DNA from: Oscillospiraceae bacterium
Lineage (GTDB): Bacteria > Bacillota > Clostridia > Oscillospirales > Ruminococcaceae
Length of the DNA: 64,000 bases
Direction of reading: 5' to 3'
NCBI GenBank assembly: GCA_016291435.1
Contig: JAEEXH010000005.1
Coordinates: 1 to 64,000, forward strand
Each line of letters begins with the position of its first letter. Position 1 is the first letter of the stretch. The notes beneath the pieces were generated by a model. The model ran no database searches. It had not been told where the DNA came from and saw nothing but the letters and a program-made list of their open reading frames with translations. Position numbers and translations under genes: made by a program. This document shows positions 1 through 64,000 of the stretch, one piece after another.

Positions 1-8
1 CCCCTGCC

Positions 9-140
9 GAGCTCCTAAAGTCAAGGGATTTCGCCGCCTGCGGGCGGCGACCAGAGGCTGCTCGCCTCTGGACTCTCGCAAGCCTTTGGAAAAGGCTTGA
101 GCGAAATTTTAATCATAGGCTCTTTGACTTTACGGAGCTT
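9..140. repeat. Foldback repeat with nested hairpins (cloverleaf-like)
   Basis: Outer inverted arms at 9-24 and 124-140 (TAAAGTCAA pairing with TTGACTTTA, then GAGCTCC with a one-base bulge) enclose a second closing stem, 25-34 with 101-110 (GGGATTTCGC/GCGAAATTTT, partly by G-U pairs). Inside are three hairpins in a row: 32-38/43-49 (7 bp), 51-58/64-71 (8 bp) and 79-87/91-99 (9 bp, loop GGA). All stems were read directly. The layout resembles the short palindromic repeats scattered between genes in Oscillospiraceae and related Clostridia; that comparison is from memory. No coding function is assigned. It may extend left of the window. Confidence 0.75.
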
Positions 141-155
141 TTTCGACAAGCTGAA

Positions 156-175
156 GCAGGATCCGAAGATCCTGC
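156..175 (-). terminator. UUCG-loop hairpin downstream of the sigma/anti-sigma operon
   Basis: On the minus strand GCAGGATC, a TTCG tetraloop and GATCCTGC form a perfect 8-bp stem about 90 bases past the anti-sigma stop. There is no strong T run after it, so it may be a weak terminator or part of the neighbouring foldback repeat. Between it and the stop codon (176-263) nothing else was seen. Confidence 0.35.
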
Positions 176-263
176 CCGTTATCATGCATCCTCTGTGAGC
201 ACGCCTGCGCTCATTCGGAAGCGGCGGTCCGCATAGGCCGCAGCACCGATTCATGCGTCACAA

Positions 264-1118
264 TCAGCACTGCCGCCCGTGCGAGAGCAACGCCTCCGCA
301 TATGCGTTATCCGGCGCAGCATCGAAGCCCTCCGGGAGATATTCAGCGGGGATATAGCTCTGATAATCAAGATCATAGCTATAATTGCAGAAGATCAGCT
401 CGACATATGTGATCGTATTCTCCTGCCCCGGCGTCCCGATCGCGTAGACAAAGCCCTGATACGCATCTGCCGCCATCGCCAGCGGATCGCCCGCTCCCGC
501 AAAGCCTGTGACGCCGTAATAACCGATATAATCAGAAACGCCGAGTGCAGACAGCCGCGCGGTCTCTGCGGCATAATCCTCCGGCGAATAGTGCACGGTC
601 AGGTAACTCAGATACTGCGCATCCCACGGATCATAATAGACCATCTTGTATTCCTGCACATGCAGACCGGCAATCGGCGCAGACGGAAAAATGCGCTCAT
701 CCATGCCCCACTTGCTGCGATATTCCTCCTTTGCCTCCGCGCCCATATAATCTGCGTAATGCGCGGGGTCGGTATCCACAGAAGGCTCGCTCATGAGTCC
801 GCCGAGCCCCAGAAGCGTCATTGCGCCGCCCATCAGCATGAGGCGCAGGAGAAAGATTCCGCAAAGTGCAGCAGCCGTGATCGCGGCGGTCCTGACCGTC
901 AGCCTGCGCTTCTTCTTCTTTTCATACTTCGCGAATTCCTGTGCGGTATCCATACGGAACTGCACATCGGGTGTCTGCGCGGTCATCGCCTGCAATTCGG
1001 CACGGCAGCGCGCGCATTCGGCAAGATGTGTCTCCACAAAACCGCGGCTCTCTGCACTCACCAGATTCTCAGCATAGAGCGGCAGCAGATCGCGGATGAC
1101 TTCACACGGCAGATTCAT
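264..1118 (-). CDS. Anti-sigma factor with zinc-finger (zf-HC2-type) domain
   Basis: 284-residue membrane protein expected to hold the co-transcribed ECF sigma factor inactive. The first ~45 residues match the anti-sigma zinc-finger pattern: an early Cys, then H-x3-C-x2-C (HLAECARC). A Lys/Arg-rich stretch leads into a hydrophobic membrane segment at about residues 75-105, and the remainder is an extracytoplasmic domain rich in Tyr and acidic residues that I do not recognise. Its ATG overlaps the sigma-factor stop by four bases (ATGA), so translation is likely coupled. The signal sensed cannot be read from the sequence; the outward sensor domain suggests an envelope cue (inference). Confidence 0.85.
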   Translation of the reverse strand: MNLPCEVIRDLLPLYAENLVSAESRGFVETHLAECARCRAELQAMTAQTPDVQFRMDTAQEFAKYEKKKKRRLTVRTAAITAAALCGIFLLRLMLMGGAMTLLGLGGLMSEPSVDTDPAHYADYMGAEAKEEYRSKWGMDERIFPSAPIAGLHVQEYKMVYYDPWDAQYLSYLTVHYSPEDYAAETARLSALGVSDYIGYYGVTGFAGAGDPLAMAADAYQGFVYAIGTPGQENTITYVELIFCNYSYDLDYQSYIPAEYLPEGFDAAPDNAYAEALLSHGRQC

Positions 1119-1606
1119 TCCGATCCCTCCTTCATTTCAGCCTGTATCATAGATTTTGCGCGGTGAAATGTCACGCACGCCCAATGCTCCGATTTTTCAA
1201 AGAGCTCACCGATCTCGCGGAATGAAAGCTCCCCGAAAACGCGCAGAGAAAAGACCTCCTTATAGGGCTCACGCATCGCATGCAGCACGCGGTGAATGCG
1301 CCTTGCCGCCTCTTTGTCCGCGATCATGTCCGTCAGATCCGCATCGGGTGCGGGACAGGTCTCCGGAACCTCTCCGCCTGTCAGATGCTTTTGCTTCCGG
1401 CAGTGTGTCAGCCAGAGGTTCCGTGCAATGGAGCAAAGCCAGACGCGCAGCTCCGATTCGCCGCGGTACTGCCGGATCGCTTTCATCGCACGGAAAAAGG
1501 TTTCCTGCGTGAGCTCCTCGGCAAGGCTCTCATTTGCGGTCAGACCGCGCAGATAGCGGAACACAACATCGAAGTATTTGCGGTATGCCGCTTCAAACTC
1601 GTCCAT
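1115..1606 (-). CDS. RNA polymerase ECF-type sigma factor
   Basis: 163-residue sigma-70 family factor of the extracytoplasmic-function group. Region 2 is seen near residues 5-70 (AEELTQETFFRA, then RVWLCSIARN) and region 4 near 110-160 (FSLRVFGELSFREIGE followed by a helix-turn-helix). The short linker is typical of ECF factors lacking regions 1 and 3. The start at 1606 is chosen because AGGGAGGG lies six bases upstream; an in-frame ATG at 1735 has no ribosome site. It is followed at once by its anti-sigma factor. It is divergent from the lipid operon that begins about 200 bases away, which makes that operon a candidate target, but no ECF-type promoter could be identified. Confidence 0.92.
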   Translation of the reverse strand: MDEFEAAYRKYFDVVFRYLRGLTANESLAEELTQETFFRAMKAIRQYRGESELRVWLCSIARNLWLTHCRKQKHLTGGEVPETCPAPDADLTDMIADKEAARRIHRVLHAMREPYKEVFSLRVFGELSFREIGELFEKSEHWACVTFHRAKSMIQAEMKEGSE

Positions 1607-1751
1607 TGCTTTCCCTCCCTTCTGCTTATAAGACGCATGGCACAAAAAATAATCACAGGTTTTCTGAAAAAATTTTTTTTGCACGGGGATCGCCTGAATA
1701 TGAACAGTATAACACATCGGCTGCATGAAAATCAAGTATTCCTTCGGAGCG

Positions 1752-1780
1752 TTGACAAATATCAGAATATGTATTATAAT
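1752..1780 (+). promoter_or_regulatory. Consensus promoter of the lipid-type operon
   Basis: TTGACA at 1752-1757, 17-base spacer, TATAAT at 1775-1780: both hexamers perfect. Transcription would begin near 1787, which rules out the upstream in-frame ATGs at 1725 and 1779 as starts for the acyltransferase. Confidence 0.9.
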
Positions 1781-1805
1781 GTACTTTGTGAAACGGGGTG
1801 ATTAT

Positions 1806-2465
1806 TTGCATCACAAGCTGACTGCTTACCGCATACTCATGGGAATCGCAAGACCGCTCATGAGGCTGCTCTACCGCCCGCGCATCATCGGCGCGGAATA
1901 TATCCCCGCTGAGGGCGGCGCCGTCATCGCGGGCAACCATAAACACGCATTCGACCCGGTGCTTGTCAACACCGCAACGAAGCGCACGGTGCGCACACTT
2001 GCAAAAAAGGAGCTGCATGACGGCAGCTTCGGTTTTTTCTTCCGTGCGATTGCGTCGATCCCGGTCGATCTGCACGCAAAGCACAACCCTGCTGCGCTGG
2101 AAGCTGCGGTCGCCGCGCTGAAAGGCGGCTCGCTGATCAATGTTTCACCGGAAGCCGGACGGAACTATACCGATGAGCTGCTGCTTCCGTTCAAATACGG
2201 CGCGGTATCCATGTCTGCAAAAACCGGCGTACCGATCATTCCCTATGCGATCTCCGGCGACTACAAGCTCTTTGCAAAGCATCGCCTGACGATTCGGTTT
2301 TCCGCCCCGCTTTATGCAAAGGGCGAGGATCTCACCGATGCAAACGCCGCGCTCTATGACCGCATCGCAGAGCTGCTCCGCAGCATCACGGACGAGGAGA
2401 TCCTGCGGACAAAGCATTTCACCGAATTCAAGGATTGGAGTACAAAGCATGCACCGTCATCTTGA
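1806..2465 (+). CDS. PlsC-like 1-acylglycerol-3-phosphate acyltransferase family protein
   Basis: 219-residue acyltransferase of the PlsC/LPLAT family, which moves an acyl chain onto a lysophosphatidic acid-like acceptor at the membrane. The HX4D catalytic motif is H45-D50 (NHKHAFD), and the PEGTR-type block appears as PEAGR at 114-118, an unusual variant. The TTG start at 1806 is chosen since GGGGTGA lies just upstream and the promoter -10 box covers the earlier ATG. It is the first of five closely packed genes; the 3' end overlaps the acyl ligase by 17 bases. The true acceptor is unknown. The altered block III and the company of a radical SAM enzyme suggest it may not be the housekeeping PlsC. 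Confidence 0.85.
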   Translation: MHHKLTAYRILMGIARPLMRLLYRPRIIGAEYIPAEGGAVIAGNHKHAFDPVLVNTATKRTVRTLAKKELHDGSFGFFFRAIASIPVDLHAKHNPAALEAAVAALKGGSLINVSPEAGRNYTDELLLPFKYGAVSMSAKTGVPIIPYAISGDYKLFAKHRLTIRFSAPLYAKGEDLTDANAALYDRIAELLRSITDEEILRTKHFTEFKDWSTKHAPSS

Positions 2466-4083
2466 ATACCCGGAAGGGTCACTTTATGATTATCTTGCGG
2501 AGACTGCAAGGCAGTATCCGGCTTATACCGCGCTCAATTATTTCGGGCGGAAAATCCGCTTTTCTCAGCTCGTCAAAGAGATCGGCAGAACTGCTGCCGC
2601 GCTGAAGGCTGCGGGCGTGCAGAAGGGCGACAGCGTATCCGTCTGCCTGCCGAACATTCCCGAGGCGATCTTCCTTTTTTATGCGATCAATCAGATCGGC
2701 GCAGTCGCGAACATGATTCACCCGATGTCTGCGGAAAATGAGATCATCCGCTATCTTACGCTGACCGAAAGCAAATATCTCTTTGCCGTGGATCTCATTG
2801 CGGACAAGGTGCGGGCTGTCGCAAAGCAGGTGCCGCTCAGAGCAGCAGTCGGCGTGAGTGTCGCAGAAGGCATGCCGCTCATCACAAAGCTCGGCTACCG
2901 CATCACGCAGAAGCAGAAGCCCGATCTCACCGGGCTCATGCCGTGGAAGGCGTTTCTCGCAAAGGCATCTGCCTGCACCGGGGAAACCAACACGCACGCA
3001 GCCTCCGGAGATGTTGCTGCGATCCTTTACAGCGGCGGCACCACTGGCAAGCCGAAGGGCATCATGCTCACAAATTACAATTTCAACGCGCTTGCGGTTC
3101 ACAGCGTCGATGCCTGCGGCGGTCTTGCGCCCGGCGACAAGATGCTCTCCGTCATGCCGATCTTCCACGGCTTCGGGCTCGGCGTCTGCATCCATACGAT
3201 TCTGACGCTCGGCGGCACAGCAGTCATTCAGCCGAAATTCTCCGTGAAGAATTATCACAAGCTGCTGTTCAAATACCGCCCGGATATCATTGCCGGCGTC
3301 CCTGCGATCTATGAAAGCATGCTCGTGAGCCGCGCCTATGACGGAAAAGATCTCGGCTTCCTGAAATGTATCATCTCAGGCGGAGATTCCCTCTCGCCGA
3401 GCACAAAGCAGAAGCTCAATGCGATGCTCGCCGCACACGGCTGCAAAACGCATGTCCGCGAGGGCTACGGTCTTACGGAATGCGTCACGGGAAGCTGCCT
3501 GATGCCCGATCACTCGGACAATGTGCTGAGCGTCGGCCTGCCCTATGCGGATACATTCTACAAGATCATCAACAGCAAGACTGACGGGGAAATGCCCCTC
3601 GGCGAGACCGGCGAGATCATCCTGCGCGGTCCCTCCGTCATGAAGGGCTACTACAAGGAGCCGGAGGAGACCGCTGCCGTTCTGCGGAAGCGCGAAGACG
3701 GTCACACATGGCTCTATACCGGTGACCTCGGCTATATGGATGCCGACGGATTTGTCTACTTCAGGCAGCGGCTGAAGCGCATGATCGTCTCCGGCGGATA
3801 CAATATCTACCCGCAGAACATTGAGGAGATCATCAACCGCCACCCGCAGATCATCATGTGTGCGGTCGTCGGCGTGCCCGATCAGATTCTCGGCGAAAAG
3901 GTGCGTGCGTGCGCAGTCCCCGCAGAGGGTGCCGATACAGAAAAGCTGCATGACGAACTGATGGAGATGCTCCGCAAAGAAGTCGCTGTCTATGCGCTGC
4001 CGCGTGAGCTGCGGTTCGTGAAGGAGCTCCCGAAAACGCTGGTCGGCAAGATCGCATACAATGAGCTCAAGACGGAGGATTGA
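2449..4083 (+). CDS. AMP-forming acyl-CoA synthetase/acyl ligase
   Basis: 544-residue adenylate-forming enzyme that activates a carboxylic acid as acyl-AMP and passes it to CoA or a carrier protein. Core motifs are all present: the A3 loop (YSGGTTGKPKG) at 194-204, YGLTE near 339-344, YTGD at 423-426, the RMIVSGGYNIYPQNIE hinge, and the C-terminal catalytic lysine K534 in KTLVGKI. Full family length. The start at 2449 has GGAG eight bases upstream and lies inside the acyltransferase end. By family it could use medium or long-chain fatty acids. Placed next to an acyltransferase and a CDP-alcohol phosphatidyltransferase, it probably supplies the acyl chain for a lipid made by this operon (inference). 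Confidence 0.9.
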   Translation: MHRHLEYPEGSLYDYLAETARQYPAYTALNYFGRKIRFSQLVKEIGRTAAALKAAGVQKGDSVSVCLPNIPEAIFLFYAINQIGAVANMIHPMSAENEIIRYLTLTESKYLFAVDLIADKVRAVAKQVPLRAAVGVSVAEGMPLITKLGYRITQKQKPDLTGLMPWKAFLAKASACTGETNTHAASGDVAAILYSGGTTGKPKGIMLTNYNFNALAVHSVDACGGLAPGDKMLSVMPIFHGFGLGVCIHTILTLGGTAVIQPKFSVKNYHKLLFKYRPDIIAGVPAIYESMLVSRAYDGKDLGFLKCIISGGDSLSPSTKQKLNAMLAAHGCKTHVREGYGLTECVTGSCLMPDHSDNVLSVGLPYADTFYKIINSKTDGEMPLGETGEIILRGPSVMKGYYKEPEETAAVLRKREDGHTWLYTGDLGYMDADGFVYFRQRLKRMIVSGGYNIYPQNIEEIINRHPQIIMCAVVGVPDQILGEKVRACAVPAEGADTEKLHDELMEMLRKEVAVYALPRELRFVKELPKTLVGKIAYNELKTED

Positions 4084-4084
4084 C

Positions 4085-5422
4085 ATGGGGGAGAACAGAT
4101 GCTTTCTTCTTGTGCATCCCGAGATCTCGCGCACGAAATACAATTTCGCGGGCATCATCGACAATGAACCGCTGGAGCTTGAATTTCTCTGGACTGTTTT
4201 GCAGAACGCAGGCTTTGCGCCGCATATCTGGGACGGGCAGGTCGAAACACAGTCCTTTGCAGAGCGGCTCGCCGAATTGCAGCCCGCATTTGTCTATATC
4301 TGCGGCAGAACCCGGCAGGAGGGCTTCATGCTCGAATACTGCAAGGCCGCAAAGGAGCAGGGCGCCGTCACGATGCTCGGCGGGCTCCACGCACAGCACA
4401 ATTTCAGGCGGCTCATGCAGCCGTATGTCGATTATATTTTCACGGGATTTGATCCCGATGCCGTGCGGCAGACTGCCTGCGGCGCATCGCCCGAGAACCT
4501 TGACGGCATCTGCTGGCAGGCGGGCGGCGAATGGGTCACCCGTGCGGGAAAGCCGTATGATATCCGCAGGCTCCCGCGTGCAGACCGCACGCAGTTTTAT
4601 GCGCACACAGACCGCTACCGCTATCTGGAGCTCAGCCCCTGCGCGCATGTCCGCACGGCGTACTGCTGCCCCTATCAATGCAGCTTCTGCTCCAGAAACC
4701 GGCTGAACTGCGGCGTCTACACCGCACGCGATATCGCCGATGTGGTCGATGAGATCGCAGAGATTCAGTGTGACAACATCTATATCATCGACGACGATTT
4801 TCTATTTGACGAGAAACGCATCCGCACATTCATCCGCCTTGTGCGTGAGCGCGGGATCAAAAAGCGCTATGTCTGCTACGGCAGAGCGGATTTTGTTGCA
4901 TCGCATGCAGCACTCATGCGGGAGCTCAAGGAGATCGGCTTCTACTACATTTTAACAGGTCTTGAAGCGACCGATGACGCACATCTGGACCGCTACAACA
5001 AGAAAACGGATCTTGCCGCGAATGCCGAAGCCGTGCGCATCCTGAACGAGACCGGCATTCACATCATGGGCATGTTCATCGTCGATCTGGATTTCACCGC
5101 CAAGGACTTCCGCGCCGTCGCAAAATGGATCCGCAGGCATCATGTGCGCAATGCCGCAATTTCGATCTACACGCCGGAGATGAGTTCGCCGCAGTTTGAG
5201 GAATACCGCAGCCGCCTCATCACGGAGGATCCCGCGCACTGGGATTATCTGCATGTGGTCGCACGGCCGGAGCACATGAGCGTGAAGCGGTACTATATGC
5301 ACTATCACCTCCTTGTCGTGCGGCTCTTTCTGCGTGCCTGGCGGCAGGGCGTCTATGATTTTCTCGACTACGGATTTTTCATCCGCTCGATGCTGAAAAA
5401 TCTGTTCAGATTCGGAGGATAA
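4085..5422 (+). CDS. Radical SAM protein with B12-binding-like N-terminal domain
   Basis: 445 residues. An N-terminal Rossmann-type domain (about 1-150) has the layout of cobalamin-binding domains in B12-dependent radical SAM enzymes (HPEISRTK, later GGLHAQ), but no DxHxxG cobalamin ligand motif is visible. The radical SAM core begins near 190, with the [4Fe-4S] motif CxxxCxxC at C195, C199 and C202, followed by a TIM-barrel-like stretch containing IYIIDDDFLFDE and GLEATDD. GGAGG precedes the ATG at 4085. The setting among acyl-lipid genes suggests chemistry on an unactivated carbon of a fatty acyl chain, such as methylation or tail-to-tail coupling; this is inference. Confidence 0.88.
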   Translation: MGENRCFLLVHPEISRTKYNFAGIIDNEPLELEFLWTVLQNAGFAPHIWDGQVETQSFAERLAELQPAFVYICGRTRQEGFMLEYCKAAKEQGAVTMLGGLHAQHNFRRLMQPYVDYIFTGFDPDAVRQTACGASPENLDGICWQAGGEWVTRAGKPYDIRRLPRADRTQFYAHTDRYRYLELSPCAHVRTAYCCPYQCSFCSRNRLNCGVYTARDIADVVDEIAEIQCDNIYIIDDDFLFDEKRIRTFIRLVRERGIKKRYVCYGRADFVASHAALMRELKEIGFYYILTGLEATDDAHLDRYNKKTDLAANAEAVRILNETGIHIMGMFIVDLDFTAKDFRAVAKWIRRHHVRNAAISIYTPEMSSPQFEEYRSRLITEDPAHWDYLHVVARPEHMSVKRYYMHYHLLVVRLFLRAWRQGVYDFLDYGFFIRSMLKNLFRFGG

Positions 5423-5424
5423 CA

Positions 5425-6096
5425 ATGGCTGAACCGTATCAGAATCCCGTCAAAAAAATGATTCCCAGCAAGCTGGAGACCGGTTTCCAGCAGTTTCTCT
5501 ACAAGCATGCCGGAAAATATATCCCGAAGAATGCAACGCCGAATCAGGTGACAGCCGTCGGTGCGCTCGGCGGGTTGTTCGCCGTCATCATGACACTGCT
5601 GACGAACATCTCCCCGCTGTTTTTCATCGGCACGATCCTGGGTCTTGCGACACATCTGATCGCGGACGATCTCGACGGCTATGTCGCCAGAACGCGGCAG
5701 ATGTCCTCAAAGGCAGGCGCCTATTTCGACCTCATCACCGACGTGCTGTTCTCAACCTTCCTGCTGCTTGCCTTCGGTCTCACGCCCTATGTGCATCTTG
5801 CGCCCGCCGCATTTGCCGCACCGCTCTACGGCATCATGAATGTCACGATGATGAACTACATCATCTATTTCAATGAATTCCAGTTTCCGCGGCTCGGACC
5901 GATCGAAGCGCATCTCGGATACACCGCCTGCGCACTGATCGCAATGACCGTCCGCGACAGAGTGCTGTTCACGCTGTTCGGTTTGCCGGTCTTTGCATGC
6001 GATATTCTGATGGTGCTGGCGATGCTCCCGATGTATTATGAGATGATCCGGATGGCGATTGCGCTGTTCCGCCGTCTGAAAAAGGAAATATCATGA
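5425..6096 (+). CDS. CDP-alcohol phosphatidyltransferase family protein
   Basis: 223-residue integral membrane enzyme that joins a CDP-linked lipid to a small alcohol, or CDP-alcohol to a lipid, releasing CMP. The complete family signature is present: D81, D84-G85, A88-R89, then eight residues to G98, D102 and D106. Several hydrophobic segments follow. GGAGG lies before the ATG, two bases after the radical SAM stop. It could form phosphatidylglycerol-phosphate, phosphatidylinositol or a phosphocholine/ethanolamine-type lipid; the alcohol cannot be decided from the sequence. The operon links it to acyl activation and transfer. Confidence 0.88.
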   Translation: MAEPYQNPVKKMIPSKLETGFQQFLYKHAGKYIPKNATPNQVTAVGALGGLFAVIMTLLTNISPLFFIGTILGLATHLIADDLDGYVARTRQMSSKAGAYFDLITDVLFSTFLLLAFGLTPYVHLAPAAFAAPLYGIMNVTMMNYIIYFNEFQFPRLGPIEAHLGYTACALIAMTVRDRVLFTLFGLPVFACDILMVLAMLPMYYEMIRMAIALFRRLKKEIS

Positions 6097-6722
6097 ACGA
6101 AATCTTCATCGTCCTCATCCGTGCGCATACAGGTCTCGGCAGCATTGCACGGCGCATCACAGGGTATCCCTATACGCACATCGCAGTGAGCCTCGACCGC
6201 TCCCTTACGGATTTTGTGAGCTTCTCGCGGCGGTATCACAGCTTTCCTTTCGATGCCGGATTCATGCACGAATACCGTGATTATTACGCATTCGGCGACC
6301 ACAGCGATTTTGAAGCAAAGATCTTTCGTCTGCCTGTGACCGATGCGCAATTGAGGCGCATCCGCGCATTTCTCCGCAAATGCGAATCTGACCGGGAGCT
6401 GCGGTTCAATCTCTTTTCGATGGCAACGATGCCGCTGCTCGGCGGTTTCCGCATCCCGAAAGCGGAAAACTGCATGTCCTTCACAGCGCAGATCATCCGC
6501 ATGAGCGGCTGCGTGCAGATGCAAAAGCACTACTGGCGGTATTCTATCAAGGATATGGACCGGCTGCTCGGCAATCACCTGTTCTTCGAGGGAAAGCTCC
6601 GGCGTCTCCCCTCTACGCAATATAAACGCTACATGCAGCCCTTCTGCATCATCAAATATCTCCGCGATGCCGCAGCGCTCAACGGAACGCTCGCCCGCAG
6701 AATGCTGACACACCGCGTATAG
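6093..6722 (+). CDS. Permuted papain-like (YiiX/YaeF or NlpC/P60-type) cysteine hydrolase
   Basis: 209 residues. The pattern fits the permuted papain-fold group: an early catalytic His within YTHIAVSL (H29) and a later catalytic Cys in ENCMSFTAQ (C127). Members of this fold cleave amide bonds or act as lipid acyltransferases (LRAT/HRASLS-like); the lipid-handling branch would fit the operon. No signal peptide is evident. The ATG overlaps the phosphatidyltransferase stop by four bases (ATGA). It is the last gene before a terminator. The fold call is moderately secure; the substrate is unknown. Confidence 0.65.
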   Translation: MNEIFIVLIRAHTGLGSIARRITGYPYTHIAVSLDRSLTDFVSFSRRYHSFPFDAGFMHEYRDYYAFGDHSDFEAKIFRLPVTDAQLRRIRAFLRKCESDRELRFNLFSMATMPLLGGFRIPKAENCMSFTAQIIRMSGCVQMQKHYWRYSIKDMDRLLGNHLFFEGKLRRLPSTQYKRYMQPFCIIKYLRDAAALNGTLARRMLTHRV

Positions 6723-6759
6723 ATGCACTATGTTAAATATATGTGAAATTATGTGAAAT

Positions 6760-6782
6760 GCCGGGGAAAACCCGGCTTTTTT
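6760..6782 (+). terminator. Intrinsic terminator of the lipid-type operon
   Basis: GCCGGG (6760-6765), loop GAAAA, CCCGGC (6771-6776), then six T. It directly precedes the next promoter. Confidence 0.9.
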
Positions 6783-6783
6783 C

Positions 6784-6812
6784 TTGACTTTCCGGCATTT
6801 GCGCGCTATAAT
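6784..6812 (+). promoter_or_regulatory. Promoter of the Ca2+ ATPase gene
   Basis: TTGACT at 6784-6789, 17-base spacer, TATAAT at 6807-6812. The -35 box starts two bases after the T tract of the preceding terminator. Confidence 0.85.
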
Positions 6813-6861
6813 ATTATGGTTGACCCATCATTTTCCGACCGATAACGGAGGCATAAAAAAT

Positions 6862-9501
6862 ATGAAGCATTATCTCGAAACGGCGGACGCCGTACTGACA
6901 GAGCTGCACACATCCGAGGCAGGACTCACTGCATCTGAGGCGGCAGACCGTCTTGTGAAACAGGGCCCGAACCGGCTGGATGATCCCCCGAAGCCGACGC
7001 TGCTGGCACGCTTTCTCGAACAGTTCAGGAACCCGATGATTCTTGTGCTGCTGGCGGCTGCCGTGATCTCCGGCATCACGGGCGTGATTGAAGACGGCAG
7101 GCTGGATGCAGATGTGTTTATCATCCTGTTTGTTGTGCTCGCAAATGCCGTGCTCGGAGTCTATCAGGAGAACAAGGCAGAAGCCGCGATCGAAGCGCTT
7201 CAGGCAATGAGCGCCTCGCACAGCCGCGTGAAGCGCTCCGGCGAGGTGATTGTCGTTCCGAGCGCAGAGCTTGTCCCCGGTGATGTGATTGAGCTCGAAG
7301 CCGGCGACAATGTCCCCGCAGACTGCCGCCTGCTGACCGCCGCCGCACTCAAGGCAGAGGAATCGGCGCTGACAGGCGAAAGTGTCCCTGTCGATAAGGA
7401 TACCGCACAGCTCAGCGGCGGCGAGATCCCGCTCGGTGACCGCAGAAATATGCTCTATATGGGCAGCAGCATCGCCTACGGCAGAGCGGAGGCGGTTGTC
7501 ACCGCAACAGGCATGCAGACTGAAATGGGAAAGATCGCAGGCGCAATCGCAAATGCGGAGGATGACGAAACGCCGCTGCAAAAGAGTCTCTCGCAGCTCA
7601 GCAAGATCCTCTCCGTTGCAGTGCTCGTGATCTGTGTGCTGATCCTCGGCATCAGTGTTTTGCAGATGATCTCCGCACAGGGCAGAATCACGATGCCCGG
7701 CTTCCTCTCGTCCTTTATGATCGCCGTGAGCCTTGCAGTCGCCGCGATCCCGGAGGGTCTAGCAGCCGTTGTGACGGTCGTGCTCTCGATCGGCGTTACG
7801 AATATGTCAAAGCGCGGTGCGATTATCCGCAGACTCACCGCAGTCGAAGCACTCGGCTGTGCGCAGGTCATTTGCAGCGACAAGACCGGCACGCTCACAC
7901 AGAATAAGATGACCGTCGTGCAGGAGCGCACCGATGCACCCGCGCTGCTCGCAGAAGCTATGGCGCTTTGCTGTGATGCCGCGCTCAACACAGACGGCAG
8001 CGTCACGGGAGAACCGACCGAAGCGGCTCTGGTCGCTTACGCATATAAAAACGGGCTGAAAAAATATGAGCGCGAGGAAACCATGCCCCGCGTCGCGGAA
8101 GCACCGTTTGATTCACTCCGCAAGATGATGTCAACCGTTCATAAGAAGGACGGCGGATATGTGCAGTATACAAAGGGCGCACCGGATGAAGTGCTGCGCC
8201 GCTGCACGCAGATTCTGACAGAAAACGGCGTCCGCGAGATCACCACAGCGGACAAAGAGATCATCCTCACGCAGAATAAGGAAATGGCAGATCAGGCGCT
8301 GCGTGTGCTGATGGCAGCATACCGCACGATGGACAGCCTGCCGGAGGATACCTCACCTGCCGCACTCGAACATGATCTCATCTATATCGGCATGACCGGC
8401 ATGATCGACCCGGTGCGCCCGGAGGTCAAGGATGCGATCGGTCTCTGCCGCACGGCAGGCATCCGACCTGTGATGATCACCGGCGACCACCGTGACACGG
8501 CAGTTGCAATCGCGAAGGAGCTCGGAATTCTCGGCGAAGGGCAGAAGGCACTCACCGGCGCGGAGCTCAACGAAATCTCCGATGAGGAATTCGATGCACA
8601 TGTCGCGGATTACAGCGTCTATGCGCGTGTGCAGCCGGAGCATAAAGTGCGCATCGTCAATGCATGGCGCAAGCAGAACATGACAACCGCGATGACCGGC
8701 GACGGCGTCAACGATGCTCCCTCGATCAAGAGCGCCGATATCGGCGTCGGCATGGGCATCACCGGCACGGATGTCACGAAAAATGTTGCGGATATGGTGC
8801 TCACGGATGACAATTTCGCGACCATCGTCGGTGCAGTCGAGGAAGGCAGACGCATTTATGACAACATCCGCAAGGCAATCCAGTTCCTGCTCTCCAGCAA
8901 CCTCAGTGAGGTGCTCTGCATCTTCATCGCAACGCTCGGGCTCGGCAGCCTCACCAACGGCGCATTCCGTATTTTCAGCCCGGTGCACCTGCTCTGGATC
9001 AATCTCATCACCGACTGCTTCCCCGCTGCCGCACTCGGCATGGAGAAAGCAGAGGACGGCATCATGAAGCGGAAGCCCCGCAGCAGCAGCGCGCATATCT
9101 TCTCGGACGGCCTCGGCATCAACCTGCTCTGGCAGGGTATGCTGATTACCGCACTGACGCTCATCTCCTATGTGATCGGCGCAAAGACCTCGCCGGAAGC
9201 CGGCACGACAATGGCATTCATCACGCTCTCCTGCTGCGAGATGCTGCACTCTTGGAATATGCGCAGTCTCAAAGGCTCCGTCTTTACGATCAAACACCGC
9301 AATCCCGCGCTGCTCGGCTCCATTATGCTTTCCGTCGCGTTGACACTGCCGGTGCTGCTGATTCCCGCACTCCGCAATATCTTCTCTCTTGTGCCGCTGA
9401 CAGTTTCAGAATATCTCACTGCGGCAGGGCTTTCTGTCCTGATCCTGATTACTGTCGAGATTGTCAAGGCAATCACCCGCACAGCAAACAAACAGGCGTA
9501 A
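6862..9501 (+). CDS. P-type (P2) calcium-transporting ATPase
   Basis: 879-residue cation pump of the SERCA/PMCA-like group. Visible landmarks: N-terminal cation-transporter domain, TGES at 171-174 (actuator), PEGL in the fourth membrane helix, the phosphorylated aspartate D340 in SDKTGTLTQNKM, KGAPDE in the nucleotide domain, TGDGVNDAPS in the hinge, and the C-terminal helices (NLITDCFPAAALGMEK). Together these place it among Ca2+ exporters rather than heavy-metal or K+ pumps. The start at 6862 follows ACGGAGG; an earlier in-frame ATG lies inside the promoter. Single-gene unit ending at a strong terminator. Confidence 0.93.
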   Translation: MKHYLETADAVLTELHTSEAGLTASEAADRLVKQGPNRLDDPPKPTLLARFLEQFRNPMILVLLAAAVISGITGVIEDGRLDADVFIILFVVLANAVLGVYQENKAEAAIEALQAMSASHSRVKRSGEVIVVPSAELVPGDVIELEAGDNVPADCRLLTAAALKAEESALTGESVPVDKDTAQLSGGEIPLGDRRNMLYMGSSIAYGRAEAVVTATGMQTEMGKIAGAIANAEDDETPLQKSLSQLSKILSVAVLVICVLILGISVLQMISAQGRITMPGFLSSFMIAVSLAVAAIPEGLAAVVTVVLSIGVTNMSKRGAIIRRLTAVEALGCAQVICSDKTGTLTQNKMTVVQERTDAPALLAEAMALCCDAALNTDGSVTGEPTEAALVAYAYKNGLKKYEREETMPRVAEAPFDSLRKMMSTVHKKDGGYVQYTKGAPDEVLRRCTQILTENGVREITTADKEIILTQNKEMADQALRVLMAAYRTMDSLPEDTSPAALEHDLIYIGMTGMIDPVRPEVKDAIGLCRTAGIRPVMITGDHRDTAVAIAKELGILGEGQKALTGAELNEISDEEFDAHVADYSVYARVQPEHKVRIVNAWRKQNMTTAMTGDGVNDAPSIKSADIGVGMGITGTDVTKNVADMVLTDDNFATIVGAVEEGRRIYDNIRKAIQFLLSSNLSEVLCIFIATLGLGSLTNGAFRIFSPVHLLWINLITDCFPAAALGMEKAEDGIMKRKPRSSSAHIFSDGLGINLLWQGMLITALTLISYVIGAKTSPEAGTTMAFITLSCCEMLHSWNMRSLKGSVFTIKHRNPALLGSIMLSVALTLPVLLIPALRNIFSLVPLTVSEYLTAAGLSVLILITVEIVKAITRTANKQA

Positions 9502-9507
9502 CAGTTA

Positions 9508-9545
9508 CCGCCCGGACAAAGAATTGTCCGGGCGGTGCTTTTCTG
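9508..9545 (+). terminator. Intrinsic terminator after the Ca2+ ATPase
   Basis: A perfect 12-bp stem (CCGCCCGGACAA, 9508-9519, with TTGTCCGGGCGG, 9524-9535), four-base loop, then a T-rich tail. Confidence 0.92.
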
Positions 9546-9606
9546 TTTATAAACTAAATTTAATCCAAAATAACTTCAAAAGGCTTTATAAAATTTTGAA
9601 AAAGGG

Positions 9607-9634
9607 TTGATTTTTTTGTGATTTGTGCTATAAT
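9607..9634 (+). promoter_or_regulatory. Promoter of the LacI-sensor diguanylate cyclase
   Basis: TTGATT at 9607-9612, 16-base spacer, TATAAT at 9629-9634, preceded by an A/T-rich stretch. Confidence 0.8.
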
Positions 9635-9694
9635 ATAAAATAACAGAGTATGCGGAAGCACATCTATCCGCATCACGCAGACAGGGGTGGTTAC

Positions 9695-11620
9695 ATGAGT
9701 CAGGGCAGGATCCGGAATATCGCTGTGATGGTCGCCGGAACAGACGAAGAGTATCAGAGCAGCATTCTGAGCGGTATCAAGGAAGCAGCAAAGCTCTGCA
9801 ATTTCAATATCTCCGTGTTTGCCTGCTTCGGCGGGGTGCTCGCCAATGCAGAGTATGACAGCGGCGAATATGCGATTTATTCGCTGATCAATTATTCGCT
9901 TTTCGACGGCGCAATCCTGCTGACAAACACCATCGAGGATGCCGCATCCCGCGCACAGATTTTCAAGAATCTGCTGGATACCGGAATCCCGGCAGTCGTA
10001 TTTGACAGCAGCGAATATCCGGCGTTCTATAATATCCGGATCGACAATGCAGCCGCAATGCGGCAGATCGCCGAGCATGTGATCACGGTGCACGGCGCGA
10101 AGACCATTGACTATATCTCCGGCCCGCAGGATAACCCCGAGGCAAGGGAGCGCCTGGAAGCATTCCGTGAGGTGCTCACCGCACACGGAATCCCGTTGGA
10201 GGAAACACGCATTCACTCCGGCGACTTCCGCCCGACAGGCGGCAAGCTCGCTGCTGAGCAGATTCTCACGAGCGGTCTGCCGCTCCCGGATGCCGTCATC
10301 TCCGCGAATGACGCGATGGCACTGGAAGCCGTCAGCGTTTTGACCCGGAACGGCATCCGTGTGCCGGAGGATGTGATCGTCACCGGCTTCGACAACACCT
10401 ATCTCGCGCAGCATCACTATCCCGCCCTGACCACAGTCGGACGGCCGCTTGCAGAAGCAGGAAAGGCTGCCTGTGAACTGCTGAACCGTGTGTTCAGCGG
10501 CGAAAGCTGCGGGAAAACCGTCACGCTTCAAGCGTCTCCCGTCTATATGGAGAGCTGCGGCTGCAAGACAAGCGCAGACCTCGATATCAAGAGTTACAGA
10601 TCTGCGGCATACAGCACGATTCAGCGGTTCCGCGCAGACACCTCCATGCTGAGCCGCACAACGCTGGCACTCGCCCTCAATGAGACCCCCGAGGACAGCA
10701 TCCGCATTCTTGCGCAGTATCTGCATGAAATCGGCTGTGAGCAGTGCTGCATCTGTCTCTGCGAAAACTGGGAAAACGCTTTCTTTGACAACGGCGACGG
10801 TACGCATTCCGAAGCGGAAAACAATCAGACATACACGGAACACATGTCTGCGCCGCTGATCTGGATGGAGGGGCGCGTCCGCGATGTCCCGCAGTTCAAC
10901 CGCAGCGATATGTACCCGCTCCCGCTTGAGACCGGCGGCAATATCAGCTATTTCTTCCCGATGCATTTCCGCGACAGATGCCTTGGCTACTACATCTTCA
11001 CGAACACCGATTTTCCGACACAGAGCCTGCTCTGTCACATGCTGATGATCAATATCAGCCATTCCTTCGAGAACATCCGCAAGCTGATCAATCTGAATGA
11101 TGCCATCCGCGAGCTCGACCGGCTCTATGTCATGGATCCGCTCTGCGGCATCTATAACCGCAACGGCTTCCTGCGGCTTGCCGATATAATCTTCAGAGAA
11201 TGCTGTGAATCCGGCAAACCGCTGATGATCTCCTTCATCGACATGGACGGCCTCAAACTCATCAATGACAATTACGGACATGATGAGGGTGATTTTGCGC
11301 TGCGCAAGCTCGCCGCTACAATCTCGGAGAACTGCACCGGCAATCAGGTCTGCGCACGCTTCGGCGGTGATGAGTTCATTGTGATCGGCAGCGGCTTCAC
11401 CGCAGAGGAGGCAGAGCAGTTCGAGCAGCGGTTCCTGCGCCAGCTCTCCGATATTAACGGCGTCATCCGCAAGCCCTATGAGCTCGGCGCCAGCATCGGC
11501 ACCTACATCACAAAGGTCACGCCGGAGATGAAGCTCTTCCCGCTGATCTCAAAGGCGGATCAGATCATGTACGAGCAGAAAAAACGCAAGCGCACCTCGC
11601 GCTATCTCAGAAAAGTATAA
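9695..11620 (+). CDS. Diguanylate cyclase with LacI-type ligand-binding sensor
   Basis: 641 residues. Residues ~5-285 are a periplasmic-binding-protein-like domain of the LacI regulator type (IAVMVAGTDEEYQSS; PDAVISANDAMALEA; VTGFDN), yet no DNA-binding helix-turn-helix and no signal peptide precede it, so it is a cytoplasmic sensor. A region with paired cysteines (SCGCK) and a middle domain follow. The C-terminal GGDEF domain has an intact active site at 557-561 (RFGGDEF), so it should make c-di-GMP; no RxxD inhibitory site is seen where expected. GGGGTGG precedes the ATG at 9695. By family the ligand is likely a sugar, which would tie carbohydrate to c-di-GMP. Confidence 0.9.
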   Translation: MSQGRIRNIAVMVAGTDEEYQSSILSGIKEAAKLCNFNISVFACFGGVLANAEYDSGEYAIYSLINYSLFDGAILLTNTIEDAASRAQIFKNLLDTGIPAVVFDSSEYPAFYNIRIDNAAAMRQIAEHVITVHGAKTIDYISGPQDNPEARERLEAFREVLTAHGIPLEETRIHSGDFRPTGGKLAAEQILTSGLPLPDAVISANDAMALEAVSVLTRNGIRVPEDVIVTGFDNTYLAQHHYPALTTVGRPLAEAGKAACELLNRVFSGESCGKTVTLQASPVYMESCGCKTSADLDIKSYRSAAYSTIQRFRADTSMLSRTTLALALNETPEDSIRILAQYLHEIGCEQCCICLCENWENAFFDNGDGTHSEAENNQTYTEHMSAPLIWMEGRVRDVPQFNRSDMYPLPLETGGNISYFFPMHFRDRCLGYYIFTNTDFPTQSLLCHMLMINISHSFENIRKLINLNDAIRELDRLYVMDPLCGIYNRNGFLRLADIIFRECCESGKPLMISFIDMDGLKLINDNYGHDEGDFALRKLAATISENCTGNQVCARFGGDEFIVIGSGFTAEEAEQFEQRFLRQLSDINGVIRKPYELGASIGTYITKVTPEMKLFPLISKADQIMYEQKKRKRTSRYLRKV

Positions 11621-11627
11621 GCAGCAC

Positions 11628-11670
11628 AAAGCCCGCGGGATCTGCCGGATCCTGCGGGCTTTCCGTTCTT
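11628..11670. terminator. Bidirectional terminator between convergent genes
   Basis: A 15-bp stem with one G-U pair: 11628-11642 (AAAGCCCGCGGGATC) pairs with 11648-11662, loop TGCCG. It serves the cyclase gene and the AraC gene on the opposite strand. Confidence 0.85.
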
Positions 11671-12460
11671 ATTTGCAGAATGCGCGGTATTCGCTCGCCG
11701 TCATGCCGGTGCGCTCCTTGAACTGCCGCATCATGTGGAACTCATTGTGATAGCCGCTCTGCTCCGCAATCAGACGCAGCGGCAGATCCGTCGATGCAAG
11801 CAGAATCTTCGCCTTCTCCACACGCGACAGCACGATGTCGTGCGTGATATTCTCGCCGAACAGCGCCTTGTAGCTGTGCTGGAGCGAGGAGACGCTCATC
11901 GAGAGCTCTGCTGCAAGTTCACTGACGCTCCCGACCGATTCGATCTGATGGAAAATGCGCCAGCGCAGTGCGACAAGCTGATCGTGCTTGACACTCGCCT
12001 TCTGTGTGGCGCGCAGACGCGGTGCATGCACCTGCCGGCTGATCTGAATGAACAGGATCTTCATGTAAAGCTCGACAATGTCCACATGATAGAGCTTGGA
12101 ATTGTGATGCTCATAGTTCATCGTGCGCACGAGCGCAGAGCATTCCGCCGCATCCGAAAGCTGAAGCGGCGTATTCAGCGGAATATCCAGCTCGCGGAAG
12201 AGCACGGTATCCATCGGCTCAACCGTAAAATGGAACCAGTCATCCATATAATGCTCCTCGCATGCCGCATAATACTGCGGTGTCCCGGCAGAATAGATCA
12301 TGCAGCACCCCGCAGAAACCTGCACATTCTTCCCGCCGACGCGCACCGTCACGGGCGTGTGGAACAGCAGGAACAGCCAGCTCTGCCCGCATCCGTCTGG
12401 GCGGTCGATCGCAAAGCTGCTGTCATGGGCGTGATGATAGCCGATGCTGTGAATTTCCAT
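11669..12460 (-). CDS. AraC-family transcriptional regulator
   Basis: 263 residues: an N-terminal cupin-type sensing half (FLLFHTPVTVRVGGK; SAGCCMIYSAGTPQYY) and a C-terminal pair of helix-turn-helix units at about 165-263 (SVSELAAELSMSVSSLQHSYKALFG; LIAEQSGYHNEFHMMRQFKERTG), the standard AraC layout. The start at 12460 has AAAGGAGG nine bases upstream. AraC proteins of this build usually answer to a sugar-like ligand. No target is obvious; the adjacent genes are convergent or divergent with their own promoters. Confidence 0.9.
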   Translation of the reverse strand: MEIHSIGYHHAHDSSFAIDRPDGCGQSWLFLLFHTPVTVRVGGKNVQVSAGCCMIYSAGTPQYYAACEEHYMDDWFHFTVEPMDTVLFRELDIPLNTPLQLSDAAECSALVRTMNYEHHNSKLYHVDIVELYMKILFIQISRQVHAPRLRATQKASVKHDQLVALRWRIFHQIESVGSVSELAAELSMSVSSLQHSYKALFGENITHDIVLSRVEKAKILLASTDLPLRLIAEQSGYHNEFHMMRQFKERTGMTASEYRAFCK

Positions 12461-12499
12461 TCGGATCGCCTCCTTTGTCAGGCAGGTTTTCTTAAATCT

Positions 12500-12528
12500 A
12501 TTGTAACACATATTTGCAGATTTTGCAA
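12500..12528 (-). promoter_or_regulatory. Promoter of the AraC regulator gene
   Basis: On the minus strand TTGCAA (12523-12528), 17-base spacer, TACAAT (12500-12505). Confidence 0.75.
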
Positions 12529-12602
12529 TATGGAATCCGCTGTGATTCAAACAAAGTTTTGGCTGATGTTTTGTTGGAATGCTACAAACAGATGCCGCAT
12601 CC

Positions 12603-12631
12603 TTGCATTTTTATGCCCGGTTTGGTATAAT
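12603..12631 (+). promoter_or_regulatory. Promoter of the M42 peptidase operon
   Basis: TTGCAT at 12603-12608, 17-base spacer, TATAAT at 12626-12631. Confidence 0.8.
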
Positions 12632-12664
12632 AATTCTGTATAGATATGAGGGAGGAACCGGAAA

Positions 12665-13693
12665 GTGAAACAGAGTGATACTTTCACACTGACCGCCGCG
12701 CTGACAAAGCTGCACGGCATCTCGGGAAGAGAGCGCGCAGTCGGCGAATTTGCAGCAGAGGCGCTCAGAAAATATATTCCTGATGCGGCATTCCGTGACG
12801 GCTCCGTGTCGGCGCATCTCGGCAGCGATCCGAACAAGCAGACGCTGCTCTTTTGCGCACATCTCGATCAGGTCGGTTTTCTTGTCACAGACATCACCGA
12901 TGACGGCTTTCTGCGCATCGGTGCAGTCGGCGGCATCGACCGTCGGCTGCTGCTCGGACAGCCTGTTATCATCGAAGGGAAAAAGACGCTCCGCGGCGTC
13001 ATCTCCATTCTGCCGCCCCATCTGCTGAAGGGAGAGCAGGCAGTCCCCGAGGATGCACAGCTCTGCATCGACCTCGGCGTTTCCTCGAAGGATGCGCTCA
13101 GCGGGAAGGTCAGCCGCGGCGATGCTGTATATTATGCGACGGGGCCGAAGATGCTCAGCGATGAGCAGATGACGGCACCCGCACTCGACAACCGCACCGG
13201 ATGTGCGGCCGTGATCCTTGCGGCAAAGGCGCTCGCCGAAGCGGGCGAGCTCCCCTGCAATGTTGTGTTTTACATGAGCGGGCAGGAGGAGCGCAGCGGC
13301 AGAGGTGCAAAGCTCTGTGCGGCGAACGAGCAGCCTGATTACGCCATTGCAGTCGATACGACCTTTGCGGTGCAGCATGATGACAGCGATGAATGCTATG
13401 AGATGGGCAAGGGCCCTGCGATCGGCATTTCCGCACTGCTTTCGCAGGAGCTCTCCGAGGCGCTGATCTCCGCTGCTGAGAAGGCCGGGATTCCTTATCA
13501 GACCGAGATCATGCCTGAGCACACCGGCACCGATGCGGACAACCTTGCACTTGCACCGGGCGGCTGTGCGGCAGGCACGGTTTCCATCCCGATCCGCTAT
13601 ATGCATACACCGATCGAAACGGTCGATCTCAGGGATGTCTCTGAGACCGCCAGACTGCTGGCAGAATTCGCAAAGGAGTGCGGCAAGGCATGA
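12665..13693 (+). CDS. M42 family metallo-aminopeptidase
   Basis: 342-residue member of the M42 (glutamyl aminopeptidase/FrvX-like) family, which trims N-terminal residues from peptides with a two-metal centre. Metal and catalytic sites are visible: CAHLDQVGF (H-x-D), LDNRTGC (bridging Asp), GQEERSGRGA (general base Glu-Glu; the family norm is QEEVGLRG) and AVDTTF. The GTG start at 12665 follows GGAGGAACCGGAAA. The stop overlaps the next M42 gene by four bases. The altered EE block could shift specificity, though all ligand residues remain. Confidence 0.88.
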   Translation: MKQSDTFTLTAALTKLHGISGRERAVGEFAAEALRKYIPDAAFRDGSVSAHLGSDPNKQTLLFCAHLDQVGFLVTDITDDGFLRIGAVGGIDRRLLLGQPVIIEGKKTLRGVISILPPHLLKGEQAVPEDAQLCIDLGVSSKDALSGKVSRGDAVYYATGPKMLSDEQMTAPALDNRTGCAAVILAAKALAEAGELPCNVVFYMSGQEERSGRGAKLCAANEQPDYAIAVDTTFAVQHDDSDECYEMGKGPAIGISALLSQELSEALISAAEKAGIPYQTEIMPEHTGTDADNLALAPGGCAAGTVSIPIRYMHTPIETVDLRDVSETARLLAEFAKECGKA

Positions 13694-14745
13694 ATCTCAA
13701 TGAACTGAACAGGCTCTGCACCCTCTGCGGTACATCCGGCAGGGAGCATGCAGTGCGAAATTATATTCTCGGCGAACTGAAAAGCGCCGGCGTACCGGAA
13801 GATGCCGTCACGGTTGACAGGCTCGGCAATGTGCTTGTTCACATCACGGGGCTAAAGCGCCCTGTGCACAAAGTATTATTCACCGCGCATATGGACGAGG
13901 TCGCGCTGATGGTCACGGCGGTCAACGCTGACGGCACGCTCAGCTTTGACACGGTCGGCGGCATCCATGCAGGAGCGGTCATCGGGCGGCAGGTGCTGGT
14001 CGGCAAGGACATGCACCCCGGCGTCATCGGGACAAAGCCTGTGCATCATCTCAGCAAATCGGAGCGCACTGCTCCTGCGGAAATGTCTGCGCTTTACTGC
14101 GACATCGGCACCTGCACAAAGGAAGAATCCCTGAAAATCGTCCGCCCGGGCGACATCATCTATTTTGATACCGTGCCGCAGGTGTTCGGAGAAGATTCCT
14201 ATGCGGCAAAGGCGATCGACGACCGCTTCGGCTGCCTGATTCTGCTTGATCTCATCCGCGGCATGGCAGGTCACAATGCAGAGTTTGATGCAGACTTTGC
14301 ATTTGTTGTGCAGGAGGAGGTCGGACTGCGCGGCGCAGGTGTTGCGGCAGCGCAGGTTGATCCCGATATTGCTGTGATTTTTGAATCGACAACCGCTGCC
14401 GATCTGCCCGATTCGCACGGCACGGACCGTGTCTGTGAGCTCGGAAAAGGTGCTGTGATCTCGTTCATCGACGGCAGAACGATCTATGACAAGGCGCTCT
14501 ACGATCATGCTGTCGCATGCTGCGAGAAAAACCGCATTCCGTGGCAGACGAAAACGAAAATTGCAGGCGGCAATGATGCCGGTGCAATCCAGAATGCCGG
14601 CAGCGGCGTGCGTGTGCTTGCTGTTTCTGTACCGTGCAGGTATCTGCATGCGCCGGTCTCGGTGATTCGCCTTTCCGATGCGGAAGCCTGCGAAAAACTT
14701 GCAGAGCTGCTCATGCTGACGCTTCGGCTGGACTTCGAGGGCTGA
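13690..14745 (+). CDS. M42 family metallo-aminopeptidase (second copy)
   Basis: 351 residues with a more canonical M42 active site than its upstream neighbour: TAHMDEVALMV, IDDRFGCLIL, VQEEVGLRGAGVAAAQ and FESTTAADLPDSHG. The start at 13690 gives the ATGA overlap with the preceding gene, with AAAGGAG 11 bases upstream; a GTG at 13678 is also possible. The two paralogues may form mixed shells, since M42 peptidases build dodecamers (family knowledge). Confidence 0.9.
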   Translation: MNLNELNRLCTLCGTSGREHAVRNYILGELKSAGVPEDAVTVDRLGNVLVHITGLKRPVHKVLFTAHMDEVALMVTAVNADGTLSFDTVGGIHAGAVIGRQVLVGKDMHPGVIGTKPVHHLSKSERTAPAEMSALYCDIGTCTKEESLKIVRPGDIIYFDTVPQVFGEDSYAAKAIDDRFGCLILLDLIRGMAGHNAEFDADFAFVVQEEVGLRGAGVAAAQVDPDIAVIFESTTAADLPDSHGTDRVCELGKGAVISFIDGRTIYDKALYDHAVACCEKNRIPWQTKTKIAGGNDAGAIQNAGSGVRVLAVSVPCRYLHAPVSVIRLSDAEACEKLAELLMLTLRLDFEG

Positions 14746-14747
14746 TT

Positions 14748-15545
14748 ATGATTACACAGGTTACAGAACCGAAGCGGCTTGATCTGCAAATGCTTGCAAA
14801 ATGTCACTACGGACGCAAGATGCTCAGCAATCTCGCCGCTTACGGCACAGACTATGATTTCTGCCGCTTTTTCGCGCTGGAATCGCACGGGAAGACCGCA
14901 TGGCTCATGCTCCAGAACAGCACACTGCTCATCTCCACGCAGGAGGATTTCTCCGGCGACGCGGAAGCCGCGCAGGAGCTTTCCATCTTCGCAGAGATGC
15001 ATGCGCCGTTTCGCATTGAAGGGAGCGGCACACTGCTCAGGGGGCTCACACTGCGGAATTATACCGCGCTCCCCCGCTATGTCTTCGGGCTGAACCCGGC
15101 GCCCGTCTCACCGCTTTTCCGCGATGAGGAGGTCTGCCGAGACCCGAAGCTCGACGATGTGTATACCATCCTCTCGGAAGGCTTCCCGAATATCATTGCC
15201 TATGACATGTGGCTCACCGACACCTCCCATATGGTGCGGCGCGGGCTCAGGCATTGCTATACATATTTCGGCGTCACCGCCGCGACTGCGATCTACGACT
15301 ACGAGAACCATGTGCTGATCGGGCAGGTCGCGACAAGGCGTGCTGCACGCGGCAAGGGCTATGCACGCGATTTTCTGCACTGGATTGCAAACGATCTCAG
15401 CGCACGCGGCAAGGACAGCATTCTCTATGCACTCGATATCCGTAAGAGCTTTTATGAGGAGATCGGCTTCTCGCTGCTCGAATCGGAATTTGTCTGGGAG
15501 CGCGTCCACGAGGGCGACCCCGACGGCGGAAAGGGTATTTTGTAA
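14748..15545 (+). CDS. GNAT-family N-acetyltransferase
   Basis: 265 residues. The C-terminal half carries the acetyl-CoA-binding motif A (RRAARGKGYARDFLHWI) followed by a motif B-like ending (YALDIRKSFYEEIGF). The N-terminal half is unassigned, as in two-part GNAT proteins. The ATG at 14748 lies two bases after the M42 stop, so it belongs to the same operon. The substrate is unknown; an amine on an amino acid, peptide or polyamine would be usual for the fold. Confidence 0.8.
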   Translation: MITQVTEPKRLDLQMLAKCHYGRKMLSNLAAYGTDYDFCRFFALESHGKTAWLMLQNSTLLISTQEDFSGDAEAAQELSIFAEMHAPFRIEGSGTLLRGLTLRNYTALPRYVFGLNPAPVSPLFRDEEVCRDPKLDDVYTILSEGFPNIIAYDMWLTDTSHMVRRGLRHCYTYFGVTAATAIYDYENHVLIGQVATRRAARGKGYARDFLHWIANDLSARGKDSILYALDIRKSFYEEIGFSLLESEFVWERVHEGDPDGGKGIL

Positions 15546-16039
15546 TGATCAGAACCATCGAAGAAGCACAGGCAAAGGTACGGGCGGCATGGAGCAAAGA
15601 GACGCTCTATATCGTCCTCTCGGAGTCGCAGTATCATGACGGCGTGTCGATCCCGCGGATTTTCAAGATCGCGGAGGATCATCTCTCGCTGAGCATTTTC
15701 TCCGCATACAGCGATGCGGCAGCCTTCTGCAAACAGGAGGGCTATTTGGCCGGCGGCGTCCCGCTCATCGGACGCATGGAAAGCAGCGACAAGCTGCGGG
15801 ATCTTTACAGCGTGCTGAATCTCGCGCTTGCACTCGGCGTCAACACAACCGATCTTGACTGCGGCACGGATGACGCGATTCATCTCGCGATCGGCGCCAT
15901 GCTCGAATGGGGCGGCAGAAAGCCCGAGGATGTCTCGGTGCTGCTCTCAAAGGAAGCGCTCGCAAAAGCAAGAATCACGGGAAAGTTCCCGCTGAAATTC
16001 AATGATATGCCGGTCTGTAAGCCGGAAGAGGAAGTGTAA
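15545..16039 (+). CDS. Hypothetical protein, possibly SseB-like
   Basis: 164 residues, soluble, no signal peptide. A stretch reading IPRIFKIAEDHLSLSIFSAYSDAAAFC recalls the SseB N-terminal domain (a strand followed by F-T/S-x-x-x-x-A), but the match is weak and not relied on. The ATG shares one base with the acetyltransferase stop (TAATG), so expression is coupled. Function unknown. Confidence 0.6.
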   Translation: MIRTIEEAQAKVRAAWSKETLYIVLSESQYHDGVSIPRIFKIAEDHLSLSIFSAYSDAAAFCKQEGYLAGGVPLIGRMESSDKLRDLYSVLNLALALGVNTTDLDCGTDDAIHLAIGAMLEWGGRKPEDVSVLLSKEALAKARITGKFPLKFNDMPVCKPEEEV

Positions 16040-16041
16040 TT

Positions 16042-17307
16042 TTGAAGGATGTATTTGATTTTGACCCGCGGCTGCTGAAGGCTGCTGCGGAAGCAGAAGC
16101 GGCAGCGGCGGCGCAGTTCCGTGAGATCGACATGATCTCGCAGCACGGCTCCGCAAAGGTGCTCGCTGCATTTCAGGCGGAGCATGTCTCTGCGGCATGC
16201 TTTGCAGGCGCAAACGGCTACGGCTATGACGATGTCGGGCGCGATAAGCTCGACAAGGTCTGGGCGCGTGTGTTTCACACAGAGGATGCCCTCGTGCGGC
16301 ATCAGTTTGTGTCCGGCACACATGCACTCTCGACGGCGCTCTTCGGCGTTCTGCGCACAGGCGACAAGATCGTAAGCGTCACCGGTGCGCCGTATGACAC
16401 GCTGGAGGAGGTCATCGGCATCCGCGGGAAGGGCAACGGCTCCCTCGCCGATTACGGCATCACCTACGGGCAGGTCGATCTGAATGCAGACGGCAGACCC
16501 GATCTTCCGGCGATTGCGGCGGGTGTCTCCGGCGCAAAGGTCGTCTATCTCCAGCGTTCACGCGGCTACTCGCTGCGCCCGGCGCTCTCTGTCGCAGACA
16601 TTGCGGAGATCGTCAAGACCGTCCGCGGCGTCAACCCGGATGCTGTCATCATGGTCGATAACTGCTACGGCGAATTTGTCGATTACGATGAGCCGACCGA
16701 TGCGGGCGCAGATCTCATCATCGGCTCGCTGATCAAGAATCCCGGCGGCGGCATCGCACAGACCGGCGGCTATATTGCCGGAAAGGCGGCGCTTGTCGAG
16801 CAGTGTGCCTACCGTCTCACATGCGTCGGCATGGGCAAGGAGGTCGGCTGCTCGCTGAATATGTGCCGTGAAATGTATCTCGGTCTTTTCTTTGCACCGG
16901 AAGTCGTTGCAAATGCACGCAAAACCGGCGTATTTGCAGCATCGCTGCTCGGCTCGCTCGGGTTTGAGTGTCTCCCGAAGGCGAGCGAAAAGGCAGGCGA
17001 CATCATTACCGTGCTGAAGCTCCGCTCGCCCGGCGCGATGGAAGCCTTCTGCGGCGGCATTCAGGCGGGCTCCCCGGTCGATTCCTATGTCACTCCGGAA
17101 GCATGGGATATGCCCGGATACGAAAGCAAGGTCATCATGGCAGCCGGAACCTTCACCGGCGGCGCCTCGATCGAGCTCTCTGCCGACGGCCCGATGCGTG
17201 AGCCCTATGCAGTTTACTTGCAGGGCGGTCTCACCTACGGCAGCGGCAAGCTCGGCATTCTCACAGCGGCACAGCATATGCTTGACCGCGGTCTGCTCAG
17301 TTTCTGA
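16042..17307 (+). CDS. PLP-dependent methionine gamma-lyase-like protein (Met_gamma_lyase family)
   Basis: 421-residue PLP enzyme of the family often labelled aluminium-resistance protein or methionine gamma-lyase family protein in Firmicutes. Landmarks are FVSGTHALSTALFG (cofactor phosphate loop), MVDNCYGEFV (Asp over the pyridine ring) and the lysine K232 in SLIKNPGGGIAQTGGYIAG. The TTG start at 16042, two bases after the previous stop, keeps the family N-terminus; GAGGAAG lies upstream. It probably acts on a sulfur amino acid (family inference); metal resistance should not be assumed. Confidence 0.85.
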   Translation: MKDVFDFDPRLLKAAAEAEAAAAAQFREIDMISQHGSAKVLAAFQAEHVSAACFAGANGYGYDDVGRDKLDKVWARVFHTEDALVRHQFVSGTHALSTALFGVLRTGDKIVSVTGAPYDTLEEVIGIRGKGNGSLADYGITYGQVDLNADGRPDLPAIAAGVSGAKVVYLQRSRGYSLRPALSVADIAEIVKTVRGVNPDAVIMVDNCYGEFVDYDEPTDAGADLIIGSLIKNPGGGIAQTGGYIAGKAALVEQCAYRLTCVGMGKEVGCSLNMCREMYLGLFFAPEVVANARKTGVFAASLLGSLGFECLPKASEKAGDIITVLKLRSPGAMEAFCGGIQAGSPVDSYVTPEAWDMPGYESKVIMAAGTFTGGASIELSADGPMREPYAVYLQGGLTYGSGKLGILTAAQHMLDRGLLSF

Positions 17308-17332
17308 AATCATTTGAAAGGAAGTCAAAATC

Positions 17333-18142
17333 ATGGCAGATAAGAACGATACCCAGCAGATCTCCGCTTCTGAGGTCAATGACTACTACGAGGATGAACT
17401 CGCACGCGACAAGGAACCCAACAATCCCTTTGAAGTGAGCGAGCACAAGAGCGAGAAGCGTGAAAAGCACGAAAAGCATTCCGATGAAGAGGGCGGCAGA
17501 TTCAGCGCTCTGAAAAAGTGGATCCTGATGATCATTATCATTGCGGCGATTGTCGTCATCCTCTTCCTGCTGGTCACGATCTTCCGCCGCCGTAATGACG
17601 GCGCACGCTATGCAAGGAAGCTGGCAGAGGGTCTCGGCGGACAGCTCACGACAGCACAGAGCGGCGCAGAGATTCAGCTCAAGAATGAATCTGCCTACGC
17701 CTCGATCAATCAGGTCTACCCGGAGCATGCTGCAATGGCAGAGAGCAAGAAGACCTGCAAGGTCCTCGGCGTCAAGCTGCCGCAGTGGGCGATCATCTGC
17801 CACACAGAGGGCGATATTCTGAATACAGTCACATACTATGACTACACGCGCCTTGAGAGCAATCCCTTCGGCGCAGAGAAGAAGTCGTATATCGACCCCA
17901 ATGAGTTTACCGGACCGCTCTCCTCTGAGCAGATCTCCGAAAAGCTCAATATGGAGCCGTACAGCGTCACATACCAGAAGGACGGCTCTGTCCAGCGCAC
18001 CTATCGCTACTGCTACAAGGACGGCGAAACCGGCGGTCTGGTCTCCTATATCATCACGGCAGATTTCGACATGGCAGGCGCACTCCGCGGCATGTCCGAT
18101 GCACGCCCGAACTATGTCGCGACCCTTCTGAGCGATCAGTAA
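17333..18142 (+). CDS. Hypothetical single-pass membrane protein
   Basis: 269 residues. A charged cytoplasmic head (about 1-60, Lys/Glu/His-rich) precedes one membrane helix (about 61-86, ending in RRR); the outer domain of ~180 residues has no recognised fold. The Lys/Arg around the helix suggests a cytoplasmic N-terminus. GAAAGGAAG lies before the ATG. It closes the operon that begins with the M42 peptidases; no terminator is seen after it. The pseudokinase gene follows with its own promoter. Confidence 0.7.
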   Translation: MADKNDTQQISASEVNDYYEDELARDKEPNNPFEVSEHKSEKREKHEKHSDEEGGRFSALKKWILMIIIIAAIVVILFLLVTIFRRRNDGARYARKLAEGLGGQLTTAQSGAEIQLKNESAYASINQVYPEHAAMAESKKTCKVLGVKLPQWAIICHTEGDILNTVTYYDYTRLESNPFGAEKKSYIDPNEFTGPLSSEQISEKLNMEPYSVTYQKDGSVQRTYRYCYKDGETGGLVSYIITADFDMAGALRGMSDARPNYVATLLSDQ

Positions 18143-18226
18143 CAGCAGGGTGAATGCTCTGGTGCCGCAAAGAATTACAGAATAGCTACAATTTGAAAGC
18201 AAAACGGAGTTTTCCGCGCAAAATCA

Positions 18227-18255
18227 TTGACAACGCATGTATTTCCTGATAAAAT
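18227..18255 (+). promoter_or_regulatory. Promoter of the pseudokinase gene
   Basis: TTGACA at 18227-18232, 17-base spacer, TAAAAT at 18250-18255. It leaves a leader of about 115 bases. Confidence 0.8.
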
Positions 18256-18261
18256 AAATAC

Positions 18262-18375
18262 AGTACAATGATTGCTTTTATCACCGCCTCCTAGCCTGCT
18301 GTGATCGGAGGCGCGTATTTCTGCGTATAGAACTATTACAGCTCTGACGGATAACGCAGACGGAAGGAGGAGCCA
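18262..18375 (+). promoter_or_regulatory. Structured 5' leader of the pseudokinase gene
   Basis: Two hairpins can form: CGCCTCC (18285-18291) with GGAGGCG (18307-18313), and CTGCGT (about 18321-18326) with ACGCAG (about 18355-18360). CCTCCT at 18288-18293 is also fully complementary to the ribosome site AGGAGG at 18365-18370, so two exclusive pairings are possible. Regulation is inference. Confidence 0.4.
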
Positions 18376-20484
18376 ATGCGTGAACTGAATCTGTGCTACG
18401 GCTGCATGGAACCGCTCGAAGACGGCGTGACAGTCTGCCCGCACTGCAAATATGATCAGAAAACGCCCTGTCTCGCAAACTATCTGAAACCGGGCACTGT
18501 GCTGCATGAGCGCTATCTCATCGGCAAGGCGCTCGAATCGAACGGTGAAGGCGTCACCTATATCGCCTATGATATCAATACCGACTGCAAGGTGCTTGTG
18601 CGCGAATATCTGCCCGAGCAGCTTTGCAGCAGAGTCCCGGAGAGCACCCTTGTGAATGTCGCCTACGATCATCTCGCGCAGTATAAGGCGCTGATGGCAG
18701 AGTATACCGAGCTCAACAAGGCGCTCGCAAGGCTCCGCAGCCTCAGCCACCTGAATCCTGCGCTGGATCTCGTATCCGAGAACAACACCACCTATGCGAT
18801 CTACGAGTATCTTGAGGGCAGAACCCTGCTCCAGTATCTGAAGGAGAACGCAGGCGAGCTGAGCTGGAATACCGTCAAGCGGATCTTCCCGCCGCTCTTT
18901 ACCTCGCTGAGCCTTCTGCACAACGCCGGTGTTCTGCACCGCGGCCTCAGCCCGGAGACGATTTTCGTGACGGAAAAGGGAGAGCTCAAGCTGACAAGAT
19001 TCTGCATCTCGGCAGTGCGAACCAATGACACCGAGCTCGATGCACAGCTCTTTGACGGCTATGCAGCTCCTGAGCAGTATTTCGCAGACCGGCAGCAGGG
19101 CACATGGACCGATGTTTACGGCATCTGCGCAGTGCTCTACCGCATCCTCACAGGATGCCGTGCAAGCGATGCGATCTCGCGGCAGGATTACGAAAATCTC
19201 ACGCCGCCCGCCGAGGTCAACCCGCATATCCCGGAGAAGGTCTCCGATGCGATCATGAAGGGCATGGCGCTCGACTGGAATCAGCGAGTCCACACGATCA
19301 CAGACCTCGTGACACTGCTCTTTGAGGAGTCCGCCGAGGAGACGCAGCCTGCAAAGCCTGCCGATCCGCCGCGCCGCGAGGAAGCAACCACCGTATTTAC
19401 GGCGCCGCAGCCCGAACCGCAGAAGCCTGTGCAGCAGAAGCAGAGCAATGTGCAGCCCGTGCGGAAAACCTCCGCAGCCGGCAGCCGCGCAAGGACACAG
19501 GCAGCAGAACCTTCTGTCATGGAACGGCTCCGCGGTCCGCTGCTGATCGCATTTCTCCTGCTCGCCATCGTCGTGCTCGTGATATTCGCCTTCTCCAAAA
19601 TCTTTAATACAAGGAAGCCCGATCCGCTTTCAAGCGGCGCGGAGTGGTCCTCCGAGGAAGACAATGTCGTTCCCGCACAAAATACAACCACCTCCACTGT
19701 GCATTACAACAGCATCATGCCAAATCTGGTCGGTATGAACTTCCCGATCAAGCAGCAGGAAATGGCAGGCTGGCTTGAGCTCGATCCTGAGTATATCTAC
19801 GATGAGAACATCAAGAAGGATCAGATCATCTGGCAGGAGCTCCCCGAGGGCGCTGAATTCCTGAGCGGCAGCACCGTCAAGGTGCGCGTCAGCCGCGGCA
19901 GCTCCAAGATTGAGATTCCGTCCTTCAGCGGCTACACGCTGGAGACCTATCTCGCGGAGCTCGAAGAGCTCGGGTTCGTCCCCGCACATGAAGTCGTTGT
20001 GACAACAGCGCCGCGCAACACATGGCGCCGTCAGCAGACTACCGAGACGACAACCACGACCGCTGTTTCCACCTATACTGCGCAGAACGGCTCCCCGCAG
20101 TCCGTCATCTACCAGGGAACGGTCAACTGGAATTTCGCAAACGGCAATGTCTGCTCTGTCTCGCCCGATCCCGGCACGAAGATTGATGTGCTGAAGGGCT
20201 ACGAAATCGTCATTTATTACGCGAACAACCCGACGCAGACCTCTGCACGCTGGACCACAACAAGCACTTCCGGCACGACCGGCTCGACAACAACCACCGC
20301 AAAGGCGGCGACAACGACCTCCGCCGCTGCAACAACAAAGGATGAGCCGGCTTCCACATCTGCACCTGATGTCACTACCGCGGCACCGCCGCCGGCTTCC
20401 ACAGAGCCGCCTCCCGTATCCACGGAGGCACCGCCTCCCCCGCCGCCTGTCACTACGGCAGCCCCCGATCCGGCAGCGGAGTGA
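18376..20484 (+). CDS. Zinc-ribbon Ser/Thr pseudokinase with PASTA domains
   Basis: 702 residues: a zinc ribbon (C7, C10, C21, C24), a kinase-like domain (~38-320), a disordered linker, a membrane helix (~388-412), two PASTA-like repeats (~446-620) and a Thr/Pro-rich tail. The shape is that of PknB/PrkC kinases, which sense muropeptides outside and phosphorylate inside. Every canonical catalytic site is changed: the VAIK lysine is R76, HRD-x-K-x-x-x-N reads HRGLSPET (188-195), and DFG reads RFC (208-210). APEQ and the TDVYGICAVLY helix are kept, so the fold should stand without ordinary phosphotransfer. Likely a scaffold or allosteric cell-wall sensor. Confidence 0.88.
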   Translation: MRELNLCYGCMEPLEDGVTVCPHCKYDQKTPCLANYLKPGTVLHERYLIGKALESNGEGVTYIAYDINTDCKVLVREYLPEQLCSRVPESTLVNVAYDHLAQYKALMAEYTELNKALARLRSLSHLNPALDLVSENNTTYAIYEYLEGRTLLQYLKENAGELSWNTVKRIFPPLFTSLSLLHNAGVLHRGLSPETIFVTEKGELKLTRFCISAVRTNDTELDAQLFDGYAAPEQYFADRQQGTWTDVYGICAVLYRILTGCRASDAISRQDYENLTPPAEVNPHIPEKVSDAIMKGMALDWNQRVHTITDLVTLLFEESAEETQPAKPADPPRREEATTVFTAPQPEPQKPVQQKQSNVQPVRKTSAAGSRARTQAAEPSVMERLRGPLLIAFLLLAIVVLVIFAFSKIFNTRKPDPLSSGAEWSSEEDNVVPAQNTTTSTVHYNSIMPNLVGMNFPIKQQEMAGWLELDPEYIYDENIKKDQIIWQELPEGAEFLSGSTVKVRVSRGSSKIEIPSFSGYTLETYLAELEELGFVPAHEVVVTTAPRNTWRRQQTTETTTTTAVSTYTAQNGSPQSVIYQGTVNWNFANGNVCSVSPDPGTKIDVLKGYEIVIYYANNPTQTSARWTTTSTSGTTGSTTTTAKAATTTSAAATTKDEPASTSAPDVTTAAPPPASTEPPPVSTEAPPPPPPVTTAAPDPAAE

Positions 20485-20498
20485 TCCGATAACAGAAA

Positions 20499-20540
20499 AA
20501 GCCCCTGATACCGCACAAACGGAATCAGGGGCTTCGCTTA
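20499..20540. terminator. Bidirectional terminator
   Basis: An 11-bp stem AAGCCCCTGAT (20499-20509) with ATCAGGGGCTT (20524-20534), A run on the left and T-containing tail on the right, between convergent genes. Confidence 0.88.
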
Positions 20541-20550
20541 TTTACACCGG

Positions 20551-21642
20551 TCAGCCGGGGATCTGCTGCGTGATGCAGTGGATATTGCCGCCGCCCAGCA
20601 GAATCGAACGCGCCGGAATCGGCACGACCTCTCTCCCGCGGATGCAGCCGCGAAGAATCTCAATCGCACGCGCATCGTCCGCTGCGTATTCCCCGCCGAA
20701 CTGCGGCACCAGCGCGCAGTCGTTGCCGAAATAGAAGTTCACATAGGATGCGGCAAGCCGCTCGCCCGGCTCACGGGTGTCCTCACCCGCCGCAAAGGTG
20801 TAGCCTGCGCACTCCGCTTCCGTCACGCAAACGGGCTTGTGCGGCACCGGCAGCTTTGTCACGGTGAAATGCCGCCCCTTTGCGTCCGTCTCGCGCATCA
20901 GTACATCATATGCTTCATGCGACATCGCATACTGCGGGTCATTCTCATCGTCACACCATGCGAGCACGATCTCGCCGGGCGCCAGAAACGCCGCCATGTT
21001 GTCGATGTGCTCGTTGGTCTCATCGTTGTAGATCCCGTGCGGCAGCCAGATAACCTTATCTGCACCGAGATATTTGCAGAGCGTATCGGCGATCTCATCC
21101 TTCGTCATCTGCGGATTGCGCCCCGGGGACAGCAGACAGGCTTCTGTCACAAGCAGCGTGCCCTCGCCGTCGGTGTGAATCGCACCGCCCTCCAGCACAA
21201 AAGGTCTCGCGTCGATACACGGCACGCCGAGCGCCGCGCAGAATCTGTCTGCGGCTGCATCGTCATTCTCATAGTCTGTATAGAGCCCGTCGAAATCGCC
21301 GCCCCAGGCATTGAACTGCCACGAAATCCCCCGCAGCTCCCCTGCCGCATTCCGCACAAAGGTCGGCATCACATCGCGTGCCCAGGCGTCATCGGTGTCG
21401 ATGCGGACAAGCTGCACCGATGCAGGCAGCATTTCCCGTGCGATCGGCTCTGTGCGTGCGCTCACAAGCATATACATCTCCTCGCACTGTGCAAGCCGCG
21501 AGGCGATCTGTGCAAATGCGTGCTGCGCTTTGAGCGGGTCATTGCCCCAGGAGCCCGGACGCTCCGGGAAGATCATCACGGTGCCGCGGTGACGGCTGAA
21601 TTCCGCGGGCATCGTAAAGCTGTTTTCATTGAGATTCGGCAT
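20551..21642 (-). CDS. aguA: Agmatine deiminase
   Basis: 363-residue member of the peptidyl-arginine-deiminase-like family that turns agmatine into N-carbamoylputrescine and ammonia, the first step from arginine-derived agmatine to putrescine. Visible are WARDVMPTFV, EGGAIHTDGEGT, HGIYNDETNEHIDN (His and Asp of the active site) and the nucleophile-bearing end GGGNIHCITQQ. The start at 21642 has GGAGGG six bases upstream. The partner N-carbamoylputrescine amidase is not in the window, but putrescine-using carboxynorspermidine genes lie 4-7 kb away on the same strand. Confidence 0.93.
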   Translation of the reverse strand: MPNLNENSFTMPAEFSRHRGTVMIFPERPGSWGNDPLKAQHAFAQIASRLAQCEEMYMLVSARTEPIAREMLPASVQLVRIDTDDAWARDVMPTFVRNAAGELRGISWQFNAWGGDFDGLYTDYENDDAAADRFCAALGVPCIDARPFVLEGGAIHTDGEGTLLVTEACLLSPGRNPQMTKDEIADTLCKYLGADKVIWLPHGIYNDETNEHIDNMAAFLAPGEIVLAWCDDENDPQYAMSHEAYDVLMRETDAKGRHFTVTKLPVPHKPVCVTEAECAGYTFAAGEDTREPGERLAASYVNFYFGNDCALVPQFGGEYAADDARAIEILRGCIRGREVVPIPARSILLGGGNIHCITQQIPG

Positions 21643-21662
21643 AAGCATCCCTCCTGAGATAT

Positions 21663-21691
21663 ACTTTATCATATTCAAAGAGAAATGTCAA
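21663..21691 (-). promoter_or_regulatory. Promoter of aguA
   Basis: Minus strand TTGACA (21686-21691), 17-base spacer, TAAAGT (21663-21668). It lies inside the tail of the upstream gene's terminator. Confidence 0.8.
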
Positions 21692-21695
21692 GCAA

Positions 21696-21725
21696 AAGGC
21701 GGGCGCCGCGCACGGTACCCGCCTT
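21696..21725 (-). terminator. Terminator after the membrane-protein gene
   Basis: Minus strand AAGGCGGG (21718-21725) pairs with CCCGCCTT (21696-21703), followed by TTTGCTT. Confidence 0.75.
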
Positions 21726-21729
21726 CTCC

Positions 21730-22299
21730 TTATGTGAGAGATGCTTTGAGCAGCTTCTGCTCGATCCGCAGTGATGCCTCAAGAAAATACGCGTCCTCCG
21801 CCGCATTCAGCTTGCTTTCGTCAAGCGACGCAGCCTTCGTCGCAAAATCATTGTATTTCTGCATATATTCGAGATACTCATTCATCATCGGGAGCGGATC
21901 GTCCGCTGTGCTGTAACGCTGCATGAACGCGATATAGCTGTCGATGAACGCCTCATAGCTGTCTACCCATGCTTTGAAATCGGGGTCGATCACAGCGGGT
22001 GCCTGCGTTGTCTCAGCAGCGGTTGAGGCAGTCGCGGTGCGCGATGTTGTGCTGTTCGATGTCGTTGTTCTGACTGTGGTGGAGCGTTTTGTCGCGGAAG
22101 TTGCCGCGGTCTGTTCTGTTGTGACCGGCTGCTCCTCGGTGACAGAATCGGCCGGCTTCTCCGGTACCTGCTCCCGGCTGCCGCCGCAGCTTCGGAACAC
22201 CGCCGAGATCAGTGACAGTGCCAGAATGACCAGCACCGCGATCAGACAGCCGCGCTTTTTCTTCGGTTTCTGCTGCATTTCTCCATAGATCGGATCCAT
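21730..22299 (-). CDS. Membrane-anchored protein with Thr-rich linker (DUF6591-like)
   Basis: 189 residues: a short basic head (KPKKKR), a hydrophobic segment (~18-36), a Ser/Thr-rich low-complexity stretch (~45-100) and a C-terminal acidic/aromatic domain with two copies of a YEAF/YxxF(M) pattern (DSYEAFIDSYIAFMQRY). That domain resembles small DUF6591 proteins from Clostridia (recalled, not searched). GGAGGGTGAAAC precedes the ATG. It follows the MerR gene by 45 bases, probably on one transcript, so it may be a MerR-controlled surface protein. Function unknown. Confidence 0.7.
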   Translation of the reverse strand: MDPIYGEMQQKPKKKRGCLIAVLVILALSLISAVFRSCGGSREQVPEKPADSVTEEQPVTTEQTAATSATKRSTTVRTTTSNSTTSRTATASTAAETTQAPAVIDPDFKAWVDSYEAFIDSYIAFMQRYSTADDPLPMMNEYLEYMQKYNDFATKAASLDESKLNAAEDAYFLEASLRIEQKLLKASLT

Positions 22300-22344
22300 G
22301 TTTCACCCTCCGTGTCCGTTGTGACAGGCGGGTATCTGCGCCTG

Positions 22345-23115
22345 TCAGGTCTCCGCGGAATCCTCAGATTCCGCCTGCCGTGCGCACCATGCAGCGAGTG
22401 CCTCAGAAAAATAGACTGCCGCGCCTTCGCCGTAATCGAGGTCCAGCGACGCCGCCATCGCACCGTCTGACGCATATGCACGCACAAGAATGTGAAACAG
22501 GACAGGCGGTAATTTGCCGAAGACCTCCGTGCAGACGGCGTAGAAGCCGTCGATCTGCGCAAGCACCGCATCCGAATCGGGCGGCTCCGTCCCGCGCAGC
22601 GCACAGACTGCGGCGAGATGCACCTTGATCTGCGGGATCTTCTTCGGATGTATCTGCGGGAGCATCTCCTTCACCTTCTGCATAAGACGGGGCATGTTCC
22701 ATCTGCGCTCCATGATCTCCGGTTTCTCCGCTTCAGTCTCCCCGTCGTGCAGAAACTCGTCCGGCATGATGACACCTGTGAGCTGCACCATCTGCGCGAT
22801 GCCCGCTAGCTGCTCCGCATGGCGGATCTTCGCCTGCTGCACCTCATACTGCCCGGCGATCAGACGTTCTGCACTGAAATCGGGGTCATCGAGCGCCGCA
22901 CGGATCTCATCGACCGTGAAATCAAAATGCCGCAGCAGCAGGATATTCCGGATCCGCGCAATGTCCTCCGGGGAATACATCCGATAGCCCGCTTCTGTTC
23001 TGCGCGGCCGGATCAGCTTCTTTCGCTCGTAATACCGCAGTGCGGATTCCCGCACGCCGACCAGCTCTGCCGCCGCCTTGATCGTGATCTCCTCTGCCGG
23101 ATCCTTCTTATCCAT
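22345..23115 (-). CDS. MerR-family transcriptional regulator
   Basis: 256 residues. An N-terminal MerR winged helix is clear (IKAAAELVGVRESALRYYERKKLIRPRRTEAGYRMYSPEDIARI), followed by the dimerisation coiled coil and an unassigned effector domain of ~150 residues, longer than in metal-sensing MerR proteins and so more like drug or organic-ligand sensors. AAAGGAGCGCGGC precedes the ATG. Its own promoter has a 19-base spacer, the hallmark of MerR-type control, so it is probably autoregulated. Confidence 0.9.
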   Translation of the reverse strand: MDKKDPAEEITIKAAAELVGVRESALRYYERKKLIRPRRTEAGYRMYSPEDIARIRNILLLRHFDFTVDEIRAALDDPDFSAERLIAGQYEVQQAKIRHAEQLAGIAQMVQLTGVIMPDEFLHDGETEAEKPEIMERRWNMPRLMQKVKEMLPQIHPKKIPQIKVHLAAVCALRGTEPPDSDAVLAQIDGFYAVCTEVFGKLPPVLFHILVRAYASDGAMAASLDLDYGEGAAVYFSEALAAWCARQAESEDSAET

Positions 23116-23144
23116 GCCGCGCTCCTTTCACATTCCATGTCTGC

Positions 23145-23175
23145 ATTATAAGGGCTGAACCAAGTTTAAGGTCAA
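23145..23175 (-). promoter_or_regulatory. MerR-type promoter with 19-base spacer
   Basis: Minus strand TTGACC (23170-23175) and TATAAT (23145-23150) are separated by 19 bases. The spacer has partial dyad symmetry (GACC...GGTT). Overlong spacers are what MerR activators twist into working shape. Confidence 0.7.
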
Positions 23176-23239
23176 GGTTTCTTCTGAAAAAACGGCAGAT
23201 TCACCAAATTCCGCCTGATTTCTTTGTATGGTATGACAA

Positions 23240-23277
23240 AGCCCCAAGGAATCCGTCGGGATGACTCGGGGCTTTTG
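23240..23277 (-). terminator. Terminator of the tsa/polyamine operon
   Basis: AAAGCCCC (23240-23247) pairs with GGGGCTTT (23270-23277), 22-base loop; it lies just past the last gene of the operon. The T tract on the minus strand is short. Confidence 0.65.
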
Positions 23278-23279
23278 GC

Positions 23280-23945
23280 TCAGATATAATTCTTCGTGCG
23301 GCGCATGTCTGTCTCCAGATCTGGATAATCCGCACGCAGGTTTTCCAGCAGCTTCGGCACCAGCGATCTGTCTGCCTTCACTGCCTGAAACTCCGCATCT
23401 GTGATGCCGACCAGCTGCAAAAACAGCAGCTCGCCGTAGATGGTCTGTCTGCCTGCAATCTCGGTGTCATTCGCAATCAGCAGCGCCGTGATTTTGCTCT
23501 CGGGGTCGCCGAGGTTGATCGACTGCGGATTCTGCGACGAACCGACATACTGCCCCGGCTCAAACCAGCGCTCGCTCTGGAAGGTGTAGCGCGCAAGATT
23601 TCCCATCATATTCATCGCCCAGACGGTGTCCGCAGGCGCAATGCCCTTCAGCTTGATCGTCATTTCATAGCCCCATTTGCTGTACTGCTTTCCGAGGCTC
23701 TCCTCGTCCGCATAGAGCTCGCTCATGCCGAAGGTCACGACATGGCTGTATCCCTTCGGAGACTGATACGCACTGTATCCGTCGAGATATTCAGGGCCGC
23801 CGAACATCGCGCGCTTGGTAATCACCGTGCCGAAATGCTGCGGCTCCTGATCGCCGTAGACTGCGCGGAATGCATCCTCGATCTCATCCCAGCCGGGTGC
23901 CCATTCCTTGTCCTGTGCCTTTTCTCTGAATTCTTCGAGTGTCAT
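23280..23945 (-). CDS. Suppressor of fused (SUFU) domain protein
   Basis: 221 residues matching the bacterial SUFU-domain pattern: HFGTVITKRAMFGGPEYLDGYSAYQS, then HVVTFGMSELYA, WGYEMTIKLK and the tail LLQLVGIT. In animals the domain sits in a Hedgehog-pathway protein; in bacteria its role is unclear, though such genes often accompany polymorphic-toxin immunity loci (family knowledge). No toxin gene is nearby. Of two close ATGs the one at 23945 has AGGAGG at proper distance. It closes an operon of tRNA-modification and polyamine genes. Confidence 0.8.
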   Translation of the reverse strand: MTLEEFREKAQDKEWAPGWDEIEDAFRAVYGDQEPQHFGTVITKRAMFGGPEYLDGYSAYQSPKGYSHVVTFGMSELYADEESLGKQYSKWGYEMTIKLKGIAPADTVWAMNMMGNLARYTFQSERWFEPGQYVGSSQNPQSINLGDPESKITALLIANDTEIAGRQTIYGELLFLQLVGITDAEFQAVKADRSLVPKLLENLRADYPDLETDMRRTKNYI

Positions 23946-23961
23946 TTTCATTCCTCCTATG

Positions 23962-24618
23962 TTAAGTAAGAATTGCACGCAAAATCGCAAATACGATCAG
24001 ACCGATCACTGCCAGCACCGCCAGCACAATCAGTCCAAGCAGCACAATCGTTGCCTTGACCCACTTCTTTTCCTTGAGCGCCAGCACCATCAGCGAGATC
24101 ACATCTGCCGTGAAAACAAACTGCAAGATTCCGGCAACTATGCACAGCGCCTTATGATGAATGCCCTCTCTGCCCGCTTTCACAAGATACGCGATCGAAT
24201 AGGGCGCCGCGCCTGCCATGATCAGCCAGCCTGCGACTGTGAGCACAGCCGCGAGCATCGGACCGACAAACACCATGATCACGACGGGCGTGAACATCAT
24301 CAGGATTGCAAGCACAATGCAGAGCCCGCCCGCAATGAAGACCGGGATCAGCGCATATTTGATCGCCAGCGCACAGTTCAGCATCTGTTCGCGGGTCGTG
24401 CGCTTCGACAGAATGAGCACCGCAAGCAGGTTGACGATGCCGAGCACAAACGGAATCGCCAGCGGAAAGTTCACGGCAGTTTCACTGTATTCCGCCTCCG
24501 ATGCCGCTGCCGCCGCGTCCTTGTTCAGCCAAAACCAGACAGGCAAAAATGCATACACGCCAATCATGTAAAGCGCTGAGAGCAGATAGAGCGGCGTAAA
24601 CTTCGTTTTCTGTTCCAT
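23962..24618 (-). CDS. Hypothetical multi-pass membrane protein
   Basis: 218 residues with about six hydrophobic helices (starting LYLLSALYMIGVYAFL and ending LLGLIVLAVLAVIGLIVFAIL). No transporter or enzyme motif is seen. The ATG at 24618 has GGAGGACGAATA upstream and overlaps the previous stop by one base (TAATG), so it is coupled to the hypothetical gene before it. Function unknown. Confidence 0.7.
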   Translation of the reverse strand: MEQKTKFTPLYLLSALYMIGVYAFLPVWFWLNKDAAAAASEAEYSETAVNFPLAIPFVLGIVNLLAVLILSKRTTREQMLNCALAIKYALIPVFIAGGLCIVLAILMMFTPVVIMVFVGPMLAAVLTVAGWLIMAGAAPYSIAYLVKAGREGIHHKALCIVAGILQFVFTADVISLMVLALKEKKWVKATIVLLGLIVLAVLAVIGLIVFAILRAILT

Positions 24619-25013
24619 TATTCGTCCTCCGGGATGAACCACGGATATGCGGGGCGCGCAAAGCCGCCCTTTGCCTTGACACGAAAGCGATAGGTCACTG
24701 CATCGCCGTCCTGCTCGCCGCTCCGCAGCGGCAGACGGTTGGAGAGAATGCCGTCCATCGTCACGGCATAGATCCCGGTGACCGCGTCGTCACATTCGAT
24801 CGTGACCGTTTCACCGCTGCGGATACATCTGCCGGCCTCATTGAGCGACTGAACCGGCAGCGTCGGGCGGGGGTATCCCGCAGCATCCAGCTGCACCTCA
24901 TCCACGGTCTGGAAATGTGTCGGGTACATCTCTGCAATCTGCGCGGGGATAATCCAGAACGGCACCCACGCCCCGGCAAATTTCTTTTCCCGCGTCACAA
25001 TGATCCGCTTCAT
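24618..25013 (-). CDS. Hypothetical protein
   Basis: 131 residues, no signal peptide or membrane segment. The sequence starts MKRIIVTREKKFAGAWVPFW and is rich in beta-strand-like stretches, reminiscent of a small beta-sandwich domain; no family recognised. It overlaps nspC by four bases (ATGA) and the next gene by one base, so its dose is tied to the polyamine enzymes. Confidence 0.6.
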   Translation of the reverse strand: MKRIIVTREKKFAGAWVPFWIIPAQIAEMYPTHFQTVDEVQLDAAGYPRPTLPVQSLNEAGRCIRSGETVTIECDDAVTGIYAVTMDGILSNRLPLRSGEQDGDAVTYRFRVKAKGGFARPAYPWFIPEDE

Positions 25014-26137
25014 GAGAGTCTCCCCTTGAAGTCCTCATACGAGAATTCTTTGATGATCTCGCAGTCGCCGTCTGCATGCTGCAAAACGATCGCAGGCAGC
25101 GGCATGCCGTTGAAGGTATTGTTCTTCACCATCGAATAGATCGCCATATCGCCGAAGGTCAGGCGGTCGCCGATTCTGATTTCGCGGTCAAAGCTGTAAT
25201 CGCCGATGATGTCCCCCGCAAGGCAGGTGCGTGACGAAAGCCGGTATTCATACGGCTTCTCGCCCCATTCACCGCTTTCACAGAGCGGCGGACGGTACGG
25301 CATCTCCAGCACATCGGGCATGTGACATGCAGCAGAGGTATCGAGAATCAGCGTTTTGATGCCGTTCTCCACAATATCCATGACAGTCGTGTCGAGCCAG
25401 CCGGCATTCAGCGCAATCGCCTCACCGGGCTCGAGATAAACGGTCACGCCGTATTTCTGACGGATTTCAAGGATCAGCTTTTTCAGTGCATCGACATCAT
25501 AGTCCTCGCGGGTGATGTGATGCCCGCCGCCGAGATTCAGCCACTTCATCTGCGGGAGGAATTCTCCGAATTTCTCCTCAAATGCACGGAATGTCGTGAT
25601 GAGATCATCGGCATTCTGCTCGCAGAGCGTGTGAAAATGCAGCCCTTCGACGCCGCGGAGCTGATCGGGACGAAAGTTTGCTCTTGTGACGCCGAGACGC
25701 GAGCCGGGCGCACAGGGGTCATAGATCGCGTGGTCACCCTGTGTCGAGCACTCAGGATTGACGCGGATGCCGACACTGACATCTGCCTGCTCCCAGACAG
25801 GTCTGTGCCGCCCGAGCTGCGCAAAGGAATTGAAGATGATATGATCGCATAAATTGCAGATCTGCGTAAATTCCGTATCGGTGAACGCAGGCTCGAAAAC
25901 ATGTGTCTCCTTGCCGAATTCAGTTCTGCCGAGCCGCGCCTCATAGAGCCCGCTGGCAGTTGTGCCGCTTAAGTATTCCGCGATCATCGGGTAAAGCGCA
26001 AAGCAGGAAAACGCCTTCTGTGCAAGCAAAATCCGGCAGCCGGTCTCCGTCTCGACATTGTGCAAAAGCTCCAGATTGCTCCGGAGCTTTGCCTCGTCAA
26101 TGATATAGCACGGAGTCGGCAGATCCTGCCGCCGCAT
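25010..26137 (-). CDS. nspC: Carboxynorspermidine/carboxyspermidine decarboxylase
   Basis: 375-residue PLP enzyme of the alanine racemase-fold decarboxylase group. It decarboxylates carboxyspermidine or carboxynorspermidine to give spermidine or norspermidine. Seen: LPTPCYIIDEAKLRSNL at the start, the PLP lysine in LAQKAFSCFALYP, GLHFHTLCEQ, NLGGGHHITREDYD, EPGEAIALNAGW and the cross-subunit cysteine region (SRTCLAGDIIGDYSF). Length matches the family. It overlaps the synthase gene by one base, and the pair is the usual gene order of this route. Confidence 0.95.
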   Translation of the reverse strand: MRRQDLPTPCYIIDEAKLRSNLELLHNVETETGCRILLAQKAFSCFALYPMIAEYLSGTTASGLYEARLGRTEFGKETHVFEPAFTDTEFTQICNLCDHIIFNSFAQLGRHRPVWEQADVSVGIRVNPECSTQGDHAIYDPCAPGSRLGVTRANFRPDQLRGVEGLHFHTLCEQNADDLITTFRAFEEKFGEFLPQMKWLNLGGGHHITREDYDVDALKKLILEIRQKYGVTVYLEPGEAIALNAGWLDTTVMDIVENGIKTLILDTSAACHMPDVLEMPYRPPLCESGEWGEKPYEYRLSSRTCLAGDIIGDYSFDREIRIGDRLTFGDMAIYSMVKNNTFNGMPLPAIVLQHADGDCEIIKEFSYEDFKGRLS

Positions 26138-27402
26138 TATTCCACCGTCTGCGGGTGCTCATCGACCACCCACGGCAGACCCCATTTGTTCAGCATATCC
26201 ATAAACGAATCGGGATCGAATTCTTCAATCGTGCGCGCACCGGCATTGCGCCATGTGCCGTTTGCGACCAGTGCCGCACCGATCATCGCAGGCACGCCGG
26301 TCGTGTAGGAGATTGCCTGCGAGCCGAGCTCCTTGTAGCATTCCTGATGATCGCAGACATTGTAAATGTAGATCGTGCGCTCCTTGCCGTCCTTCACACC
26401 GGTGAAGATGCAGCCGATGTTCGTCTTGCCGACGGTGCGCGGCCCCAGAGATGCCGGATCCGGCAGCAGCGCCTTCAGGAACTGGATCGGTACGATCTCA
26501 GTGCCGTTGAAATTGATCGGCGTGGTGGAGAGCATGCCGACATTTTCCAGACACTTCATATGCGTCAGATAGCTCTGACCGAAGGTCATGAAGAAGCGAA
26601 TGCGCTTGACACCCGGGATATTCTTTGCCAGCGATTCGATCTCCTCATGGTGCAGCAGATACATGTCCTTCTGCCCGACCTCGGGGAAGTCGTAAACACG
26701 CTTGATTGCCATCGGCTCGGTCTCGACCCAGTGGCCGTCCTCCCAGTAGGAACCGTTTGCGGAGACCTCGCGGAGATTGATCTCCGGGTTGAAATTCGTC
26801 GCGAACGGATAGCCGTGATCGCCGCCGTTGCAGTCGAGAATGTCGATATAATGGATCTCATCGAAATAGTGCTTGAGCGCATAAGCCGTGAAGACAGAGG
26901 TCACGCCCGGATCAAAGCCGGAGCCGCAGAGTGCGGTGAGACCCGCCTTCTCAAATTTCTCCTGATATGCCCACTGCCACGAATAATCAAAATATGCCGT
27001 GAAGCCGAGCTCCTTGCAGCGCTTCTCATAGACCGCACGCCATGCAGGATCGTCAGTATCTTCGGGCTCGTAATTTGCAGTGTCGATGTAATGCACACCG
27101 CCTTCAAGACATGCTTCCATAATCGCAAGATCCTGATACGGCAGCGCAAGATTCAGCACGGCATCCGGCTTGTAGGAGCGGATGAGGGAAAGCACCTCAT
27201 CCTTCTTGTCCGCATCGACCTGCGCGGTGGTGATGACGGTCTTCGTTTTGCCCTCCGCCTCGATCTTTGCCTTCAGCGCGTCACACTTCGAGACCGTGCG
27301 GCTCGCGATGCAGATCTCGCTGAACTCCGCATCGTTCTGGCAGCATTTCTGGATTGCGACGGATGCCACACCGCCGCAGCCGATGATAAGTAATCTGCTC
27401 AT
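26137..27402 (-). CDS. Carboxynorspermidine synthase (saccharopine dehydrogenase family)
   Basis: 421 residues. A Rossmann start (LLIIGCGGVASVAIQKC) binds NAD(P)H. The enzyme condenses aspartate semialdehyde with putrescine or diaminopropane and reduces the imine to the carboxy-polyamine, the substrate of the next gene product. Family signatures include HYIDTANYEPED and GSGFDPGVTSVFTAYA. AGGAGGTATTGAACC precedes the ATG. It follows tsaB by 45 bases with no terminator or promoter between, so it probably belongs to the tsa transcript. Agmatine deiminase elsewhere in the window feeds putrescine. Confidence 0.93.
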   Translation of the reverse strand: MSRLLIIGCGGVASVAIQKCCQNDAEFSEICIASRTVSKCDALKAKIEAEGKTKTVITTAQVDADKKDEVLSLIRSYKPDAVLNLALPYQDLAIMEACLEGGVHYIDTANYEPEDTDDPAWRAVYEKRCKELGFTAYFDYSWQWAYQEKFEKAGLTALCGSGFDPGVTSVFTAYALKHYFDEIHYIDILDCNGGDHGYPFATNFNPEINLREVSANGSYWEDGHWVETEPMAIKRVYDFPEVGQKDMYLLHHEEIESLAKNIPGVKRIRFFMTFGQSYLTHMKCLENVGMLSTTPINFNGTEIVPIQFLKALLPDPASLGPRTVGKTNIGCIFTGVKDGKERTIYIYNVCDHQECYKELGSQAISYTTGVPAMIGAALVANGTWRNAGARTIEEFDPDSFMDMLNKWGLPWVVDEHPQTVE

Positions 27403-27447
27403 GGTTCAATACCTCCTGATATGGATTCAGATTTGGATTTCTGCCGG

Positions 27448-28098
27448 TTACCCGATTTTCACCGCCTGCAAATAACTGACGCTGAGCTGCTCCGGCGGGA
27501 GAGGATCTCTGTGCAGCGCGGCCATTGCAATGCCGGCTGCCGACTGATTGCAGAGATGCGGCGGAGCGGAAATGAGGCAGTCGCAGCGCGCATGCAGCTT
27601 CTCATACCCGTTTCCGGCGCACATGATCTTTGCGCCGAAAGAGCAGCACTGTGCCGCGATCTCATCTGTTTTCAGCACGGCGTCTTCTGTCAGCCGCGTG
27701 ACAGTCTGCCCGTCGCTGCGGAAGAAAGCGCAGTAGCAGAGATCGGCTCTTGCATAGAGCGATGCACAGATGACACCGCAGAAGGGCGACACATTCCACG
27801 CAAGCCCTTCCAGTGAGGAAATACCCGCGCACTGCTTGCCGCCCGCGTAGCTGAGCGCCTGCATCGCCGCGATGCCGATGCGCAGCCCGGTATAAGAGCC
27901 GGGGCCGTTTGCCGCCGCAAAAACATCGACCTCCTGCACGGTATGCCCTGTGTCAGCAAGCATACCCTTCACTTCCGGCAGCAGGATCTGCGAATGCGCA
28001 CGCGCAGTGTAGATCATTCTCTGCCCGAGCAGCAAAGCGTCCTGCATCAGCGCACAGGATGCCGTATTGCCCGAGGTATCAACAGCCAGAATCAGCAA
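27448..28098 (-). CDS. tsaB: tRNA threonylcarbamoyladenosine biosynthesis protein TsaB
   Basis: 216 residues. TsaB is the inactive Gcp/Kae1 paralogue that scaffolds TsaD and TsaE when making t6A at position 37 of ANN-reading tRNAs. The family start LILAVDTSGNTASCAL and the motif ANGPGSYTGLRIG are clear. A TTG at 28098 is taken as start: it places the ASKHA strand at the N-terminus and has AGGGAG eight bases upstream. It overlaps tsaE by 20 bases. TsaD is not in the window. Confidence 0.92.
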   Translation of the reverse strand: MLILAVDTSGNTASCALMQDALLLGQRMIYTARAHSQILLPEVKGMLADTGHTVQEVDVFAAANGPGSYTGLRIGIAAMQALSYAGGKQCAGISSLEGLAWNVSPFCGVICASLYARADLCYCAFFRSDGQTVTRLTEDAVLKTDEIAAQCCSFGAKIMCAGNGYEKLHARCDCLISAPPHLCNQSAAGIAMAALHRDPLPPEQLSVSYLQAVKIG

Positions 28099-28525
28099 GC
28101 AGATCACTCCCTTCGATGCAGATATGCCGCGGTTCATCGCCGTTTCCGTCAATCGTAATGCGGACGCAGGGCTCCGGCAGCTCAGACGCGATATTCTCCG
28201 CCCACTCGATCACAAAGACCGATTCTTCCAGCGGATAATCCCAGAAGCCGGTCGTTTCGAGCGCTTCCGGCGAGGTCACGCGATACATATCAAAATGATA
28301 GACCGACACGCAGCCCGGCGCGTGGTATTCGTTCACCAGTGCAAAGGTCGGCGAGCTCACGATATCCGGGAGCCCGAGCCCTTCCGCGATGCCGCGCGTA
28401 AAGGTCGTTTTTCCGGCGCCCAAGCCTCCGAAGAAGGCAATGCAGGTGCCGGGGCGCACTGCCTTCCCGAGCCGCACCGCAAGCGCATGCGTCTCGGCGG
28501 GTGTATTTGTGATAAATTCAGCCAT
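28079..28525 (-). CDS. tsaE: tRNA threonylcarbamoyladenosine biosynthesis ATPase TsaE
   Basis: 148 residues. A Walker A loop (FGGLGAGKTTFTRG), the SSPTFALVNEY block, the YHFDMYR motif and VIEWAENI near the end define TsaE, the ATPase that resets the TsaBD complex during t6A synthesis. Full length. It starts two bases after the hypothetical gene ahead of it and overlaps tsaB. Confidence 0.95.
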   Translation of the reverse strand: MAEFITNTPAETHALAVRLGKAVRPGTCIAFFGGLGAGKTTFTRGIAEGLGLPDIVSSPTFALVNEYHAPGCVSVYHFDMYRVTSPEALETTGFWDYPLEESVFVIEWAENIASELPEPCVRITIDGNGDEPRHICIEGSDLLADSGC

Positions 28526-28526
28526 G

Positions 28527-29240
28527 TTAATCTTCCATTTGCATATATGTCAGCCGCAGAACGGCAGATTGCTCCGTTTCATTCCGCAGAACGGAGAGCA
28601 CCTGCGAATCGCCGCAGTCCTCCTTCAGCAGATCATAGAGACGCGGCTTCAGAAGCTGCGCCATGCCGCAGATCTCATTGTCCCATTGCAGCGGATAGAG
28701 CCCGCATTTTTCATAGGGGATGCGCCAGATCTCCGTCGCGATCTCATCTGCGGTGAGCTTCATGCGGATCTGTGTGCGGTCCAGCGGCTTGCCGAACAGT
28801 GCGGCCGTGCGGATCTCATGCTTCCGCAGACGCCTGACGATCTCTCCTGTGAGCGCTTCGGTCTGTTCCTTCCACTCAGTCTCCAGCAGCGTACAGAATG
28901 TATAGCCGCCGTGCAGCCGCGCAAACTCCTCCGGCACCGAGATCACGGCATCGGTCTGCCGCACCGTCACGCGGGAATTCTCATCTCCCGCAGGCTGTGA
29001 TTCGGACACCTGCTTCTGCGGATACTTGATCTTGAGCTCCGGGCAGCGCTCCGCGAGCTTTTTGACCTCAGCCGCAGCATCCTGTATCTGTGCAGTCGAA
29101 TCAAGCATCCGTTCCTCTGTGCTGTCGCCGTTCTGCACAGTCTCCGTGCGGTACTGCCCGAGCGTCAGAGTCTCCGTGAACGCTTTGCCGTCCAGACAGC
29201 CGCGCATAATATTTGCATAGAGCTGATCTGCTTTCAGCAT
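28527..29240 (-). CDS. Hypothetical protein, first gene of the tsa/polyamine operon
   Basis: 237 residues, soluble, mostly helical with charged stretches; a recognisable family was not found. GAGGAGGCGGCAGC precedes the ATG at 29240. Its stop is one base from the tsaE start, so it is surely co-transcribed with TsaE and TsaB; its function could be in the same process but nothing in its sequence shows that. Confidence 0.6.
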   Translation of the reverse strand: MLKADQLYANIMRGCLDGKAFTETLTLGQYRTETVQNGDSTEERMLDSTAQIQDAAAEVKKLAERCPELKIKYPQKQVSESQPAGDENSRVTVRQTDAVISVPEEFARLHGGYTFCTLLETEWKEQTEALTGEIVRRLRKHEIRTAALFGKPLDRTQIRMKLTADEIATEIWRIPYEKCGLYPLQWDNEICGMAQLLKPRLYDLLKEDCGDSQVLSVLRNETEQSAVLRLTYMQMED

Positions 29241-29265
29241 GCTGCCGCCTCCTCTCGGGAATGTC

Positions 29266-29304
29266 AAAGGGCAGGCGCCGCAGAAAGATGCAGCCCTGCC
29301 CTTT
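29266..29304. terminator. Inverted repeat between two minus-strand operons
   Basis: AAAGGGCAGG (29266-29275) and CCTGCCCTTT (29295-29304) form a perfect 10-bp stem. It lies after the transglutaminase gene and next to the start site of the tsa operon. It would act as terminator for the upstream operon only weakly, having TTTGACATT as tail. Confidence 0.5.
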
Positions 29305-29305
29305 T

Positions 29306-29334
29306 ATTATAACAGATTGCAGTCAAAAAATCAA
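29306..29334 (-). promoter_or_regulatory. Promoter of the tsa/polyamine operon
   Basis: Minus strand TTGATT (29329-29334), 17-base spacer, TATAAT (29306-29311). Eight genes down to 23280 follow without a clear internal terminator. Confidence 0.8.
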
Positions 29335-29348
29335 GACAAATACACAGA

Positions 29349-31862
29349 TTACATCACAATATGCAGCACCCAGCGAAGGAAGAATCTCCGAATTCTGCCG
29401 CTCTTCTCATAAAGCTGTGACGCAAGCCGCTCTGCCAGCGTGACGACCTGCTCTGCCTGCTCTGCGGTGATCCCGCCGCGGCTGAACACGACCTGCTGCT
29501 CCGTTTCAACGGCAAGCTGCATATCACCCTCTGCGAGCAGATCGCAGCGCTCCTCTGCGGCAAGCGCAAATTCGCCGTGCCCCAGCACGCCCTGCCGGAT
29601 GCCCTGCAGCTCCAGCAGCCGGATGATAAACTGGAATGCCGCATCTGCCGCAAGGCTCGGATTTTTCCTGTGCATCTTGCGGCTGCGGCGGTCAACAGAC
29701 GCCTTGTGCCACATGCGCCAGAGCATCACGAGCACCGCAATCAGAAGCAGAATCAGAAGCACGCGCAGAACCGTCTTGCCCGCTGTGCCCGCTCCGCCCT
29801 GCGGCTCTGTGGCGGCATCGCTGCTCTGCGCCGAAGACTGCGCCGTGGAAACCGTCTGATGTGCAGAAGGCTGCGTCGTCACATAGGAAATCGAAGTCTG
29901 CGCGGTCGTGGTCTCCGTCACATCCTTCTGCGGATCATTTCTGTGCCAGTCCTCCACAACGCCCTCAGTAAATTCATAGGGCATCCAGCCGTAGCTGTCC
30001 ACATAGATCTCCGCCCACGCATGCGCCTGATCGTCGGGCACTTCAAAGAGGAAGCTCCCGCTGCCCATGCTGCCTTTCAGATTGCTGTTTGTCATCACAT
30101 AACCCTGCACATACCGTGCGGGAATGCCGCACATCCGGCAGAGAAGCACAGCCGTTGTCGCATAATGCGCACAGAATCCGCGGCGGCTGCCGAACAGGAA
30201 GTGCTCTGCATAGTCCACGCCGCTCGGCGTCTTGCCGGGCGCTGTGTCATATTCACAGAGATCCCAGAGGAAATCACGGATGGTCTCCAGCTTCAGTTCC
30301 AGCGGAAGATTGCTGTATTGCTGTTCCGGATACTCCGAGCTGAGGTGCGTGTCAAGCCACTCGTCAAAGAGCGTTTCGATCTTCTGCATCGCTTCGGTAT
30401 CGGGCACTCTGCGGTAGACATCACGCACAAATTCCTCGTATTCGCGCACATCCGCACTCTCCGAAGGATGTGCCGTTTCCGTCATTTTCTTCCAGTCTGT
30501 CCGCAGAGAATTGAAGATCCAGTAGCTGTAATTCTTCCGGCTCTTGAATCCGATCTCGGTGTCATAGCGGTATTTCGACCCAGAATCGCACACCGACTGA
30601 TACGGGATATAGTTGACCGATTCGTCATAGACTGCCGAGACCTCACAGCTCATCACGGGGAATATCCCGGAAGGCAGCCGCATGCCCTCGGCATAATCGG
30701 AAATAAAGATCGTCTGCGGCATCCTGCCCGCCTTTGTCAGTCGGCGGAAGAGCGATTTGCCCGAAGCATAATCGACAGTCGGATTCGTCCAGCCGTGCCC
30801 GGTATATGCGCCGCGGACCATGCCGCGCAGATAGAGATCCTCCGGGAGCGTCTGTCCGCCGATCACGGCATCAAGTGCCGGTGCGCCGCTGAAATGCAGC
30901 CGGTCGATCTCGTCCAGCTCGATCTCCGTACCGCTGACATTGAACCCAAGCTCACTCGGAATGCGCCGGAGCACTTCAGTAAAATCACGGATCGACATAT
31001 GTTCCATTGTTGTGAGAATACGGTCGCGGCGGTCATCCATCGCCTTTGTGCGGACATGATGCCGTGTAAAGAGCAGGATCCCGCCCGAGAGCAGTACGGC
31101 TATACAGACCAGATATGCTGCACTGATCTCATTGCTCGTGAAGGTCTTGCGGCGGCGCTTCTTCTCATTGTGCTTCTCACGCGCCTCGCCCTTCGGCACG
31201 CGCACGCGCACAAGTGCCAGCGAAGCAATCCAGAATACGACCAGTGCAAAAACTGCCGGCGTATAGGTCTCGATGCCGAAGAAAAGCCCGCATTCCAGAA
31301 ACGGGAAGGTCACAAGAAAGCGTGTTACAAAGCCGCTGCGCCCGGAGCGTCTGCTCAGAAGCAGTACATCAGAATATTCCAGCAGTGCGGCAACGGCAAG
31401 CACCGTCAGATCAAACAGAAAGCGCAGATAATCGCCTTCGGTGATGTTTCCTGAAACAGCCGTACTCAGATCGACCGTACTCGGATCCTGATAATTCACA
31501 ACGGCGTTCATCACCCGCGAAAAGGCATAGACACCGACTACCGCGGCATCCTTGTGCCGCAGAAGCATTGCGGGAATCACGGTCAGCGAGATCAGCACGC
31601 CGACAAATGCGATACGGAGCGAAATCTGCCGCAGCAGCAGCATGATCAGGGAATAACCGGCAAACACTGCCAGCATGATTTTCCAGTCGTAATGAAAGCC
31701 GAAGAAGCCCTGAAAGCACATCATGGTCGCAAAGCCGCCGAGCACGGTGATCAGCGAATGCACAAGCAGCTCCGGAAAGCGGCTGCGCTCCCGCACGGAC
31801 ATCGCTACGCCTTCATGGATGAGCAGCATATCGGGAGAGCCGCGTTTCTTGCGGTGTTTCAC
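29349..31862 (-). CDS. Transglutaminase-like (TgpA-type) membrane protein
   Basis: 837 residues. Several membrane helices (about 30-260) lead to a large extracellular transglutaminase-like domain with the Cys-His-Asp triad: SRRGFCAHYATTAVLLCRMCGIPARYVQGY, DDQAHAWAEIYVDSYGW. A Thr/Ser/Gln-rich linker, one more helix and a C-terminal DUF4129-like tail follow. The GTG start shares bases with the DUF58 stop (GTGA). MoxR-DUF58-transglutaminase clusters are widespread; they are thought to assemble or process envelope proteins, the ATPase acting as chaperone (family knowledge). Confidence 0.88.
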   Translation of the reverse strand: MKHRKKRGSPDMLLIHEGVAMSVRERSRFPELLVHSLITVLGGFATMMCFQGFFGFHYDWKIMLAVFAGYSLIMLLLRQISLRIAFVGVLISLTVIPAMLLRHKDAAVVGVYAFSRVMNAVVNYQDPSTVDLSTAVSGNITEGDYLRFLFDLTVLAVAALLEYSDVLLLSRRSGRSGFVTRFLVTFPFLECGLFFGIETYTPAVFALVVFWIASLALVRVRVPKGEAREKHNEKKRRRKTFTSNEISAAYLVCIAVLLSGGILLFTRHHVRTKAMDDRRDRILTTMEHMSIRDFTEVLRRIPSELGFNVSGTEIELDEIDRLHFSGAPALDAVIGGQTLPEDLYLRGMVRGAYTGHGWTNPTVDYASGKSLFRRLTKAGRMPQTIFISDYAEGMRLPSGIFPVMSCEVSAVYDESVNYIPYQSVCDSGSKYRYDTEIGFKSRKNYSYWIFNSLRTDWKKMTETAHPSESADVREYEEFVRDVYRRVPDTEAMQKIETLFDEWLDTHLSSEYPEQQYSNLPLELKLETIRDFLWDLCEYDTAPGKTPSGVDYAEHFLFGSRRGFCAHYATTAVLLCRMCGIPARYVQGYVMTNSNLKGSMGSGSFLFEVPDDQAHAWAEIYVDSYGWMPYEFTEGVVEDWHRNDPQKDVTETTTAQTSISYVTTQPSAHQTVSTAQSSAQSSDAATEPQGGAGTAGKTVLRVLLILLLIAVLVMLWRMWHKASVDRRSRKMHRKNPSLAADAAFQFIIRLLELQGIRQGVLGHGEFALAAEERCDLLAEGDMQLAVETEQQVVFSRGGITAEQAEQVVTLAERLASQLYEKSGRIRRFFLRWVLHIVM

Positions 31863-33115
31863 TGTTCGCCACCTCCCCCGTCCGGATCGTAGTACATTTC
31901 CGCTTCCGTCAGCACGGTCACAGGATGCTGCTGCTCAGGCGCCGACGGTGCAGGCGAAACAGGCACCGTAATCCATTCAAACGGCAGCGCCTTCATCGGC
32001 TTCTCCGATTCGTCATCCCGCACGGCAAAGACCGTCAGATGCGACGGGTCCTGCAAGGATGCCAGCGAAGCGGCTGCATCATCCGAAAGCAGCGGCGTAA
32101 AAAACAGCAGATGATCGTGCATCATCGGATCCGTGAGCATTTCCATGATCTGCGAGATACAGACAGATTCTGCCTTATCCTCGGCAGGCTCCTCGCTGAA
32201 CAGCGCATAGAAATATTCGCCGACGGTCTCTGAGGCGTCGATCGTTCCTGTGCTGACAATGCCGTCACGCGGCGTCATCCGCAGCATGGAAAACGGGATC
32301 CCGCGCTCAAGCAGGAAGGACGCAGCATTGTGCATCGCGCCGAGCATCGCATCCAGACGGAGCGCTGCCTCCTGCGGATCGCCCGCCTGACGGAAATCGG
32401 GCAGCAGAAGAAGCTGTCCCGCAATCGGCAGGCTGTATTCCTTCACCAGAAGCTGATCGAGCTTTGCGCTCAGCTTCCAGTTGATGCGCGAAACGGAATC
32501 GCCCTCCCGGTAGCTGTGCATGTCAAAGATCTCAGAAGGATCATCGCCCTGCCTGTGCGGATCATAGGTATCCGAATCCTCGGAGATATGCTGGTGCAGC
32601 GCCCAGTCCTCCCCGATCTGCGGATCGGCGGCAGGCAGCACGAGCACGGAATCCGAGACATTGCTCATCACATCGCGGCGGAACAGATGCAGCGGATCAT
32701 AGATCCGCAGGCGCGTGACACGGAGCGTCTGTACGCCGCATGCCGCTGCGTGAAACCGAAAGAGCACGCGCTGCGTATTGCGCGGGAGCACGGGAAGCTG
32801 CACGCGGAGCTTCTGCACACCCGAAGAAAGGCTCGTCGAATATTCCAGCACGACCGTTGCATATGCCGCAGGAAAAATGCTGCGGTTGCGGATGGCAAGC
32901 ACCCATTCAAATGCCTTGCCGGTGCTGATCGGCTCCTGCGTGTGCTTCAGCGATACCGCCAATGCTCTGCGCAGTGCAAAGAGCATCAGCCAGAGCGGGA
33001 TCGGGAACAGCAGTCCGAAGAGCAGAAGCTGAAAGGACAGCGTCCCCCGGTAAAGGATCCAGAAGAAGAACAGAATGACAAGCAGAACAGCATAGAGCAG
33101 CTTTGCGCGGATCAT
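31859..33115 (-). CDS. DUF58 domain-containing membrane protein
   Basis: 418 residues: two N-terminal helices (LLYAVLLVILFFFWILY; LLLFGLLFPIPLWLMLF), a beta-rich middle and the DUF58 signature YREGDSVSRINWKLSAKLDQ near residue 190-215, followed by a degenerate von Willebrand A-like fold (LLLLPDFRQ). It is thought to work with the MoxR ATPase encoded just upstream. The ATG overlaps the moxR stop by four bases. Confidence 0.88.
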   Translation of the reverse strand: MIRAKLLYAVLLVILFFFWILYRGTLSFQLLLFGLLFPIPLWLMLFALRRALAVSLKHTQEPISTGKAFEWVLAIRNRSIFPAAYATVVLEYSTSLSSGVQKLRVQLPVLPRNTQRVLFRFHAAACGVQTLRVTRLRIYDPLHLFRRDVMSNVSDSVLVLPAADPQIGEDWALHQHISEDSDTYDPHRQGDDPSEIFDMHSYREGDSVSRINWKLSAKLDQLLVKEYSLPIAGQLLLLPDFRQAGDPQEAALRLDAMLGAMHNAASFLLERGIPFSMLRMTPRDGIVSTGTIDASETVGEYFYALFSEEPAEDKAESVCISQIMEMLTDPMMHDHLLFFTPLLSDDAAASLASLQDPSHLTVFAVRDDESEKPMKALPFEWITVPVSPAPSAPEQQHPVTVLTEAEMYYDPDGGGGEQ

Positions 33116-34092
33116 GATTCATGCTTCCTTTGCAGCTTCGGCTGCGGCACATTCTGCATGATCTCCTCGATCAGCGCATCTGCCGTGACATTTTCAATGC
33201 GGGCACGCGGCGCAAGGATCAGACGGTGCGCAAAGCATTCCCGCACGATCACGCGGATGTCATCCGGGACAACGTAATCCCTGCCGCGCACAAGCGCCGT
33301 CGCACGGGCACATGCACAGAGCGCCAGCGAGCCGCGGGGAGATACGCCCAGACGGATCATCTCATGGGAGCGGGTCGCGGCGGAAAGCTCTGCGATGTAG
33401 CGCATGACGGATTCATCCACATAGATCTGCGATGCAGCCGCCTGCATATGGAACAGCGTTTCCTTCGTAACAACGCGCTCGAGTCTGTCAAGCGGGTCGC
33501 CGTCCGCACGCGCCTGCATGATCTGCACCTCACTGTCAAGATCCGGGTAGCCCATGTGCAGACGGAGCATGAAGCGGTCAAGCTGCGATTCCGGTAGCAT
33601 CTGCGTGCCGACGGAGCCCGTCGGGTTCTGCGTTGCAAGCACAATATACGGCACGGGCAGCGGGTGCGTCACACCGTCTACGGTCACTGCATTTTCTTCC
33701 ATCAGCTCAAGCAGCGCAGACTGCGTTTTCGGGGAGGTACGGTTGATCTCATCCGCGAGCAGCAGATTGCAGAATGCCGCACCCTTCTTGAATTCCATCT
33801 GTGCGGTCTCCTTGTTGTAGACCGTGAAGCCGGTCACATCGCTCGGGAGCACATCCGGCGTAAACTGCACTCTGCGGTAGTCAAGATCAAGCACCTTTGC
33901 AAATGCCAGAGCCAGCGTGGTCTTACCGACGCCGGGCATGTCCTCCAGCAGCACATGTCCACCCGCCAGCACCGCCAGCAGCACCTTCAGAATGATCATA
34001 TTCTTGCCGACAATGACACTCTGTACCTGCTGCAGGACCTCCTGCGCACAGGCAGATGCTTCCTCGGCGGAAATCGCGTTGTTTCGTTCCAT
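33112..34092 (-). CDS. MoxR-family AAA+ ATPase
   Basis: 326 residues. Walker A (EDMPGVGKTTLA), Walker B (LLADEINRTSPKTQSALLELMEE), sensor 1 (VLATQNPTG) and the arginine finger region (ESQLDRFMLRLHMGYPD) are all present. MoxR ATPases act as chaperones that remodel or load cofactors on partner proteins, here likely the DUF58 and transglutaminase products. AAGGAGAAAAGAA precedes the ATG at 34092. First gene of a three-gene operon. Confidence 0.93.
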   Translation of the reverse strand: MERNNAISAEEASACAQEVLQQVQSVIVGKNMIILKVLLAVLAGGHVLLEDMPGVGKTTLALAFAKVLDLDYRRVQFTPDVLPSDVTGFTVYNKETAQMEFKKGAAFCNLLLADEINRTSPKTQSALLELMEENAVTVDGVTHPLPVPYIVLATQNPTGSVGTQMLPESQLDRFMLRLHMGYPDLDSEVQIMQARADGDPLDRLERVVTKETLFHMQAAASQIYVDESVMRYIAELSAATRSHEMIRLGVSPRGSLALCACARATALVRGRDYVVPDDIRVIVRECFAHRLILAPRARIENVTADALIEEIMQNVPQPKLQRKHES

Positions 34093-34160
34093 TTCTTTTC
34101 TCCTTATCCGCATGCGTCCCGCCGGTTTCTGCACGGGCGCACAGTATTCTCAGTATGATT

Positions 34161-34189
34161 ATTATAGCACATCCCAAAACAAATTGCAA
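34161..34189 (-). promoter_or_regulatory. Promoter of the moxR operon
   Basis: Minus strand TTGCAA (34184-34189), 17-base spacer, TATAAT (34161-34166). Confidence 0.82.
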
Positions 34190-34587
34190 CCGAGGACAAA
34201 ATGTGACAATTCTCCCGAAAATTCAGCGATGCGCACAAATTTCCCTTCCCGAGCGCGGCTGCATCAACGATTTTCCCGAAATTATCGTGAAATTGAAACC
34301 ATTTTTACAGAAAAGGCGTCTATATAAACCAGGCGTCCGAAAAGCAGATTTTGTCAGCACAAAAAATCGTCGGGGTGCACAAATTTGAATGCTCGATTTT
34401 GTGTGTTTCGCCGGACTGTGCTATACGTCAGAGATTTGGCGGAATTTGTCTGTTTCATTCTTCCGCACAATCTGATATACCGGAATCAACACCGCATCGC
34501 AGGGGCAGCCCCGCCGCATGTCACGCACAGTGCAGCCGGTCAGCCCCGATGCGGTGCCGCCATATCCTGAAATCTTTGTGAATCCCC
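34190..34587. other. Long intergenic region between moxR and the fumarase gene
   Basis: About 400 bases without a convincing gene, flanked by divergent promoters. Lower GC at the moxR side. It contains a promoter-like pair at 34399-34427 and an inverted repeat (CACCGCATCG, 34490-34499, with CGATGCGGTG, 34547-34556; adjoining GGGGC and GCCCC extend it). The interior holds two partly alike A/T-rich stretches near GCACAAATTT (about 34215 and 34378). No T tract follows the hairpin. Confidence 0.5.
34399..34427 (+). promoter_or_regulatory. Possible distal promoter or small-RNA promoter
   Basis: TTGTGT at 34399-34404, 17-base spacer, TATACG at 34422-34427, in the TGTGCTATA context shared with other promoters of this window. 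It would make an RNA through the 34490-34556 hairpin toward the fumarase gene. Hexamers are weak. Confidence 0.35.
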
Positions 34588-34616
34588 TTGCACTTTTCCG
34601 CAAATCGTGCTATACT
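34588..34616 (+). promoter_or_regulatory. Promoter of the fumarase subunit gene
   Basis: TTGCAC at 34588-34593, 17-base spacer, TATACT at 34611-34616. Confidence 0.78.
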
Positions 34617-34661
34617 GTAAGCAGCAATCCTCGGAAAATCTGAATGCAAAGGAGCACAATT

Positions 34662-35504
34662 ATGCGAGAGCTTCATGTTGATACAATCCGCGATACCGTC
34701 CGCCGCCTCTGCATCGAGGCAAATGCCGTTCTCCCGGAGGCACTGGAGCAGTGCATCCGCAGCGGTGCAGACCGCGAGACCTCTCCCGCCGGAAAGAGCG
34801 TCTTTGCCGATCTCTGCGCAAATCTCGACGCCGCCAGAGAGACAGGTCTCCCGATCTGTCAGGATACCGGCATGGCAGTCGTGTTTCTGACGCTCGGACA
34901 GGATGTTCACATCGTCGGCGGAAGCCTGCGCGATGCGGTCAATGCAGGTGTCGCCGCCGGTTATATCGACGGCTATCTGCGCTGTTCCGTTGTCGGTGAT
35001 CCGCTTGAGCGCGTCAACACGGGCAACAACACCCCTGCCGTGCTGCATCTGGATATTGCCGAAGGCGACAAGGTCACGATTGATGTCTGCCCCAAGGGCT
35101 TCGGCAGCGAGAATATGAGCGCACTGAAAATGTTTACCCCCGCTGCATCACAGGAAGATATCATCGGCTTCGTTGCAGATACCGTCAACAGAGCAGGCAG
35201 CAATCCCTGCCCGCCGATCGTGGTCGGTGTCGGCATCGGCGGCGACTTTGAGCAGTGTGCATTTCTTGCGAAGAAGGCGCTCTGCCGCGATGTTGCCGTT
35301 CGCAATGAAAAGCCGCTCTATGCCGGTCTCGAAGCACAGATGCTCGAAGCGGTCAACCGGCTCGGCATCGGTCCGCAGGGCTTCGGCGGCTCCGTGACTG
35401 CACTTGCGGTCAACATTGAACAGGCGCCGACCCACATCGCAGGTCTGCCTGTCGCCGTCAACATCGGCTGCCATGTCACACGGCATGCGCATGCGGAGAT
35501 TTGA
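34662..35504 (+). CDS. Fumarate hydratase class I, alpha subunit (iron-sulfur)
   Basis: 280 residues matching the N-terminal/alpha half of class I fumarases and L-tartrate dehydratases, [4Fe-4S] enzymes that interconvert fumarate and malate. Seen: LPICQDTGMAVVF (first cluster cysteine), GFGSENMSALKM, PPIVVGVGIGG and NIGCHVTRHAHAEI (a further cysteine). AAGGAG precedes the ATG at 34662. In two-subunit types the beta subunit normally follows at once; here the next gene is an unrelated membrane protein with its own promoter, so the partner must be elsewhere. Confidence 0.9.
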   Translation: MRELHVDTIRDTVRRLCIEANAVLPEALEQCIRSGADRETSPAGKSVFADLCANLDAARETGLPICQDTGMAVVFLTLGQDVHIVGGSLRDAVNAGVAAGYIDGYLRCSVVGDPLERVNTGNNTPAVLHLDIAEGDKVTIDVCPKGFGSENMSALKMFTPAASQEDIIGFVADTVNRAGSNPCPPIVVGVGIGGDFEQCAFLAKKALCRDVAVRNEKPLYAGLEAQMLEAVNRLGIGPQGFGGSVTALAVNIEQAPTHIAGLPVAVNIGCHVTRHAHAEI

Positions 35505-35534
35505 TGAACTTATTGTGAAATATCAACAGATTGC

Positions 35535-35563
35535 TTGACACTATATGCAAATCGTGGTATAAT
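35535..35563 (+). promoter_or_regulatory. Consensus promoter of a five-gene unit
   Basis: TTGACA at 35535-35540, 17-base spacer, TATAAT at 35558-35563: both boxes perfect. Confidence 0.9.
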
Positions 35564-35585
35564 ATACACATGGGGAGGGGTACTT

Positions 35586-35957
35586 ATGCGAAAATATCTG
35601 TCTGATTATATGGCATGGCTCGAAGCGCTGCTGGAATCATCGGATCCGATTGATTATGCAGAGCTGGAGGAGCGTCATCTCACGATGACACATTTCATGC
35701 AGCATGAACGGCTCATTCATTTTCTTGTCACGATGCTGTTCGCAATCTGCTTCTTCATCGTGCTTGCTGTGTATCTCACTGCCGAAATGATCATGATGCT
35801 GCCGCTGATGATCCTCATTCTCGTACTGCTGATCCCCTATATTGCACATTATTATTTCATGGAGAACTCCGTGCAGAAGCTGTATTTTCTGTACGATCAG
35901 ATCCACAGCCGCCGTGTCCGGCAGCAGACCGCCGGCAAACAGAAGGAGGGAGACTGA
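35586..35957 (+). CDS. Small two-helix membrane protein, unknown
   Basis: 123 residues. An acidic cytoplasmic-type head (EALLESSDPIDYAELEERH), two adjoining membrane helices (~45-95) and a basic tail (RRVRQQTAGKQK). Nothing recognised. GGGGAGGGG lies before the ATG. The next gene starts on the base after its stop, so the two are coupled. Confidence 0.65.
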   Translation: MRKYLSDYMAWLEALLESSDPIDYAELEERHLTMTHFMQHERLIHFLVTMLFAICFFIVLAVYLTAEMIMMLPLMILILVLLIPYIAHYYFMENSVQKLYFLYDQIHSRRVRQQTAGKQKEGD

Positions 35958-36332
35958 ATGGAGCTTTACCGCCCGATCTCTGCGGAGGAATATGCCGCAA
36001 TCGAAGAAAAGAAATTCAAAGGATTCCCGCACCGCAGCGCGGAGCAGCCGCTCTTCACCGCACTGCTCTCGCAGGAGGGTGCAATCCAGATCGCACGCCG
36101 CCTGCGTGTGGATAAACAGACGGAAAGCGATATGGTCTATGTCGTCGGCTTCATCGCGGAGGATGCCTATATCCGGCAGTTCCCCGTGCAGCATGCTGAT
36201 GATCCCGAGCGCCGCGCACTCTGGATCCCCGCAGAGGAGATTGACATTCTCAACCAGCATCTCATCGGCAAAATCCGCGTGCTCGACAGCTTTGAGATCG
36301 ACCGCAGCATCGGTGATGTATTTTTCGCATGA
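35958..36332 (+). CDS. Hypothetical small soluble protein
   Basis: 124 residues, mixed alpha/beta, no membrane segment. Text such as DMVYVVGFIAEDAYIRQFPVQ and RALWIPAEEIDILNQHLIGKI does not point to a known family. The ATG follows directly on the preceding stop; GGAGGGAGACTGA supplies the ribosome site. Co-transcribed with the preceding membrane protein. Confidence 0.6.
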   Translation: MELYRPISAEEYAAIEEKKFKGFPHRSAEQPLFTALLSQEGAIQIARRLRVDKQTESDMVYVVGFIAEDAYIRQFPVQHADDPERRALWIPAEEIDILNQHLIGKIRVLDSFEIDRSIGDVFFA

Positions 36333-36356
36333 AATGAAAGGAAGTCCTGATTCAAA

Positions 36357-36962
36357 ATGGCAATGACAATTCTGTATCCCGTCGGGGAGCATCTCTATGT
36401 GAACCTGACAAACCACTGTCCCTGTGCGTGCACCTTCTGCATCCGGCAGAACGGCGACGGCGCATACGGCTCCGATTCGCTCTGGCTGGAGCATGATCCC
36501 GATTTCGATGAGATCCGTGCGGCATTCGCTGCATGGGATCTCAGCCGGTTCACAGAACTGGTATTCTGCGGCTACGGCGAACCGACCGAGGCGCTGGAAA
36601 TGCTCTGCGCGGCGGCGGCATATGCTAAGACACTGCCCGGCTGTCCGCCGGTGAGACTGAATACAAACGGTCTCTCCGATCTCATTCACGGCAAAAAAAC
36701 CGCCCATCTGCTGAAAGGTCTGGTGGACACTGTCTCCATCTCGCTGAACGCGGGCACCAAACAGGAATATCTCGCGGTCACGCGCCCGAAATGGGACACC
36801 GCTTATGAAGCCTTGCAGGCATTTGCATCCGACTGCAAGCAATATGTGCCGAAGGTGATGTTCACCGTTGTCGATGTGATCCCGCCCGAGGAGATTGCCG
36901 CGGCACAGGCTGTCGCAGATTCGCTCGGCATCCCGCTGCGCGTGCGGAAATATGATTCGTAA
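36357..36962 (+). CDS. Radical SAM protein of the TatD-linked type
   Basis: 201 residues, a minimal radical SAM fold. The [4Fe-4S] motif CxxxCxxC lies near the N-terminus (NHCPCACTFCIRQNG); ELVFCGYGEPTEALEM is the GGE-type SAM-binding strand and VRLNTNGLSDLIHGK a further SAM contact. The start, size and CIRQNG wording match the short radical SAM proteins usually encoded beside TatD nucleases. No tatD is next to it here. Reaction unknown. Confidence 0.85.
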   Translation: MAMTILYPVGEHLYVNLTNHCPCACTFCIRQNGDGAYGSDSLWLEHDPDFDEIRAAFAAWDLSRFTELVFCGYGEPTEALEMLCAAAAYAKTLPGCPPVRLNTNGLSDLIHGKKTAHLLKGLVDTVSISLNAGTKQEYLAVTRPKWDTAYEALQAFASDCKQYVPKVMFTVVDVIPPEEIAAAQAVADSLGIPLRVRKYDS

Positions 36963-36978
36963 GGAAGGAGCAACATTC

Positions 36979-38163
36979 ATGCTGAGACCCCTTCTCCGTA
37001 AAATGGGCGCATGTCTGCTCGCAGGCGCAATGCTCACATGCAGCCTCAGTGCATGCGGCGATGCATCCTCTGCGGAAAGCAGTGATAAAATCGAATATTC
37101 TCAGCCTGCTGAAGAATCGCTCGCTGATGTTGAGCTTGTCAAATCGGACGGCACCGCAAAGGTGACGGTCGCCGACGGGCATTTTCAGGTCGGCGGCAAA
37201 CCGCTCTGGCTCTGCGGCACCAATACCCCCTGGGACAACTGGGACGATTTCGGCGGTCAGTTTGACGCCGCCTTCTGGGACGATCATTTTGCGCAGCTCC
37301 ATGACGCCGGCATCAATTCCTCCCGCGTCTGGATCCTGTGCAGCGGCGACCGCGGCATTCAGTTCGGAGAGGACGGCTCTGTCACCGGCATGACCGACAA
37401 ATTCTGGAACGATGTCGATCAGCTCATGTATATCGCCGCAAAGCACAAAATCTACATTATGGCGACCATGATGTCCTTTGACTGCTGCAAAACCGGCAAC
37501 CGCAACAACAAAAAGTTCCGTGCGATGATTCAGGATGATGCACTCACTGACAGCTATGTGCAGAACTACATCATTCCCTTCGCGGAGCGCTATGACAGCA
37601 ACGATTATCTGTTCAGCATCGACCTCTGCAATGAGCCCGACTGGATCCATGAAAACGAGGAGGAGGGCAGGATTGACTGGAAGCCGCTTGTCAAATTCTT
37701 CGCGAAATGCTCGCAGGGCATCCATCAGCACAGCGATATCCTCGTCACGACCGGCATGGGCTATATCCCGAACAATTCCGATGTACGCGGCACGAATATC
37801 GTCGGCGACTATCTGATGAAATCCTACGGTGACGAGACCGCCTGCATGGATTTCTATTCCGTGCATTTCTACGACTGGATGATTCAGTGGCACAAAAATC
37901 CGTTCCTGCTGACGCCGGAGGAATACGGGCTTGACACCTCCAAGCCGAATGTGATGGGTGAATGCTCCGCAAAGGGCTCTACAGATGACAACATCGACCT
38001 TGTGCAGGCGGCGCAGAATCTCTATGACAACGGCTGGGACGGCGTCTATCCGTGGACCTCGAACGGCTCCGACAACAACGGCGGCTTCAATGAAGTCACT
38101 GCGTATTCCAAAAATATGCTCGCGCAGATCGAAGAACTCATCTTCCCGCTCGGGAAGGACTGA
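36979..38163 (+). CDS. GH5-like glycoside hydrolase lipoprotein
   Basis: 394 residues. A lipoprotein signal peptide ends in LSAC (Cys about residue 24), so the enzyme is tethered outside the membrane. The rest is a TIM-barrel glycosidase of clan GH-A: acid/base E219 in DLCNEPDW, nucleophile E328 in VMGECSAKG, aromatic subsite residues around (PWDNWDDF; WTSNGSDNNGG). The pattern is nearest to GH5-type beta-mannanases or endoglucanases; the subfamily cannot be fixed by eye. AAGGAAGGAG precedes the ATG at 36979. It fits plant polysaccharide use along with the dockerin GH44 in the window. Confidence 0.85.
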   Translation: MLRPLLRKMGACLLAGAMLTCSLSACGDASSAESSDKIEYSQPAEESLADVELVKSDGTAKVTVADGHFQVGGKPLWLCGTNTPWDNWDDFGGQFDAAFWDDHFAQLHDAGINSSRVWILCSGDRGIQFGEDGSVTGMTDKFWNDVDQLMYIAAKHKIYIMATMMSFDCCKTGNRNNKKFRAMIQDDALTDSYVQNYIIPFAERYDSNDYLFSIDLCNEPDWIHENEEEGRIDWKPLVKFFAKCSQGIHQHSDILVTTGMGYIPNNSDVRGTNIVGDYLMKSYGDETACMDFYSVHFYDWMIQWHKNPFLLTPEEYGLDTSKPNVMGECSAKGSTDDNIDLVQAAQNLYDNGWDGVYPWTSNGSDNNGGFNEVTAYSKNMLAQIEELIFPLGKD

Positions 38164-38167
38164 ACAA

Positions 38168-38206
38168 AAGGCAGCACAGGGATTATCCCCGTGCTGCTTT
38201 GTTTTA
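38168..38206. terminator. Bidirectional terminator
   Basis: GGCAGCACAGGGA and TCCCCGTGCTGC (about 38170-38197) form a stem with one mismatch, A run left and TTTGTTTT right, between convergent genes. Confidence 0.85.
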
Positions 38207-40453
38207 CACACCGGATTCTGCCGCACAGACTGTCTCCGCCGTAAGCTGCCCCTCCCGCACGCAAAGCCGGATCGCGCCGCTGCAGCCGCGCAGGATCTGA
38301 TCGGCGAGCAGCGGCTCTGCAAGCTGCGTGACCGCCGTGCGCACGGCTCTGGCGCCGCCGTGTGCTGTGTCCGCATGATCTTTCAGCCAGCGCACAGCAC
38401 CCGCCTCCCAGGAGAGCACACAGCCCCGCGCCGCACTGCGTCCCCGGAGCGCTGCCAGCTGCATCTCCGTGATCTGCATATAGTCTGCATCGGTGAGCGT
38501 GCGGAAAACCACCGTCTCGTCAATGCGGCCGAGCAGCTCCGGGCGCATCCGCTTCCGCAGGGTATCCATCAGCCGCGTGCGCGCATCTGCATAGGCTGAT
38601 GCTGCGCCGGAAAAACCGAGCCCTGTGTGCTGCATCTCCTCTGCACCGATATTCGACGTGAGGATTACCATGCACTGCGAGAAATCTGCCTTTCTCCCCT
38701 GCCCGTCGGTCAGAGTGCCGTCCTCAAGAATTTGCAGCAGCAGCGTCAGGACATCGCCGTGCGCCTTCTCCAGTTCATCAAAGAGCACCACGCTGTACGG
38801 CTGCCTCCGCACACGCTCGACCAGTGAATTGCCGTCATCATAGCCGACATATCCGGGCGGCGCACCGATCAGACGCGCAGCATTGTGCTTCTCGGTGTAT
38901 TCGCTCATATCCATGCGGATGAGATGCCCGTCAAAGAGCACATCCGCGATGCACTGTGCAAGTGCCGTCTTTCCGACACCGGTTGCGCCGAGAAAGAGCA
39001 GTGAGCCGATGGGTCTGCCAGCGCCGGAAAGGCCCGCTCTGCTGCGGCGGATTGCCTGCGTGACGGCGGCTGTTGCTTCATCCTGACCGATGATCTTTTC
39101 CCGCAGAAGACGGTCAAGCCGCAGGAGCCTGTCGGTCTCCGATTCGGTCAGCGTGTCGGCAGGGATTCCTGTTTTCTCGGAAATCAGGTGCTGGATCTCC
39201 GCCGCAGAAACGGTCAGCTCCGATGCTGTTTCCGCATCGTCATGCATCGCCCGCAGACGCACCTTTGCGCACGCCTCATCAAGCAGATCAAACGCCTTAT
39301 CCGGCAGAGCACGGTCATGCAGATAGCGTGCAGAATACCGCACCGCCGCATGAATCGCGTCACCGCCGATCGTGACATTATGGAAATGCTCATACTGCTG
39401 CCGCAGACCGCGGAGCATCTGCTCTGCGCCCGCTTCATCGGGCTCTGCGACATATACCGGCTGAAAACGGCGTTCCAGCGCGGCATCCTTCTCGATGCTG
39501 CGGCGGTATTCGTCATCCGTTGTCGCACCGATCAGGCGGATCTCCCCGCGTGCCAGACGGGGCTTCAGCAGGTTTGCGGCATCCATCGCACCCTCTGCCG
39601 CACCGGCTCCTGTGATCGTGTGCAGCTCGTCAATGAATAAAATCATGCGCGGATCGTCCGCGGCTTCGTCGATACAGGCTTTCAGACGCTCTTCAAAGTC
39701 TCCGCGGTACCGCGCACCGGCAAGCAGCGCGGCAAGATCAAGACTCAGCAGCACGCGGTCGCGGAGCATCTCCGGCACCTCTCCGCGCAGAATCCGCTGC
39801 GCCAGCCCCTCAACGATCGCAGTCTTCCCGACGCCCGCTCTGCCGATCAGCACGGGATTGTTCTTCGTGCGCCGCAGAAGGATCTGCATGACCTCTGCGA
39901 TCTCGTGCTCTCTGCCGATGAGCGGATCCATGCGCTCTGCTGCGGCAGGATCTGTGAGATCAGCTGCGTATTTCGCGAGATTCGGGCACTGCTTTGCGTC
40001 AAAGCGCGGCTGCTCCGCCGGAACCGGGCTGCACTGCCGGCTGCATGCAGCGCGCAGGAGATTCAATGAGAGTCCCATGCTCCGGAAGAGCATCACCGCG
40101 CCGCACTGCTCCTCGTGCAGCACCGCTTCCAGCAGCCGCTCCGAGCTGACCAGCAGAGCATCGCTCCGCTTCTGCTCGGCACGGCGCAGAATCCGACGCA
40201 GGGCAGGCGTATACGCAGACGGCGTCAGACGGATCGGATCACCGCTGCCGACCTCGCGTACCAAAGCCTCCCGAAAGCGCTGCGGCGACACGCGGTTCGC
40301 ACGCAGGATCGCCGCACCGACATTGTTGCCGTCATGCAGCATCGCCAGCACAAGATGCTCGCTCCCGATGAATGTGTGCCCGAGCTGCTCCGCCTGACGC
40401 AGCATCTCCTCTTTGATCCTTGCAGCCTTTTCGGTATAGTTATCCTGATACAA
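38204..40453 (-). CDS. Clp-family AAA+ protease ATPase (ClpA/ClpC-like)
   Basis: About 749 residues: an N-terminal Clp repeat domain (TEKAARIKEEMLRQAEQLGHTFIGSEH), a first AAA module (GRAGVGKTAIVEG; LFIDELHTITGAG) and a second (LGATGVGKTALAQ; VVLFDELEKAH). LGF after the second module resembles the ClpP-docking loop, so it probably feeds ClpP. The middle coiled-coil/UVR insert of ClpC is absent, more like ClpA. The start is ambiguous: ATG at 40459 lies one base from GGAGG, TTG at 40453 lies seven bases away and is preferred. No CtsR or CIRCE site is seen upstream. Confidence 0.9.
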   Translation of the reverse strand: MYQDNYTEKAARIKEEMLRQAEQLGHTFIGSEHLVLAMLHDGNNVGAAILRANRVSPQRFREALVREVGSGDPIRLTPSAYTPALRRILRRAEQKRSDALLVSSERLLEAVLHEEQCGAVMLFRSMGLSLNLLRAACSRQCSPVPAEQPRFDAKQCPNLAKYAADLTDPAAAERMDPLIGREHEIAEVMQILLRRTKNNPVLIGRAGVGKTAIVEGLAQRILRGEVPEMLRDRVLLSLDLAALLAGARYRGDFEERLKACIDEAADDPRMILFIDELHTITGAGAAEGAMDAANLLKPRLARGEIRLIGATTDDEYRRSIEKDAALERRFQPVYVAEPDEAGAEQMLRGLRQQYEHFHNVTIGGDAIHAAVRYSARYLHDRALPDKAFDLLDEACAKVRLRAMHDDAETASELTVSAAEIQHLISEKTGIPADTLTESETDRLLRLDRLLREKIIGQDEATAAVTQAIRRSRAGLSGAGRPIGSLLFLGATGVGKTALAQCIADVLFDGHLIRMDMSEYTEKHNAARLIGAPPGYVGYDDGNSLVERVRRQPYSVVLFDELEKAHGDVLTLLLQILEDGTLTDGQGRKADFSQCMVILTSNIGAEEMQHTGLGFSGAASAYADARTRLMDTLRKRMRPELLGRIDETVVFRTLTDADYMQITEMQLAALRGRSAARGCVLSWEAGAVRWLKDHADTAHGGARAVRTAVTQLAEPLLADQILRGCSGAIRLCVREGQLTAETVCAAESGV

Positions 40454-40597
40454 GCGCATCCCTCCGTTACATTGTTACCATAGTATATGCATCACGCTGC
40501 TGTCTTACCCGCTGAGTATCGGCAGTTTTTCCGCGTTCATACAGCGCACGAAAAAATCTTTCTCACACATCTGCCCCGTGCGCATATCATGAGACTA

Positions 40598-40619
40598 GGA
40601 AGCGGAACACGCCGCTTCC
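40598..40619 (+). promoter_or_regulatory. Hairpin in the leader of the cysteine-rich peptide gene
   Basis: GGAAGCGG (40598-40605) pairs with CCGCTTCC (40612-40619), six-base loop, about 20 bases before the ribosome site. No convincing vegetative promoter was found ahead; CATACAG at about 40543 is only reminiscent of a sporulation sigma-E -10 box. Confidence 0.4.
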
Positions 40620-40650
40620 GTCCGACTTACGATAAAAGGAGATATGTGTT

Positions 40651-40779
40651 ATGTGTGGTAACGACTGCAACTGCTGGTGGATCATCATTCTGATCGTTCT
40701 GTTCATGGTCATGTGCAACGGCTGCGGCAACAGCTGCGGCTGCGGCAGCAACGGCTGCAACAACGGCTGCGGCTGCTGA
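40651..40779 (+). CDS. 42-residue cysteine-rich membrane peptide
   Basis: The start ATG at 40651 has AAAAGGAG nine bases upstream, and the stop TGA is at 40777-40779. It has ten cysteines in 42 residues (C2, C6, C8, C22, C25, C29, C31, C36, C40, C42). A compact hydrophobic run, WWIIILIVLFMVM (9-21), could span the membrane, and the tail is made only of Gly, Asn, Ser and Cys. A good intrinsic terminator follows. Codon use is like the neighbours (TGC for Cys, AAC, GGC). No known family; a role in metal binding, disulfide chemistry or the spore surface is open. Confidence 0.75.
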   Translation: MCGNDCNCWWIIILIVLFMVMCNGCGNSCGCGSNGCNNGCGC

Positions 40780-40805
40780 TCCGGGCGCTCCTCCGAAGAA
40801 TGCCA

Positions 40806-40850
40806 GCACCCGCACTCCGGACTTTCCGGGGCGCGGGTGCGCACTTTTTC
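40806..40850 (+). terminator. Terminator of the cysteine-rich peptide gene
   Basis: GCACCCGC (40806-40813) pairs with GCGGGTGC (40833-40840), followed by GCACTTTTTC. Confidence 0.82.
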
Positions 40851-40852
40851 AG

Positions 40853-40881
40853 TTGACAAGGTGCTGAAAGCGTGCTATAAT
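40853..40881 (+). promoter_or_regulatory. Upstream promoter of the XRE-GH44 operon
   Basis: TTGACA at 40853-40858, 17-base spacer, TATAAT at 40876-40881; perfect boxes. The start site near 40888 leaves a leader of more than 200 bases. Confidence 0.88.
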
Positions 40882-40887
40882 GAAACC

Positions 40888-41105
40888 GGAACATACACCC
40901 GCTTCGGCGGCTTTCTTTTCGCTGTATTTCTCAACCGGAGGTTTATTAACGCAACCGCCGGTTGCTACCCTGCAAGATTTATTCCATTGCACTCAACCGC
41001 ATATTGTGGTACAATCAATATCAGGAAAGGAACGCCGGAGTCCCTCACCGCGCAGGCTTCTCCCCTTCACAGCCAGCGCTCGCACTCCGGCAAAAGGGCA
41101 CTGTC
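40888..41105 (+). promoter_or_regulatory. Structured leader of the XRE-GH44 operon
   Basis: Three stems are visible: a short CCGC-TTCG-GCGG hairpin followed by CTTTCTTTT (about 40900-40920, attenuator-like); CAACCGGAGG (40932-40941) with CCGCCGGTTG (40955-40964, one mismatch); and GCCGGAGT (41034-41041) with ACTCCGGC (41084-41091) just before the ribosome site. No known riboswitch pattern recognised. Confidence 0.5.
40987..41015 (+). promoter_or_regulatory. Second promoter of the XRE-GH44 operon
   Basis: TTGCAC at 40987-40992, 17-base spacer, TACAAT at 41010-41015. Confidence 0.72.
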
Positions 41106-42032
41106 ATGAGCAAGCAGCAAAGCTTCCATTCCAATCTCGCAAAGCGCAGAAAGGCGCTGCATCTCACGCAGGAACAGCTTGCACAGAGAATGAATGTCTC
41201 CCCGCAGGCTGTGTCGAAATGGGAAAAAAGCAGCTACCCCGACGCCGAGCAGCTCCCGAAGCTCGCCGCAGCGCTGAACACATCACTGGACACACTCTTC
41301 GGTCTCCCCGCGCAAAACGCGGAGTCCGACCCCGTGCAGAGCATCAGTGCAGCGCTGCACAGCCTGCCGCCGGAGGAACGCCCGGAGCTCATCGAGCGGC
41401 TGTTTTATGCGATTATCTGCGCCTATCAGCCAGCCGCAGAATCCTACGGCGCAAAGCTCGGCAGGAGCTTTGAGCGCGAGACCTACGCACTTCTGCATAC
41501 CGATCATGAGATTGCGCTCTCGCGGCTCAATCCCGATCAGCGCTACTGCCTCTACATTGAGAAGCCGGTGCAGGGCATCGCTGCATATTTGCAGGATACC
41601 GTCGGCATCGTGCGGCTCATGCGCACACTCGGCGATGAGGATGCCATCCGCATCATCAAGTATATCGCCGGGCGCGGCAGAAACAAGCTGTTCTTTGTCT
41701 CACGGCTCGCAGAGCAGCTTCAGATTCCCGAGGAAAACGTACAGAAGGTCATGAACCGGCTCGACCGCTTCGGTCTTGTCTGGCGCATGGCTGCCGACAC
41801 GGGCGATGACGCAGAGATTATCTACGGCTACACCCACAGCCCCGCACTCGCAGGCATTCTCGTGCTTGCACAGTCCATCTGCAATTATCTGCAATTCTGC
41901 GATCCGATCGTCTCTCATTTCAACTGGGGCTCGATGCAGGACCGCACAAACGGCAATCCGGACCGTGTCCCGCAGGTCTCCGGCTGGGACACCGATGAAA
42001 TCTCAGAAGAAATCAGGGGGAACTCACAATGA
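41106..42032 (+). CDS. XRE-family transcriptional regulator
   Basis: 308 residues. An N-terminal Cro/CI helix-turn-helix (LAKRRKALHLTQEQLAQRMNVSPQAVSKWEKSSYPDAEQLPKLAAAL) is unmistakable. The C-terminal half has a second winged-helix-like stretch (KLFFVSRLAEQLQIPEENVQKVMNRLDRFGLVWR) of the ArsR/MarR kind, an unusual pairing. The ATG at 41106 follows AAAAGGG. Its stop overlaps the start of the GH44 gene (ATGA), so regulator and cellulase are made together; it may regulate this operon or other polysaccharide genes (inference). Confidence 0.88.
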   Translation: MSKQQSFHSNLAKRRKALHLTQEQLAQRMNVSPQAVSKWEKSSYPDAEQLPKLAAALNTSLDTLFGLPAQNAESDPVQSISAALHSLPPEERPELIERLFYAIICAYQPAAESYGAKLGRSFERETYALLHTDHEIALSRLNPDQRYCLYIEKPVQGIAAYLQDTVGIVRLMRTLGDEDAIRIIKYIAGRGRNKLFFVSRLAEQLQIPEENVQKVMNRLDRFGLVWRMAADTGDDAEIIYGYTHSPALAGILVLAQSICNYLQFCDPIVSHFNWGSMQDRTNGNPDRVPQVSGWDTDEISEEIRGNSQ

Positions 42033-44254
42033 AAATCATGAAGCAGTCCATCGCATTTCTGGCAGCGCTCGTGCTGGTCTCTTCGGCAACTCTGCCCGCA
42101 CTCCCGACCGCAGCAGCCGGCAGCTATGATATGGCTGTCACGGTCGATCTCTCCGGCAGCGGCAAACCGATCAGCCCGTATATCTACGGCATCAACGAAT
42201 ACGGGCATCAGGAGGATCTCAAGAACCTGCGCGTCAACGCGGTCCGTCAGGGCGGCAACCGCATGACCGGCTACAACTGGGAGAACAACGCCTCCAACGC
42301 CGGCGCCGACTGGAAGCACAGCTCCGACAACAACCTCTCGAAATCCGACGCACCCGCAGACTGCGTCCAGCAGCTCTCGAAAGAAGCGGAGAAATACGGC
42401 ATCGGCTACAAGATGACCACGCTCCAGCTCGCAGGCTATGTCTCCGCGGATAAGAACGGCAGTGTCTCTGAGGCGGAAGCTGCGCCCTCCGACCGCTGGA
42501 ACGAAGTAAAGGTCACAAAGGGCAGCGCCTTCGCCGATGAGCCCGATCTCACCGACGGCACCGTCTACATGGATGAATATGTCAACTACATCATCAACAA
42601 GCTCGGCGATTCGCAGTCGAAGACCGGCATTCAGGGCTATTCGCTCGACAACGAACCCGCGCTCTGGAGCGGCACGCATCCCCGCATTCATCCGCAGCCT
42701 GTCGGCATGAAGGAACTCAGCGACAAGTCTATTGAGGTCGCATCGGCCGTCAAGAAGCTCGACCCGAATGCAGAGATCTTCGGACCTGCACTCTACGGCT
42801 ACACCGCCTTTGATCACCTCGCAGACAATGACAGCAGCACCGAATGGGAGACGCTCAAATCTGCCGGCGGCTATCACTGGTATCTCGACTATTATCTTGA
42901 TACCATGAAGCAGGCATCCGACAAAGCGGGGGTCCGTCTGCTCGATGTACTCGATATCCACTATTATTCCGAATCCTGCCGCAACGGAACAGAGGACAGA
43001 CTCCAGTCCGTCCGCACGCTCTATGAAAAGGGCTTTGTCGAGAACAGCTGGATCGGACAGTGGTGCCAGACAAATATCCCGATCCTGCCGACTGTACAGA
43101 ACTCGATCGACACCTATTTCCCCGGCACGAAGCTCGCGATCACGGAATACAATTTCGGCGGCGAGGATGAGCCCTCCGGCGCCATCGCGCAGGCTGAGGC
43201 CCTCGGCTGCTATGCAGATGCCAATGTCTATTTCGCATCGCTCTGGGGCGGCAGCGAATACATCCTCTCCGGCATCAATCTCTATACAAATTACGACGGC
43301 AAGGGCGGCGCATTCGGCGAAACGCTGATGCCGACAACCACCGGGGATGTCTCGAAGTCTAGCGCATACGCGGCGCAGAACAAGGATGCCTCCACCGTCA
43401 CAGTCATGGTCACGAACAAGAGCCTGACAGACAGCGAAGCAGCCGTCATTTCGCTGAAGGGCGCGAAGAAATCCTACAAGAAGGCAGCAGTCTACGCCGT
43501 GACCGCAGGCTCGCCTGAGATCAAACTGATTGACACCGTTGATGTGAGCGGCGACAAGCTGACTGTCAATCTCCCGGCATACTGTGCGGCAATGGTTGTC
43601 ATCTCCGACGATGCGAACGCATTTGACGGCGCACAGCAGGAGGAAAAGGTCGAGAAGACCGCTGTCTACGATGATCCGATGAGCATGATCAACGAAAACG
43701 GCTATGTCGAGATCCCGATCACCGATCCTGAACACCTCAAGAAAATCGTCATCACCGGCGATGCGACATCCCGTCTCGGCTCCTCCTGGGGCAGTGCAGG
43801 CTGCGCGGTCTGCATCAATGCTGTTGCAGAGGACGGCACAAAGTTCTGGACGAGCAAGGGCTATTCGATCAAGCTCGGCAGCGGCTCCAGCGCGACAGTG
43901 AACTTCGACGGCACCCTCACCAATAAGGAGGAGGAAGTCAGTGCGGTCGTTGCGGACGGCAAGGTCGAGCTTCAGCAGTGGTGGGATTCCTCCGAGAAAA
44001 AGCAGGAGGGCGACGAGGAATACGATATCACCGTGAAATACACGAAGGTCGAGGTCATCTATGAGTATTCCGGCACATCGCTGCGCGGAGATGTCAATAA
44101 GGACGGCAGCTTCGATCTCGCGGATCTGGTCGCGATGCAGAAATACCTGCTCGCTTCCGGCACACTCGCAGACTGGGAAGCAGGCGATTTCTTGGGCGAC
44201 GGCAAGCTGAACGCAAAGGATCTGTCGATGATGAAGCGGGAACTGCTGAAATAA
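42029..44254 (+). CDS. Dockerin-bearing GH44 beta-glucanase (endoglucanase/xyloglucanase)
   Basis: 741 residues. Signal peptide ~1-30 (cut after TAAA). The catalytic domain (~35-530) carries GH44 signatures: GYSLDNEPALWSGTHPRIHP with acid/base E209, and LAITEYNFGGE with nucleophile E373. A beta-rich module follows (~555-670; aromatic LQQWWDSS), probably carbohydrate-binding. The last ~57 residues are a type I dockerin with two Ca2+-binding repeats (GDVNKDGSFDLADLVAMQKYLL; GDGKLNAKDLSMMKRELL), so the enzyme docks on a scaffoldin cohesin. AGGGGGAACTCACA precedes the ATG. Confidence 0.93.
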   Translation: MKIMKQSIAFLAALVLVSSATLPALPTAAAGSYDMAVTVDLSGSGKPISPYIYGINEYGHQEDLKNLRVNAVRQGGNRMTGYNWENNASNAGADWKHSSDNNLSKSDAPADCVQQLSKEAEKYGIGYKMTTLQLAGYVSADKNGSVSEAEAAPSDRWNEVKVTKGSAFADEPDLTDGTVYMDEYVNYIINKLGDSQSKTGIQGYSLDNEPALWSGTHPRIHPQPVGMKELSDKSIEVASAVKKLDPNAEIFGPALYGYTAFDHLADNDSSTEWETLKSAGGYHWYLDYYLDTMKQASDKAGVRLLDVLDIHYYSESCRNGTEDRLQSVRTLYEKGFVENSWIGQWCQTNIPILPTVQNSIDTYFPGTKLAITEYNFGGEDEPSGAIAQAEALGCYADANVYFASLWGGSEYILSGINLYTNYDGKGGAFGETLMPTTTGDVSKSSAYAAQNKDASTVTVMVTNKSLTDSEAAVISLKGAKKSYKKAAVYAVTAGSPEIKLIDTVDVSGDKLTVNLPAYCAAMVVISDDANAFDGAQQEEKVEKTAVYDDPMSMINENGYVEIPITDPEHLKKIVITGDATSRLGSSWGSAGCAVCINAVAEDGTKFWTSKGYSIKLGSGSSATVNFDGTLTNKEEEVSAVVADGKVELQQWWDSSEKKQEGDEEYDITVKYTKVEVIYEYSGTSLRGDVNKDGSFDLADLVAMQKYLLASGTLADWEAGDFLGDGKLNAKDLSMMKRELLK

Positions 44255-44267
44255 TACGCAGAAAGTG

Positions 44268-44310
44268 AAACGCAGCGGAGTATCGAGGGGATACTCCGCT
44301 GCGTTTTTGT
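44268..44310. terminator. Bidirectional terminator
   Basis: A 16-bp stem: AAACGCAGCGGAGTAT (44268-44283) with its complement at 44291-44306, seven-base loop, then T run. It lies between the GH44 gene and the convergent HD-GYP gene. Confidence 0.92.
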
Positions 44311-46029
44311 TCAGTATGTCGGCTCCGGGAGCGGCTCCTCAGGCTCCCTGCGCTGTGCGGGTTCATTCCGCCAGCCGTATTGCTCATAGAGCGCGATCAG
44401 CTCCTCACGGCATTCCAGAAAGAGCGGCGCCAGCTTCGGATCAAAATGCGTGCCCGTGTCCTTCTCAATCACTGAAAATGCGTCATCATACGCAAAGGCA
44501 TCTTTGTAACAGCGTTTGCTTACCAGCGCGTCAAACACATCTGCAAGCGCCATGATGCGCGCCTCCAGCGGGATATTCTCCCCCGCAAGACGCCGCGGGT
44601 AACCGTTGCCGTCCCAGCGCTCGTGGTGATAATTCGCCACATGCACCGCAATCTCATAGAAGGCGCGGTCATCGACCTCATACAGAATCTGTGCAAGCAT
44701 CACAGCGCCCTCCGCCGGATGCTTTTTCATCTGCTCATATTCCGCAGGCGTGAAGCGCCCGGGCTTGCGCAGCACCCTGTCATCGACCGCGATCTTGCCG
44801 ATGTCGTGCATCGGCGCTGCCTTGATGACATGTGCCAGGAACTGATCGTCGATGCCGAATTCTGCCGCATGCTCGCTCAGCTTCTTTGCAAAGATGCGCA
44901 CCACATCGCTGGTACGCTTGATATGGCCGCCGGTGCTGTTGTCGCGGCTTTCAATGACGCCTGCCATGCCCGCCACGATGGAATCCTGCACAATCTGAAT
45001 ATGCCTTGTCTTCTCGCGCACCTCTTCCTGCAAGCGGTCGTTGAAATTGTGCATGAAGGTCTCGTCATCGAGAATCATCGCATAACCGATCACTGTACCA
45101 TGCTTTTTCAGCTCTGTGACCTTGACCTCATAGAAATGCCCGTTGTATTCCAGCTCATCGTCGCGCTCATTCTCCATCTCAAAGCGCTGACAAAGCACCT
45201 CCGGAAGCCGCTTGCCGACCTTGTAGTCTTTCAGCTCCGGGAAAATCTCCAGCGCGGCAGGATTCGCGTCAAGGAAGCCGTACATGCTGTCTGTGATGAA
45301 GTAGGCATCCTTCATCTGCGCGAAGATCTCCTGATTTGCGATGTCGGTGATGCCGAAGAAGCCGTCTGTCAGCATGCTCACGACAACAGAAAGCAGCGCG
45401 AGCGAGGAAGCCAGCGGGACAATATCGAACGGCAGGCGCTTCCAGATCATCAGGACAAGCGCTGCTGCCGTCAGAAGCTGCGCACCCGTCAGGCGTCCGC
45501 GGTTATAGCGCTCGGAATGCACCTTCGTTCGGAAGACCATCACCGCGTAATACACCATGCCGACGATCAGCAGGACAGCGAGAAAGCCGTGCCGCAGATA
45601 CCAGAGCCACGAGGTATCGTTCTGCGCCGCCATGATATTGAGACGCGGGTGATTGTAAAAGCCGAAGCTGTGGAAGATTACTGCGCGCGTCCTGTCAATC
45701 CAGAAAAGCACAACATACAGAAGCTCCAGAACGCCCCACGCGATAACTGCCGGCTTCGGCACTGTGATCCGCAGATAATCGAGCAGAAAGAGCACAAAGA
45801 AGAAGAAAAACACAGCACTGCCGGCTGCCGATGCCTTGAGCCCCAGCATACCGTTTGTTGCATCGGAGGAGATCGCGACCATCAGATTGCCGCTGTTCAT
45901 AATGAGGCAGCCGATGGTTGCAAGCATCAGCAGGAAGGCGCTGTCGCTGCGGTGTCTGCCCGCAACAAGCGCGAAAAGGCCTGCGAGCGGAATCAGAATG
46001 CCGATCAGCTGGACGATGGTAATAAGCAT
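44311..46029 (-). CDS. Membrane HD-GYP domain protein (c-di-GMP phosphodiesterase type)
   Basis: 572 residues: seven-helix membrane sensor (~1-220, HisKA_7TM-like), a PAS domain (~230-330; MKDAYFITDSMYGFLDANPAAL), a short coiled coil, and HD-GYP (~350-550). The metal-binding HD (PMHDIGKIAVDD), downstream histidines (YHHERWDGNGYP) and GYP motif are intact, so it should hydrolyse c-di-GMP to GMP. It may oppose the diguanylate cyclase at 9695. The start at 46029 is chosen because AAAGGGGCG lies in front; the ATG at 46047 has none. Confidence 0.92.
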   Translation of the reverse strand: MLITIVQLIGILIPLAGLFALVAGRHRSDSAFLLMLATIGCLIMNSGNLMVAISSDATNGMLGLKASAAGSAVFFFFFVLFLLDYLRITVPKPAVIAWGVLELLYVVLFWIDRTRAVIFHSFGFYNHPRLNIMAAQNDTSWLWYLRHGFLAVLLIVGMVYYAVMVFRTKVHSERYNRGRLTGAQLLTAAALVLMIWKRLPFDIVPLASSLALLSVVVSMLTDGFFGITDIANQEIFAQMKDAYFITDSMYGFLDANPAALEIFPELKDYKVGKRLPEVLCQRFEMENERDDELEYNGHFYEVKVTELKKHGTVIGYAMILDDETFMHNFNDRLQEEVREKTRHIQIVQDSIVAGMAGVIESRDNSTGGHIKRTSDVVRIFAKKLSEHAAEFGIDDQFLAHVIKAAPMHDIGKIAVDDRVLRKPGRFTPAEYEQMKKHPAEGAVMLAQILYEVDDRAFYEIAVHVANYHHERWDGNGYPRRLAGENIPLEARIMALADVFDALVSKRCYKDAFAYDDAFSVIEKDTGTHFDPKLAPLFLECREELIALYEQYGWRNEPAQRREPEEPLPEPTY

Positions 46030-46065
46030 CCGAAACGCCCCTTTCATTTGAAAAAAATCATTTCT

Positions 46066-46071
46066 ATTATA
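46066..46071 (-). promoter_or_regulatory. Extended -10 promoter of the HD-GYP gene
   Basis: Minus strand TGATATAAT: a perfect TATAAT with the TGn extension; the -35 box is poor. Confidence 0.6.
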
Positions 46072-46257
46072 TCACAGGTCCGTGCAAAATGCAAGCATTT
46101 CCGCGGTGTTTCAGCATCTTACACACGAACGCGCCGAAAAACACATTTCGGATTCTATATGAGAAAAAGCCATCATTGTAGATTCACACAAAGAGCATGC
46201 ACCGAAGCCCTTTGAAATAATCGGATTTGTGAATTTTCAAAAACTTTGGAAAAACAC

Positions 46258-46287
46258 TTGCATTCCCGGGGTACTTTATGATATAAT
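46258..46287 (+). promoter_or_regulatory. Promoter of carB
   Basis: TTGCAT at 46258-46263, 18-base spacer, TATAAT at 46282-46287. No PyrR-type leader is seen; the leader is only about 22 bases. Confidence 0.78.
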
Positions 46288-46315
46288 ATCTAGTTAGAAG
46301 TGAGGTGTTCGCATT

Positions 46316-49300
46316 ATGCCAAAAAGAAATGATATTCACAAGGTTCTTATCATCGGTTCCGGCCCGATTATCATCGGGCAAGCGTGCGAATTCGACTATT
46401 CGGGCACGCAGGCGTGTAAGGCGCTCAGAAAGCTCGGATACGAAATCGTACTGGTCAACTCCAACCCGGCTACGATCATGACAGACCCGGATGTCGCGGA
46501 TGTCACCTACATCGAGCCGCTGAACTGCGCCCGTCTGACGGAGATCATCAAGAAGGAGCGCCCGGACGCACTCCTGCCGAACCTCGGCGGTCAGTCCGGT
46601 CTGAACCTCTGCTCTGAGCTCGACAAGGCAGGTGTGCTCAAGGAGTACAATGTGCAGGTCATCGGTGTTCAGGTCGATGCGATCGAGCGCGGTGAGGACC
46701 GCATCGAGTTCAAGGAGACAATGGAATCCATCGGCGTGGAAATGGCGCGCTCTGAGGTCGCCTATTCCGTCGAGGAGGCTGTCGCCATCGCTGAGAAGCT
46801 CGGCTACCCGGTCGTGCTCCGTCCGGCTTACACCATGGGCGGTGCAGGCGGCGGCATGGTCTACAATGTCGAGGAACTGAAGGTCGTCTGCGCAAGAGGT
46901 CTTCAGGCATCTCTCGTCGGACAGGTTCTTGTTGAGGAATGTGTCACCGGCTGGGAGGAGCTTGAGCTTGAGGTCGTCCGCGATGCAAAGGGCAACATGA
47001 TCACGGTCTGCTTCATCGAGAATATTGACCCGATGGGCGTTCACACCGGCGATTCCTTCTGCTCTGCGCCGATGCTCACCATCTCTGAGGATGTGCAGAA
47101 GCGTCTCCAGGAGCAGGCTTACCGCATCGTTGACAAGGTGCAGGTCATCGGCGGCTGCAACTGCCAGTTTGCACACGACCCGGTCTCTGACAGAATCATC
47201 GTCATCGAGATCAATCCGCGTACATCGCGTTCGTCCGCACTGGCTTCCAAGGCGACCGGCTTCCCGATCGCTCTGGTCTCTGCGATGCTCGCGACCGGCA
47301 TGACGCTCGATGAGATCGAGTGCGGCAAGTACGGCACGCTCGACAAGTATGTCCCTTCCGGCGATTATGTTGTCATCAAGTTTGCACGCTGGGCTTTCGA
47401 GAAGTTCAAGGGTGCAGAGGATAAGCTCGGCACACAGATGCGTGCGGTCGGTGAGGTCATGAGCATCGGCAAGACCTACAAGGAGGCATTCCAGAAGGCA
47501 ATCCGTTCTCTGGAAACCGGCAAGTACGGTCTCGGCTTCGCAAACGATTACAACGCAAAGAGCAAGGAAGAGCTGCTCTCCATGCTGGTATATCCGACCA
47601 GCAACCGTCAGTATATTATGTACGAGGCACTGCGCAAGGGCGCAACCGTCGAGGAGCTCTATAAGCTCACGAAGATCAAGCGCTGGTTCATTGAGCAGAT
47701 GCAGGAGCTCGTGGACGAGGAGAACGCACTTCTCTCCGGCAAGGGCAGCGTCCCCGCTCCGGGCGTGCTCCGTCAGGCAAAGCTCGACGGCTTCTCTGAC
47801 CGCTATCTCGCGAAGATCCTCGAGGTCTCCGAGGCGGATATCCGCAATGCACGCTATGCAGCAGGCATCCGTGAGGGCTGGGAAGGCGTCCATGTCTCCG
47901 GCACCAAGGACAGCGCTTACTACTACTCCTCCTATCATATCGAGAAGGACGAGAGCCCGTGCAGCACCGAGCGTCCGAAGATCATGATTCTCGGCGGCGG
48001 CCCGAACAGAATCGGTCAGGGCATCGAGTTCGACTACTGCTGCGTCCACGCGGCACTCGCCCTCAAGGATCTCGGCTTTGAGACGATCATCGTCAACTGC
48101 AACCCCGAGACCGTTTCCACTGACTACGATACCTCCGATAAGCTCTACTTCGAGCCGCTGACGCTTGAAGATGTGCTCCAGATCTACGAGAAGGAGAAAC
48201 CGGTCGGCGTCATCGCTCAGTTCGGCGGTCAGACTCCGCTGAATCTCGCGGCTGACCTCAAGAAGAACGGCGTCAAGATCCTCGGCACCTCTCCTGAGAC
48301 CATCGACCTTGCGGAGGACAGAGATCATTTCCGCGCCATGATGGAGAAGCTCGGCATCCCGATGCCGGAATCCGGCATGGCTGTCACTGTTGACGATGCA
48401 CTGGAGATCGCGAACCGCATCGGCTACCCGGTCATGGTTCGCCCGTCCTATGTGCTCGGCGGCAGAGGCATGGAGGTCGTTCACGATGACGAGATGATGC
48501 GCGTCTATATGTCCGCAGCCGTCGGCGTCACCCCGGACAGACCGATCCTTATCGACCGCTTCCTGCATCACGCAACTGAGTGTGAAGCAGATGCGATCTC
48601 TGACGGCACACATTGCTTTGTGCCGGCTGTGATGGAGCACATCGAGCTCGCAGGCGTCCACTCCGGCGACTCCGCATGCGTGTTGCCGTCCCTGAACCTC
48701 AGCGAAAAGCATGTTGAGACCATCAAGGAATACACCCGCAAGATCGCGGTCGAGATGGGTGTCTCCGGCCTCATGAACATGCAGTATGCGATTGAGGATG
48801 ACACGGTCTATGTGCTCGAAGCAAACCCGCGTGCATCGAGAACTGTTCCGCTGGTCTCCAAGGTCTGCGCGATCAACATGGTCCGCATCGCAACGCAGAT
48901 CATGACCACCGAGCTGACCGGCAAGCCGTCTCCCGTTCCGGCGCTGCATGACCGCAAGATTCCGCATCACGGCGTCAAGGAAGCGGTGTTCCCGTTCAAC
49001 ATGTTCCCGGAGGTTGACCCGCTGCTCGGACCGGAAATGCGTTCCACCGGTGAGGTGCTCGGCATTTCCCCGAACTTCGGCGAAGCATACTACAAGGCAC
49101 AGGAAGCAACCCAGACCAAGCTGCCGACCGGCGGCACTGTGCTGCTCTCTGTCTGCGATATGGATAAGCCGGAGCTGCTGCCCATCGCAAAGAAGTTCCA
49201 TGAGCTCGGCTTCAAGATCCTCGCAACCGGCAAGACCTACGATCTGATCGCAGAAGCAGGCATCCCGGCTGAGAAGATCAACAAGCTCTATGAGGGCAGA

Positions 49301-49543
49301 CCCAACATCACCGATGCGATGACGAACGGCAAGATCGACCTGATCATCAACACACCGGCAGGCGCCTCCAGCCACCACGATGACAGCTACATCCGCAAGG
49401 CTGCCATCAAGTACCGCATCCCGTACATCACGACGATGGCTGCGGCAATGGCTTCCGCAGAGGGCATCCGCGCTGTCAAGGAGCAGCAGGATAATCTCAG
49501 CGTCAAATCGCTGCAGGAATTCCACAGCGAGATCAAGGACTAA
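46316..49543 (+). CDS. carB: Carbamoyl-phosphate synthase large subunit
   Basis: 1075 residues, the usual full length. It makes carbamoyl phosphate from bicarbonate, ATP and ammonia passed from CarA, for pyrimidines and arginine. Two ATP-grasp halves are visible (KVLIIGSGPIIIGQACEFDYSG at the start; IMILGGGPNRIGQGIEFDYC near the middle), each with its PTYVLGG/PAYTMGG-type loop, and a C-terminal MGS-like allosteric domain (KILATGKTYDLIAEAGI). GAGGTG precedes the ATG. The small subunit carA is not next to it. Confidence 0.97.
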   Translation: MPKRNDIHKVLIIGSGPIIIGQACEFDYSGTQACKALRKLGYEIVLVNSNPATIMTDPDVADVTYIEPLNCARLTEIIKKERPDALLPNLGGQSGLNLCSELDKAGVLKEYNVQVIGVQVDAIERGEDRIEFKETMESIGVEMARSEVAYSVEEAVAIAEKLGYPVVLRPAYTMGGAGGGMVYNVEELKVVCARGLQASLVGQVLVEECVTGWEELELEVVRDAKGNMITVCFIENIDPMGVHTGDSFCSAPMLTISEDVQKRLQEQAYRIVDKVQVIGGCNCQFAHDPVSDRIIVIEINPRTSRSSALASKATGFPIALVSAMLATGMTLDEIECGKYGTLDKYVPSGDYVVIKFARWAFEKFKGAEDKLGTQMRAVGEVMSIGKTYKEAFQKAIRSLETGKYGLGFANDYNAKSKEELLSMLVYPTSNRQYIMYEALRKGATVEELYKLTKIKRWFIEQMQELVDEENALLSGKGSVPAPGVLRQAKLDGFSDRYLAKILEVSEADIRNARYAAGIREGWEGVHVSGTKDSAYYYSSYHIEKDESPCSTERPKIMILGGGPNRIGQGIEFDYCCVHAALALKDLGFETIIVNCNPETVSTDYDTSDKLYFEPLTLEDVLQIYEKEKPVGVIAQFGGQTPLNLAADLKKNGVKILGTSPETIDLAEDRDHFRAMMEKLGIPMPESGMAVTVDDALEIANRIGYPVMVRPSYVLGGRGMEVVHDDEMMRVYMSAAVGVTPDRPILIDRFLHHATECEADAISDGTHCFVPAVMEHIELAGVHSGDSACVLPSLNLSEKHVETIKEYTRKIAVEMGVSGLMNMQYAIEDDTVYVLEANPRASRTVPLVSKVCAINMVRIATQIMTTELTGKPSPVPALHDRKIPHHGVKEAVFPFNMFPEVDPLLGPEMRSTGEVLGISPNFGEAYYKAQEATQTKLPTGGTVLLSVCDMDKPELLPIAKKFHELGFKILATGKTYDLIAEAGIPAEKINKLYEGRPNITDAMTNGKIDLIINTPAGASSHHDDSYIRKAAIKYRIPYITTMAAAMASAEGIRAVKEQQDNLSVKSLQEFHSEIKD

Positions 49544-49557
49544 TCCGATCATGAAAA

Positions 49558-49600
49558 GGGAGCAGCGCAGAACCACTGCTCCCTCTTCCCGATTTTTCAC
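49558..49600 (+). terminator. Terminator after carB
   Basis: GGGAGCAG (49558-49565) pairs with CTGCTCCC (49576-49583), then TCTTCCCGATTTTT. Confidence 0.82.
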
Positions 49601-49619
49601 ACACAAGGAGGTTTTTCTC

Positions 49620-50123
49620 ATGGAGCAGGAATACAGAGAAAAAATGTCACAGCATCAGTATGACACACTGAATCAGAGACTCTCGGTTCTGAAGGGTGAG
49701 CGCCGTGAACAGGTCGCTGCCGCAATCGCAGAAGCGAGAAGCCACGGTGACCTTTCCGAAAACGCCGAATACGATGAGGCACGCAACGAGCAGGCACGTC
49801 TGGAGGCTGAGATCCAGCAGCTCGAATATACACTGGAGCATGCAGAGATCATCACTGTCATCTCCGCAGATACTGTCAGCACAGGATGTGTTGTCACGCT
49901 CTGCCGCAGCGAATTTCAGAATCAGCCGCAGAAGTATGAGCGGCTCCAGATCGTCGGCCGCTCCGAGGCTGACTATGACAAGCACAAGATCTCCGATGAC
50001 TCCCCCATCGGCAAGGCTGCGATCGGCAAGAAGGTCGGTGAGTCCTTCATCGTCGAGGCGCCGGTCGGCATTCTGAACTATACCATCATCGAGATCTCGA
50101 TCAACGGACTGGACGAGGAGTAA
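49620..50123 (+). CDS. greA: Transcription elongation factor GreA
   Basis: 167 residues. An N-terminal antiparallel coiled coil reaches into the RNA polymerase secondary channel and stimulates cleavage of backtracked RNA: the conserved tip is GDLSENAEYDEARNEQ with acidic residues. The C-terminal FKBP-like domain ends SPIGKAAIGKKVGE...VEAPVG. ACAAGGAGG lies before the ATG at 49620. It is followed six bases later by lysS, a common pairing in Firmicutes. Confidence 0.95.
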   Translation: MEQEYREKMSQHQYDTLNQRLSVLKGERREQVAAAIAEARSHGDLSENAEYDEARNEQARLEAEIQQLEYTLEHAEIITVISADTVSTGCVVTLCRSEFQNQPQKYERLQIVGRSEADYDKHKISDDSPIGKAAIGKKVGESFIVEAPVGILNYTIIEISINGLDEE

Positions 50124-50129
50124 TACCAC

Positions 50130-51731
50130 ATGAGTGAAAAGGAAAAGCAGAACGGGCAGGCACCTGAGCAGCAGACAGATCCCTCTGAGCAGCGCCAGGT
50201 GCGGCTTGATAAGCTGACAGACATGCAGGCAAACGGGCAGGATCCGTTTCAGATCACAAAGTTCGACGTCACCGCATCGACCGCCGACTGCCGGGAGATG
50301 TACGGCAAGGCTGAGGATGAGATGAACGCATCTCTTCCCGAAGATGCAGATGAGGATGCAAAAAAGGCTGCGAAGGAGCAGCTCGATGAGAAGTTCACTG
50401 TCACCGTCGCCGGCAGAATCATGAGCTGGCGCAAGATGGGCAAGGCGAACTTCCTCGATCTGCGCGACCGCTCCGGCAGAATCCAGGTCTATGTACGTAT
50501 GAATGACATCGGCGAAGAGGCGTTTCAGGCATTCCGCAAGAACGGCGACATCGGCGACATCATGGGCGTCACGGGCAAGCTCTTCCGCACCAGAACCGGC
50601 GAGCTTTCCGTCCACGCAACCGCCGTGACGCTGCTCTCGAAGTCTCTGAAACCGCTGCCTGAGAAGTGGCACGGTCTCACCGACCGCGATGCACGCTATC
50701 GCCAGCGCTATGTCGATCTCATCATGAACGAGGATGTGCGCGATACCTTCATCAAGCGCAGCCAGATCATCGCTGAGATCCGCAGCTTCCTCAATGCACA
50801 GGGCTTCCTGGAGGTCGAGACCCCGATGCTCGTTGCAAATGCGGGCGGCGCGGCAGCAAGACCCTTTGAGACCCATTACAACGCGCTCGACGAGGATGTC
50901 AAGCTGCGTATTTCCCTGGAGCTCTATCTCAAGCGCCTGATCGTCGGCGGTCTGGAGCGCGTCTATGAGATCGGCAGAGTCTTCCGCAATGAGGGTGTCG
51001 ATACCCGCCACAACCCGGAATTCACACTGATGGAGCTCTATCAGGCATATACGGACTATCACGGCATGATGGATCTCACCGAAAATATGTTCCGCCATGT
51101 TGCGCAGACTGTCTGCGGTACGACCTGCATCCCTTACGGCACCGATGAGAACGGCGATCCGGTCATGATCGACCTCGGCAAGCCTTTCGCCCGCATCACG
51201 ATGATCGACGCGGTGAAGCAGTATACCGGCGTAGACTTCGATCAGATCCCGGACACCGCCGCTGCAAAGAAGATTGCCGACGAAAAGGGCGTTCACTATG
51301 AAGACCGCCACGAAAAGGGCGATATCTTAAATCTCTTCTTCGAGGAATTCGTCGAGGAGCACCTCATTCAGCCGACCTTCGTCATGGATCATCCGGTTGA
51401 GATCTCGCCGCTCACCAAGCGCAAGCCGGATAAGCCCGACTATGTTGAGCGCTTCGAGCTCTTCATCACAGCACGCGAGATGTGCAACGCATACTCCGAG
51501 CTCAACGACCCGATCGACCAGCGCAAGCGCTTTGAAGCGCAGGAGGAGCTGATCAAGAAGGGCGATGAGGAAGCAAACCACATTGACGAGGACTTCATGA
51601 ATGCGCTTGAGATCGGCATGCCCCCGACCGGCGGCATCGGCTACGGCATCGACAGACTGGTCATGCTGCTGACAAACAGCGGCTCCATCCGCGATGTGCT
51701 GCTCTTCCCGACGATGAAGTCGGTGGAGTGA
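50130..51731 (+). CDS. lysS: Lysyl-tRNA synthetase, class II
   Basis: 533 residues. An OB-fold anticodon-binding domain (VAGRIMSWRKMGKANFLDLRDRSG) is followed by the class II core: motif 1 around FLEVETPML, motif 2 (YEIGRVFRNEGVDTRHNPEFTLME) and motif 3 (PPTGGIGYGIDRLVMLLT). It charges tRNA-Lys. The ribosome site GAGGAG lies within the end of greA. The last codons (AAG TCG GTG GAG) reappear about 3 kb downstream, at the far edge of a lower-GC segment. Confidence 0.97.
   Translation: MSEKEKQNGQAPEQQTDPSEQRQVRLDKLTDMQANGQDPFQITKFDVTASTADCREMYGKAEDEMNASLPEDADEDAKKAAKEQLDEKFTVTVAGRIMSWRKMGKANFLDLRDRSGRIQVYVRMNDIGEEAFQAFRKNGDIGDIMGVTGKLFRTRTGELSVHATAVTLLSKSLKPLPEKWHGLTDRDARYRQRYVDLIMNEDVRDTFIKRSQIIAEIRSFLNAQGFLEVETPMLVANAGGAAARPFETHYNALDEDVKLRISLELYLKRLIVGGLERVYEIGRVFRNEGVDTRHNPEFTLMELYQAYTDYHGMMDLTENMFRHVAQTVCGTTCIPYGTDENGDPVMIDLGKPFARITMIDAVKQYTGVDFDQIPDTAAAKKIADEKGVHYEDRHEKGDILNLFFEEFVEEHLIQPTFVMDHPVEISPLTKRKPDKPDYVERFELFITAREMCNAYSELNDPIDQRKRFEAQEELIKKGDEEANHIDEDFMNALEIGMPPTGGIGYGIDRLVMLLTNSGSIRDVLLFPTMKSVE
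51716..51727 (+). repeat. Direct repeat, left copy (end of lysS)
   Basis: GAAGTCGGTGGA, inside the last codons of lysS. The identical 12 bases occur at 54747-54758; the two bracket the low-GC segment. Confidence 0.7.
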
Positions 51732-51819
51732 AAAGCGGCGTAAATAAGTGGCTTTTTATTCAACACTTGTATATTTACCACTCATTTACCAACAATTATC
51801 AGCATTTATAAATAAACTG

Positions 51820-51860
51820 ACCTCAGCCGTACAATCTCCGTGCGGCTGAGGTTTCTTATT
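51820..51860 (+). terminator. Terminator after lysS
   Basis: ACCTCAGCCG (51820-51829) pairs with CGGCTGAGGT (51843-51852), then TTCTTATT. The ~90 bases between lysS and this hairpin are A/T-rich and hold nothing recognised. Confidence 0.85.
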
Positions 51861-51907
51861 ATCAAATATAAACAGGATGAATTGCTGCGCAACACACCAA
51901 TTTGTAC

Positions 51908-51947
51908 TTGACATAAGTCGAAAACCATGCTATAATTGACATAAGTC
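51908..51947 (+). promoter_or_regulatory. Promoter with paired operators of the DUF134-NifX gene
   Basis: TTGACA at 51908-51913, 17-base spacer, TATAAT at 51931-51936. The 12-mer TTGACATAAGTC occurs twice, at 51908-51919 (over the -35 box) and 51936-51947 (over the start site). Each holds TGAC-N4-GTC(A/G), a half-symmetric operator-like site. Placement fits repression by the encoded regulator. Confidence 0.75.
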
Positions 51948-51964
51948 AGAAAGGAGATGCAAAA

Positions 51965-52678
51965 ATGCCAAGACCACAGAAATCACGCCGTATCTGCTGT
52001 TATCCCGATTACTGGAGCTTTGCGCCCGATCAGGACAAGGCAACCGATACGCTTACAATGTCGCTTGACGAGTTTGAAACGATACGTCTGATAGATTATC
52101 AGTCAAAGACGCAGGAACAATGCGCTAAGGAGATGAACGTGGCGAGAACAACTGTCACGGCGATATATGACAGCGCAAGAAAAAAACTTGCTCAGGCTTT
52201 GGTCGAAGGCAGACGCATCGTAATTTCGGGCGGAAAATATACTCTTGATAACACGGTCTCCGAGGAGATCGCACGGAAAGGAAACGGTATTATGAGAATC
52301 GCAGTAACCTATGAAAACGGACAGATCTTTCAGCATTTCGGCAAGACCGAGCAGTTCAAGCTCTACGATGTTGCCGACGGCAAGATCATCAATGAACAGG
52401 TAGTCGGAACAATGGGCGCAGGACACGGCGCACTTGCAGGATTTCTGAAAAATGCTCAGGCAGATGTGCTGATCTGCGGAGGTATCGGCGGCGGCGCACA
52501 GATGGCTATGCAGGAGGCTGGCATAACCCTCTACGGCGGCAATTCAGGCAGTGCCGATGAAGCGGTACAGGCTTTCCTTGCGCAGTCGCTTGTACAGAAC
52601 TCTAACCCCACCTGCGACCACCACCACGAACACGGCGAAGGTCATTCTTGCGGAAGCCATAGCTGTGGTAACCACTGA
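51965..52678 (+). CDS. DUF134 DNA-binding domain fused to NifX/NifB-type cofactor-binding domain
   Basis: 237 residues. Residues ~1-98 are a DUF134 domain: conserved start MPRPQKSRRICCYPDYWSF and a sigma-region-4-like helix-turn-helix (LDEFETIRLIDY; QEQCAKEMNVARTTVTAIYDSARKKLA). Residues ~107-212 are a dinitrogenase iron-molybdenum cofactor biosynthesis domain (RIAVTYENGQIFQHFGKTEQFKLYD; GGIGGGAQMAMQEAGI). A His/Cys-rich tail (HHHEHGEGHSCGSHSCGNH) likely binds metal. This looks like a metal- or cofactor-sensing regulator, not a nitrogenase gene. GAAAGGAG precedes the ATG. Confidence 0.9.
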   Translation: MPRPQKSRRICCYPDYWSFAPDQDKATDTLTMSLDEFETIRLIDYQSKTQEQCAKEMNVARTTVTAIYDSARKKLAQALVEGRRIVISGGKYTLDNTVSEEIARKGNGIMRIAVTYENGQIFQHFGKTEQFKLYDVADGKIINEQVVGTMGAGHGALAGFLKNAQADVLICGGIGGGAQMAMQEAGITLYGGNSGSADEAVQAFLAQSLVQNSNPTCDHHHEHGEGHSCGSHSCGNH

Positions 52679-53487
52679 TGAAGGTTGTCACACTTGTAGA
52701 AAATTCCTGCGGAACTGAAAATTGTATCGCAGAGCATGGACTGAGCATCTATATCGAAACGGAAAAGCATAAACTCCTGCTGGACACAGGGCAGACGGAC
52801 GCAGTAGTGAAGAACGCTGAAGCATTGGAAATTGATCTGTCTGCTGTCGATACTGTGATACTGAGCCACGGTCACTACGACCATTCAGGCGGTATCTTGC
52901 CGTTTTCAATGCTGAACCATACCGCACAGATCGTAATGCAAAGATCAGCCGCCGAGCCGCATTACAATGGCGAGCGCAACATCGGCATTGATACGGATAT
53001 TCTCAAATTGCCGAATGTCCGGCTGATTGACGGTGATATGCAGCTTGACGATGAGTTGTTCCTGTTCAGCGGCATCACAGGCAGGCGGTGCTATCCGCAG
53101 GGAAACAGAAAGCTGTCCTGTCTGAAAGACGGTGTAAAAACCGCGGACGATTTTATGCATGAGCAGTGCCTTGTCATCACACAAAACGGCAAACGCTGGC
53201 TTCTGTCCGGCTGCGCTCACAATGGCATACTCAATATCCTTGACAGATACAAGGAGCTGTTTGACAGCTATCCCGACTTTGTTATCACGGGATTTCACAT
53301 GATGAAGCGTGAGGGAGAGCATACCGAGGAAGAAAAAGCTGTCATCATTCAGACGGCGCAGGAGCTTTCACAGCTTGATACCGTATTTTACAGCGGTCAC
53401 TGCACAGGCATTCCTGCATTTGAGCTGATGAAAGAGATCATGGGTGACAAACTCATAGCCCTGCACAGCGGCGAAACTGTCATATAA
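52678..53487 (+). CDS. MBL-fold metallo-hydrolase
   Basis: 269 residues of the metallo-beta-lactamase fold: the metal motif HGHYDHSGG (about 64-72), later the histidine in SGCAHNGILNI and SGHCTG near the end. The set resembles the MBL proteins related to the methanopterin-precursor synthase (RFA-P synthase-like) group. Its ATG shares a base with the upstream stop (TGATG), so it is coupled to the DUF134-NifX gene. MBL genes next to NifX-type proteins are common in anaerobes; the substrate is unknown. Codon use is less GC-rich than in the flanks. Confidence 0.85.
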   Translation: MKVVTLVENSCGTENCIAEHGLSIYIETEKHKLLLDTGQTDAVVKNAEALEIDLSAVDTVILSHGHYDHSGGILPFSMLNHTAQIVMQRSAAEPHYNGERNIGIDTDILKLPNVRLIDGDMQLDDELFLFSGITGRRCYPQGNRKLSCLKDGVKTADDFMHEQCLVITQNGKRWLLSGCAHNGILNILDRYKELFDSYPDFVITGFHMMKREGEHTEEEKAVIIQTAQELSQLDTVFYSGHCTGIPAFELMKEIMGDKLIALHSGETVI

Positions 53488-53490
53488 CAT

Positions 53491-53525
53491 AAATTCCGTG
53501 AGCGAAAAACTCACGGAATTTTTTA
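53491..53525. terminator. Bidirectional terminator
   Basis: AAATTCCGTGAG (53491-53502) pairs with CTCACGGAATTT (53510-53521), seven-base loop, T tract; convergent genes on both sides. Confidence 0.9.
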
Positions 53526-53528
53526 TCA

Positions 53529-54095
53529 CTATAAACCAAGTGCATATCCTGCGATAATGCCGATAACAGCAGAAATACCTATGATCGCTATGGGGTGCAG
53601 CTTTTTGAACGCAAGCACAGCACCGAGGGAGAATATGCCGAGAGAGAGCCAAAAGCCTGCACCTGAGAAAACCGCAGTCTGTATGCCGTTTGGAAAGAAA
53701 ACCGTCATTCCCACAGACAGAAACGCAGCCCCGATCAGACCGATCACCGCTGGACGCAGACCGTACATTACGCCGTCAACGGCACGGCTTTTTCGGAATT
53801 TCTCATAGAACTTCGCTACAATCAATATGATCACAAAGGACGGCAGGACAACGCCGAGCGTTGCACTCACAGCCCCGAACACGCCGCCGGTGCGAATGCC
53901 GACAAATGTTGCCATATTGATCGCAAGCGGCCCCGGTGTGCTTTCGCTCACAGCAATGAAGTCCACTACCTCAGCCTGTGTGAGCCAGCCGTGATGCTCG
54001 ACTTCGCTTTGGATCAGAGGAAGCATTGCATAACCGCCGCCGAACGTGAACGTCCCGATCTTCAGAAAGGTCAGGAAAAGCTCGATCCATATCAT
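53529..54095 (-). CDS. Chromate transporter family (CHR) single-domain protein
   Basis: 188 residues with about five to six hydrophobic helices. The CHR signature is clear: FGGGYAMLPLIQSEVEHHGWLT, then SESTPGPLAINMATFVG. Short CHR proteins work in pairs as one functional transporter of chromate/sulfate-like anions (family knowledge). GGAGG precedes the ATG at 54095. It overlaps the paralogous upstream gene by four bases. Resistance to chromate should not be assumed. Confidence 0.9.
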   Translation of the reverse strand: MIWIELFLTFLKIGTFTFGGGYAMLPLIQSEVEHHGWLTQAEVVDFIAVSESTPGPLAINMATFVGIRTGGVFGAVSATLGVVLPSFVIILIVAKFYEKFRKSRAVDGVMYGLRPAVIGLIGAAFLSVGMTVFFPNGIQTAVFSGAGFWLSLGIFSLGAVLAFKKLHPIAIIGISAVIGIIAGYALGL

Positions 54096-54640
54096 AGCTT
54101 GTCCTCCTTCCTGAACAGCAGCGACCATACAAGCCCGAACACTGCACAGCCGATGATAACGAACACTGCATCTATTTTCAGAAAAGCCGTCAGCACCAGT
54201 GCCGCTGCCATGATAACATAGGAGACAGCGTGCTTTTTCGTTGCCATGAACATGGTATAGACCGCTTTGAGTATCAGGGCGAGAACGCCTGCACGGATAC
54301 CCATAAATGCGTACTGTACAGCTCTTGACTCCTGAAAGGCTTTCAGGATAAAAGAAATAAGCGAGATGATCAGGAATGACGGCAGCACCACACCCAGCGT
54401 TGCACAGACAGCACCGAACGTTCCGGCAGTGCGGCTGCCAACAAACGTAGCCGCATTGATCGCCACCGGGCCCGGTGTAGACTCTGCGATCGCCACGACC
54501 TCCAGTATATCGTCCTCATTCAGCCATTTTTTATTATCACAGACCTCACGCTGTATCAGCGGTATCATCGCATATCCACCGCCGAAAGTAAATGCGCCGA
54601 TCTTCATGAAGGTCAGGAACAGATCAAGTTGTTTGTTCAT
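54092..54640 (-). CDS. Chromate transporter family (CHR) single-domain protein, partner
   Basis: 182 residues, paralogous to the following gene: FGGGYAMIPLIQREVCDNKKWLNE and AESTPGPVAINAATFVGSR. Together they form the usual short-chain CHR pair with an ATGA overlap. The start at 54640 follows GGTGACTCT, a modest ribosome site. Its low-GC codon use matches the MBL and DUF134 genes opposite, supporting one acquired block. Confidence 0.9.
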   Translation of the reverse strand: MNKQLDLFLTFMKIGAFTFGGGYAMIPLIQREVCDNKKWLNEDDILEVVAIAESTPGPVAINAATFVGSRTAGTFGAVCATLGVVLPSFLIISLISFILKAFQESRAVQYAFMGIRAGVLALILKAVYTMFMATKKHAVSYVIMAAALVLTAFLKIDAVFVIIGCAVFGLVWSLLFRKEDKL

Positions 54641-54655
54641 AGAGTCACCCTGATT

Positions 54656-54684
54656 ATTATACCACAATGATAGATTCGTGTCAA
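54656..54684 (-). promoter_or_regulatory. Promoter of the chromate-transporter pair
   Basis: Minus strand TTGACA (54679-54684), 17-base spacer, TATAAT (54656-54661); perfect boxes, start site close to the gene. Confidence 0.87.
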
Positions 54685-54746
54685 TCTTCAACTGCTTGCA
54701 AAGCAGACAGTTCTTATGCTTACTACCGCCCTCCTGATTATAGGAC

Positions 54747-54758
54747 GAAGTCGGTGGA
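54747..54758 (+). repeat. Direct repeat, right copy (second lysS 3' end)
   Basis: GAAGTCGGTGGA, identical to 51716-51727. Read from 54745 the codons ACG AAG TCG GTG GAA TAA give TKSVE and a stop, close to the true end of LysS (MKSVE, stop). A terminator follows 15 bases later. Confidence 0.7.
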
Positions 54759-54775
54759 ATAACCGAATCCATACA

Positions 54776-54811
54776 CAAAGCGTCCTGTTCACACGGGGCG
54801 CTTTGCTTTTT
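54776..54811 (+). terminator. Terminator behind the second lysS 3' end
   Basis: CAAAGCG (54776-54782) pairs with CGCTTTG (54799-54805) with further inner pairs, then CTTTTT. No plus-strand gene ends here except the lysS-like remnant. Confidence 0.8.
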
Positions 54812-54833
54812 GTTCAGAATGCCCGCTTCGCGC

Positions 54834-54862
54834 TTGCGTTTTTATGCAATATATGATATAAT
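54834..54862 (+). promoter_or_regulatory. Promoter of the cysteine desulfurase-thiI operon
   Basis: TTGCGT at 54834-54839, 17-base spacer, TATAAT at 54857-54862. Confidence 0.8.
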
Positions 54863-54895
54863 AAAGAGATGTTAAATTACGGAAGGAAGGATCAC

Positions 54896-56032
54896 ATGTC
54901 GGTCTATCTTGACAATGCGGCGACCACAAAGCCCTGCAAGGCATGCACAGACGCAATGCTCGCCGCCATGACCGAAAACTACGGCAACCCGTCGTCGCTG
55001 CACACGATGGGGCTGGATGCCGAACGCACAGTCGATACTGCAAGAAAACAAATCGCCGCGGCACTGCACTGCGATGCATCCGCGCTGACCTTTACCTCGG
55101 GCGCCACGGAGAGCAATCACCTTGCGCTGCGCGGGGCAGCCGCCGTTTACGGCAAACGCAAACGGCGCATTGTCGCAAGTGCGGTCGAGCACGCATGTGT
55201 CCGCGGAGCGCTCGCTCTGCTGGAAGAAGAGGGATTTGAGGTAATCCGCATCTCGCCGCGCGAAAACGGCGTCTTCGATCCCGCAGATTTCCTCGCCGCC
55301 GTCGATGACAACACATGTCTTGTCACGATGATGCTGGTCAACAACGAGACGGGTGCAATCCTGCCTGTCGGGGAGGTTTTCTCCGCAGTCAAGCGCGATC
55401 ATCCGCAGGTGATTACGCACACGGATGCCGTGCAGGGATTTCTGAAAATCCCGTTCACGCCGGAGAAGCTCTGCGCCGACCTGCTGACCGTCAGCGGGCA
55501 CAAGGTTCACGCATGCAAGGGTGTCGGCGCGCTGTATCACAAGAAGGGCATCCGCCTGAAACCGCTCCTCACGGGCGGCGAGCAGGAGGGCGGTCTCCGC
55601 GCCGGTACAGAATCCGTGCCGTTGATTGCGGGATTCGGCGCTGCTGCCGCATCTCTCAGCGCAACCGTTTCAGCGCGTACTGAGACCGTCCGTGCTCTGC
55701 GCACCGCCGCAATCGAACAGCTCAGCGCAGTCGGGGGCGTCACGATCCAGTCCCCGGAGGACGGCTCCCCCTATATCCTCAGCATCTCGGTGAAGGGGCT
55801 GCGCTCAGAGACCGTGCTGCACTTCCTCGCAGAACGCGGCATATTTGTCTCCAGCGGCTCGGCATGCTCCAAAGGGAAGCAGAGCGGTGTCTTACAGGAA
55901 TTCGGCATCCGGCAGAATGCGGCAGACAGCACGCTGCGGCTGAGCTTCTGCGCAGAGAATACCGCCGCGGACATTGCTGCACTTGCTGCGGGCATCCGGG
56001 ATGCGCAGGCAAGACTGGTACACAAAAGATAA
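54896..56032 (+). CDS. Cysteine desulfurase (IscS/NifS-like)
   Basis: 378-residue PLP enzyme that takes sulfur from cysteine and passes it on as a persulfide. Seen: VYLDNAATTKPC, TSGATESNHLALRG, VNNETGAILPV, the PLP lysine in VSGHKVHACKGVGALY, and the active cysteine in SSGSACSKGKQSG. The ATG at 54896 follows GGAAGGAAGG. It heads an operon that ends in thiI, so it is probably the dedicated sulfur donor for 4-thiouridine in tRNA, as in other Firmicutes lacking a rhodanese on ThiI. Confidence 0.93.
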   Translation: MSVYLDNAATTKPCKACTDAMLAAMTENYGNPSSLHTMGLDAERTVDTARKQIAAALHCDASALTFTSGATESNHLALRGAAAVYGKRKRRIVASAVEHACVRGALALLEEEGFEVIRISPRENGVFDPADFLAAVDDNTCLVTMMLVNNETGAILPVGEVFSAVKRDHPQVITHTDAVQGFLKIPFTPEKLCADLLTVSGHKVHACKGVGALYHKKGIRLKPLLTGGEQEGGLRAGTESVPLIAGFGAAAASLSATVSARTETVRALRTAAIEQLSAVGGVTIQSPEDGSPYILSISVKGLRSETVLHFLAERGIFVSSGSACSKGKQSGVLQEFGIRQNAADSTLRLSFCAENTAADIAALAAGIRDAQARLVHKR

Positions 56033-56074
56033 CTCACGCAGAATCGTATTTTTCAGAAAGGAAGTGATGCCCCC

Positions 56075-58654
56075 GTGAAACGGCTTACGCTCGGTCTCAT
56101 GGCGCATGTCGACTCCGGCAAAACCACACTTGCCGAAGCGCTGCTCTACCGCACCGGCGAGATCCGGAAGCTCGGCAGAGTGGATCGCGGCGATGCGTGG
56201 CTCGACACCGAAGCAATCGAAAAATCACGCGGCATCACGATATTTGCGCATCAGGCGCAGTTTCAGGCGGGCGAAACACAGTTCACGCTGCTGGATACTC
56301 CGGGACATGTAGACTTCTCCGCTGAGACTGAGCGCATCATGCAGGTGCTCGACTGCGCCGTGCTGGTCATCAGCGGCACCGACGGCGTGCAGAGCCACAC
56401 CCGCACACTCTGGCGGCTGCTCGAACGCTACGGCATCCCGGTCATCCTATTTGTCAATAAAATGGATCTTTCCGACCGCACCGAAACCGCGCTCATACAG
56501 GAATTGCAGGGAAGACTCTCTGCTTCCTGCGTGCAGTTCGACAGCAGCCGCGAAGCGCTCTGCGAAAACGCCGCAACCTGCTCCGAAGCGCTCATGAACG
56601 CCTATCTGGACGGTGCGGAGATCACCGATGACATGCTTGCGGAGGCGGTCATGCGGCGGGAAATCTTCCCCTGCTGCTTTGGCTCTGCACGCACGCTGGA
56701 CGGCATCGGCAGGCTGCTTGAGATTCTGGACGCATACACCGCAGAGCCCCAGCATCCCGCAGAATTCGGTGCGCGTGTCTTCAAAATTTCCGTGGATGCA
56801 AAAGGCAGCCGTCTCACCTATCTGAAAATCTGCGGCGGCACGCTGCATAACCGCGACGAGCTCACATATACCGGCGCCGACCGCCAGCCGCACACCGAAA
56901 AGGTCACCGGCATCCGCTTTTATTCCGGCGCAAAGTTTGTCCCCGCAGATGCCGCCGAAGCAGGCGCCGTCTGTGCAGTGACAGGTCTCACTGCTGCCTA
57001 TGCCGGTATGGGGCTCGGCATTACGCCGGATGCGGAGGATGCTATGCTCACGCCGGTCATGCGCTATCAGGTGCTGCTCCCGGAGGACATTGACGCGCCC
57101 GCCGCACTCGCACAGCTCCGTCAGCTCGAAGCGGAGGATCCGCAGCTCCATGTCACATGGGAAGCGCAGAGCCGCAGCATCTATGTGCAGCTCATGGGAG
57201 CCGTGCAGCTTGAGGTGCTGTCACAGCAGGTCGCCGACCGCTTCGGCTATGCGATCCGCTTTGACAGCGGCATTGTCACCTATCGCGAAACGATCCGCGA
57301 AGCCGTTGAAGGCATCGGGCACTATGAGCCCCTGCGCCACTACGCAGAGGTACATCTCATCCTGACGCCGCTCCCGCCCGGCAGCGGTCTGCAATTTGAT
57401 ACCAGATGCAGCGAGGATCTGCTCGACCGCAACTGGCAGCGGCTCATTCTCACGCATTTGCAGGAAAAAACACATATCGGCGCGCTGACAGGCTCTCCGA
57501 TCACCGACATGAAGATCACGCTGGCGAGCGGAAAAGCGCATATCAAGCATACCGAGGGCGGCGATTTCCGGCAGGCAACCTACCGCGCCGTGCGGCAGGG
57601 GCTGCGTTCTGCGGAGAGCGTGCTGCTGGAACCCTATTACAGCTTCACACTGGAGCTCCCCGCGGATGCCGTCGGCAGGGCGATGACCGACATCACGCAG
57701 CGTGCGGGCAGCTTCCAGCCCCCGGAGATCTTCGGCGAACATGCCGTAATCACCGGCAGTGCGCCGGTCGCGACGATGAACGACTATGCTGCCGAGGTTC
57801 TGAGCTACACGAAGGGGCGCGGCAGTCTGACGCTGTCCGTCAGCGGCTATCTACCCTGCCACAACGCGGAGGAGATTATCGCGCAGATCGGCTATGACGC
57901 AGACAGTGACCTTGAAAACAGCGCAGATTCGGTTTTCTGTGCGCACGGTGCAGGCTTTCTGGTCGGCTGGCAGGAAGTGCCGATGTATATGCATCTGCCT
58001 GCCGAGCTCCCGCACCGCTATGACTTTGAGGAAGCGGTCGAAGCGCCCGCAGAGCATGTGCGCCGCGGACCCATGCCCGATGCAAGCGACGAGGAGCTTA
58101 TGGCGATCTATGAGCGCACCTACGGCAGAATTGCGCGGGATGAGCGCAAGGCAATGCGCCGCAACAAGACCGCCGAATCGCTTGACAGCAGCCATGTCAA
58201 GGTTCCCGATGCGCCGAAAACAGAATATCTGCTGGTCGACGGCTACAACATCATTTTCGCCTGGGATTCCCTGAAAGCACTTGCGGCAGATTCTCTTGAT
58301 CATGCACGGGAACTGCTCATGCATCTGCTGATGAACTATCAGGGCTATAAACAGTGTGAGGTCATTCTGGTGTTCGATGCCTACAAATGCAAAGGGCACG
58401 GCGAGGAGACCGAGCAGCACGGCAACATCACTGTTGTCTACACGAGGGAGGCGGAGACCGCCGATTCCTATATCGAGCGCGTATCGAAGAAGCTCATCCG
58501 CGGCAACCGTGTGCGCGTTGCGACCTCGGATGCACTCGAGCAGCTCATCATTCTCGGCAACGGTGCCATGCGCATCTCCGCACGCGAATTTGAACTGGAA
58601 ATGCGCGCAGTCGAAGCAGAGATCCGGCAGCAAATCAACCGGACAGGACAATGA
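56075..58654 (+). CDS. Ribosomal-protection-type (TetM-like) GTPase fused to YacP/Rae1-type NYN nuclease
   Basis: 859 residues. Residues 1 to ~650 follow EF-G-like ribosomal protection proteins: G1 AHVDSGKTT, G2 around RGITI, G3 DTPGHVDF, G4 NKMD, domain IV with HTEGGDFRQATYRAVRQGL and LEPYYSFTLELP, then domain V. After a charged linker (~650-715), residues 718-859 are a complete NYN domain of the YacP type: VDGYNIIFAWD (D722), VFDAYK (D768), REAETADSYIE (E792, E794, D797), ATSDALEQ (D819). YacP/Rae1 of Bacillus cuts mRNA in the ribosomal A site. The GTG start follows AAAGGAAG. Likely ribosome rescue or mRNA cleavage, not only tetracycline defence (inference). Confidence 0.88.
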   Translation: MKRLTLGLMAHVDSGKTTLAEALLYRTGEIRKLGRVDRGDAWLDTEAIEKSRGITIFAHQAQFQAGETQFTLLDTPGHVDFSAETERIMQVLDCAVLVISGTDGVQSHTRTLWRLLERYGIPVILFVNKMDLSDRTETALIQELQGRLSASCVQFDSSREALCENAATCSEALMNAYLDGAEITDDMLAEAVMRREIFPCCFGSARTLDGIGRLLEILDAYTAEPQHPAEFGARVFKISVDAKGSRLTYLKICGGTLHNRDELTYTGADRQPHTEKVTGIRFYSGAKFVPADAAEAGAVCAVTGLTAAYAGMGLGITPDAEDAMLTPVMRYQVLLPEDIDAPAALAQLRQLEAEDPQLHVTWEAQSRSIYVQLMGAVQLEVLSQQVADRFGYAIRFDSGIVTYRETIREAVEGIGHYEPLRHYAEVHLILTPLPPGSGLQFDTRCSEDLLDRNWQRLILTHLQEKTHIGALTGSPITDMKITLASGKAHIKHTEGGDFRQATYRAVRQGLRSAESVLLEPYYSFTLELPADAVGRAMTDITQRAGSFQPPEIFGEHAVITGSAPVATMNDYAAEVLSYTKGRGSLTLSVSGYLPCHNAEEIIAQIGYDADSDLENSADSVFCAHGAGFLVGWQEVPMYMHLPAELPHRYDFEEAVEAPAEHVRRGPMPDASDEELMAIYERTYGRIARDERKAMRRNKTAESLDSSHVKVPDAPKTEYLLVDGYNIIFAWDSLKALAADSLDHARELLMHLLMNYQGYKQCEVILVFDAYKCKGHGEETEQHGNITVVYTREAETADSYIERVSKKLIRGNRVRVATSDALEQLIILGNGAMRISAREFELEMRAVEAEIRQQINRTGQ

Positions 58655-58668
58655 AGGAGGACAATCAA

Positions 58669-60411
58669 ATGAACACATTCTGGGGATCCATGCGCCATGT
58701 GATAAGCGGCTCCGATCCCGTGCATGCGGCATGGGCAGGGGCAATTCTGATCGCATTGATCATGCTGGCAGTGCTCCATCACATATGGAGAGAAGACGCA
58801 AAGAAGCTCACGCGCTGGCGCCTGCTCTGCCTGCTCCCTCTGCTGATCTGCGGCGCACATGCCTTCTTCTATATGCCGCACACTGCCGCGCTTGATTATA
58901 TCAGCAATTTTATGATGATGCTGATTCCCGCGGCGTTGGTGCTCATCCTGATCATCCTTGCAAAGCGGAAGATCGGGTACCGCATTGCGGCAGTGCTGAC
59001 CGGACTTGTCTCCGTGGTCTGCCTCACATATTTCATCGTCGCTGCACCGAACTTCTGGAACGAATCCCGGAAGAGCTACACCGATTCCTTCAAGGCGCTC
59101 GCACAGCGGATGGACCGCAACTATATCCTCAAGGAGTGGAAGGAAGCCGATTTCAGCGCGCTCGAAGCGAAGTATCTGCCGATGGTGCAGGAAGCCGAGC
59201 AGGAGCAGAACCCGGTGAAATTTGCCGATGCCGTGATGATGTTCGCCAATGAACTGCACGACGGTCATATTTCTGTTGCTGCTGCCATTGACGAAGAAAC
59301 GATCAAGCAATACCGTGATACATATACCTCTCCGTTTGACCGCCGTGAATACGGTATGGCAATGGTGCAGCTTGACAGCGGCGAGGTCATCGCTGTCTGC
59401 ACAAAGGACGAGGTGCACGCGCTCGGCATCGTGGACGGCACTGTGATCACAAAATGGAACGGCAAGCCTGTTTTGCAGGCTGCCGCAGAGGATGTGCCCG
59501 ATCACGGTTTCCCCGTCAAAGCAAACGCAGACCGCATCGCGGCAACGCAGCTCTCGGTAATCGGCGGTGATACCGTCGAAGTCACCTTCCTTGATCAGAA
59601 CGGCACGGAGCAGACGGTCACACTCTCCGATCTCGGCGAGTTGAAATCGGCTCAGGAAGCGATCATTGCTCTTATCCAGTTTCCGAAGGGCGGCTATGAA
59701 ACACTGATGGAGCAGAACGGCTCCTATAAGATGCTCGACGACAAATGCGGCTATCTGCGGCTCACAGCAGAGGATCCCGACCGCTACGATTCCGGCATAC
59801 TCGATTATCTGAAGGGCAGCATGCCCGGCGCGAAGGAGATCTTCCGGCAGGCGCTCAGCGACATGAAGCAGCAGGGCATGGAGTATCTGGTGGTCGATCT
59901 GCGCTGCAATATGGGCGGCTTTGATGAGATCGGCTGCGCACTCTGCGAGCTGCTGACAGACAAGGACTGGTACGGGCAGGGGCTCGGCATCCGCAAAAAC
60001 GGACAATACACCTGTGTCTCCGATCACGGCATTCACGGCACAGGCGAATTTGCCGATCTGAAGGTCGTTGCACTGACAAATTATGAGTGCGCCAGCGCCG
60101 GAGACGGCACCGCGCTCTATCTCTCGAAGCTGCCAAATGTCACGCTTGCGGGCATCACCGATCCCTGCGGCTGCAATCAGGAGACAGGCGGCAAATGTGT
60201 GCTGTCAGACGGTCTTGTCACGGTATATTTCCCCGTCGGTCTGGTGCTCGATGAAAACTGCGTACCGAATGTGGAAACCAAGCCCGACCGCATCAGCCGC
60301 AATCCCGTTGAGGAACGCATCCCGCTCGATTTCGATGCAGCCATGCGCATTTTCCGCGACAAAGAAGACTATGAGCTCGACTGGGCAATCAAATATCTGG
60401 AGGAACAGTAA
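58669..60411 (+). CDS. Membrane-anchored S41-like (tail-specific protease fold) protein
   Basis: 580 residues. Three to four N-terminal helices (~15-125) are followed by an extracellular region: a helical cap (ELHDGHIS), a PDZ-like stretch (DEVHALGIVDGTVITKWNG) and the S41 fold with LVVDLRCNMGGFDEIG and NYECASAGDGTAL, where the Ser of ECASAG stands at the catalytic position. A later lysine of the S41 dyad is not certain. AAGGAGG lies eight bases before the ATG at 58669; an ATG at 58651 overlaps the previous stop but has no ribosome site. Role in the operon unknown. Confidence 0.8.
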   Translation: MNTFWGSMRHVISGSDPVHAAWAGAILIALIMLAVLHHIWREDAKKLTRWRLLCLLPLLICGAHAFFYMPHTAALDYISNFMMMLIPAALVLILIILAKRKIGYRIAAVLTGLVSVVCLTYFIVAAPNFWNESRKSYTDSFKALAQRMDRNYILKEWKEADFSALEAKYLPMVQEAEQEQNPVKFADAVMMFANELHDGHISVAAAIDEETIKQYRDTYTSPFDRREYGMAMVQLDSGEVIAVCTKDEVHALGIVDGTVITKWNGKPVLQAAAEDVPDHGFPVKANADRIAATQLSVIGGDTVEVTFLDQNGTEQTVTLSDLGELKSAQEAIIALIQFPKGGYETLMEQNGSYKMLDDKCGYLRLTAEDPDRYDSGILDYLKGSMPGAKEIFRQALSDMKQQGMEYLVVDLRCNMGGFDEIGCALCELLTDKDWYGQGLGIRKNGQYTCVSDHGIHGTGEFADLKVVALTNYECASAGDGTALYLSKLPNVTLAGITDPCGCNQETGGKCVLSDGLVTVYFPVGLVLDENCVPNVETKPDRISRNPVEERIPLDFDAAMRIFRDKEDYELDWAIKYLEEQ

Positions 60412-60413
60412 TC

Positions 60414-61625
60414 ATGCGTGAGATCATTCTTGCAAAATACGGCGAAATGGCGCTCAAGGGTGCCAACCGCATCACCTTTGAGGACGCGCTGCTGCGCAAT
60501 ATCCGATTCCGCTTAAAGCATATCGGAAAATTCAGCTATGCAAAGGCGCAGTCCACCATCTATATCATCCCGGAAACAGAGAGCGACGAGGAAGCGGGCG
60601 AACTCCTTGCAGCCGCAATGCCGCGTCTCAAAAAGATCTTCGGCATCGCAGCGCTTGCCCGTGCGATCACATGCGAAAAGGATTTTGCCGACATCTCCGC
60701 ACGCGCAGTCCCCTATCTGCATGATGCGCTGACTGCCGCAAAAACATTCAAGGTCGAGGCAAAGCGCGCAGACAAGGCATTTCCGATGAAGTCGCCGCAG
60801 ATCTGTGCAGAGCTCGGCGGCATCCTGCTCGAAGCCTATCCGCATCTGACGGTCAATGTGACCGAGCCGGATGTGACCGTCACCGTCGAGATCCGCGACA
60901 CAAATGCCTACGTACATGCCGCACGCGAAAAGGGCGCAGGCGGTCTGCCAGTCGGCACAGCGGGCAATGCCATGCTGCTGCTCTCGGGCGGCATCGACTC
61001 CCCGGTCGCGGCATACATGATGGCAAAGCGCGGTCTGCGCATCTCGGCGATCCATTTCGCCAGCCCGCCTTACACCTCTGAGCGCGCACTGATGAAGGTG
61101 CAGACGCTGGTCGAAAAGCTGACGCCCTGGTGCGGAAGCATCGCATTCTATGTCGTGCCGTTCACGGAAATCCAGGAGGTGCTTGAGAAGAACTGCCCCG
61201 AGGAATTCTTCACGATCCTCATGCGCCGCCTGATGATGGAAATTGCACAGCGCATCTCCGAACGCGATTCCTGTGCTGCGATCATCACGGGCGAGAGTCT
61301 TGGGCAGGTCGCGAGCCAGACAATCGGCGCGCTCGCCTGCACGGATGCCGTCGCGCATATGCCGGTGCTGCGTCCGCTGATCGGCATGGACAAGACGGAA
61401 ATTGTCGAAATCGCACGCAAAATCGACACATTTGAGACATCTATCCTGCCCTACGAGGATTGCTGCACCGTCTTCACGCCCCGTCACCCGAAGCTGAGGC
61501 CGCGCCTGGATGAGGTCGAACAGATCCAGGCTGAGGTCGATTTTGCACCGCTCGTCGAGAAGGCGATCGAGGGCACAACCAAGAAGATCTACGCACAGCA
61601 TGTTTCCGAATCTCAGACATTCTGA
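60414..61625 (+). CDS. thiI: tRNA sulfurtransferase (4-thiouridine synthase) ThiI
   Basis: 403 residues. Order: N-terminal ferredoxin-like region, THUMP domain (~60-165; AKRADKAFPMKSPQICAELGG), and a PP-loop ATPase with the adenylation motif LLLSGGIDSPVAAYMMAKRG (~182-200). It thiolates U8 of tRNA using sulfur from a cysteine desulfurase. The rhodanese domain of proteobacterial ThiI is missing, as usual in Firmicutes. GGAGGAACAGTAATC precedes the ATG, two bases after the S41-like gene. Confidence 0.95.
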   Translation: MREIILAKYGEMALKGANRITFEDALLRNIRFRLKHIGKFSYAKAQSTIYIIPETESDEEAGELLAAAMPRLKKIFGIAALARAITCEKDFADISARAVPYLHDALTAAKTFKVEAKRADKAFPMKSPQICAELGGILLEAYPHLTVNVTEPDVTVTVEIRDTNAYVHAAREKGAGGLPVGTAGNAMLLLSGGIDSPVAAYMMAKRGLRISAIHFASPPYTSERALMKVQTLVEKLTPWCGSIAFYVVPFTEIQEVLEKNCPEEFFTILMRRLMMEIAQRISERDSCAAIITGESLGQVASQTIGALACTDAVAHMPVLRPLIGMDKTEIVEIARKIDTFETSILPYEDCCTVFTPRHPKLRPRLDEVEQIQAEVDFAPLVEKAIEGTTKKIYAQHVSESQTF

Positions 61626-61638
61626 CAGGAGAATCATC

Positions 61639-63252
61639 ATGGATAACAAGACACAAACGGGCAGCGGTCTGTTTCGTACATTCCGGCAGCTCTTCTCGCT
61701 CCGCTGCACGACAAAGACCAATATGCTCATCTACGCGATCCGGCAGATCCCGCTGATCAAGCATCTGCTGCCCGGCGACCTCTACGCCGCAGAGGGCTTC
61801 AAGGTGATGGCGTATATCCTCGTGCTGATCTGGGAGGTTATCATGACCTTCCTCGTCAAGTTTCTCGCGTTCGGCGGCGCTGTCATGCTCCCGCTGATCC
61901 CGCTGACCGAAATCGCTAACGAAAAGAACGCCCTGCTCCTGCAAATGATTCTCTTCTATACGCTCTTCGGCGGCATTATCCGCACGAATTTCTTTATGAG
62001 CGACAACAAGGCGGAAGTCGCGATCAAGCTGCTGCGCATGGATGCGCGGGATTATACCCTTGCGACCTTCTTCTATTTCCTTCTGCGGCTCGCAGTCGGC
62101 TATCTCCCGCTCACGCTGATCTTCGGGCTGGTCGTGCATGTCCCGTGGTGGATCTGCCTGCTGCTGCCGTTTGCATTTGCAGGCACAAAGCTCGTGTTTG
62201 CCCGCCTTGAAATTGCGATGAACGAGACCGTCGGCATCACATTCAGCGACAAAAAGGCAACCTGGTTCACGCTGCCCGCGCTGGTGATCATGCTCGGCTG
62301 CGTCTATCTGCTGCCGATGTTCAAGCTCGTTCTGCCGATGTATGTCTCTGCCGGCATTCTGCTTGCGATGATCCCGCTCGGCGTGCTCTGCATAAAGCCG
62401 CTCCTCCGATACCGCGGCTACAAGGATGTCACCGTGCGGCTGATCGAGGTCACACAGAGCGTTGTCGAGCAAAACAAGAACATGCAGAAAAACGCCATGC
62501 GCAAGCAGATTTCGAAGGATGCTGCGAAAGCGACCAGCAACCGCTCCGGCTTTGAATACCTCAATGAGCTGTTCATCAAGCGGCACAAGAGCATTCTCTG
62601 GAGCGCCACGGTCAAGATCACGATCGCTGCACTGGTCGTTGCGGCACTGTGCATCATCCTCGTAATCCGTGTTCCTTCTTTCAGTGATAATATCAACGAA
62701 TGGATCATGCGCGGGCTGCCCGTGCTGCCGTTCGTCCTATACGGCATCAACCGCGGCACATCCTTCACACAGGCGCTTTTCATGAACTGTGACCACAGCC
62801 TGCTGACCTATCCCTTCTTCAAAAAGCCGAAATCCATTCTTGCCCTGTTCCGCATCCGGCTCCGTGAGATCATGAAGATCAATTCCGTGCCCGCTGCGGT
62901 ACTCGGCATCGGTCTGGCAGTGCTGCTTGCAATCACCGGCGGCACAGACAATCCGATCAATTATGCGGTTGTGCTGCTCTCGCCGATCGCCCTGAGCATG
63001 TTTTTCTCCGTGCATTATCTTATGCTCTACTATCTGCTCCAGCCCTACACGGCCGGCAGTGAGATGAAAAACGGTCTCTACGGCTTCATCACAGGCGCAA
63101 CCTATGCAGTCTGCTATTTCATGATGCGTTTGCAGCTCCCGACGCTCGCATTCGGCATCACCTGCATCGCGTTCTGCGTAATCTACTCTGTTGTCGCATG
63201 CGTGCTGGTCTACAAATTCGCTTACAAGACCTTCAAGCTGCGTGCTGGTTAA
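61639..63252 (+). CDS. Large multi-pass membrane protein, possible ABC-exporter permease
   Basis: 537 residues with about twelve hydrophobic helices in two blocks (~55-260 and ~335-530), joined by a charged cytoplasmic stretch (VIEVTQSVVEQNKNMQKN; FIKRHKSILW). The layout is like the large permeases of Gram-positive ABC exporters, but no ATPase gene is next to it and no motif fixes the family. ACAGGAGAATCATC precedes the ATG at 61639. Last gene of the operon that starts with the cysteine desulfurase. Confidence 0.7.
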   Translation: MDNKTQTGSGLFRTFRQLFSLRCTTKTNMLIYAIRQIPLIKHLLPGDLYAAEGFKVMAYILVLIWEVIMTFLVKFLAFGGAVMLPLIPLTEIANEKNALLLQMILFYTLFGGIIRTNFFMSDNKAEVAIKLLRMDARDYTLATFFYFLLRLAVGYLPLTLIFGLVVHVPWWICLLLPFAFAGTKLVFARLEIAMNETVGITFSDKKATWFTLPALVIMLGCVYLLPMFKLVLPMYVSAGILLAMIPLGVLCIKPLLRYRGYKDVTVRLIEVTQSVVEQNKNMQKNAMRKQISKDAAKATSNRSGFEYLNELFIKRHKSILWSATVKITIAALVVAALCIILVIRVPSFSDNINEWIMRGLPVLPFVLYGINRGTSFTQALFMNCDHSLLTYPFFKKPKSILALFRIRLREIMKINSVPAAVLGIGLAVLLAITGGTDNPINYAVVLLSPIALSMFFSVHYLMLYYLLQPYTAGSEMKNGLYGFITGATYAVCYFMMRLQLPTLAFGITCIAFCVIYSVVACVLVYKFAYKTFKLRAG

Positions 63253-63272
63253 GCACAAAATCCGAGCATAAA

Positions 63273-63313
63273 ATGCCCCCGGTACTGTAATTGTACCGGG
63301 GGCATCGTGTTTT
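63273..63313. terminator. Bidirectional terminator
   Basis: A perfect 13-bp stem ATGCCCCCGGTAC (63273-63285) with GTACCGGGGGCAT (63293-63305), loop TGTAATT, then CGTGTTTT; between convergent genes. Confidence 0.92.
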
Positions 63314-63320
63314 CTCATAG

Positions 63321-64000
63321 TTATGCGGGCATTGCGGGGATGGAATGTGCAGCGGCATATCCGGCTGCTTCTGCCGCCTTCAGCAGCGCGCTGCGCTCCG
63401 CAGAGGTGAGCACCGTCTGAATCAGGCAGGCATTATCCACAGCGAGCACAGACTCGTCTGCGTGCCCCATCTTCGCGAGAATATTCTGCATCGTCTCGCT
63501 CAGCTTATCAGCATCATGCAGTGCGCTGAAGCGGATGAACAGCCCCGCGCAGAGTGCATCTGCACCGGCGATGAAATCCTGATTTTCGGCAGCTTCCCAA
63601 TCCTGCGAGAACACTGTCTTATGATGCTTCACAGCCTCGATCACATCGCCCATGACCGCGCTGGCAGTCGGGAACTTGCCCGCGCCTCTGCCGGTGAAAT
63701 ACGCACGGTCGATTGCATCGCCGACGACCTCAACGCAGTTGAAGACGCCGTCCACGCGGGAGAGCAGATTCTCGTGCGGCACAAACATCGGCATGACGAG
63801 CGGAAGGATTTTGCCGTCATCCAGTCTGCGCACGGATGCGATCAGCTTGACTGCGCCGTCCAGTGCATCGGCAGCCGCAGCGTCCTCAAGCGAGATCTCA
63901 CGGATGCCCTCTGTGTGCACAGAAGCCGGATACACATGCTTTCCGAAGACCAGCGACGACAGAATGCAGATCTTGCGGCAGGCATCGTGACCGTCCACAT
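63321..64000 (-). CDS. hom: Homoserine dehydrogenase, C-terminal part (cut by window edge)
   Basis: The last ~226 residues of a protein that enters from the right edge. DGHDACRKICILSSLVFG and HTEGI match the catalytic-lysine region of homoserine dehydrogenase; GRGAGKFPTASAVMGDVIEAVK is its signature loop, and the end (CAGLFIRFSALHDADKLSETMQNIL...SVLAVDN) has the look of an ACT-type regulatory tail. The enzyme reduces aspartate semialdehyde to homoserine for threonine and methionine. The NAD-binding N-terminus is outside the window, so the start is unknown. Confidence 0.9.
   Translation of the reverse strand, partial: VDGHDACRKICILSSLVFGKHVYPASVHTEGIREISLEDAAAADALDGAVKLIASVRRLDDGKILPLVMPMFVPHENLLSRVDGVFNCVEVVGDAIDRAYFTGRGAGKFPTASAVMGDVIEAVKHHKTVFSQDWEAAENQDFIAGADALCAGLFIRFSALHDADKLSETMQNILAKMGHADESVLAVDNACLIQTVLTSAERSALLKAAEAAGYAAAHSIPAMPA

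What the first reader, a model, noticed from the sequence alone, without database searches (positions are those of the whole stretch)
1806..6722. Five-gene radical SAM lipid operon
Seen: acyl-AMP ligase, PlsC-like acyltransferase with a PEAGR variant block, radical SAM enzyme, CDP-alcohol phosphatidyltransferase and a permuted papain-like protein overlap or nearly touch, under one consensus promoter with one terminator. Known: each family acts on or near acyl lipids, and radical SAM enzymes can methylate or couple unactivated acyl carbons. Inference: a pathway for an unusual membrane lipid, perhaps a methyl-branched or tail-linked (diabolic-type) acyl chain on a non-standard headgroup.
Basis: partly seen in the sequence, partly recalled or inferred. 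Interest (0 to 1): 0.72.

Follow-up and report, generated by a model that had tools for sequence, protein, structure and literature searches.

The report
Phosphonolipid operon with radical SAM enzyme
Five adjacent genes in a Ruminococcus-like anaerobe travel, in relatives, with the genes that make carbon-phosphorus bonds, so they most likely build a membrane lipid whose head group is a phosphonate and which a B12/radical enzyme further modifies.

Summary
The five genes, their packing, a perfect sigma-70 promoter and one terminator are confirmed. Twenty genomes share the block in the same order; three lack the acyl ligase. Following the neighbourhood changed the reading. In 12 of 20 loci phosphonate genes adjoin the operon (PEP mutase, phosphonopyruvate decarboxylase, iron alcohol dehydrogenase or a PntC-like cytidylyltransferase), and one locus (L098) holds the whole pathway. 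The decarboxylase occurs in 15 of 20 genomes, including the window's own, where the phosphonate genes sit on another contig. The CDP-alcohol transferase is nearest choline/ethanolamine phosphotransferases, which move a CMP-activated head group onto diacylglycerol. Best reading: a phosphonolipid pathway, probably of 2-hydroxyethylphosphonate, whose B12 radical SAM enzyme modifies the head group (Fom3-like) or the lipid core. Phosphonolipid clusters are predicted elsewhere, but I found no description of this version. The product has not been seen, and the radical SAM substrate is inferred.

The parts
1752..1780 (+). sigma-70 promoter TTGACA-17-TATAAT, 25 nt before the first start codon
   Evidence: 12/12 match; 9/12-or-better sites expected 5.4 in shuffles, 11 found
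1806..2465 (+). PlsC-like acyltransferase, TTG start, NHKHAFD (HX4D) motif, PEAGR block
   Evidence: PF01553 E 4.6e-21; orthologues 46-63% identical, H45/D50 invariant
2449..4083 (+). acyl-AMP (fatty-acid) ligase; missing in 3 of 20 loci
   Evidence: PF00501 E 1.1e-78, PF13193
4085..5422 (+). B12-binding radical SAM enzyme (C195-x3-C199-x2-C202)
   Evidence: PF02310, PF04055; fold matches TsrM, MgmA, AprD4, OxsB, CysS, TokK; orthologues 53-68%
5425..6096 (+). CDP-alcohol phosphotransferase, proposed CMP-phosphonate:diacylglycerol transferase; D81xxD84G85xxA88R89x8G98x3D102x3D106 invariant
   Evidence: PF01066; motif invariant in 15 orthologues; profile best matches CEPT1/CPT1 structures, E 1.7e-7
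6093..6722 (+). permuted NlpC/P60-like cysteine enzyme (H29, C127), proposed acyl hydrolase or acyl transferase
   Evidence: no Pfam match; model pLDDT 88.9; 3kw0 prob 0.99, E 0.026
6760..6776 (+). intrinsic terminator hairpin followed by T-run

Best explanation
The operon is the lipid-assembly branch of a phosphonolipid pathway. Precursor genes (beside the operon in relatives, on contig C16 of this genome) turn PEP into phosphonopyruvate (PEP mutase), phosphonoacetaldehyde (Ppd), probably 2-hydroxyethylphosphonate (HEP; iron alcohol dehydrogenase) and its CMP ester (PntC-like and/or Fom1-like cytidylyltransferase domains). The CDP-alcohol transferase then moves the phosphonate from CMP onto diacylglycerol, as choline/ethanolamine phosphotransferases do with phosphocholine. 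The PlsC-like enzyme, with the acyl ligase where present, supplies or repairs acyl chains; the permuted NlpC enzyme removes or transfers an acyl group. The B12 radical SAM enzyme most likely adds a methyl group; first choice is the head-group carbon at the CMP-phosphonate stage, as Fom3 does, second choice the acyl chain or glycerol core. Shown: gene content, order, conservation, motifs, linkage and co-occurrence with phosphonate genes. Inferred: HEP rather than AEP, diacylglycerol as acceptor, and the roles of PlsC, ligase, NlpC and radical SAM. Estimates: phosphonolipid 0.72 (this is the confidence given below); given that, radical SAM on the head group 0.45, on acyl chain or glycerol 0.35, other 0.2.
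For: Five-gene order kept in 20 genomes. Phosphonate genes adjoin the operon in 12 of 20 loci: L013, L014, L020 (divergent), L017, L025, L027, L098 (PEP mutase and Ppd, or their fusions), L018, L019, L021, L022, L023 (PntC-like NTP transferase only). L098 holds plsC, radical SAM, CDP-alcohol, NlpC, LysE-type protein, NTP-CyltD-PepM fusion, Fe-ADH and Ppd in one 8-kb run. PEP mutase and Ppd scores exceed the curated cut-offs in this genome (397 vs 320 and 465 vs 312 bits). Ppd above cut-off in 15 of 20 operon genomes; PepM confirmed in 14 of these, not searched in G949. In the family sample 4 of 5 operon genomes have PepM against 22 of 194 others, Fisher p 0.001, uncorrected for relatedness. 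Transferase profile is nearest CEPT1/CPT1 (1.7e-7) rather than PS synthase (0.002). Fom1/Fom3 precedent for CMP-HEP methylation by a class B radical SAM enzyme (PMC8158854). The operon's radical SAM clade has private invariant Arg/Tyr/His residues against its sisters, suggesting a polar or anionic substrate.
Against: Five operon genomes (G195, G204, G206, G207, G210) show neither PepM nor Ppd; G195 breaks off just after the operon, the others are draft MAGs, but true absence is not excluded. In the window's genome the phosphonate genes are unlinked and lie next to LicD, so they may serve a glycan. Fe-ADH matches the phosphonate Fe-ADH model best but far below its cut-off (143 vs 424 bits). NCBIfam ranks archaetidylinositol phosphate synthase first for the transferase, below cut-off. 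Nearest radical SAM relatives lie in clusters without PepM. No lipid has been observed.
Confidence: 0.72

Rival explanations
1. Phosphonolipid pathway, but the radical SAM enzyme acts on the acyl chain or glycerol core (methyl branch or similar), not on the phosphonate head group.
For: Its sister enzymes in other Bacillota lie beside a PS-decarboxylase-like gene and no PepM, so the shared theme is phospholipid, not phosphonate. Three acyl-handling genes share the operon. The C-terminal helices are amphipathic. The HEP glycan cluster of this genome has no radical SAM gene.
Against: Fom3 shows CMP-HEP itself is a class B radical SAM substrate (PMC8158854). Radical SAM is kept where the acyl ligase is lost (L018, L022, L098). 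Operon-specific invariant residues are mostly polar or aromatic.
Confidence: 0.25
2. The operon makes a Kennedy-type phospholipid with a phosphate head group (phosphocholine- or phosphoethanolamine-like) and the adjacent NTP transferase is LicC-like; linkage to phosphonate genes reflects only shared CMP chemistry.
For: Three loci (L018, L019, L022) have the NTP transferase next to the operon but no PepM or Ppd in the genome. The transferase resembles choline/ethanolamine phosphotransferases. LicC and PntC are related enzymes (PMC6697681).
Against: No choline-kinase-like gene was recognised beside those loci among the neighbours I read (not searched by profile); 15 of 20 genomes encode the phosphonate route and seven loci link it to the operon directly.
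Confidence: 0.13
3. One reading: tail-linked, membrane-spanning (diabolic-type) lipid made by the radical SAM enzyme.
For: A radical SAM gene among acyl-lipid genes; archaeal Tes is a radical SAM protein (PMC8941075).
Against: Profile search of the PDB (up to E 10) and fold search list B12 radical SAM enzymes and generic radical SAM folds, no tetraether synthase.
Confidence: 0.03

Closest known systems
Predicted phosphonolipid clusters of Burkholderia and lichen Nostoc (pepM, ppd, AEPT, NTP transferase, CDP-alcohol phosphatidyltransferase; PMC5987646, citing Yu et al. 2013)
   Same: PEP mutase, Ppd, CMP activation and a CDP-alcohol transferase
   Different: Those use an AEP aminotransferase and a 2-oxoglutarate/Fe oxygenase; here an iron alcohol dehydrogenase, B12 radical SAM, PlsC, acyl ligase and permuted NlpC. 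Product unproven in the held text of both
Fosfomycin pathway of Streptomyces (Fom1 CyltD-PepM fusion, Fom2, FomC, Fom3)
   Same: CyltD-PepM fusion, Ppd, a dehydrogenase, and a class B radical SAM enzyme; CMP-HEP as likely intermediate
   Different: Ends in a soluble antibiotic; no transferase to lipid. Orthology of the radical SAM to Fom3 was not testable here
PntC phosphonyl-tailoring and LicD glycan clusters (PMC6697681)
   Same: MobA-like NTP transferase that activates a phosphonate as its CMP ester; the window's genome has such a LicD-linked cluster on C16
   Different: LicD (glycan) acceptor step there, CDP-alcohol transferase (lipid) here
Aas-type acyl-ACP synthetase plus 2-acyl-lysophospholipid acyltransferase
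   Same: PlsC and AMP-ligase pair; NCBIfam lists the fused enzymes below cut-off for PlsC
   Different: Two separate genes here, and the ligase is dispensable
Multi-radical-SAM clusters of Bacillota with PS-decarboxylase-like gene (L138, L139)
   Same: Contains the nearest relatives of the operon's radical SAM enzyme
   Different: Three to five radical SAM paralogues, no PepM, PlsC or CDP-alcohol orthologue in the stretches read

Membership tests
Phosphonate (C-P bond) biosynthesis pathway | PEP mutase above curated cut-off in the same genome | tested here: met
   TIGR02320 397 bits vs 319.55 on contig C16; unlinked to the window operon
Phosphonate (C-P bond) biosynthesis pathway | Phosphonopyruvate decarboxylase | tested here: met
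   TIGR03297 465 bits vs 312.5; in 15 of 20 operon genomes
Phosphonolipid cluster | CDP-alcohol transferase with CMP-phosphonate supply in one locus | tested here: met
   Met in relatives L013, L014, L017, L025, L027, L098; in the window's genome both halves exist but apart
Phosphonolipid cluster | Phosphonate found in lipid | not testable with these tools
   Needs 31P NMR or lipid MS
Class I CDP-alcohol phosphotransferase | DxxDGxxARx8GxxxDxxxD motif | tested here: met
   Invariant in 15 orthologues
Class B (B12) radical SAM enzyme | B12-binding domain plus CxxxCxxC radical SAM domain | tested here: met
   PF02310 35.4 bits (cut-off 32.1), PF04055 54.2; fold matches. Cobalamin binding itself untested
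Fom3 (CMP-HEP methyltransferase) | Orthology to Fom3 and methylation of CMP-HEP | not tested
   No Fom3 sequence or model was available in the libraries used
HpnR, BchE, PhpK radical SAM families | Score above curated cut-off | tested here: not met
   121 vs 650, 126 vs 481 and 67 vs 600 bits
Tetraether / tail-coupling synthase | Nearest sequence or fold relative | tested here: not met
   No such entry among profile matches up to E 10 or the 50 fold matches shown; no direct comparison with a Tes sequence was made
Permuted NlpC/P60 (YiiX/LRAT-like) | Permuted papain fold with His before Cys | tested here: met
   H29 and C127 invariant; 3kw0 prob 0.99, TM 0.53, E 0.026; third catalytic residue not assigned

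The most novel reading that the evidence does not exclude
Rumen and gut Clostridia make a membrane lipid with a C-methylated phosphonate head group (2-hydroxypropylphosphonate type), methylated by a B12 radical SAM enzyme at the CMP stage: fosfomycin-like chemistry used to build membranes.
Probability: 0.32. Interest if true: 0.82.

Novelty: new variant of a known kind. Interest (0 to 1): 0.62.

Why it matters
Most bacterial phosphonate clusters are thought to decorate cell surfaces, yet almost nothing is known of how phosphonolipids are made (PMC6697681). This operon is a compact, conserved candidate with its own transferase and a radical SAM tailoring step, present in culturable rumen and gut anaerobes, so the question becomes directly testable. 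It predicts a lipid class whose phosphorus phospholipases could not remove, and it gives a context to an unannotated permuted NlpC family and to a clade of B12 radical SAM enzymes of unknown function.

Tried and rejected
Single-sequence PDB search with the radical SAM protein found nothing. Rfam and tRNA scans of the window were empty. Sphingobium plasmids are hit by both the radical SAM and the CDP-alcohol queries, which looked like an independent pairing; in the two loci read (L102, L103) no radical SAM gene lies beside the CDP-alcohol gene. Streptomyces plasmid radical SAM hits have no PepM nearby. The tandem radical SAM array of G097 was first counted as an operon relative; it is a different cluster. 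A first translation with wrong frames for two genes was discarded. The main survey of phosphonate genes (Yu et al. 2013) is not held, so prior mention there cannot be excluded.
Full report
Observation. The five ORFs are real, intact and tightly packed on the + strand at 1806-6722, behind a perfect TTGACA-17-TATAAT promoter and ahead of a GC-rich terminator. Pfam confirms PlsC, AMP-ligase, B12-binding plus radical SAM, and CDP-alcohol transferase. The fifth protein has no Pfam match in any of 15 orthologues above a chance level. Its model (pLDDT 88.9) resembles the permuted papain-like NlpC protein 3kw0 with probability 0.99, although E is 0.026. That family has a hydrophobic pocket, and YiiX was found with a bound fatty acid (PMC3142127).

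Conservation. The block is present in 20 genomes: the window's, four of the same family (G160, G118, G195, G086), thirteen GTDB contigs (L011-L023), and two of other families in the class (G949, G897). The order is constant. The acyl ligase is missing in L018, L022 and L098; L012 and L020 are cut by contig ends. The module is rare: radical SAM orthologues in 5 of 199 family genomes (the sixth hit, G097, is a different cluster) and CDP-alcohol orthologues in 1 of 394 order genomes.

The neighbours. Clustering all genes around these loci brought up two further conserved groups. Profiles identify them as PEP mutase, phosphonopyruvate decarboxylase, a MobA-like (PntC-type) NTP transferase, a Fom1-type cytidylyltransferase domain and an iron alcohol dehydrogenase. 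They follow the operon in L017, L025, L027 and L098, stand divergently upstream in L013, L014 and L020, and are present as the NTP transferase alone in L018, L019, L021, L022 and L023. L098 holds plsC, radical SAM, CDP-alcohol, NlpC, a LysE-type membrane protein, the NTP-CyltD-PepM fusion, Fe-ADH and Ppd in one 8-kb run.

This genome. The window's own genome carries the same fusion, Fe-ADH and Ppd on contig C16, behind a LicD gene. The precursor supply therefore exists here, unlinked, and may also or mainly feed a glycan. The Fe-ADH, and no aminotransferase recognised in that 16-kb stretch, point to hydroxyethylphosphonate. PGAP names the alcohol dehydrogenase of a related Segatella copri plasmid cluster phosphonoacetaldehyde reductase. 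The Fe-ADH itself scores well below the cut-off of the phosphonate model.

Co-occurrence. Ppd above its cut-off is present in 15 of 20 operon genomes; PepM was confirmed in 14 of these and not searched in G949. In the family sample 4 of 5 operon genomes have PepM against 22 of 194 others, p 0.001 without correction for relatedness. The five negatives lack both genes: G195, whose contig ends right after the operon where its congener G118 has PepM, and G204, G206, G207 and G210, all MAG contigs. Assembly gaps or a real second use are both possible. Physical linkage in several divergent lineages is the stronger argument.

Transferase. Fifteen orthologues keep the whole CDP-alcohol motif, and their profile matches choline/ethanolamine phosphotransferase structures best. 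Those enzymes take a CMP-activated head group to diacylglycerol (established knowledge), which fits a CMP-phosphonate donor. The margin over an inositol-phosphate transferase (4mnd) is small, so this assignment is suggestive only.

Radical SAM enzyme. It is a class B (B12) radical SAM protein whose predicted fold matches TsrM, MgmA, AprD4 (highest TM, 0.77), OxsB, CysS and TokK. Since AprD4 is a dehydratase, methylation is likely but not certain. Fom3 methylates CMP-HEP in fosfomycin biosynthesis (PMC8158854), a direct precedent for head-group methylation. In a tree the operon enzymes form a 100/100 clade inside a group from multi-radical-SAM clusters, and two of the near relatives lie beside a PS-decarboxylase-like gene. 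That argues for a lipid or lipid-precursor substrate in general. Against those sisters the operon clade has 29 private invariant residues, among them five Arg, six Tyr and one His, which suggests a shift to a more polar or anionic substrate. I lean to the head group, weakly.

Novelty. Clusters with PepM, Ppd, NTP transferase and CDP-alcohol transferase are predicted to make phosphonolipids in Burkholderia and Nostoc. I found no description of one with a B12 radical SAM, PlsC, acyl ligase and permuted NlpC enzyme, in a library that omits most subscription journals. I therefore call it a new variant of a known, largely unproven kind. What is shown is genomic; the lipid and every enzyme activity remain to be demonstrated.

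Noticed in passing
L138 (9039-17661), L139 (5115-15927), L137, L141, L142, L028, L106: A conserved Bacillota cluster of 2-5 B12 radical SAM genes with two GNAT/FemAB-like proteins and usually a class I methyltransferase; in L138 and L139 also a PS-decarboxylase-like gene and a FeeM-like N-acyl amino acid synthase. It holds the nearest relatives of the operon's radical SAM enzyme; product unknown.
   Followed up: partly
L030 (own genome G000:C16:22000-38000), 1050-10652: LicD-linked phosphonate cluster with a tri-domain NTP transferase-cytidylyltransferase-PEP mutase fusion, Fe-ADH and Ppd: two cytidylyltransferase domains of different families in one protein.
   Followed up: partly
L143, Segatella copri DSM 18205 plasmid NZ_CP085933.1, 7308-11574: A cytidylyltransferase-PEP mutase about 80% identical to that of this Bacillota genome sits in a Bacteroidota polysaccharide cluster on a plasmid, suggesting transfer between phyla.
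   Followed up: no
G000:C25:38760-39206 and 76 of 391 class genomes: Distant relatives of the permuted NlpC-like protein are widespread in the class, one more in this genome; they have no Pfam family under the operon orthologues' search.
   Followed up: no
window 264-1735, - strand: Divergent ECF-sigma-like and zinc-finger/anti-sigma-like gene pair (by eye) next to the operon promoter; relation to the operon not examined.
   Followed up: no
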